32,884 bases of DNA from Thiotrichaceae bacterium (GTDB lineage: Bacteria > Pseudomonadota > Gammaproteobacteria > Thiotrichales > Thiotrichaceae). The stretch is from the NCBI GenBank assembly GCA_015486375.1, contig WFRR01000123.1, forward strand, positions 1 through 32,884. The letters run 5' to 3'. Below, piece by piece: positions 1 through 32,884 of this stretch. The notes under the pieces are model-generated. The model worked only from the letters and a program-made list of their open reading frames with translations, did not search any database and was not told the DNA's origin. The first letter of the stretch is position 1. Every line of letters starts with the position of its first letter. The translations under genes were made by a program, and so were the position numbers.

Positions 1-72
1 TAAACCCTTGTTTTATCTTTGTTTGTTGTTGTTGTCTTGTTTTTTTTGTAAAATTGTTTAATTGTTATTGTG

Positions 73-160
73 TGCCATCACTTGGGGCAATGACCTCCCC
101 AAGTCAGGGCAATCGATGCCATCACTCAGGGCAATTGCTTCCCCAAGTCGGGGCAATGAA
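73..160. repeat. Tandem array, 44-bp unit built on a 22-bp period
   Basis: Two 44-bp units (73-116 and 117-160) match at 36 of 44 positions by eye. Inside them the heptamer GGGCAAT occurs four times, at 85, 107, 129 and 151, exactly 22 bp apart. A degenerate partial copy (ccatcactta) follows at 167. Unit 1 also has an inverted repeat, CTTGGGG at 81-87 against CCCCAAG at 97-103. The period is not a multiple of three, so it is not a coding repeat. It could be a binding array or an interspersed intergenic repeat; the function is unknown. Confidence 0.8.
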
Positions 161-269
161 TGGATTCCATCACTTAGGTTTATTGTATTAATAGTTTTAT
201 TCTATGATTATTAAGTATTATAAAAATGACTCAAATTATTGTTTAATCATTTCGTATTCATTATTAACT

Positions 270-290
270 GATGTTAGCGGTATTAACATC
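270..290 (-). terminator. Hairpin just past the gmhB stop, possible weak terminator
   Basis: GATGTTA (270-276) pairs perfectly with TAACATC (284-290) around a 7-nt loop, 5 nt beyond the gmhB stop codon. There is no clear U-run after it on the minus strand, so terminator activity is uncertain. Confidence 0.3.
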
Positions 291-295
291 CGTTG

Positions 296-877
296 CTATC
301 CCAATAGTAAATATTGCACATAGCTCAGTAAATTATCGTGAATATCGAGTTCAGATAGAAGGCTACTATCTGCATCGGCGAGTGTACGTTCGCCTTTCCC
401 TGTTCTCACTAAAACAAAATTTGCCCCTGCACTTTGAGCGGCTTGTCGATCACTTAAAGTATCACCTACCATGGTAACTTGGGATAAATCTGCATTGAAG
501 TAAGTTGCTATTTCAAATAATAAACCTGCCTTGGGTTTACGACAGCTGCAGTTATCATTTGGCCCATGAGGACAAAAGGCAATATAATCAATTTCAACTG
601 AATACTGTGCAACGAGATTACACATTTTGATGTGCATGGCTTTGAGGGTATCGACATCATAATAGCCACGAGCAATACCCGATTGATTGGTTGCAATTGC
701 AACGCAGTAACCCGCTTGCTTTAATAAAGCAATGGCTTCAATACTGCCTGCAATCGCTTGCCATTCTTGTACTGATTTAATGTAATCATCAGAGTCTTTA
801 TTAATGACACCATCACGATCGAGAATAATTAATTGACAAGGTTTCTGCGAAGGGTGAGAGGGTGTCAAGGCATTCAC
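296..877 (-). CDS. gmhB: D-glycero-beta-D-manno-heptose 1,7-bisphosphate 7-phosphatase
   Basis: GmhB removes the C7 phosphate from heptose 1,7-bisphosphate in the ADP-heptose pathway for LPS inner core; it is a cytoplasmic HAD phosphatase. The sequence shows the HAD nucleophile motif DRDGVI with D20 and D22, a TNQSG motif at 63-67 and RKPK at 113-116. The final acidic motif GDTLSDR has D139 and D143. The structural zinc site of this family is visible as C102, H104, C110 and C112. Its 193-aa length is normal for the family. The start codon overlaps the rdgB stop by 4 nt, so it is the last gene of a leftward operon. The heptose substrate implies a heptose-containing LPS. HisB-N histidinol phosphatase is the main alternative, but no other his genes adjoin it. 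Confidence 0.92.
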
Positions 878-1467
878 TGAATTTGCTCCAATTGGGCTAA
901 TAAAAGTCGCAGTGCCTGACCCCGATGACTAATCCGGTTTTTTTCATCAGGATCAATTTCGGCTGAACTACAACCATGCGTTGGGACATAAAATAAAGGG
1001 TCATAGCCAAAACCATTCGCGCCTTTCAGTTCATGTAAAATTATTCCTTCCCATGAAGCATCTGCAATAATCGGCGATGGATCATCAGCATGACGCATAT
1101 AAACAATACAACAGCGAAATCGTGCTGTCCGCTCCAGTTCAGGTACAGACTGCATTTCTGCTAATAGCTTACTGTTATTCGCATCATCCCCTTGACCTGA
1201 GTAACGTGCTGAATAAATTCCGGGTTGTCCCTTCAGTGCATCGACTTCAATACCCGAGTCATCTGCCAAAGCAGGTAAGCCCGTAATTTTTGCGGCATGA
1301 CGGGCTTTTAAAATGGCATTTTCAACAAAGGTTAAACCTGTTTCTTCAGCATCAGAAACATTAAATTCTGATTGCTGTAGAATCTGCATATCTTGGCTAG
1401 AAAGCATACGAATAAATTCGCGCAGCTTGCCTTGATTGCTGGTTGCAAGTACGACTTTTTGGGTCAT
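874..1467 (-). CDS. rdgB: XTP/dITP diphosphatase (non-canonical purine NTP pyrophosphatase)
   Basis: RdgB hydrolyses dITP, XTP and ITP to the monophosphate, keeping deaminated purines out of DNA and RNA. The 197-aa protein starts with the family TSNQGK nucleotide-binding motif (residues 9-14). It carries the catalytic [11 protein letters not shown] block with D69 and D70, then GFGYDPLF and SHRGQAL near the C-terminus. All are diagnostic of the HAM1/RdgB family. It sits 3 nt after rph and overlaps gmhB by 4 nt, so translation of the three is probably coupled. Neighbouring rph and rdgB is a common arrangement in proteobacteria. Confidence 0.95.
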
Positions 1468-1470
1468 CGC

Positions 1471-2178
1471 CTAAGCCTCATTTTGGATAATAAATAACTC
1501 TTTAATACCTTTGTCTGCTAAGTCTAATAATTGATTGAGTTTATCCCGTGAGAAAGTACGCTTTTCTGCTGTGCCTTGGACTTCAATAAAGTCGCCTTTA
1601 TCGTTCATAACAATATTCATATCACTTTGTGCATTAGAATCTTCGTCATAGTCTAAATCTAAAACAGGCTCTCCCTTATACATACCCACAGAAATAGCTG
1701 CAATTTGTCCACGCATGGGATTTAGCTTTATCTTACCTGCTTCAACCAGTCCTTGCATCGCATCACTTAATGCCACATAAGCCCCAGTAATGGCAGCAGT
1801 ACGGGTACCGCCATCTGCTTGGATAACATCACAGTCAACTACAATTTGTCGTTCACCAACCATTTTTAAATTAATCGATGAGCGCAGAGAACGCCCAATT
1901 AAACGCTGAATTTCTTGTGTCCGCCCGCTTTGTTTACCTCTCGCGGCTTCACGCCCCATACGGGTATTGGTCGAACGAGGCAACATGCCATATTCTGCCG
2001 TTACCCAACCTTTTCGTTGTCCACGTAAGAAATACGGTAGACCATCTTCTACCGTTGCTGTACATAAAACTTTAGTATCACCACATTCAACTAATACAGA
2101 ACCTTCTGCATGTTTGGTGTAATTACGGGTAATCTTAACACTGCGAATTTCATCAAAAGCACGTCCACTGGGTCTCAT
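1471..2178 (-). CDS. rph: Ribonuclease PH
   Basis: RNase PH is a phosphorolytic 3'-5' exoribonuclease that trims tRNA 3' ends and helps degrade structured RNA; it works as a hexameric ring. The protein is 235 aa, close to the usual 238. It begins MRPSGR, has the [20 protein letters not shown] region and [13 protein letters not shown], and ends with the [16 protein letters not shown] block. All are strongly conserved in the family. The start at 2178 is supported by the conserved N-terminus. Nothing looks damaged, unlike the frameshifted rph of some E. coli K-12 strains. Confidence 0.96.
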
Positions 2179-2230
2179 ACTGTCTACTTCCTAGCTAAAA
2201 AAATTGTCGCCTCGTATTGTAATGATTTTG

Positions 2231-2260
2231 TAAGCTTTAGCCATGCAGGAATTAAGCTTA
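2231..2260. repeat. Inverted repeat in the rph-yaiI spacer
   Basis: TAAGCTT (2231-2237) and AAGCTTA (2254-2260) form a perfect 7-bp inverted repeat with a 16-nt loop, directly past the yaiI stop. On the minus strand no U-run follows. It could be a transcript-processing or weak termination hairpin inside an otherwise leftward block. Confidence 0.3.
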
Positions 2261-2261
2261 A

Positions 2262-2708
2262 TCACATCTTATTTAAAAACCGATCAAGCTGATTCGCAAA
2301 TGTTTGTCGATCACGCTGACTTAATGCCGCAGGGCCAGCGGAATTAATCCCACTCGCACGCATCGTTTCCATAAAATCGCGCATCGTCACTCGTGCTTTG
2401 ATGGTATCTGCAGAAAACATCTCGCCTCTAACACTTAGCGCATGTCCACCTGCTTCAATCACTTCATCAGCAAGGGGAATATCACTGGTAATCACCAAAT
2501 CGCCCTTTTGTAATCGCTTCACAATTTCATCATCCGCGACATCAAAACCTGATCGAACTTGGACAAAGTGAACACAATGCAGAGCAGGTGTGTGAACGTA
2601 ATGGTTAGCAATCAGCGTAACTGTCACTCCTGTCCGCTCGGCGGCACGAAATAGAATATCCTTAATTACCACAGGACAAGCGTCTGCATCTACCCAAATT
2701 TTTATCAT
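2262..2708 (-). CDS. yaiI: YaiI/YqxD family protein (UPF0178)
   Basis: This is a small cytoplasmic protein of the UPF0178 family, whose biochemical role is not established. The 148-aa sequence opens with the family signature [14 protein letters not shown]. It has a central DIPLADE segment with a conserved acidic pair and [10 protein letters not shown] near the end. The fold is regarded as PIN/NYN-like, which would fit a nuclease, but that is family-level inference. It begins 17 nt after the stop of the upstream unknown gene and probably shares a transcript with it. An 83-nt gap with an inverted repeat separates it from rph. Confidence 0.85.
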
Positions 2709-2725
2709 TATTTTTATTATCCAAC

Positions 2726-3421
2726 TTAGTTAACAGGTAATTCTGCCCGTAAAGCTTCTCGGTCATACCACCACGTATCTGCAACAATCGCATCAACGAC
2801 CATGCCTAAGCGTTTAATAAACACACTCGGATCATTTAATTCTAAACGTTGCATCCACATATTAAATTTATCTTGACTATCAATCTGGCTATGACGCTCC
2901 GCGACTTTACTGAGCATATTCAGGGTTAAGAACATGGTGCTATCGCGCTTTTCACCCTCGAAGCGCATATCTGCAATATAGTGTGCTGTTGCTGCTGCTA
3001 CCGCTGCACCATCAGAATCATTCGGAGTATCATCAATTAAATTGTGCAACATTAAAATAGATAATTCAGGGTCAATCGGATAGGTTACTGCTAACCATAG
3101 ACCATTACCTAGGGCAGTAATAGAGGCAGCTTGCTCTGTTTGATACAGCAAATCACAACAACGTACCGCATCTTCCCAACGTTTCGCATTCATATAAAGT
3201 TGAAATGATTCTTTAGTCATTCCCCATGCTGCCACCTGCATTCCGGGGCGTTTCAGCTCATTCATAATACTGGAAATATCATACTGTAAATCGGCACGTT
3301 CAAGGGGCGGTGTATTCAGGTTCATTTGTGCGAGTTGACTTTGTTTTTTTGCTAACTCATCTGCTAGTTGCTGATTTGAATCATTAGCTTCAGTGAATAC
3401 AATATTTTCTTGGTCGGTCAT
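2726..3421 (-). CDS. Hypothetical alpha-helical protein upstream of yaiI
   Basis: I do not recognise a named family. The frame can be opened at a TTG at 3448, but the ATG at 3421 gives a 231-aa protein and is preferred; neither start has a clear Shine-Dalgarno sequence. The first 45 or so residues are polar and glutamine/asparagine-rich. The remainder looks all-helical, with tryptophans in the segments [20 protein letters not shown] and TWWYDREAL. There is no signal peptide or membrane segment. The repeated helical pattern could be a TPR-like or adaptor fold, which is inference only. It heads the leftward block and ends 17 nt before yaiI. Confidence 0.7.
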
Positions 3422-3628
3422 AGTTTTATTATCATGGGGGAAAAACAATCGAATTGTAGCATTTTGTGAATTAACCCGTGCAAAATCAGGGAAATCACCT
3501 AATAAAACAAAGTTTCTATAGCTTTTTTAGCTCAGGACTGAATAATGTTTAAGAGGAATATAACAGGGTTTAATTAATCTCAATGGGGAGGGATTAATAA
3601 GCTGATGACAACGTACTAGAAACGCATA

Positions 3629-4639
3629 ATGGAGGAGTCCAAGATTAATAAAATGCAAATACAACGAGTAGTAGGATTGTTCTTAAGTGGATTAATCGCT
3701 GTACCCAATGGGGCTTTTGCGGATACAGCCAGTGAAGCTGTCGAGAAATTTTATCACGCAGCAACGACTGAGGGCTTATGTGATGAGGCTAAAAAAATAC
3801 GGCTTGATTACAGTCAAACACAGTGTAATACCTTAAAAGAGGTTAAAATTAGAACCTTAAAAATTATTAAAGAAACGGAAAGTGAAGCGATTGTATATTT
3901 AAATATGCGTTATAAAACTGAAAAATCGCAACGTTTTAGAGGACATTTACACCTGTATAAAAAAGGTGATCAATGGATTATTTTTAGTAATAATTATAAA
4001 AGAAGTCGTGCGATGTCACGCGATCGTTATATTAAAACCTATATGGGAACAGCGGAGCGTTTATTAAAGGAACAACGTATGCAGGTAGATAATTTATCGG
4101 GAAATCATGGCAAAGTATTGGATCGTTTGATACAACACTCTCCTGAAGCGGCTAAGTTGTATCCTATGATTTTAGTTGATATTAGTGAACAAGAATTATA
4201 CGTTTATAATAAGAAAAATCTAAAAAAACTTTATCCCATTTCCAGTGCAACGAAAGGTGCAGGTAATGAAATGGATAGTGAGCAAACCCCTGTAGGGATT
4301 CATATTGTTAAAGAGAAGTTTGGGAGAAACGCGCCGTTTGGGAGTATTTTTGTCGGACGACAAGCCACGGGAAAAATCGCAGAGATGATTCATGCCCCGA
4401 TTGATTATCGTAATGATCATGTGACCAGTCGTATTTTTTGGTTATCGGGTTTAGAAGAAGGTAAGAATAAATCAGGTAATGTTGATTCATATCAACGTTT
4501 TATTTATATTCATGGTACAGCAGAAGAAGGTTTGATCGGACGTAAGGCCTCTCACGGTTGTATACGGATGCTAAATAAAGATGTGATTAAATTATTTGAT
4601 CAACTTCCTACGGGTAGTCTGGTTTATATTGGTTTGTAA
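3629..4639 (+). CDS. Exported L,D-transpeptidase (YkuD domain) with N-terminal NTF2-like domain
   Basis: L,D-transpeptidases make 3-3 cross-links in peptidoglycan or attach proteins to it, using a cysteine nucleophile in the periplasm. The C-terminal half (about 175-336) is a YkuD domain with the signature H295...S308-H309-G310-C311; C311 is the predicted nucleophile. Residues 1-31 look like a signal peptide ending AFA before DTA. Residues 33-130 resemble a small NTF2/SnoaL-like domain (EKFYHAAT to QWIIFSNNY), as found in some family members. The start is uncertain: ATG at 3629, or ATG at 3653 giving MQIQRVVGLF, which has GGAGGAG about 15 nt upstream. It is apparently monocistronic. Confidence 0.87.
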   Translation: MEESKINKMQIQRVVGLFLSGLIAVPNGAFADTASEAVEKFYHAATTEGLCDEAKKIRLDYSQTQCNTLKEVKIRTLKIIKETESEAIVYLNMRYKTEKSQRFRGHLHLYKKGDQWIIFSNNYKRSRAMSRDRYIKTYMGTAERLLKEQRMQVDNLSGNHGKVLDRLIQHSPEAAKLYPMILVDISEQELYVYNKKNLKKLYPISSATKGAGNEMDSEQTPVGIHIVKEKFGRNAPFGSIFVGRQATGKIAEMIHAPIDYRNDHVTSRIFWLSGLEEGKNKSGNVDSYQRFIYIHGTAEEGLIGRKASHGCIRMLNKDVIKLFDQLPTGSLVYIGL

Positions 4640-4698
4640 GCCCAGCCCTTATGTAAACCTTTGTTTATTAATATTACTAACAATACGGCACAATCACT

Positions 4699-5334
4699 AT
4701 GTCATCTTCCTCTCATTGTAATTCGCTTACGCTTAGAGCCTGTCCTGACTGTGATTTACTACAGGAATTACCCTGTTCCCAAGCAGGACATGCCATTTAC
4801 TGTGTGCGCTGTGGACACTTATTGAAGAAAACCTGTCATGACTCTCTTAATCGCAGCCTCGCATTTGCATTAACAGGTATTTTTTTATTTATTTTGGCCA
4901 ATAGTTTCCCTTTTATTTCTTTATCTGCGTTAGGCATTGAACAAGACAGTAGTCTATTTTCGGCCAGTTGGGCATTTTATCAAATGGATCGTCCTTTCCT
5001 AGCCATCTTGGTACTTTTTACCACCATTATATTTCCTTTATTAAGTTTGATCGGCATGGTCATTGTACTGATAGCGGTTAAAATGAAGCGTATCCAGCGG
5101 ACTTTGATTGCACCCTTATTTCGCTTTCTAATGAGTACTGATGCATGGGGAATGTTAGAAGTTTTTTTACTCGCGGTATTAGTGGCTGTGGTTAAATTAG
5201 GCGATATGGCAGATATTGTTATTGGTGTTTCGATGTATGCCTTTATTGCGCTTATTATTGTCCTAACTTTATTGAGTTTATCACTTGATCCCGAAGATGT
5301 GTGGCAAGAATTACGCAAGGGTGTAAAACAATGA
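4699..5334 (+). CDS. PqiA-family membrane protein, first half
   Basis: PqiA proteins are inner-membrane partners of MCE-domain lipid-transport proteins such as PqiB and YebT. This 211-aa protein matches one PqiA repeat. It has a zinc ribbon with C15, C18, C35 and C38, then about four membrane segments. The typical block FILANSFPFISLSALG follows the first segment, and a STDAWGMLEVFLLAVLVA block lies near the third. Canonical E. coli PqiA is about 417 aa with two such units; here each unit is its own gene. The next gene starts inside this stop codon (ATGA). No PqiB/MCE gene follows. Confidence 0.85.
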   Translation: MSSSSHCNSLTLRACPDCDLLQELPCSQAGHAIYCVRCGHLLKKTCHDSLNRSLAFALTGIFLFILANSFPFISLSALGIEQDSSLFSASWAFYQMDRPFLAILVLFTTIIFPLLSLIGMVIVLIAVKMKRIQRTLIAPLFRFLMSTDAWGMLEVFLLAVLVAVVKLGDMADIVIGVSMYAFIALIIVLTLLSLSLDPEDVWQELRKGVKQ

Positions 5335-5972
5335 AATCATCGCAACGAAATAGGCAAACCGCGCGTGAAGCAGGTCTGATTGCTTGTCACTTTTGCCATA
5401 GTTTAGTCAAAATGCCGCGTCAACGGCAAGAGAATACTGAATTACACTGTCCTGTCTGTAACTCCGTTTTACATTCTCGTATTCCCTATAGCTTGACCAA
5501 AACCAGTGCGCTTTTATTGGCCGCATTATTTTTATATGTACCTGCTAATATTTTGCCAATTATGACAGTAATTTTTCAAGGGGCAGGACAACCTGACACC
5601 ATTATGCAGGGTGTATTGCATTTGTTAGAAGGGGGCATGTGGCCACTGGCATTAATCGTATTTGTTGCCAGTATTGTTGTACCTATATTAAAATTAGTGG
5701 TGCTATCAGGCTTATTAATCAGCATACGGTTTCAATCTCAATGGAACCCTGTTGAACGTACCCGTTTGTATCGCATTATGGAATTTATTGGACGTTGGTC
5801 AATGGTTGATATTTTTGTTATTGCGATTTTAGTTGCTTTAGTACAATTCGGTAATACCGCCTCAATTTTTCCTGGGCTAGGCGCATTATCTTTTGCTGCT
5901 GTAGTCGTGCTAACCATGTTTGCCGCACATACATTTGATCCTCGTTTAATTTGGGATAATATGCATGATTAA
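5331..5972 (+). CDS. PqiA-family membrane protein, second half
   Basis: This is the second PqiA unit, 213 aa from the ATG at 5331. A GTG at 5301 could extend it by 10 residues, but the ATGA overlap with the preceding gene favours 5331. The zinc ribbon is C19, C22, C40 and C43. About four membrane segments follow, with the family blocks YVPANILPIMTV and EFIGRWSMVDIFVIAILVALVQ. It lies in a different frame from the first half. Each half keeps an intact zinc ribbon and membrane set, so this is a real gene split and not a recent frameshift. Both probably act together in the inner membrane. The expected MCE partner would have to be encoded elsewhere. Confidence 0.87.
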   Translation: MKSSQRNRQTAREAGLIACHFCHSLVKMPRQRQENTELHCPVCNSVLHSRIPYSLTKTSALLLAALFLYVPANILPIMTVIFQGAGQPDTIMQGVLHLLEGGMWPLALIVFVASIVVPILKLVVLSGLLISIRFQSQWNPVERTRLYRIMEFIGRWSMVDIFVIAILVALVQFGNTASIFPGLGALSFAAVVVLTMFAAHTFDPRLIWDNMHD

Positions 5973-5998
5973 AGTCATGTCTACCACTGTAGAGCTTT

Positions 5999-6031
5999 GA
6001 AAAATCAGCCGTATTTTTATACCGATTTTTT
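5999..6031. terminator. Possible bidirectional terminator between pqiA pair and helicase
   Basis: AAAAATC (6000-6006) pairs with GATTTTT (6024-6030), and GTAT (6011-6014) with ATAC (6019-6022). An asymmetric internal loop separates the two stems. The element lies between two convergent genes, has T-runs on both strands and overlaps the helicase stop. AT-rich and imperfect, so a moderate call at most. Confidence 0.35.
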
Positions 6032-7954
6032 AGCACTATCATTATGAATCGCAAAGAAACGTTCTACCACTGATAATTTACGGGTTCTGGGCATACGCGG
6101 TAAACTTTTCAGAAAAGTTTGTCCATAGCGACGACTAATTAAACGTGGATCACAAATCATTAATACGCCTTTATCCTGAGTATCACGAATTAAACGTCCG
6201 ACTCCTTGTTTCATCGCAATAATCGCTTGAGGTAATTGGTATTCAGAAAAGGGATTGCCGTCATTATCACGAATATTTTGAATACGTGCTTCTAAAATAG
6301 GATCATTAGGGGAAGCAAAAGGAAATTTATCAATAATGACACAGCTCAGTGCATCACCTCGGACATCAACGCCTTCCCAAAAGCTATTTGTGCCTAATAA
6401 TACCGCATTCCCTAGTTCTCTAAAACGTTCGATCATATCTTGTTGAGAGGACTCACCCTGTACTAACATGGGGTAATCTAACTCAGCTTCTTCCAATAAT
6501 TCAGCCGCTTCATTTAAAGCCCGATAAGAAGTGAATAACATAAAGGTACGTCCGCCACAGGCCTTAATTACAGGAATCGCCGCTTCAACTACACTGGGAA
6601 CAAACTCGGCTTGTTGAGGTTCTGGAATATCCCTTGGACAATATAAAAGGCTATTGTGCCAATAATCAAACGGACTATCGAGCAAATATTCCTGTGCATT
6701 TTTTAGACCAATCGATTGGAAGTAATGGGTAAAGGAATCTTCTACTGCAAGGGTTGCAGAAGTAAAGACCCATGCACAGTTAAAATTATCCATTTGCCGT
6801 GTAAAGGTTTGGGCAATATCCAATGGGGTACTAATTAATGAGAAAGAACGCGTAAAGGTTTCAAACCACTGTACACGGTTATCTTGTTTAGACTGTAAAC
6901 GCTGTAAAGAAATTTGTTGTTCTTGTAGACGTTCATAACATACTTTTAAACCTTTACCCCGCGTGGCGGCTTCCTGCATTAGAACCAGTAGCTCATCGAT
7001 ACTTTCCAATAATTCTATTGTGGCGACTTTAACGGGCGGATTATTTTTTATTTTATACCACGGTGCGCGTTGCCCAGGACGATCCATCGCTAAACGTAAA
7101 TCTTTCACCGCTTTTTCTAATTGATCCAGTTTGCTGCGAATTTCAGGCATATCGGGTGCATCAACCAATAATTCTGCTAGGCTATCACGACATAATTCTA
7201 ATAATTTTCGGCTACTGACCACGTCACTAAAAAAAGTCGAAGCCACTTCAGCCAGTTGATGGGCTTCATCTAAAATAACCGCATCGGCATCAGGTAAGAG
7301 TTCACCAAAACCTTCATCTTTTAAAGCTAAATCAGCAAAAAACAGATGATGATTAACGACGACAATATCCGCAGCTTGTGCTTTTCTACGCGCATTAACC
7401 ACATGGCATTCTTCATAGAAATCACATTCAGTCCCTAAACAATTATCAATGCTGGAAGTCACCATTGGCCAAATTTCAGCACTATAAGGCACGGTATTGA
7501 CCTCAGAAATATCGCCTTTACTGGTGACTTCTGCCCAATCTTTAATACGGTGTAAATGTGACAACATTTCACGACTAGATAATTTTCCTTGTGTAAGCGT
7601 TAATTCTAAACGATGGATACATAAATAATTAGCTCGACCTTTTAATAAAGCCGCTTGTACATTGACTTTAAGGGCTTTTTCAACCAAAGGAATGTCTTTC
7701 TTAAATAGTTGATCTTGCAGTGTTTTACTACCTGTGGAAATAATCACCCGTCCACCCGAAGCTAATGCAGGCACAAGGTAAGCAAAAGTTTTACCCACGC
7801 CCGTTCCTGCTTCAATAACCACTTTAGACAGTCCTTGTAGAGCCGCATCGACCGCATAGTACATGGTTTGTTGCTGTGGTCTGACTTGAAAGCCATCAAT
7901 ATTTTGTGCGAGTGGCCCATTAGCACCGAGCAAATCGCCCTTTAAATTATTCAT
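6017..7954 (-). CDS. yoaA: ATP-dependent Fe-S helicase, DinG/YoaA family
   Basis: This is an XPD-like superfamily 2 5'-3' DNA helicase of the type involved in replication-fork repair and unwinding of damaged or R-loop DNA. The 645-aa protein shows Walker A EAGTGVGKT (48-56), the DEAH box at 229-232 and motif VI QGVGRLIRD near the C-terminus. Four cysteines (C112, C172, C177, C183) sit where the 4Fe-4S cluster domain of this family lies. The length matches YoaA (about 636 aa) rather than DinG (716 aa). It starts 27 nt after the sbcD stop, so the two are probably co-transcribed. The symbol is given by length and motif pattern. Confidence 0.88.
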   Translation of the reverse strand: MNNLKGDLLGANGPLAQNIDGFQVRPQQQTMYYAVDAALQGLSKVVIEAGTGVGKTFAYLVPALASGGRVIISTGSKTLQDQLFKKDIPLVEKALKVNVQAALLKGRANYLCIHRLELTLTQGKLSSREMLSHLHRIKDWAEVTSKGDISEVNTVPYSAEIWPMVTSSIDNCLGTECDFYEECHVVNARRKAQAADIVVVNHHLFFADLALKDEGFGELLPDADAVILDEAHQLAEVASTFFSDVVSSRKLLELCRDSLAELLVDAPDMPEIRSKLDQLEKAVKDLRLAMDRPGQRAPWYKIKNNPPVKVATIELLESIDELLVLMQEAATRGKGLKVCYERLQEQQISLQRLQSKQDNRVQWFETFTRSFSLISTPLDIAQTFTRQMDNFNCAWVFTSATLAVEDSFTHYFQSIGLKNAQEYLLDSPFDYWHNSLLYCPRDIPEPQQAEFVPSVVEAAIPVIKACGGRTFMLFTSYRALNEAAELLEEAELDYPMLVQGESSQQDMIERFRELGNAVLLGTNSFWEGVDVRGDALSCVIIDKFPFASPNDPILEARIQNIRDNDGNPFSEYQLPQAIIAMKQGVGRLIRDTQDKGVLMICDPRLISRRYGQTFLKSLPRMPRTRKLSVVERFFAIHNDSAKKSV

Positions 7955-7981
7955 TTTAAAAACTGATCCTTTTCTCTGAGC

Positions 7982-9304
7982 TTATTGATTATTCTCTTCA
8001 ATATTAGCAAGAGTTTCATTAAAACTTGCCATAAGTTGTTTATATTGTGATGCTGGAATATCATTCGCGGTCAAACAACGCTGAAAGACTTGTTCAGGTT
8101 GTAATTGTTCCAGTGTTTTAGTCTCTTTAGTCGCTCTGAGTGCATGTGCAATCATGGCTTTATTTTCAATCCGTAAAATATGTAAATGCGTTTTTTGTAC
8201 TGCATTATAAAGCTGTTTTGATAAATCACTGTGTAAACTTTTACCCGTATAGTGAATTTCTAACCAGTGTTGTTTTGTAGTCGCCCCCCGATCAGACTGA
8301 CTGCTTTCTAAACTGCTTATATAAATAGGGTCATTATCCAATAATATTTTAATTTCGTGCAGAATTTCCGCTAAATTACCCTTAATTTGACTCAACGCTT
8401 GGAAACGAGGAATAGCTATTTCTTGTATATCAGGCTGATGACTATCTGTATTAAATTGCAGTTCAATAACAATCTTTTGCTGTTTTGCTTCACCAAAACT
8501 CATTGCCAATGGTGATCCACAATAACGACGGGTTTCTGATTTTGCAATCCGTTGTGGAATATGTAAATGACCCAAAGCTAGATAGTCAATACTGTCAGGG
8601 AAGCACGTTGCACTCAAATGAGCCAGTGAACCAACATATAAATCTCTCACACCATCCCCTTGTTGGGTTTTGCCACCAGCAGTAAATAAATGCCCCATCG
8701 CAATAATAGGAATATTTTTCTGTGCGGTGTTGCTGTGTATTTCTAAATACTCTGCTCGTTGAGCGACAGCGATTTCAGCAACTTGATGATAATGCGCTTG
8801 AATAGCGGCTTTTAATTTATCTTCTTTATCATCTAGGCTTTCACCGAGCTGAGATAAACGTATATCTCTATCACGTAAATAAGGTACAGCACAAACCAAT
8901 AGTTCTAGCACACCTTGTTGATTGTGTAAGGCAATAATTTCATCTTCAAAAATTATTTCACCCTCTGTATTTTTACTCAATTGCGCCATAATATGAATAT
9001 TTAAATCTTTTAATAATGCCTTCGGTGCATTAAGAAAAGAGGGGGAATCATGATTACCTGAGATAATAATAATATGCTGGCAATAAGAATGAGCAATCGT
9101 ATTTAAAAAATCATAATACAAATTTTGAGCGGTGTTAGAAGGTGTATTAGAATCAAATATATCGCCTGAAATGAGCAAAACATCAACATGATTGTCAGCA
9201 ATATACTCACTCAGCCAAGTTAAAAATTCAGCAAACTCTTGATAACGAGCCTGTCTATAAAGCCGTCGTCCTAAATGCCAGTCAGAGGTATGAATAATTC
9301 GCAT
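7982..9304 (-). CDS. sbcD: Exonuclease SbcD (Mre11-like nuclease subunit)
   Basis: SbcD is the metallophosphoesterase nuclease of the SbcCD complex, which cuts DNA hairpins and protein-blocked ends. The 440-aa protein carries the family metal-binding motifs in order: DWHLG with D8 and H10, GDIFD with D48, GNHD with N84 and H85, then MGHLF and LGHLHIPQ. The C-terminal region keeps the SbcC-binding pattern. It is about 40 residues longer than E. coli SbcD, mostly in the linker regions. The ATPase partner sbcC, normally directly downstream, is absent; a helicase gene occupies that place. Confidence 0.92.
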   Translation of the reverse strand: MRIIHTSDWHLGRRLYRQARYQEFAEFLTWLSEYIADNHVDVLLISGDIFDSNTPSNTAQNLYYDFLNTIAHSYCQHIIIISGNHDSPSFLNAPKALLKDLNIHIMAQLSKNTEGEIIFEDEIIALHNQQGVLELLVCAVPYLRDRDIRLSQLGESLDDKEDKLKAAIQAHYHQVAEIAVAQRAEYLEIHSNTAQKNIPIIAMGHLFTAGGKTQQGDGVRDLYVGSLAHLSATCFPDSIDYLALGHLHIPQRIAKSETRRYCGSPLAMSFGEAKQQKIVIELQFNTDSHQPDIQEIAIPRFQALSQIKGNLAEILHEIKILLDNDPIYISSLESSQSDRGATTKQHWLEIHYTGKSLHSDLSKQLYNAVQKTHLHILRIENKAMIAHALRATKETKTLEQLQPEQVFQRCLTANDIPASQYKQLMASFNETLANIEENNQ

Positions 9305-9329
9305 AGCTTATCGATACTTTTGAAAAATG

Positions 9330-9358
9330 AACCACTGATTTTACTATGAACAGTGGTT
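9330..9358 (+). terminator. Perfect 8-bp hairpin followed by a T-run in the sbcD-gpmI divergent spacer
   Basis: AACCACTG (9330-9337) pairs perfectly with CAGTGGTT (9351-9358) around a 13-nt loop, then TTTTATATA follows on the plus strand. It has the form of a Rho-independent terminator read rightward, yet no rightward gene precedes it. It may stop antisense transcripts, end a small RNA or act as an operator. Confidence 0.4.
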
Positions 9359-9502
9359 TTTATATAGGCTCAAAATTTAGTGATCAAAGCTGCTTATGGT
9401 GTGCTGTTTAACACACATTAAATTTTATATGCCTTAAAAGACTACTTTGCTGTTAGAATCCTCTCCTAATCAAATAGATGAAATAAACAAGCAGAGGCTA
9501 TT

Positions 9503-11050
9503 GTGAAAAGAAGAGAAGTCCCTCGTCGTAAAACGATGTTAGTTATTCTAGACGGTTTTGGTGTTAATCCGAGCAAGAAATATAATGCTGTCTATGAAGC
9601 CAATACACCGCGTTTAGATGAGTATTTTGGTAATAATCCGCATACAACTTTACAAGCATCAGGTAAATCTGTGGGACTACCTAAGGGGCAAATGGGTAAT
9701 TCCGAGGTAGGACACTTTACCTTAGGTTGCGGCATGATTGTTAAACAAGATCTTGTTCGTATTGATGATTCTATTGAGGATGGGCGTTTCTTTGAAAAAC
9801 CTGCCTTATTAAGTACTTTAGAGGTTGTTAAAGCCTATAAAAGTGAACTACATTTAATTGGCTTAGTTTCTGATGGTGGCGTACATAGCCATATCAATCA
9901 CCTCAAAGCTTTATTTAGACTGTGTCAGAGTCATAATATTAAGCCTATTTTACATGTAATTACAGATGGGCGTGATACCTCACCGCGATCTGCCAAAAAC
10001 TATATTCAACAAGTGCAAGAAACAATTAAGTCCACAGGGGGCAGTATTGCCACCATCACAGGACGTTTTTATGCAATGGATCGTGATAATCGTTGGGATC
10101 GAACCGAATTAGCATGGCAAGCAATGGTTAATGGAGTTGGAAAACACGTTTCTGACCCATTACTGGCGATTGATGAAGCCTATGAGCAAGGTGAAACTGA
10201 TGAGTTTATTCGTCCGCGTATTTTACCTGATGCCAAACTTATTCAAGAAGATGATTCTATTATCTTTTTCAATTTTCGAGATGATCGTCCACGGCAATTG
10301 GCTTCTGCATTAGCCGCAGAGGAATTTACCAATTTTGATCGGGGTGAATTTGAAGTTGCTGCCTTAACCTGTCTGACTGAATATGATAAAAGTCTGTTAG
10401 CCCCTGTGGTTTTTCGTCCAGAACGTCCTTCAACCAATTTATCTCATGTGGTTGCATTGGCAGGACATAAACAATTTCACTGTGCTGAAACTGAAAAATA
10501 TGCCCATGTAACCTTCTTTTTCAATGGTGGACGAGAAAAGCCTTATGCGGGTGAAGACCGAGACATGATTCCGTCTCCTAAGGTCAATACTTATGATGAA
10601 AAGCCTGAGATGAGTGCCAAAGGGGTTGCTGACAGTGTAATCAATGCAGTCGAATCGGATAAATATGGTTTTATTGTGGTTAATTTTGCCAATGGTGATA
10701 TGGTTGGACACACTGCAATTCCTGAATCAATCATTAAGAGTATTGAAGCAATGGATACAGAGGTAGGGCGAGTATTGGATGCAGCCGTTGCCAATGACTT
10801 TTCAGTCGTTCTAACGGCTGACCATGGTAATTGTGATGAATACCGTGACCCTTTCACGGGTGAGCCACACACTCAACACACCACTTACCCTGTTCCTTGT
10901 ATGATTATCGATAAATCATATTGGCGTTTAGCCTCTTGTGGTGGACTCAGTTCTGTTGCACCGACAATTTTACACTTAATGGGAATTGCTCAACCAAAAG
11001 CGATGGGGTGTTACTCCTTGTTATTACAAGAAGTCAATATTGTAAAATAG
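9503..11050 (+). CDS. gpmI: 2,3-bisphosphoglycerate-independent phosphoglycerate mutase
   Basis: GpmI interconverts 3- and 2-phosphoglycerate in glycolysis and gluconeogenesis using two manganese ions and a phosphoserine intermediate. The 515-aa protein has LDGFG with metal ligand D17 and the catalytic serine S67 in GQMGNSEVGH. It also has ITDGRDTSPRSA, the FNFRDDRPRQL block and TADHGNCDE near the C-terminus. The start is GTG at 9503 with a GCAGAGG Shine-Dalgarno five bases upstream. It is followed 29 nt later by mlaA, possibly on the same transcript. Confidence 0.96.
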   Translation: MKRREVPRRKTMLVILDGFGVNPSKKYNAVYEANTPRLDEYFGNNPHTTLQASGKSVGLPKGQMGNSEVGHFTLGCGMIVKQDLVRIDDSIEDGRFFEKPALLSTLEVVKAYKSELHLIGLVSDGGVHSHINHLKALFRLCQSHNIKPILHVITDGRDTSPRSAKNYIQQVQETIKSTGGSIATITGRFYAMDRDNRWDRTELAWQAMVNGVGKHVSDPLLAIDEAYEQGETDEFIRPRILPDAKLIQEDDSIIFFNFRDDRPRQLASALAAEEFTNFDRGEFEVAALTCLTEYDKSLLAPVVFRPERPSTNLSHVVALAGHKQFHCAETEKYAHVTFFFNGGREKPYAGEDRDMIPSPKVNTYDEKPEMSAKGVADSVINAVESDKYGFIVVNFANGDMVGHTAIPESIIKSIEAMDTEVGRVLDAAVANDFSVVLTADHGNCDEYRDPFTGEPHTQHTTYPVPCMIIDKSYWRLASCGGLSSVAPTILHLMGIAQPKAMGCYSLLLQEVNIVK

Positions 11051-11079
11051 GCAGAAACCATCTTAATTAAGGATTTTCA

Positions 11080-11742
11080 ATGCAAAAATTATTCAAATTA
11101 GCGTTAGCTGCGAGTTTTACCGTAACCTTAGGGGCTTGTTCCACCAATAAACCTGCAATGGTTTCTAAAGTTGATAAACGTGAGAAAACAAACCGTAAGG
11201 CGTTTCGTTTTAATCAAAAGTTAGATAAGAATATTATTAAACCTGTTGCTACAAGCTATCAGAAAGTGACTCCTGATATTGTTGAGACAGGCATTAGTAA
11301 CTTCTTTGCTAATTTGGGTGATATTAATAATGCTTTTAACAATGTACTACAGGGAAAAATTGTCGATGCAGGCAGTGATATGACTCGCTTTGCCTTTAAT
11401 AGTACATTTGGTTTAGGTGGCATTTTAGATGTTGCCTCGACCTTACAACTCGAAAAGCATGATGAAGATTTTGGTCAGACATTAGCACATTGGGGGGTAA
11501 AATCAGGTTCATACAGTGTTACCCCTTTTCTGGGTGCTTCAACATTAAGAGGCTCAACAGGTTTTTGGCTTGATATGGCATTAGATCCGAGTAGTTATGC
11601 CAATAATAGTTTTGCTTATTCTTCTGTAAACTTTATTAATAATGAAGCCAGTGAATTAGCTGATAATAAGCCCGATGAGTATGCTTTAGCACGAGATGCT
11701 TGGATTAAAAAACGGGATGCACAAATTCTAGATAAAAAGTAG
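11080..11742 (+). CDS. mlaA: Outer-membrane lipoprotein MlaA (VacJ)
   Basis: MlaA sits in the outer membrane and removes misplaced phospholipids from the outer leaflet, passing them to the Mla retrograde pathway (MlaC, MlaFEDB). The 220-aa precursor has a lipoprotein signal peptide with lipobox LGAC and acylated cysteine C20. The MlaA/VacJ core is visible from NRKAFRFNQKLDK through FGLGGILDVAS, DFGQTLAHWGVKSG, PFLGASTLRGSTG and the LDPSSY block. A TAAGGA ribosome site precedes the ATG. The rest of the Mla system is not in the window. Confidence 0.92.
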   Translation: MQKLFKLALAASFTVTLGACSTNKPAMVSKVDKREKTNRKAFRFNQKLDKNIIKPVATSYQKVTPDIVETGISNFFANLGDINNAFNNVLQGKIVDAGSDMTRFAFNSTFGLGGILDVASTLQLEKHDEDFGQTLAHWGVKSGSYSVTPFLGASTLRGSTGFWLDMALDPSSYANNSFAYSSVNFINNEASELADNKPDEYALARDAWIKKRDAQILDKK

Positions 11743-11800
11743 TTCATTGAATAAATTATCAATTTAAAAATTAAAATAAATAGGACACACTAAAGCGGCA

Positions 11801-13156
11801 ATGAAAATACATATTTTAGGTATCTGCGGTACATTTATGGGCGGAATTGCCCTTTTAGCTAGAGAGTCGGGGGTTACAGTCACAGGTGCTGATGCCAATG
11901 TTTACCCTCCGATGAGTACCATGCTAGAAGAACAAGGCGTTGAAATTATAGAAGGCTATCGGGCTGAAAATTTCACTGAAGATACAGATTGTATTGTAGT
12001 TGGCAATGCTATGTCGCGCGGTAATGAAGCCGTTGAATCAATGCTAAACCGCAATTTGAACTACACCTCTGGACCACAATGGCTGCATGAAAATATCCTA
12101 AAACAGCGTTGGGTATTAGCGGTTGCAGGCACGCATGGTAAGACGACTACCGCAAGTATGTTAACGTGGATTTTGGAATATGCAGGTTTAAATCCGGGGT
12201 TTTTAATTGGTGGTGTCCCTGAAAATTTTGGTTTATCTGCTCGCTTAGGTGATTCACCTTTTTTTGTGGTAGAAGCCGATGAATACGATACGGCTTTTTT
12301 TGATAAACGTTCTAAGTTTGTCCATTATCATCCTCGTACTGCCATATTAAATAATCTTGAATTCGATCACGCTGATATTTTTGCCGATTTAGAAGCCATT
12401 AAAATCCAATTTCATCACCTTATTCGTACCATTCCGAGTGAAGGAAAAATTATTAATAATGCTGCCGAACCTGCTTTGGCAGATGTGATTGATAAAGGTT
12501 GTTGGACAGAAATCGAGACATTTTCAGGTGAAAATGTAGAGAGTGAATGGTCTGCTAATTATATTCAAGCGGATGGTTCTACGTTTGAGGTACTGCATCA
12601 AGGTGAAGTCCAAGGTTGTGTTGAATGGACACAAATAGGGCAACATAATGTCAGTAATGCGCTTGCGGCAATTGCTGCTGCCCGTCATGCGGGTGTGCCT
12701 ATTACTGAGTCAATTGCTGCATTAGAACAGTTCGCAGGGGTAAAGCGGCGGATGCAATTACGCGGAGAGGTGAATAGTATTCGCGTTTACGATGACTTTG
12801 CTCATCACCCCACCGCGATTGATACCACTTTAAAAGGCTTACGGGCGAATGTTGGCACACAACGCATTGTTGCTATTTTAGAACCCCGTTCTAATACCAT
12901 GCGGATGGGGATTCACAAAGCCCGTATTGCTGCTGCATTAGCACAGGCAGATGAGGTTATTCTCTATCAACCTGCTAGTGTTAATTGGGATATGCAGTCA
13001 GTTATTGATGACTTGGGTGAAAAAGCAAAACTATTTGAAAATGTAGATAAAATTGTTGATTATATTGCCACAACGACTCAAGAAAATGAGCATATTCTGG
13101 TAATGAGTAATGGTGGTTTTGAAGCAATTCATGCTAAAATTTTAGACCGTTTATAA
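11801..13156 (+). CDS. mpl: UDP-N-acetylmuramate:L-Ala-gamma-D-Glu-meso-DAP ligase
   Basis: Mpl is a murein recycling ligase: it joins recovered L-Ala-D-Glu-DAP tripeptide to UDP-MurNAc in the cytoplasm, bypassing several steps of de novo synthesis. The 451-aa protein has the Mur ligase P-loop GTHGKTTT (110-117) and the VEADEYDTAFFDKRSKF region. It also has NLEFDHADIF, the VYDDFAHHPTAI block and EPRSNTMR, all typical of Mpl rather than MurC. It lies 12 nt before ubiX, a gene pair kept in many gammaproteobacteria. AmpD, which feeds the same recycling pathway, is encoded 4 kb away. Confidence 0.95.
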   Translation: MKIHILGICGTFMGGIALLARESGVTVTGADANVYPPMSTMLEEQGVEIIEGYRAENFTEDTDCIVVGNAMSRGNEAVESMLNRNLNYTSGPQWLHENILKQRWVLAVAGTHGKTTTASMLTWILEYAGLNPGFLIGGVPENFGLSARLGDSPFFVVEADEYDTAFFDKRSKFVHYHPRTAILNNLEFDHADIFADLEAIKIQFHHLIRTIPSEGKIINNAAEPALADVIDKGCWTEIETFSGENVESEWSANYIQADGSTFEVLHQGEVQGCVEWTQIGQHNVSNALAAIAAARHAGVPITESIAALEQFAGVKRRMQLRGEVNSIRVYDDFAHHPTAIDTTLKGLRANVGTQRIVAILEPRSNTMRMGIHKARIAAALAQADEVILYQPASVNWDMQSVIDDLGEKAKLFENVDKIVDYIATTTQENEHILVMSNGGFEAIHAKILDRL

Positions 13157-13168
13157 ATCAAAAAATTT

Positions 13169-13804
13169 ATGCCACACACTCAAAAACCTGTATTTAGAAA
13201 AACAGTCACGCTGATTATGACAGGTGCATCAGGGGCGCAATATGGATTAGGTTTATTAGAACAACTGATCCGAACGAATGTGAAAATTTATCTGCTTTTA
13301 TCTCGTCCTGCTCAGATTGTTATCAATATGGAAACCGATCTGAAACTGCCTTCCCGTGCAAAAGCTATCACACAATTTTTACAGCAACATTTTTCTGCCC
13401 AAAAGGGACAATTACAGGTCTTTGAAAAAGAGCAGTGGTTAGCACCGATTGCCAGTGGTTCAGGGGTTGCGGATGCAACCGTTGTTTGTCCGTGTACAAC
13501 AGGGACATTGGCTTCGATTGCGATGGGAAGCAGTCGCAATTTATTGGAAAGAGCTGCCGATGTTGCGCTTAAAGAAAAAAAACAATTAATTCTTGTGGTC
13601 AGAGAAACCCCTTTTTCGGAAATTCATCTGGAAAATATGCTTAAGCTAGCCCGTATGGGAGCAACGATTATGCCTGCTAATCCAGGCTTTTATCATAAAC
13701 CTACACAGCTCAGCGATATTATTGACTTTATTGTGTCACGTGTACTTGAACATTTGCATATTGAACATAGTTTATTACCCAAATGGGGTGATGATAGAGA
13801 ATAG
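13169..13804 (+). CDS. ubiX: Flavin prenyltransferase UbiX
   Basis: UbiX makes prenylated FMN, the cofactor of the UbiD decarboxylase in ubiquinone synthesis. The 211-aa flavoprotein has the N-terminal GASGAQYGLGLLE motif and CPCTTGTLASIAMGSS. It also has ERAADVALKEKKQLILVVRETP and MPANPGFYHKP, all UbiX-specific. Translation probably follows from mpl, 12 nt upstream. UbiD itself is not in the window. Confidence 0.95.
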   Translation: MPHTQKPVFRKTVTLIMTGASGAQYGLGLLEQLIRTNVKIYLLLSRPAQIVINMETDLKLPSRAKAITQFLQQHFSAQKGQLQVFEKEQWLAPIASGSGVADATVVCPCTTGTLASIAMGSSRNLLERAADVALKEKKQLILVVRETPFSEIHLENMLKLARMGATIMPANPGFYHKPTQLSDIIDFIVSRVLEHLHIEHSLLPKWGDDRE

Positions 13805-13851
13805 GGTTTAAATCTGCACTTTGAATCCAAATAGATATTTCTTAATTACTC

Positions 13852-13877
13852 AGGAAACTATTATCAGATAGTTTCTT
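13852..13877 (+). terminator. Hairpin downstream of ubiX
   Basis: AGGAAACTA (13852-13860) pairs with TAGTTTCTT (13869-13877), with one G-U pair and an 8-nt loop. It lies between ubiX and the thioredoxin gene. Only a short AT-rich tail follows, so termination would be partial. Confidence 0.4.
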
Positions 13878-13935
13878 AAATATCAGCGAAAGCTTATATT
13901 TTAACCAATATTTTTTTAAAATAAAGGAGTTAGTC

Positions 13936-14313
13936 ATGGCGACTATTAATATTACCAGTGACAATTTTGAACCAACAATCACGAATAACGATATTGTTAT
14001 TGTCGATTATTGGGCAGAGTGGTGTGGACCTTGTAAGTCTTTTGGGCCGACTTTTGACAAGGTTTCAGAGCAAGCTGAATTTAGTGATGTTGTCTTTGCT
14101 AAAGTCAATACAGAAGAGCAACAAGAATTGGCAGCACACTTCCAAATTCGTTCGATTCCAACCTTAATGGTATTCCGTGAGCAAGTCGTCTTATTTGCTA
14201 ACCCCGGTGCTTTAAACGAGTCACAATTAGTTGAACTCATTGGTCAAATTAAAGAGGTTGATATGAAAAAAGTACATGCTGAAATTAAAGAAAAGGAAGC
14301 ACAAGCTAAATAA
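13936..14313 (+). CDS. Thioredoxin-family protein with charged C-terminal tail
   Basis: This is a cytoplasmic thiol-disulfide oxidoreductase of the thioredoxin fold. The active site WCGPCK has redox cysteines C30 and C33, and the cis-proline loop SIPTLM is present. The fold ends near residue 105; the last 20 residues form a lysine/glutamate-rich helix (MKKVHAEIKEKEAQAK) that classical TrxA of about 108 aa lacks. The ATG at 13936 has a clear AAGGAG site. No signal peptide is seen. It is separated from ubiX by a hairpin and so probably has its own transcript. Whether it is the housekeeping thioredoxin cannot be told from one locus. Confidence 0.9.
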   Translation: MATINITSDNFEPTITNNDIVIVDYWAEWCGPCKSFGPTFDKVSEQAEFSDVVFAKVNTEEQQELAAHFQIRSIPTLMVFREQVVLFANPGALNESQLVELIGQIKEVDMKKVHAEIKEKEAQAK

Positions 14314-14344
14314 AGATCAATCGTAATATAGCTTGAAACTAGGT

Positions 14345-14379
14345 TAATAAAAATACGTTAGATAATCGTGTTTTTATTA
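14345..14379. terminator. 13-bp AT-rich hairpin downstream of thioredoxin gene
   Basis: TAATAAAAATACG (14345-14357) pairs with CGTGTTTTTATTA (14367-14379) with one G-U pair and a 9-nt loop. The arms contain A- and T-runs, so it could terminate transcription in either direction. It lies about 30 nt after the thioredoxin stop, in the spacer before the alpha-2-macroglobulin-like gene. Confidence 0.5.
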
Positions 14380-14534
14380 GCTTGGCTAAGTATTTGCTAG
14401 ATACTCGCACTCAAAGAATCAAAAATTATCTATAAATCCACAGATTTGTTAGAAAATTGAAACTAATTGAACTTTTTTCGATCAATTATGGAATATTTCG
14501 TCATAAATTCAACTTTATCTAGTCATATATAACG

Positions 14535-17444
14535 ATGTTTAAAACTGCTGCTTTTTCTCCAGTGCTTGTTTTTTTAGGATTCTTATTTCTTATTAACAAT
14601 GCAATTGCTACCGATGTTTCCATAAAAGCCAACCCGATTCCTCAGGCTTTACTACAACTCAATGTAATTGATGTCAAAGAAGCGTGGCTAAAAGATAAGA
14701 AAGCCTTATCGATTATTTTTTCCCATAAACTAGCTAAAAGAAGTGATTACAGTAATTTTGTGACGGCAACCATCAATGGCGTCTCACTTAAGAGTCACTG
14801 GGTGTATACAAAGAATGCCCCCTATCGCCTTTATCTGACTAATATTCAAGCCAATAAAAAATATGAAATTTTTATTCGTCCAGGCATTCGTTCAATCAAT
14901 GGTTTAAAATTACTTAAACCGAAACATTTCAATATTATGACGCAGACGACTCCTGCCAGTATTGATTTACTTGATCATCAAAAAAGCTTTTCCAGTCAGC
15001 AATTGCCCAAATTACAGCTTCAAACTCAAAATGTGAAACAATATGATGCACATTTATATCGTTTGAATACCGATAAAATTGATCAATTTACCCAAAAATT
15101 ACAATACTCTGACCAATTATCAAAATGGCAAACCGACGAAATTAGCCAGTTCAGTGATTTTATTCAAAAGAGAACGATTTCTTTAGGTGAGAGTGTAGAA
15201 AATCAACGCTTCACCAGTCAAATTCAACTTAATCCTGAGAATCAATCCCTTAAAAGTGGTCTGTATTTTGTCTCTATTAAGGCGCGTACATCTGCTGAAA
15301 CGCCGTTAAATCAATTATTTTATTTTACTATTTCTGATATTGCCCTACATATCGACAATCTTAGCAGTAGCACTGAAATTTTAAGTTACTCCAAAAGCAA
15401 AGCTAAATTACTACCAAAAATCAAATTTAGCTTGATTTCTCCACAGGAAATTAGCATAGAGACAACCGATAAACAAGGACGTAGTCAGTTCAGTTTACGT
15501 GACAGGCCTTATGTAAGTTGGTTGGTTGTTATACCCACTAAAGCGAACCAACAACAATTTGTTTTACAAAAAATTCCATTAAGAAAAAAAGTTTATCAGG
15601 AGATACTAAACGATTCAGCCCATATTTTTCTAAATAAAAGAAATTATAAAATAGGAGAAAAAATAGATTTTTCCATATTACTACGTGATAAAAAGAATCG
15701 AGCCATTGCTGATCAAGTACTCTATGTTAAATTATTGGATGAAAAACAAAATCTTATTGATAAACAGGCGATTATTACCCCAGAACTAGGTAGTATTTCA
15801 AACTTCTTTCAGTTGCCTATTGCTAAAAAGATAGCAAAAGTAGAGGCTGAAGTGCCTTCAAGTGATACTAAAAAGATCATACAGTCTGAACCAGAATTAG
15901 GTGTAAAAACTAAGATAGTAGAACAAATAAAGACTCAAAAAATTCCCGAAAAATCGCCTTGGAGTGTACAAGTTTATCTCAATGAACAAGATGAAAATCC
16001 CTTATCGTCAGCACAATTTTATGTCGGTGCAACGGATTTTTTAGATGCTCAAGTCAATATTATGACGGATGAAACCGTGATTGGTGTAGATACGAATGTA
16101 CCTTTTTTACTAAAAGGTTATGTTGATGAATATATTTCACCTGAGAACTTGGAGGTTGTGGTCGAACGTCAAATTGACTGGCAAGCTTTTGCATCCCAAA
16201 AATATAAAAAATATCATTTTGGTACTGAAATAGATAAAACCTTACAGGGCAGTGAAATTTTACAGCGATTACGTTTAGATGAGCAAGGTCAGGCAAAATT
16301 TAGCTTACCTAAAATTAAAAATGATCTACATTCCATTTTATCCGTACATTTAAAGGCTGAAATGTTGATTGAACAACATGCTGTTGCGAGAGAATCTGAG
16401 ACGTTACAATATTGGCCTGCTGAAAGTATGATTGGAGTTTATAAGCTTGCAGAGAAGATAATAGAAAAACAGGAAACGGTAGAGAAAGCAGAAGAAAAAA
16501 CAGATATTGCAGCAAAAAAGTATTATTCACAACAGTTTGAATTAATTAATATTAATCAAAATAATGATTTATTAGCAGCAAATAAAGTTTTAATTAAATT
16601 ATTTAAACTTAGTCAACCCGCGATATTACACAAGTCCCGCTTATTAGAGAAAAATCAACCGCATAGTCAAAGTGATTTAAAGGAAAAATTACTTAAGCGT
16701 CATACTTTATCGTGGCAAAAAAATAAAAAAGGCAAGCTATTATTTAATTTAAAATATGGACATTACCGTCTAGAAACCATCAATCCTGATACGGATTTAC
16801 GCAGTGAATATTATTTTAGTGTCGGTACACAAAATCAGGATTTCTCTGCTAATCAACTGCAATTATCATTGGATAAACTGTGTTACCAGAAGAACGAAAT
16901 TGCCCGATTAAACATTACTTCACCTATTGATACGGATGCCATTATTCGCATTGCTTCTGATCATGTACATTGGGCAAAACGAGTCCAGCTAAAACAGGGT
17001 GAAAATACCGTAAACATACCAATAATCAAGCAGCTTTCTGATAAAAAACAAAATATTAGCGTCTTAGGATTGACTAAAAGCAATCATGCAAATAGCTATT
17101 TAGAAGGTAATTTACCACTCTTATTAAAGTCACTACAAACTCCCTTACAGATTGAGCCACTTAAAGAAGGTAATTGGCAATCGTTGCGTTTACACAGTGA
17201 AATGTATAAAAATAAGGAAGCGATTGTGGTATTAGGGCGTAGCAAAGGTAATGAAGTTTTATTACCCGAAATTATGCCTTTAATTCAAAGCGTTAATTTT
17301 GATGAAGACGGTGATGCAATCCTCAATAATAGTGAAGCAAAGATTGATGCAGAGCAAAAATACTATGCCACTTTATATTTCGTTGATAAAACCATTGAAG
17401 GACTCAATGTAGAATTTACCAGCTCACCTTTGCAATTTGATTAA
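14535..17444 (+). CDS. Shortened bacterial alpha-2-macroglobulin-like protein lacking the thioester half
   Basis: Bacterial alpha-2-macroglobulins (YfhM type) are periplasmic protease traps of about 1,500-1,900 aa, many with a thioester motif. This 969-aa protein starts with a probable signal peptide (1-26, AIA before TDV; no lipobox). An MG1-like domain spans about 43-130. An MG segment follows with SGLYFVSIKA and FTISDIALHI. About residues 362-385 (HIFLNKRNYKIGEKIDFSILLRD) match the family's YRPGE-type block. A further MG region begins near 475, and LSLDKLCYQKNEIARLNI near 777 matches a later MG domain. The protein ends where the thioester half should begin, and no GCxEQ thioester motif exists. 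The stop is shared with convergent ampD, so no continuation follows. Family assignment is by pattern and moderately sure. Confidence 0.7.
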   Translation: MFKTAAFSPVLVFLGFLFLINNAIATDVSIKANPIPQALLQLNVIDVKEAWLKDKKALSIIFSHKLAKRSDYSNFVTATINGVSLKSHWVYTKNAPYRLYLTNIQANKKYEIFIRPGIRSINGLKLLKPKHFNIMTQTTPASIDLLDHQKSFSSQQLPKLQLQTQNVKQYDAHLYRLNTDKIDQFTQKLQYSDQLSKWQTDEISQFSDFIQKRTISLGESVENQRFTSQIQLNPENQSLKSGLYFVSIKARTSAETPLNQLFYFTISDIALHIDNLSSSTEILSYSKSKAKLLPKIKFSLISPQEISIETTDKQGRSQFSLRDRPYVSWLVVIPTKANQQQFVLQKIPLRKKVYQEILNDSAHIFLNKRNYKIGEKIDFSILLRDKKNRAIADQVLYVKLLDEKQNLIDKQAIITPELGSISNFFQLPIAKKIAKVEAEVPSSDTKKIIQSEPELGVKTKIVEQIKTQKIPEKSPWSVQVYLNEQDENPLSSAQFYVGATDFLDAQVNIMTDETVIGVDTNVPFLLKGYVDEYISPENLEVVVERQIDWQAFASQKYKKYHFGTEIDKTLQGSEILQRLRLDEQGQAKFSLPKIKNDLHSILSVHLKAEMLIEQHAVARESETLQYWPAESMIGVYKLAEKIIEKQETVEKAEEKTDIAAKKYYSQQFELININQNNDLLAANKVLIKLFKLSQPAILHKSRLLEKNQPHSQSDLKEKLLKRHTLSWQKNKKGKLLFNLKYGHYRLETINPDTDLRSEYYFSVGTQNQDFSANQLQLSLDKLCYQKNEIARLNITSPIDTDAIIRIASDHVHWAKRVQLKQGENTVNIPIIKQLSDKKQNISVLGLTKSNHANSYLEGNLPLLLKSLQTPLQIEPLKEGNWQSLRLHSEMYKNKEAIVVLGRSKGNEVLLPEIMPLIQSVNFDEDGDAILNNSEAKIDAEQKYYATLYFVDKTIEGLNVEFTSSPLQFD

Positions 17445-18025
17445 ACTTTTTTAATATTGGCATCGGCAGGTAAATCTGCAAGCAATGCATTAGCTAAACG
17501 CCGCCAATCGAAATATTCACCGGGATCTGTTTTTCTATTGGGAGCAATATGTTCATGCCCCGTAATATGTTGTTTATTTAATGTTGGATACTGTTTTAGT
17601 AAGCAATTAATAACGTATTCAAGCTGCTGATATTGTGCTTCGGTAAAGGGTTGATAATCTGTACCTTCCATCTCTATGCCAATTGAAAAATCATTACATA
17701 TTTCACGTCCTTGATAAGCAGAAATACCTGCGTGCCATGCCCTCAAATGAAAAGGTACATATTGCACAACTTCTCCTGTGCGTCGAATCAATAAATGACT
17801 CGAAACCCGTAGATGATGGATATCGGCAAAAAATGGATGCTCATCCTTAGGCAATTGATTGGTAAACAAGGCATCAATCCACGGTGTACCAAATTCATTA
17901 GGAGGCAAACTAATATTATGGATAACAATTAAATCCATATCCTCAGCATGAGGACGTTCATTATGATTGGGTGAGGGAACGTAACGGGCGCAGTCTAATA
18001 GCCCTGTTTTTGTATCAATATGCAT
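17441..18025 (-). CDS. ampD: 1,6-anhydro-N-acetylmuramyl-L-alanine amidase AmpD
   Basis: AmpD cleaves the peptide from 1,6-anhydroMurNAc in the cytoplasm during murein recycling, and so controls inducer level for AmpR-type beta-lactamase regulation where present. The 194-aa protein has the zinc ligands H36 (VIHN), H157 (TGHEHIAP) and D167 (KTDPG). The catalytic E118 lies in GIEMEG, with K165 nearby. There is no signal peptide, as expected for AmpD rather than AmiD. Its stop overlaps the stop of the convergent alpha-2-macroglobulin-like gene within the bases TTAA. It works in the same pathway as Mpl. Confidence 0.94.
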   Translation of the reverse strand: MHIDTKTGLLDCARYVPSPNHNERPHAEDMDLIVIHNISLPPNEFGTPWIDALFTNQLPKDEHPFFADIHHLRVSSHLLIRRTGEVVQYVPFHLRAWHAGISAYQGREICNDFSIGIEMEGTDYQPFTEAQYQQLEYVINCLLKQYPTLNKQHITGHEHIAPNRKTDPGEYFDWRRLANALLADLPADANIKKV

Positions 18026-18086
18026 ATTAATGTCGTGGTCGAATGAGTATTGCTAATATTAGCTTTATTTTGTGGAGTTTATATCA

Positions 18087-18593
18087 ATGTTTGAGAAATT
18101 GATTATCAATAAAGTCGGGATTTACACTCTTATTACCGTGGTTATATTCAGCTTATCAGCTTGTTCACCTCGCTCTAATATTCAAACATCATCGCAATAT
18201 ACTAATAATTACACTTCACTTTCACCGCAACGCCAACAATTGATGAAAATCGCCCACCAAAATCTAGGAAAACCTTATAAATGGGGTGGAAATAATCCTC
18301 AGGAGGGCTTCGATTGTAGTGGCTTGATGGTGTACAGCCATCAACAATCGGGTATTACGATTCCACGCACTGCAGCACAACAACGTGATGCAAGTCAAAC
18401 ACTTTCGCGCAGTCAATTAATGCCCGGTGATATGATTTTTTTTAAAACAGGCAGGAAAACCAATCATGTTGGAATTTATATCGGTAATGATGAATTTATA
18501 CATGCCTCAACCAGTCGTAAACAAGTTAAAAAAGACAAGTTAAGTTATCCTTATTGGCAGAGAAATTTTGTTAAATATGGCTCGTTTTTATAA
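18087..18593 (+). CDS. NlpC/P60 family peptidoglycan endopeptidase lipoprotein
   Basis: This is a periplasmic cysteine peptidase that cuts peptidoglycan stem peptides or cross-links. The ATG at 18087 is chosen over an in-frame GTG at 18072 because GTGGAG (18072-18077) serves as the ribosome site. The 168-aa precursor has lipobox LSAC with C26. A short linker precedes an NlpC/P60 domain from about 48 to 168. The catalytic triad is C77 (FDCSGL), H127 (NHVGIY) and H139 (FIHAST). It resembles the Spr/MepS/NlpC group in size and layout. It is divergent from ampD (61-nt spacer) and followed 21 nt later by a small unknown gene. Confidence 0.92.
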   Translation: MFEKLIINKVGIYTLITVVIFSLSACSPRSNIQTSSQYTNNYTSLSPQRQQLMKIAHQNLGKPYKWGGNNPQEGFDCSGLMVYSHQQSGITIPRTAAQQRDASQTLSRSQLMPGDMIFFKTGRKTNHVGIYIGNDEFIHASTSRKQVKKDKLSYPYWQRNFVKYGSFL

Positions 18594-18614
18594 TTTTTTA
18601 AAGGTAAAACCAAT

Positions 18615-18893
18615 ATGGCTCAAGTCATTAATGCCGCTAGGATGCAAGAATCCATTCAGATGTTAGAAACCTATATGACAGAGGATGATATTAAACCCTT
18701 ACTCCCTATTTTTGCGCAATTAAAAAAAGATCCTCAAAATGAAATGCTTTTCAAGCAGCTTGCTGAGCTACTAGATACGATAGGGACAAGACAGGGAGCA
18801 GTTTTCACCTATGCTCCCTATATTGCCATTTTGTTATCGGATGACCCACTGCGCTGGCAACAGACAGATGCTCCGATAATGGCTAATAACTAA
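18615..18893 (+). CDS. Small hypothetical protein, 92 aa
   Basis: I do not recognise the family. The protein is mostly helical and acidic, with no signal peptide or long membrane segment. A hydrophobic patch, FTYAPYIAILLSDDPLRW, lies near the C-terminus. The ATG has an AAAGG-like site about 10 nt upstream and follows the NlpC/P60 gene by 21 nt, so co-transcription is likely. Its stop overlaps the stop of the convergent moeA by 4 nt. Tight packing on both sides supports a real gene, but the function is unknown. Confidence 0.65.
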   Translation: MAQVINAARMQESIQMLETYMTEDDIKPLLPIFAQLKKDPQNEMLFKQLAELLDTIGTRQGAVFTYAPYIAILLSDDPLRWQQTDAPIMANN

Positions 18894-20155
18894 CACGAAA
18901 ATAATTCAGAAAATGGATAAAATTTCAGTCGATCGCCTTTTTTAACCACGGTATTGACAGGAATACAAGCCAGCCCATCCGCCCATGTGGTCGAACTGAG
19001 TACACCTGAACCTTGATGAGAATAGCGTTGCAGTACTTGTGTTCCTTGCGTATTTTCGCGTAAGGATACACGGAAATATTCTTCTCGACTCGCGGCTTTT
19101 GCTAAATCGAAATCAGCGGGAATATCAAAGGTTGTGGTGTGACATTTAGTTTTACCTTGTAATTTTTGTAGATACGGTCGCGCTAAAATACAGAACGTCG
19201 CAAATACAGAAACAGGATTACCCGGTAAGCCGATGAAAGGTGTCTCATCAATATGTCCAAAGGCAAGCGGTTTACCCGGTTTGATATTAATACGCCATAG
19301 ATTAAGCTGTCCGAGTTCTTCTAAAGCCACTCGAATATGATCTTCTTCACCCACCGACACACCGCCACTGGTCATTAACATATCTGCCTGTTGAACTGCT
19401 TCTAGCATGGCGGCTTTAGTCGCTGTTAATGTATCTTCTACAATGCCTAAATCCAGTAATTCACAGCCAATACTTTCCAACATACTGCGTAAGGTATAAC
19501 GGTTAGAATTATAAATTTGTCCTGATTTTAGCGTTTCATTCGGTTCACGTAATTCATCACCTGTAGAAAAAATAGCCACCTTTAAACGTTTAAATACGCT
19601 GACTTCAGCCAAGCCAATGGATGCAGCTAGACCCAAATCTTGCGGTCTTAACGTTTGTCCTCGATACAAAATGGTGTCACCTTTAGCAATATCCTCACCA
19701 GCGGGACGAATATTTGCATCAATAATGGCATGACGAGCATCGATGCAGACTTGTTGCTTATAGCCACCATTAGTCAGCGAGGTTTGCTGGCAAAATTCCT
19801 GCATAATGACTGTATCTGCATTGGGTGGAATCGGTGCGCCTGTAAAAATACGGGCGGCGGTGCCTTCTGCTAATGTTGTGCCAACCTCACCTGCACAAAT
19901 TCGTTGGCTGATCGGTAAACAATGTGCTGTTGCCACCTGTAAATCACCATAATTAAGTGCATAACCATCCATTGCACTATTATTCGCAGGTGGAACATTA
20001 ATTGTAGAGCTTACATCCTGAGCTAAAACACGCCCAAGTGCTGCAGTAATAGAGATAGTTTCTGTTTTAAGCTGTGTTGATACCGTTTTCAGCATTTGTG
20101 TAATGGCTGTATTAACAGGGATGAGTAGATCTGGAATATTGTCACAATCAGTCAT
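18890..20155 (-). CDS. moeA: Molybdopterin molybdotransferase MoeA
   Basis: MoeA inserts molybdate into adenylylated molybdopterin, the last general step of molybdenum cofactor synthesis. The 421-aa protein has the conserved PANNSAMDGYAL block (about 56-67) and GEDIAKGDTIL. It also has the FSTGDEL motif, the TSGGVSVGEEDHI block and FGLPGNPVS-type residues (GLPGNPVSVF) in the MoaB/MogA-like domain. A C-terminal beta-barrel domain follows. It begins 2 nt after the moaB stop, so the pair is an operon. It implies at least one molybdoenzyme in this organism, none of which is in the window. Confidence 0.95.
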   Translation of the reverse strand: MTDCDNIPDLLIPVNTAITQMLKTVSTQLKTETISITAALGRVLAQDVSSTINVPPANNSAMDGYALNYGDLQVATAHCLPISQRICAGEVGTTLAEGTAARIFTGAPIPPNADTVIMQEFCQQTSLTNGGYKQQVCIDARHAIIDANIRPAGEDIAKGDTILYRGQTLRPQDLGLAASIGLAEVSVFKRLKVAIFSTGDELREPNETLKSGQIYNSNRYTLRSMLESIGCELLDLGIVEDTLTATKAAMLEAVQQADMLMTSGGVSVGEEDHIRVALEELGQLNLWRINIKPGKPLAFGHIDETPFIGLPGNPVSVFATFCILARPYLQKLQGKTKCHTTTFDIPADFDLAKAASREEYFRVSLRENTQGTQVLQRYSHQGSGVLSSTTWADGLACIPVNTVVKKGDRLKFYPFSELFSC

Positions 20156-20157
20156 AA

Positions 20158-20691
20158 TTATTGATCTCGTTTCATAAGGGGCATAACCCCAATCATATTG
20201 CAGGGTTGATTACGGTTATCGAGTTGCGCAGCAATAATGCCATCCCAACCATCTTTACAGGCTCCCGGTGAACCAGGTAAACAAAAAATAACCGTCGCAT
20301 TGGCAATGCCTGCAATTGCGCGTGATTGAATCGTGGAAGTTTTAATAATTTGATAAGAAAGATAACGAAATATTTCGCCAAATCCTTCTACCTCTTTATC
20401 AAACAAAGGTTTCATTGCTTCTGGTGTATTATCACGAGCAGTCATACCTGTTCCGCCTGTGGTGACCACCGCCTGTATATTGGGGTCAGCAATCCATTGT
20501 GAAACCACTGCGCGTATTTGATAAATACTGTCTTTAACAATGGTTTTTTCAGCTAAATCATGACCTGCCGCTTGTATGCGATCGACTAATAAACGACCTG
20601 CACTATCGGTCTCTTCAGTACGGGTATCAGAGATAGTCATTACCGCAATATTAATGGGTTTAAAAATGCTACTATCAGGTGAATTAGACAT
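20158..20691 (-). CDS. moaB: Molybdenum cofactor biosynthesis protein MoaB
   Basis: MoaB/MogA proteins adenylylate molybdopterin before MoeA adds molybdate. The ATG at 20691 is preferred (177 aa) over a TTG at 20727, because AAAAGGA lies upstream of the ATG. The motifs AVMTISDTRTEETDSAG, VTTGGTGMTARDNTPEA and FCLPGSPGACKDGWD are those of MoaB. The protein carries an N-terminal tail of about 15 polar residues. It is the first gene of the moaB-moeA pair. The symbol moaB is favoured over mogA by length and motif wording. Confidence 0.92.
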   Translation of the reverse strand: MSNSPDSSIFKPINIAVMTISDTRTEETDSAGRLLVDRIQAAGHDLAEKTIVKDSIYQIRAVVSQWIADPNIQAVVTTGGTGMTARDNTPEAMKPLFDKEVEGFGEIFRYLSYQIIKTSTIQSRAIAGIANATVIFCLPGSPGACKDGWDGIIAAQLDNRNQPCNMIGVMPLMKRDQ

Positions 20692-20788
20692 AAAATTTTG
20701 TGTCCTTTTGAGATGATGACTGATCAATTGATCAAAGAAGTTAGTTAAGGTGATGCCTTAATAAAGATTGCAATACTTTACATCGGAA

Positions 20789-20814
20789 GACTAAATTCAG
20801 AATTGATTTTAGTC
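20789..20814. repeat. Short inverted repeat in the fusA2-moaB spacer
   Basis: GACTAAA (20789-20795) and TTTAGTC (20808-20814) form a perfect 7-bp stem with a 12-nt loop in the 234-nt spacer between fusA2 and moaB. It may be part of the moaB promoter region or a transcript end. No further assignment is possible. Confidence 0.35.
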
Positions 20815-20855
20815 ATTAGAATCTATTTTTACGAAAGAATTAAAGCGAATCCTAC

Positions 20856-20884
20856 ATCAAGTCTAACCATTATGTTAGCTTGAT
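20856..20884 (-). terminator. Hairpin downstream of fusA2
   Basis: ATCAAG plus CTAAC (20856-20867, one bulged T) pair with GTTAG plus CTTGAT (20874-20884) around the loop CATTAT. It lies about 40 nt past the fusA2 stop. No U-run follows on the minus strand, so it may protect the mRNA 3' end rather than terminate by itself. Confidence 0.45.
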
Positions 20885-20925
20885 GAGGATAACACTTAAG
20901 TGATTACAAAGTAATCAACAGCGTG

Positions 20926-23013
20926 TTACTTCTTAGCCGCTGCACGTTCTTTAACTTCTTTAATCACTTCTTCAGCAACATTTTTGGGGCAAGGTAAGTA
21001 GCTTTCAAATTCCATTGAGAACTGACCACGACCCGAAGTCATAGTACGTAAATCACCAATATAACCAAACATTTCACTCAGTGGCACACTGGCTTTAATA
21101 CGTACGCCTGTTGCCCCTGCTTCTTGAGACTGAATCATGCCACGACGACGATTAAGGTCACCAATCACATCACCGACGTGATCTTCGGGTGTAAATACAT
21201 CAACCTTCATAATCGGCTCAAGTAATTGAGGCCCTGCTTTAGGCATAGATTGACGGTACGCACCACGGGCAGCTAATTCAAATGCCATCGCAGAGGAATC
21301 AACTGCATGGTAAGCACCATCCGTTAAGTTGACTTTAACATCTAAACAAGGGAAACCTGCTAAAACACCTTGATCTAAAATAAGACCAAAGGCTTTCTCA
21401 ATGGCAGGCCAATATTCTCTAGGAACATTACCGCCTGTAACCGACGATTCAAACTCATAACCACTACCTGACTCACCTGGCTCAATAATGTAATCAATAC
21501 GACCAAACTGACCCGAACCACCTGACTGTTTCTTATGAGTGTAGGTATCTTCAATACGCTCTGTAATCGTTTCACGGTAAGCAACCTGAGGTTTACCGAC
21601 TTCAACTTCTACTCCGTGAGTACGACGTAAGATGTCAATTTTAATATCTAAATGTAGCTCACCCATGCCTTTAAGGATGGTTTCACCACTGTCTTCGTCT
21701 GTTTCAACGCGGAATGAGGGATCTTCTGCAATCATTTTACCAATGGCAATACCCATTTTTTCTGATGCACCTTTATCTTTAGGCGCAACGGCAATAGAAA
21801 TAACAGGCTCTGGGAAGACCATTGGCTCAAGTACCGCAGGATTCTTAATATCACACAATGTATGCCCTGTTTGGACATTCTTCATACCCAAGACAGCAAC
21901 AATATCACCCGCTTGTGCGCCATCTAATTCGATACGCTCATCGGCATGCATCTCAACAATACGTCCAATACGCTCAGTTTTACCTGTTGATGAATTGAGT
22001 ACGGTTGTACCTTTAGAAATTTTACCTGAGTAAACGCGAATAAAGGTTAATGCACCAAAGCGATCATCCATAATTTTGAATGCTAAAGCACGGAATGGGT
22101 TTTCTGCATCAACAATCGCATATTCACCTGTTTCTTCACCTTCAAGATCCACTTCTGGCTGAGGAGGCACTTCTGTTGGGCTAGGAAGATAATCAACCAC
22201 TGCATCTAAAATAAGTTGCACACCTTTGTTTTTAAAGGCAGAACCACAGTAAGTTGGGAAGAAATCAAGCGCAATCGTTCCTTTACGGATACAAGCCTTA
22301 ATTGTTTCAATGCTAGGTTCTTCACCTTCAAGGTAAGCTTCCATCGCATCATCATCTTGCTCTAATGCTGTCTCAATCAATTCCTCACGATATTCTTCGA
22401 CCAGATCCAGCATATCTTCAGGGACATCTTGAATCGTATAACTAAAGGGATCGCTAGAATCTGTCCAGACCCATGCCTTTTCAGTCAGAATATCCACCAT
22501 ACCCGTGAATTCATCTTCTGTACCAATCGGCAATACCATCACTAATGGGTTTGCACCTAAGACCGTTTTAATCTGATCGACCACGCGGTACATATCTGCA
22601 CCCATACGATCAAGCTTATTGATAAAGATGATTCGTGCTACTGCAGATTCATTCGCATAACGCCAGTTAGTTTCTGATTGAGGCTCTACACCACCAGAAC
22701 CACAGAATACACCGACACCACCATCTAATACTTTTAATGAACGGTAAACTTCAATAGTAAAATCAACGTGTCCTGGTGTATCAATAATATTGAAACGGTG
22801 ATCATCCCATACACAGCTTGTTGCTGCAGATTGAATCGTGATGCCACGCTCACGCTCCTGATCCATGAAGTCGGTTGTTGCTTCACCATCATGTACTTCA
22901 CCTAATTTATGAATTTTACCTGTAAGGCTCAATATCCGTTCGGTTGTTGTTGTTTTACCTGCGTCAACGTGTGCGAAGATACCGATATTTCGGTAGAGGC
23001 TTAAATCTGTCAT
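20926..23013 (-). CDS. fusA2: Elongation factor G, second type (EF-G2)
   Basis: EF-G is the GTPase that drives ribosomal translocation and, with RRF, ribosome recycling. The 695-aa protein has G1 AHVDAGKT (14-21), RGITI (57-61), DTPGH (78-82) and NKLD (132-135), with all five EF-G domains by length. The wording [20 protein letters not shown] and [15 protein letters not shown] resembles the EF-G2/FusB paralogue of Vibrio and Pseudomonas rather than the str-operon EF-G. It also stands alone, with no rpsL, rpsG or tuf beside it. A canonical fusA is therefore expected elsewhere. It could take over translocation under particular conditions, but that is family-level inference. Confidence 0.9.
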
Positions 23014-23250
23014 GTCTGTACTCTAAAAATTAAGCAAAAGGCCATGTACACTGTTTATCAACCAGTAGTTTTGATTTAATGGCCTAAATTTAGGTGAATA
23101 TTTTCAATATTACTATTAAAAACTTTTGTGTGATGGAAGGGTATATCTACTCACCCAACACGAAAAACCCGCTATTCTAACGAAAAACGGTTGAATAGGG
23201 TAAAATTTTTTAACGAGCCACATACCGATACTTTCTAAACAATGTAAATT

Positions 23251-23281
23251 TATCATGATAGGATATTGCGGCATCATGATG
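23251..23281. promoter_or_regulatory. Twin 10-bp palindromes sharing ATCATGAT, 21 bp apart
   Basis: TATCATGATA (23251-23260) and CATCATGATG (23272-23281) are each perfect palindromes around the same 8-bp core. Their centres are 21 bp apart, two DNA turns, so a dimeric regulator could bind both on one face. They lie about 105 bp upstream of hflK, between two divergent genes. No regulator is identified. Confidence 0.45.
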
Positions 23282-23321
23282 AGATGAATACAATCTCAAC
23301 AAAACACAAACAACTTTCGAG

Positions 23322-23349
23322 TTGAAAATAGGTAATTTAGCCTTACTAT
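23322..23349 (+). promoter_or_regulatory. Sigma70-like promoter candidate for hflK-hflC-hisZ-purA
   Basis: TTGAAA (23322-23327) and TACTAT (23344-23349) are separated by 16 nt and match the sigma70 consensus hexamers at 5 and 4 positions. Transcription would start near 23356, about 30 nt before the hflK ATG. Confidence 0.35.
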
Positions 23350-23385
23350 CAGTGCTATTACCATAAACTCAATGGAGTATCGACT

Positions 23386-24561
23386 ATGCCCTGGAATGAA
23401 CCGGGTGGGGACAAAGACCCCTGGAATGGAAAGAACAAAAATCAGAGCTCAAAGGGTGTGGACGATTTAATTGATAAAGTCGCTGGATTTTTTGGTGGAT
23501 CAAAACAAAAAGATGAAAAAAGCGGTAAAAATGGTTTAATCACATTAGTTGTCATCGCAGCTATTGTTTGGGCAATGACAGGTTTTTATACCATTGATGA
23601 ACGAGAGCGAGGCGTAGTTTTACGTTTTGGTGCCTTTTCTGAGATAAGTAAAGCAGGTTTACATTGGCACTTACCTTATCCGATTGAAACGGTTGAAGTC
23701 GTGGATGTGGATTCTACTCGTACAGCTAATGAACGTAAAGTGATGTTGACAAAAGATGAAAATATTGTCGATTTAGCCGTCTCGGTACAGTACAAGATTA
23801 ACAATGTTGAACAATACCTATTTAATGTCGCTAATGCTGATAATGTATCTAGTCAAAACGTAGCCAGTCAAACCAGTAGTACTTTACACCAAGTGATGCG
23901 TTCAGCGATTCGTGAAGTGGTCGGACGCAATAGTATGGACTCCATTATCAAAGATGGACGTGAACAAATTGCTCAAGATACCCGTACCGTTATGCAAGAT
24001 ATTTTAGATAATTACAAGGTGGGTATTGTGATTAATAAGGTCAATCTCACCTATGCAGAAGCACCCGAGGAAGTTAAAGATGCTTTTGATGATGCTAACC
24101 GCGCCCGAGAAGATCAAAATCGTTATCAAAATGAAGCACTGGCGTATGAAAAGAAGGTTATTCCTGCTGCCCGAGGACGTGCTGCACGGATTGAGCAAGA
24201 AGCAAAAGCTTATAAAGAACGCTTAATTGCTGAGTCAGAAGGTGAAGCGGATCGCTTTTCTAAACTGTTAGTGGAATATCAAAAAGCCCCTGAAGTTACC
24301 CGTCAACGCTTGTATTTAGAAACGATTGAGGAAGTGCTGGGTAAAACCCAAAAAGTTATTATCGATGCGAAGTCAGGTAATAATATTATGATGTTACCGA
24401 TTAACACCCAGAATGCAGTCCAAAGTTCCGATACGATGAGTAATGAAAAAATGCAACAGGCAATTGAAGCCGCAGCCGTTAAGAAAGTTGCAGAACTACA
24501 GCGTTTAAAAACAAACCAGCGCAGCTCAAGTCGTGAGCCTCGTGTGATAGGAGGTCAATAA
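23386..24561 (+). CDS. hflK: HflK, FtsH protease modulator
   Basis: HflK with HflC forms a large inner-membrane cage of SPFH/prohibitin proteins around the FtsH protease, limiting its access to membrane substrates. The 391-aa protein has the typical glycine/tryptophan-rich head MPWNEPGGDKDPWNG and one membrane segment (about 51-67). The SPFH domain starts at YTIDERERGVVLRFG, with GLHWHLPYPIETVEVVDV. A long charged helix (EDQNRYQNEALAYEKKVIPAARG) follows. ATGGAG precedes the ATG. hflC begins 1 nt after its stop. Confidence 0.96.
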   Translation: MPWNEPGGDKDPWNGKNKNQSSKGVDDLIDKVAGFFGGSKQKDEKSGKNGLITLVVIAAIVWAMTGFYTIDERERGVVLRFGAFSEISKAGLHWHLPYPIETVEVVDVDSTRTANERKVMLTKDENIVDLAVSVQYKINNVEQYLFNVANADNVSSQNVASQTSSTLHQVMRSAIREVVGRNSMDSIIKDGREQIAQDTRTVMQDILDNYKVGIVINKVNLTYAEAPEEVKDAFDDANRAREDQNRYQNEALAYEKKVIPAARGRAARIEQEAKAYKERLIAESEGEADRFSKLLVEYQKAPEVTRQRLYLETIEEVLGKTQKVIIDAKSGNNIMMLPINTQNAVQSSDTMSNEKMQQAIEAAAVKKVAELQRLKTNQRSSSREPRVIGGQ

Positions 24562-24562
24562 C

Positions 24563-25501
24563 ATGAGTTTTAAAAGTTCCTTACCGACCTTACTCGGTAT
24601 TGTGGGTGTTGCCGTCATGAGTTCGGTCTATACGATTGATCAACGTGAGACTGGGCTTAAGTTCAAATTCCGTGAAATCGTTGTGGCTGATATTCCACCG
24701 GGTATACATTTTAAAATACCTTACGTGAATCAGATAAAAACCTTTTCCAATCAAATTTTGACCCTTGATGCAAAACCTGAACGCTTTCTAACCAGTGAAA
24801 AGAAATATGTGATTGTTGATTTCTTTGTCAAATGGCGTATTGCTCATACAGGTACTTTTTATCGTTCCACCGGTGGTGGACGAATGAGTGAAGCCCAGCG
24901 TTTTCTTGAGCAAATTATGAAAGACGGCTTACGGAATGAATTCAGTCGTCGCACTATTAAAGAAGCCCTTTCGGAACAACGGGGTGCAATTATGGCGGGT
25001 TTAAAAACTAAATCCAGTGTTGATGCAAAGAAATTAGGAATTGAAATTGTTGATGTTCGCGTCAGCCAAATTGATTTCCCTAATACAGTCAGTGATTCCG
25101 TATTTGAACGTATGCGCTCAGAACGTAAACAGGTCGCACAGGATTTCCGTTCACGCGGTAAAGAAAAAGCCGAAGCAACCCGTGCAAGTGCGGATAGTAC
25201 TGCGATTATTATCGAAGCTGAAGCCTATCGAGATGCAGAAAAAGTACGCGGTGATGGTGATTCTAAAGCGGCCAATACCTACGCCAATGCGTATCAAAAA
25301 AACCCTGAATTTTATGCGTTTTACCGTAGTTTAGGTGCATATAGAACATCATTGGGACAAAGTAACGATGTAATTGTCTTAGAACCTGACTCAGAGTTTT
25401 TTAATTACTTTAAAGGTTCGGACACGGTTCAACGACGAGTCACTGCACCAACAACCCCTGTGAGCATTAATCCGACGACACCACCAAATAATGGATACTA
25501 G
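24563..25501 (+). CDS. hflC: HflC, FtsH protease modulator
   Basis: HflC is the partner of HflK in the FtsH-regulating membrane complex. The 312-aa protein has an N-terminal membrane segment (LPTLLGIVGVAVMSSVY) and the SPFH start YTIDQRETGLKFKFRE. The IVDVRVSQIDFPNTVSDSVFERMRSERKQ motif and the GEKEAxRxRA-type helix (GKEKAEATRASADSTAIII) follow. The final 25 residues are a threonine/proline-rich tail not seen in E. coli HflC. A strong TAGGAGGT site inside the hflK 3' end drives translation. hisZ starts 5 nt after the stop. Confidence 0.96.
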   Translation: MSFKSSLPTLLGIVGVAVMSSVYTIDQRETGLKFKFREIVVADIPPGIHFKIPYVNQIKTFSNQILTLDAKPERFLTSEKKYVIVDFFVKWRIAHTGTFYRSTGGGRMSEAQRFLEQIMKDGLRNEFSRRTIKEALSEQRGAIMAGLKTKSSVDAKKLGIEIVDVRVSQIDFPNTVSDSVFERMRSERKQVAQDFRSRGKEKAEATRASADSTAIIIEAEAYRDAEKVRGDGDSKAANTYANAYQKNPEFYAFYRSLGAYRTSLGQSNDVIVLEPDSEFFNYFKGSDTVQRRVTAPTTPVSINPTTPPNNGY

Positions 25502-25506
25502 TCATT

Positions 25507-26691
25507 ATGACTGAAAAAAATTACTGGGTGCTTCCTGATGGGATTAGTGAAGCACTCCCCGACGAAGCCGAAACAACAGAAATCTTGCGACGGCAGTTAC
25601 TGGATACTTACCAACGTTGGGGCTATCGTTTAGTCATGCCTCCTTTGGTCGAATTCATGGATTCCTTACGGGCAGGTGTTGGTTCATTATTGGATTTACA
25701 AACCTTTAAAGTGCGTGACTCACTCAGTGATCGACAGTTAGGTATTCGTGCGGATATTACCCCACAAGTTGCCCGTATTGATGCACACAGTTTGAAATCG
25801 GAATACCCCAATCGTCTCTGCTATGCGGGTTCTGTCCTTCGTACTAAAAGCGAACACTTCGAAGGCTCTCGTTCTCCCTTACAAATCGGGGCTGAACTGT
25901 TTGGGCATTCAGGTTTAGCCAGTGATTATGAACTCATTGCGTTAATGCTGGAAACACTCAGCCTTGCAGGGATTGAAGATGTTGTACTGGATGTAGGTCA
26001 TGTTGATGTATTTCGTGGTCTTTCAGCACAAGCAGACTTATCAGAAAAAGAAGAAATTCAATTTTTTGATATGCTCGAACGTAAATCAATTCCTGAAATT
26101 GAAGCATGGATTAAACAACGTAATTTACCCAGTAGAATAGCTAAAATGCTCAATGCTTTACCCCGTTTAAGCGGTGATAGTGTTGTGCTAGAAGAATCCA
26201 AACTGGCTTTAGCGGATGCTAATCAAGAGGTAAAACAGGCTTTAGATTATTTAATTGCACTGAGTCAACGTATTCAAGCTAATTGGCCACAGGTTACCTT
26301 ACATATTGATTTATCTGAATTACGTGGTTATAGCTATCACACCGGCATTATCTATGCGGCCTATGTACCACGCTCAGGGCGTGAAGTTGCACGCGGTGGA
26401 CGTTATGATGATATTGGTCAGCACTTTGGTAATGCGCGCGCAGCAACAGGCTTTAGTACCAGCTTAGGTTTGCTTCTCGATATGGGAAATTATCAATATG
26501 AACCACCCTGCCCCATACTGGCACCTTGCGACTCTGATCCCGCTCTCAATACACTAATAAAGCGGCTCCGTGATCAGGGCGAAGCTATTATTCGCCAATT
26601 AGACGGACAAACAGATGAGGATTGCAAACACTTAAATTGTAATCGCAAGATTGTTTTAAAAGATGACGCTTGGGCTGTCGTCAATATTTAG
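25507..26691 (+). CDS. hisZ: ATP phosphoribosyltransferase regulatory subunit HisZ
   Basis: HisZ is a catalytically inactive relative of histidyl-tRNA synthetase that binds short-form HisG, the first enzyme of histidine synthesis, and is needed for its activity and feedback control. The 394-aa protein starts WVLPDGISEALPDEAE and has the class II synthetase-like core GIRADITPQVARIDAHSL. It also has GAELFGHSGLASDYEL and the SELRGYSYHTGIIYAAY block near the end. It lies between hflC and purA, the usual place in many gammaproteobacteria. A short-form hisG is expected elsewhere in the genome. Confidence 0.93.
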   Translation: MTEKNYWVLPDGISEALPDEAETTEILRRQLLDTYQRWGYRLVMPPLVEFMDSLRAGVGSLLDLQTFKVRDSLSDRQLGIRADITPQVARIDAHSLKSEYPNRLCYAGSVLRTKSEHFEGSRSPLQIGAELFGHSGLASDYELIALMLETLSLAGIEDVVLDVGHVDVFRGLSAQADLSEKEEIQFFDMLERKSIPEIEAWIKQRNLPSRIAKMLNALPRLSGDSVVLEESKLALADANQEVKQALDYLIALSQRIQANWPQVTLHIDLSELRGYSYHTGIIYAAYVPRSGREVARGGRYDDIGQHFGNARAATGFSTSLGLLLDMGNYQYEPPCPILAPCDSDPALNTLIKRLRDQGEAIIRQLDGQTDEDCKHLNCNRKIVLKDDAWAVVNI

Positions 26692-26703
26692 TTTTAAAGT
26701 TGA

Positions 26704-28008
<1,305 letters not shown>

Positions 28009-28033
28009 GCCCGTTACTCAACCGTAAAATGTA

Positions 28034-28076
28034 CCTCATTATATCCAGTGTAATATTGCACTGAATATAATCGAGG
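28034..28076 (+). terminator. Long hairpin downstream of purA
   Basis: ATTATATCCAGTG (28038-28050) pairs with CACTGAATATAAT (28059-28071) with one mismatch and an 8-nt loop. CCTC (28034-28037) and GAGG (28073-28076) extend the stem past a single bulged base. No U-run follows, so it may be an mRNA-stabilising or Rho-linked end rather than a classical terminator. Confidence 0.55.
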
Positions 28077-28110
28077 CTAAATTCTTAAAACAGCCAAATA
28101 ACTATTTTCA

Positions 28111-28512
28111 ATGAAAAAAATACGGCTTTACTCCTATATTGAGTCCCCGACTCACCCCCTGCTAGCTCCTGTTTATTCACAATTAGCGATTGAACATCAG
28201 CCGATTAAATCACTGCGAAAATTAATGCAGCAACTTAAAAAGGCAACTCCTGATATTGTTTTAGCCGAATTTTTTTATGGTTATAGTAATAACTATGCAG
28301 GCGCAAATATTAGCAATTTAGATGTTGTATTACGCAATATGCAGCAGAAAACACCGCAAGTAAAATTAGTCATTATTGCTTCCAAACAAGAAGCGCAATA
28401 TGTAGAAAAATTAGTACCTTTATTCCCGATCAGCGCCTTAATTACTCACCCAGTCACGCCTAAGAGTCTGGCAAATGCCTTAAGTGATACGCTTGAGAAC
28501 CTGCAAAATTAA
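28111..28512 (+). CDS. Degenerate receiver-like (pseudo-REC) protein
   Basis: No named family is recognised. The 133-aa sequence follows the CheY-like order of strands and motifs. A first strand KIRLYSYI is followed by PDIVLAEFF, where E53 lies at the usual phospho-aspartate position. Then come VKLVIIAS with S91 at the usual Thr/Ser position, and ALITHPVTPKSL with H113 where the conserved lysine stands. The acidic pair after strand one is also missing (E11 only). If the fold call is right, it cannot be phosphorylated normally. No kinase gene adjoins it. mutM begins 20 nt downstream, so the two may be co-transcribed. There is no clear ribosome site. Confidence 0.6.
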   Translation: MKKIRLYSYIESPTHPLLAPVYSQLAIEHQPIKSLRKLMQQLKKATPDIVLAEFFYGYSNNYAGANISNLDVVLRNMQQKTPQVKLVIIASKQEAQYVEKLVPLFPISALITHPVTPKSLANALSDTLENLQN

Positions 28513-28532
28513 TATCACTCAGACCTTTTCCT

Positions 28533-29345
28533 ATGCCTGAACTTCCTGAAGTAGAAACGACCAAACGGGGGATTACCCCTTTTATTGAAGCACAAACAGT
28601 AAGCCAGATCATTGTGCGTCAATCCAAATTACGCTGGCCGATTCCCGATAGTCTGCAAGCGATGCAAGGTCAAATTGTGCATCGAGTCAAACGACGGGCT
28701 AAATATTTATTTTTAGAAACGGATGTGGGGACTTGCCTGATTCATTTGGGTATGTCAGGCAGTTTACGCATTGTCGATCAAGGCACAGAAGCCGAAAAAC
28801 ACGATCATATTGATATTATTTTTGATAATCAGAAAGTGCTACGCTTACGTGATCCGCGACGCTTTGGTAGTGTGCTATGGACGGATCAAGCGGTTGAAGA
28901 ACACCGACTTATCTGCAAACTTGCCCCCGAACCTTTAAGTGAAACCTTTAACGCGGACTACCTCTATCAGCAGGCTAAAAATCGTCGCGTCAGCATTAAA
29001 GTCTTTATTATGAATGCCCATTATGTGGTCGGTGTTGGCAATATTTATGCCAGTGAAGCCCTCTTTATGGCAGGAATTCATCCTACTCGTGCCGCTGGAC
29101 AAGTCTCCTATAAACAAATACTAACGCTGGTGGAATGTATTAAAACCGTACTGAGTGCGGCAATTGAACAAGGCGGGACAACACTAAAAGACTTTGCCAA
29201 TCCACAAGGTAAAGCGGGGTATTTTCAGGTAAAACTACAAGTTTATGCAAGAAAAGACCAACCTTGTCTAAAGTGTGATACGGATATTAAACAAATTAAA
29301 TTAGGGCAACGTGCCAGCTTTTACTGTCCTATTTGTCAATGTTAA
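28533..29345 (+). CDS. mutM: Formamidopyrimidine-DNA glycosylase
   Basis: MutM (Fpg) excises 8-oxoguanine and formamidopyrimidines and nicks the abasic site. The 270-aa protein begins MPELPEVETTKRGI, where the processed P2 is the nucleophile and E3 assists. It has the HRVKRRAKYLF lysine block, HLGMSGSLR and VGVGNIYASEALF. The C-terminal zinc finger contains C245, C248, C265 and C268. All key residues are present. Together with rdgB and the sbcD-helicase pair it makes repair a recurrent theme of this window. Confidence 0.96.
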   Translation: MPELPEVETTKRGITPFIEAQTVSQIIVRQSKLRWPIPDSLQAMQGQIVHRVKRRAKYLFLETDVGTCLIHLGMSGSLRIVDQGTEAEKHDHIDIIFDNQKVLRLRDPRRFGSVLWTDQAVEEHRLICKLAPEPLSETFNADYLYQQAKNRRVSIKVFIMNAHYVVGVGNIYASEALFMAGIHPTRAAGQVSYKQILTLVECIKTVLSAAIEQGGTTLKDFANPQGKAGYFQVKLQVYARKDQPCLKCDTDIKQIKLGQRASFYCPICQC

Positions 29346-29353
29346 TAATATTT

Positions 29354-29457
29354 CGGGTAGTACATATTTAAAATATGTATAAAAAAATAGCTGTATAGCA
29401 AGAAAAATTGTCTTTAATTTACAGTTCTTACCTATTATTGAGTAGTGAAACTACCCG
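29354..29457. repeat. 104-bp segment bounded by inverted CGGGTAGT ends
   Basis: CGGGTAGT (29354-29361) and ACTACCCG (29450-29457) are perfect inverted repeats. Inside, ACATAT and ATATGT form a small palindrome near 29362-29378. The segment occupies most of the mutM to zinc-finger gene spacer. It could be a miniature mobile element remnant, a structured RNA leader or chance; no clear target duplication is seen. Confidence 0.35.
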
Positions 29458-29479
29458 TAATTATTTAAGGATCATCGCA

Positions 29480-30055
29480 ATGATATGTTCAGTGTGTAAA
29501 GGAAGCGGAATTGTAGAGATACCGCATATACCTTCAAATAGAGGCGGTTGGATGGATACGAACTATAACTTTTCGGGCATCGAATGTGGTGCATGTAATG
29601 GTTCAGGTATACAAACTGAGCGTGAGGATACACCCTATCAACGATCCCGTTATGATCAAAAGGAAGCGACAGAAAGAAGTAACCATTCACTGACAGAAAC
29701 GCAAACAAATGAAACGGCGGATGTGCAATTAGAACGTGTTCTATCAAAATTAAGCATCTGTTTTAAGTATTCGCCCTGTTTTCCCGCTCAATTAATGCAG
29801 GTTTGGATTGATACACTGTATCGTTTTGATCTTTGGAAACCTGATGAAGGTTTGCACTTACTGAATGAATATGAAGCCGCCTTTGAAGAGCTAAAACAAC
29901 GTTATCGTCCCAGTCGTGATGTTTTTTCAATGAGTATTCATAAAGAAATGAGTTTTGATCATCATATTGCAGAAATCACCAGACATTTTCAATATCTGCG
30001 GAAATTGATGCTTTATCTGCAAGATTTTCTTAGAAAACATCCCAATGGAATTTGA
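29480..30055 (+). CDS. Small protein with two DnaJ-like CxxCxGxG zinc motifs
   Basis: The ATG at 29480 with an AAGGA site is chosen; a TTG at 29408 would add 24 residues without a better site. The 191-aa protein opens with CSVCKGSG (C3, C6) and has a second CGACNGSG (C36, C39). Together these can bind one zinc, like half of a DnaJ central domain. A polar, glutamate/threonine-rich linker covers about 45-85. A helical C-terminal domain with aromatic residues follows (FAQLMQVWIDTLYRFDLW-like stretch, then FQYLRKLMLYL). There is no J domain. Function is unknown; a chaperone-like or adaptor role is only a guess. It is the last gene of normal composition before the AT-rich region. Confidence 0.75.
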   Translation: MICSVCKGSGIVEIPHIPSNRGGWMDTNYNFSGIECGACNGSGIQTEREDTPYQRSRYDQKEATERSNHSLTETQTNETADVQLERVLSKLSICFKYSPCFPAQLMQVWIDTLYRFDLWKPDEGLHLLNEYEAAFEELKQRYRPSRDVFSMSIHKEMSFDHHIAEITRHFQYLRKLMLYLQDFLRKHPNGI

Positions 30056-30093
30056 TTTTGGTAATTTATTGGACGTAAGTAATAAGGTATTTT

Positions 30094-30648
30094 TTAACAC
30101 TTTGAAATCATAGGGTTAGGCAGCTTAGATTGTATAAAGCTTACTTTATTTTTAAATCTAAAGGGTTTAATTGAATTAAAATAATCTAATTTAAGCCCTT
30201 CACTATGAATCTTCTTATCATATTCATCTTGGTTAAGATTATTACATCTATAAGGGTCTGATACAAAATAGCAATTAAAATTACAGTATTCTTCATTAGA
30301 AAAGATATGGCTGAATTTATTACCAAGAAAGTCATCAATGATCGTTTTGAATTTCTGTGCGATATTTTCTTTATTAAACCCACTAGGGCTATTTATCGAT
30401 TTTAATTCAATTAAATATAAATCATAGCAAGGCTTTTTATCACATTTTACTAAAATAATACAATCAACCGCAGGCGGAGGATTATGCATTTTCTTACTTG
30501 AATAATATTCATCAACTTTTAAGATAATGAGTTGATCATCGGCATTGTCTTGAAGTGATTCACTAAGACATATCTCGATATTATTTTCATTACAGTAATT
30601 TGATATGATTGGATATAAGTCTTCATCGTTATAAATTTTACTAAACAT
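30094..30648 (-). CDS. Putative PD-(D/E)XK-like nuclease, third gene of AT-rich cassette
   Basis: No named family is recognised. From the ATG at 30648 (AGG six bases upstream; a TTG at 30654 is the alternative) the protein has 184 aa. It shows a pattern compatible with the PD-(D/E)XK nuclease fold. E47 lies in an early segment (LKVDEYY), D62 ends the strand start PPPAVD, and E81-L-K83 lies in LYLIELKS. Q98 lies in the next helix (NIAQKFKTI). Hydrophobic strands flank D62 and E81 as the fold requires. It begins 7 nt after the stop of the ATPase gene, so the two are surely co-transcribed. The sequence is cysteine- and asparagine-rich and AT-rich. It could instead be a non-nuclease partner of the ATPase; the motif reading is inference. 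Confidence 0.6.
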   Translation of the reverse strand: MFSKIYNDEDLYPIISNYCNENNIEICLSESLQDNADDQLIILKVDEYYSSKKMHNPPPAVDCIILVKCDKKPCYDLYLIELKSINSPSGFNKENIAQKFKTIIDDFLGNKFSHIFSNEEYCNFNCYFVSDPYRCNNLNQDEYDKKIHSEGLKLDYFNSIKPFRFKNKVSFIQSKLPNPMISKC

Positions 30649-30655
30649 AAACAAC

Positions 30656-32044
30656 CTATGAATTCATATCTTTGATTAACTGCATTTTTTCATTGTAAAG
30701 GCTTTCAGAGGTATAGATAAAATTCTCATCTTCCATACCAAACTCATCTAACTCCATATCAGTTACATCACTGCCTAACGGTGTTTCTTTAAATAAAGAG
30801 GCACTTGACTTATTGGTATTAATATCTTTGGATATAACTAAGTTATTGAATTTATTAAATATATAGTTACTGTGCGTTGTTATAATAAATTTAATATCTG
30901 ATTTTGCTAGTTCAGCAAACAGTTTTAATAACTTGATTTGTATATCAGGGTGAAGATGGGCTTCGGGTTCTTCAATAATAATAAGGGGTTTTGCTTCTTT
31001 AGCCATATCTTCATTCTTATTTGAATAGTTAACGATATACCTTAGATAAGAAACAATAGGGGATAGCTCTGATACCATTGAGGAAGTATAGGATAAATCA
31101 AGCCTTAAATTCGTATTATTCGGTGCGAACATTAATTTTTTTGTATAATTATCAAATTTAATTTTTCCATTTAATAGCGTATTTTCCATTTCAGAAGCGA
31201 TTCTTGTAATTTTATTATCGATAAGTTTATCTCTAATCTGAATAGTAGATAGTTCTAAAAAATAATCACTTAAGGGTTCTGAAAGGTTCGGCAACTCAAT
31301 TTTTTTATTTATAAAGCGTCTATGTTTAGAGAGTTCAGCAATAATTGGACTAAAGGCATTGAGTGCTTGATATAAGCCTGATCGGGAAGCAGGTAAGTAA
31401 TGAATATTTTTCATTTTATTTCGTAACTCCATTGTCATTAGAGTGATATAACTTAAAATAAAACCCTTTAACTTTTCATGTGTATCATGAGTATTTTTAA
31501 TATGGATATAATTATTACCGTTTTTAAACCTAACTGTTATATTTTTATATGCTGTAGTTTCATCTATAAAAACCTTTTCTGCCACTAATTTTATATTTGA
31601 TATATATAATTCTTCTTTTCTTATACCGATAGCGATAGAAAAAAGATGCGTTTCTATCCCTATACTTAGACGCTCTCCTGATAGTTTATTTTCTAAATTA
31701 GGAATAGAACTAAATGTGTTTAATAATGATGCTTGGAGTTCAGTTAGAAATATTTCTTCTAAAATGATAGAAAAACCTTTTTCAACTTCAGATTTAATAT
31801 TACTTTTCTTATCAAAAATATCCTTATTATCTTCATAAAATTCCAAGAAATTTTCATGGTAACGGTAAAAAGAGGCATAGATATCAGGTGTACTCAAAGA
31901 CATTATATTCTTTATTATCAAATATATAGCTGACATCATATAAGACTTGCCCGTATTATTTCCTCCAAATATCATATTGAAGTTATTATCAAGGTCAAAC
32001 TTAAATTCTTTGACAATACCGAAGTTTTTTAATGTTATTTTCAT
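30656..32044 (-). CDS. OLD-like AAA/ABC ATPase without TOPRIM domain
   Basis: This is a single-ring or dimeric ATPase of the AAA_15/AAA_21 (OLD-like) group, often found in phage defence modules. The 462-aa protein starts with MKITLKNFGIVKEF and Walker A GGNNTGKS (27-34). It has HYLPASRSGLYQAL in the middle. Near residues 350-363 comes the joint signature/Walker B block IIIEEPEAHLHP, followed by the switch TTHS near 388. The middle (about 60-330) is a helical insert rather than a long coiled coil. It ends about 70 residues after TTHS, so it lacks the TOPRIM nuclease of true OLD or GajA proteins. An AAGGA site precedes the ATG. It lies between an SMC-like gene (17 nt upstream) and the nuclease-like gene. 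Confidence 0.88.
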   Translation of the reverse strand: MKITLKNFGIVKEFKFDLDNNFNMIFGGNNTGKSYMMSAIYLIIKNIMSLSTPDIYASFYRYHENFLEFYEDNKDIFDKKSNIKSEVEKGFSIILEEIFLTELQASLLNTFSSIPNLENKLSGERLSIGIETHLFSIAIGIRKEELYISNIKLVAEKVFIDETTAYKNITVRFKNGNNYIHIKNTHDTHEKLKGFILSYITLMTMELRNKMKNIHYLPASRSGLYQALNAFSPIIAELSKHRRFINKKIELPNLSEPLSDYFLELSTIQIRDKLIDNKITRIASEMENTLLNGKIKFDNYTKKLMFAPNNTNLRLDLSYTSSMVSELSPIVSYLRYIVNYSNKNEDMAKEAKPLIIIEEPEAHLHPDIQIKLLKLFAELAKSDIKFIITTHSNYIFNKFNNLVISKDINTNKSSASLFKETPLGSDVTDMELDEFGMEDENFIYTSESLYNEKMQLIKDMNS

Positions 32045-32061
32045 AGTTTAGTCCTTAATAC

Positions 32062-32884
32062 TTAAATATCATCAATCAAACCTAATTGTTTTGCCACCTT
32101 ATCTGATGGACTGAAATGTGCAATTATATATTTTTTATAGTTATTCAGAAATGTATTAGGAACATCATTGTCAACTAAAATAACTTGGCACGGATACCCT
32201 TTATCATTAGCTTTATTCACCACATTAATAATATTTTCATATATTTTCACATACTTATGTGGGTCTGATAACCTTTCTTTGGCATCTTCCTTGCTATTTG
32301 TCTCAACAAGATATTCATCTTTTGTTGTTTTTCCTAGATATTTACCAACGGTATCAATCATTAATAATCGTGGATGGTTGATATTATAGTCAATAGAGAA
32401 ATTTAGTATTCCTAGCATGTGACCGATTGAAATGATTGTGCGGAGCCCCCCCGATGTAATATTATAGTAATCTTTATCTCGGAATACTGGTAAAAAACTT
32501 TCTTTACTAATTTGTACACCATACCTATTTTGTAGATTAACTAATTTCAAATATAGATTTAAGAATATACCTAAAGTATCTAGGATATGATTTATATCAG
32601 GTGAATTTTCTTTTAGTTTTTTTAATTCTTCATTTAATTTATCAATAGATTTATCTATATTTTGGTATGAAGTATAAATTTCTTTATGCTTATTACGCAG
32701 TTTTATATTATTAGAATAGGATATTTTAACCTGCTCCAGCTTTGATATTTCCTTAATCAATATATCTCTTTGCATTAAATAAGGAGTAATCATCTCTTTG
32801 CTTTCAGTATCAAGCATTTCTCTAGCTTTACTTATATCTTTTTCAAATAAAACTCTATCTTTCAACATTTTTTTATGATTAAAA
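32062..32884 (-). CDS. SMC/ABC-like ATPase, C-terminal part (5' end outside window)
   Basis: The first internal Met is at 32868, but the frame stays open to the window edge with no stop. The true gene therefore begins outside and at least 268 residues of the C-terminal part are seen. Counting from that Met, residues 30-90 are lysine/glutamate/leucine-rich and probably coiled coil. TSGGLRT (138-144) resembles an ABC signature loop. PRLLMIDTV (166-174) resembles a Walker B strand, and VILVDND follows later. Walker A should lie in the missing N-terminal part. The pattern fits SMC/Rad50-like ATPases of conflict systems. It is the first gene visible of a leftward three-gene cassette. It is not a match to SbcC as far as can be read. 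Confidence 0.7.
   Translation of the reverse strand, partial: FNHKKMLKDRVLFEKDISKAREMLDTESKEMITPYLMQRDILIKEISKLEQVKISYSNNIKLRNKHKEIYTSYQNIDKSIDKLNEELKKLKENSPDINHILDTLGIFLNLYLKLVNLQNRYGVQISKESFLPVFRDKDYYNITSGGLRTIISIGHMLGILNFSIDYNINHPRLLMIDTVGKYLGKTTKDEYLVETNSKEDAKERLSDPHKYVKIYENIINVVNKANDKGYPCQVILVDNDVPNTFLNNYKKYIIAHFSPSDKVAKQLGLIDDI

Follow-up and report, generated by a model that had tools for sequence, protein, structure and literature searches.

The end of a Lamassu operon abuts a separate ATPase and nuclease-like gene pair of WonAB-like design in a Thiotrichaceae bacterium

The AT-rich cassette at the right end of the DNA analysed here (the window, 32,884 bases) is very probably a horizontally acquired piece of a defence island, in which the end of a Lamassu operon abuts a separate ATPase–nuclease module that likely has a WonAB-like mechanism. 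In this reading, the first module would belong to a Lamassu (ABC-three-component) operon whose assembled part is its very end, the C-terminal half of LmuB; the second would be a complete unit of two genes, which encode an ABC ATPase of the OLD family and a small PD-(D/E)XK protein. The original prediction had taken the three genes for one undescribed defence system. That proposal does not stand, since gene 3 corresponds to a catalogued Lamassu subunit and the pair is found separately, in dozens of genomes without Lamassu.

The window is the entire contig C123 of a 2.67-Mb draft genome. Three consecutive minus-strand ORFs, separated by 17 and 7 nt, occupy its right end (Table 1), and the ORF coordinates, together with the ATG at 30648, bear out the predicted spacing. 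Gene 1 has an alternative start at TTG 30654 (30094-30654, 186 aa); its homologues start at the position of ATG 30648, and the 7-nt gap between genes 2 and 1 is therefore correct. A ribosome-binding-like sequence, AAGGA, lies 5′ of the ATPase ATG. As the window is the whole contig, gene 3 is cut by the end of the assembly. The expectation of an SMC/ABC-like ATPase cut by the window edge was right about a defence-type ATPase, LmuB, but the cut is more than a matter of the window edge.

Table 1. Positions of the cassette genes in the window and of features at the loci used for comparison.
Feature	Location	Strand	Length or remark
Gene 3, LmuB C-terminal half (by profile and alignment)	32062-32883, open at contig end (to 32884)	-	273 aa
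Gene 2, OLD-family ABC ATPase (from sequence)	30656-32044	-	462 aa
Gene 1, small PD-(D/E)XK-fold nuclease-like partner (predicted)	30094-30648	-	184 aa from ATG 30648
CxxC-containing protein	L043:2198-2494		~97 aa
CxxC-containing protein	L047:7701-7991		~97 aa
CxxC-containing protein	L051:7671-7967		~97 aa
LmuA-LmuC-LmuB operon	Klebsiella record L012		LmuA 333, LmuC 174, LmuB 712 bits
LmuA-LmuC-LmuB operon	L172		prophage contig
LmuA-LmuC-LmuB operon	L175		genome G761

The sharp drop in composition is real, at 27.5% GC for the cassette against 39.2% for positions 1-30055, and the lowest-GC 2.8-kb stretch elsewhere in the window still has 32.7%. A GC content so far below that of the remaining window suggests a foreign origin. 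No empty insertion site was identified using genomes of the same genus. Between mutM and the cassette lies a convergent gene (29408-30055) with CxxCxGxG-like motifs and a weak match to the DnaJ zinc domain.

Judged from its sequence, gene 2 is an OLD-family ABC ATPase that has the ATP-site motifs and lacks TOPRIM, much as was predicted. A match to AAA_15 (87 bits) spans residues 2-395 of 462, and no profile match to TOPRIM was obtained in either the ATPase or the small partner. The motifs include a Walker A, GxNNxGKS, as well as EEPEAHLHP and THSNY, with PASRSGLY as the mark of the subfamily. Across 42 aligned ATPases, the Walker A G-x-N-x-x-G-K-S, R221 in PASRSG, S322-M323, E326, EEPExHxHP, and H391-S392 are invariant. 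The predicted structure (pLDDT 88) has SMC/Rad50 heads and PtuA as its nearest folds, with Z values of 14-17.

The small protein yields no significant match to PD-T4-4_B or to any other family in the libraries searched. Its predicted structure (pLDDT 91) has the PD-(D/E)XK layout, in which D64 opens one strand and E83-x-K85 closes the next (186-aa numbering), and over 40 aligned small proteins D48, D64, E83, K101, and F109 are invariant. Position 85, the lysine of ExK, is either K or R; since R occupies it in five of the 40 partners, activity may vary. One partner (L015:941-1483) has ENR as its ExK motif. The neighbours of the model found by Foldseek and structural alignment are mostly PD-(D/E)XK enzymes, chiefly restriction and defence nucleases (FokI, BspD6I, BsmI, HamA, Can2, McrC, and Hjc), at Z values of 4-5 and a best Foldseek E of 0.07. 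These scores are modest, and the fold assignment draws its support from three sources together: the motif, the model, and the agreement among the neighbours. Taken together, these lines of evidence point to a small, nuclease-like protein with a predicted PD-(D/E)XK fold, in agreement with the original prediction. A Foldseek comparison with viral models gave nothing significant.

What known systems does this pair resemble? In design it is closest to WonAB, PD-T4-4, and the operons described as ‘OLD-ABC ATPase + novel REase’. WonAB, from the WASA-1 prophage of V. cholerae, pairs an ABC ATPase of the OLD type with a PD-(D/E)xK nuclease, and both are required; the overproduced nuclease is toxic to cells only if the ATPase is active, and the system arrests growth through inhibition of translation, in an abortive infection that is independent of lysis (PMC12137116). 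Its authors connect WonAB to PD-T4-4 and to the ‘OLD-ABC ATPase + novel REase’ operons (PMC12137116), and a later survey noted OLD-ABC ATPases paired with PD-(D/E)XK enzymes beside BREX (PMC12839542). Like WonAB and those operons, the pair studied here has two genes, an OLD-type ABC ATPase without TOPRIM, a small partner of predicted PD-(D/E)XK fold, and examples in prophages, a likeness that is drawn from the published description of WonAB. WonB differs in being a 16.1 kDa protein with its key lysine at 71, whereas the window partner has about 184 aa and its lysine at 83 (ATG numbering). The spacing of the ATPase motifs is longer in the window, from K33 to E359 as opposed to K34 to E300 in WonAB, consistent with different inserts. 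A published WonAB primer sequence had no match in the viral contigs.

The resemblance to PARIS (AriAB), Gabija (GajA), and Septu (PtuAB) is in the pairing of an OLD/PtuA-type ATPase with a nuclease function. However, TOPRIM is found neither in nor beside the window ATPase, and the partner is by its predicted fold of the PD-(D/E)XK kind, not TOPRIM or HNH.

It could be proposed that the pair is simply a divergent PD-T4-4 in the strict sense. PD-T4-4 of E. coli shares with it the gene order, the OLD-ABC ATPase, and a partner of PD-(D/E)XK type, and PD-T4-4_A is the top catalogued match of the ATPase (best PADLOC match, 100 bits, 4e-29). In addition, a distant relative on a Bernardetia plasmid, an ATPase with a small downstream gene standing alone, is a clear PD-T4-4 by both of its proteins (332 bits to PD-T4-4_A, 46 bits to PD-T4-4_B). 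Yet the window ATPase attains about one third of the Bernardetia score, and PDC-M47A and AriA, at 92 bits each, are nearly tied with PD-T4-4_A. The window small protein is unmatched by PD-T4-4_B at E values up to 10. PD-T4-4_B matches one of the 40 relatives of the small protein, at E 0.004, and a profile comparison of the small protein with the Bernardetia partner is not significant. We therefore regard the strict assignment as unlikely, although it is the foremost competitor. Given the lack of a curated profile for the small protein and the weak PD-T4-4_A score of the ATPase, the pair is better described as a new sequence subfamily of a known design.

Relatives were collected by scanning a three-sequence alignment of the ATPase against genome and viral contigs, and the 46 strongly matching loci (E 6e-114 to 2e-53) were taken; some are closely related (e.g., L021 and L024), and the 46 are not all independent. 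An alignment was needed as the query, as a scan with the single ATPase sequence gave no relatives in viral contigs and single-sequence scans with the small protein gave none in viral or genome contigs. A partner of 165-206 aa lies directly downstream of the ATPase in 40 of the 46 loci, either overlapping it or at most 13 nt away. Broken or fused remnants of the partner occur in three more (L044, L048, and L051), the partner is absent from two (L023 and L029), and in the last (L037) the contig edge comes 34 nt past the ATPase. At L051:7992-9614, ATPase and partner share a single 540-aa frame that lacks the C-terminus of the former and the N-terminus of the latter, a fusion or deletion remnant. 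Effector swapping at L023 and L029 was considered and rejected, the next genes being, by eye, transporter-like and VWA-like and not of the kind expected of a linked effector.

The evolutionary distances of ATPase and partner correlate with r = 0.78, the maximum in 2000 permutations being 0.21; the two have evolved in step, with shared host ancestry contributing to this value. The subfamily occurs in genomes of Gammaproteobacteria, Desulfobacterota-type bacteria, Bacteroidota, and Lachnospiraceae, and in prophages; relatives of the small protein were found in no plasmid or phage records. The genes upstream of the pair vary from locus to locus; by eye, they are phage integrases or housekeeping genes with no relation to it. 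A CxxC-containing protein lies 8-24 nt upstream of the ATPase in three loci from Lachnospiraceae/Agathobacter (Table 1) and may be a clade-specific third component. A search for LmuB of the gene-3 subfamily found it at none of the 46 ATPase loci. The conservation of the pair is thus established, as are its gene structure, its conserved motifs, its predicted folds, and its independence from Lamassu.

Two further readings accept the pair as a unit. It could be proposed that the PASRSGLY-type pairs are a distinct defence family, missing from the libraries searched and with a trigger and a target of their own, and in the window genome co-transcribed behind Lamassu as a layered defence; the 17-nt gap permits co-transcription of LmuB and the pair in the window genome, but we think this proposal quite unlikely to be correct. 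A toxin–antitoxin module that stabilises mobile elements, rather than an anti-phage defence, would accord with a pair that is small, AT-rich, and present in prophages and beside integrases. However, in the work on the analogous WonAB a simple toxin–antitoxin scheme was put to the test and disfavoured, since the toxicity of the nuclease needs an active ATPase (PMC12137116), and this reading seems to us very unlikely.

Gene 3 matches the PADLOC LmuB profile PDLC03862 with 254 bits over profile positions 395-641 of 643, and alignment gives 40-50% identity to the LmuB C-termini in L011, L012, and L014. Profile and alignment thus identify it as the C-terminal half of the SMC-like Lamassu (ABC-three-component) subunit LmuB, and the locus resembles the Lamassu/ABC-three-component systems with a lipase effector (LmuA-LmuC-LmuB), from which it differs in carrying only this half. 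It has the ABC signature SGGLRT and a Walker-B-like LLMIDT. In the gene-3 group (the window, L012, and L014), the Walker B reads LLMIDT, FLMLDT, or FLMIDT, without the catalytic Glu; a Glu-to-Gln change at Walker B has been reported for LmuB generally, according to a review (PMC10586767). The IDT or LDT in place of the catalytic Glu suggests that LmuB of this type would hydrolyse ATP weakly or not at all.

Complete relatives of this LmuB are the last genes of operons that encode an alpha/beta-hydrolase LmuA, LmuC, and LmuB (Table 1); the hydrolase LmuA of L172 and of L175 also carries the ABC-3C domain CTD8. Judging by these relatives, a lipase-type LmuA and a small LmuC appear to be missing upstream of gene 3. 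Neither LmuA nor the N-terminal half of LmuB was found in the assembly; the contig breaks off within LmuB, and the control for LmuA matched nowhere. The absence of both parts is expected if they are located in the gap beside the contig end. Gene 3 might instead be a truncated gene.

With its short intergenic gaps, single strand, and uniformly low GC, the trio could be read, together with unseen upstream genes, as one composite system, a Lamassu with a second ATPase as sensor and a nuclease as effector, but this is extremely improbable, as the pair stands without LmuB in all 46 ATPase relatives and the LmuB relatives that are readable downstream, a small sample (L011, L012, L172, and L175), are not followed by the pair. 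The trio is not kept together across genomes, and each of its parts belongs to a kind already known. The original prediction could not match this exact trio, but the design of the pair had been described.

By analogy with WonAB, the dimer of the ATPase in the second module would close on ATP over composite sites and bind the small nuclease-like protein. The ATPase would sense something that phage infection produces or brings about and license its partner to cut nucleic acid, and this cutting would arrest growth and so abort the infection. Thus, the pair is probably an ATPase sensor controlling a nuclease effector in abortive infection, with complex formation, sensing, nuclease activity, its target, and the role in defence all proposed from this analogy.

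The annotation is corrected accordingly, from a proposed new three-gene system to two recognised modules. The pair subfamily is unnamed in the family libraries searched, while its kind is already known. Its remaining value is that of a clearly bounded subfamily within the young WonAB/PD-T4-4-like group, with invariant residues that are suited to mutation.
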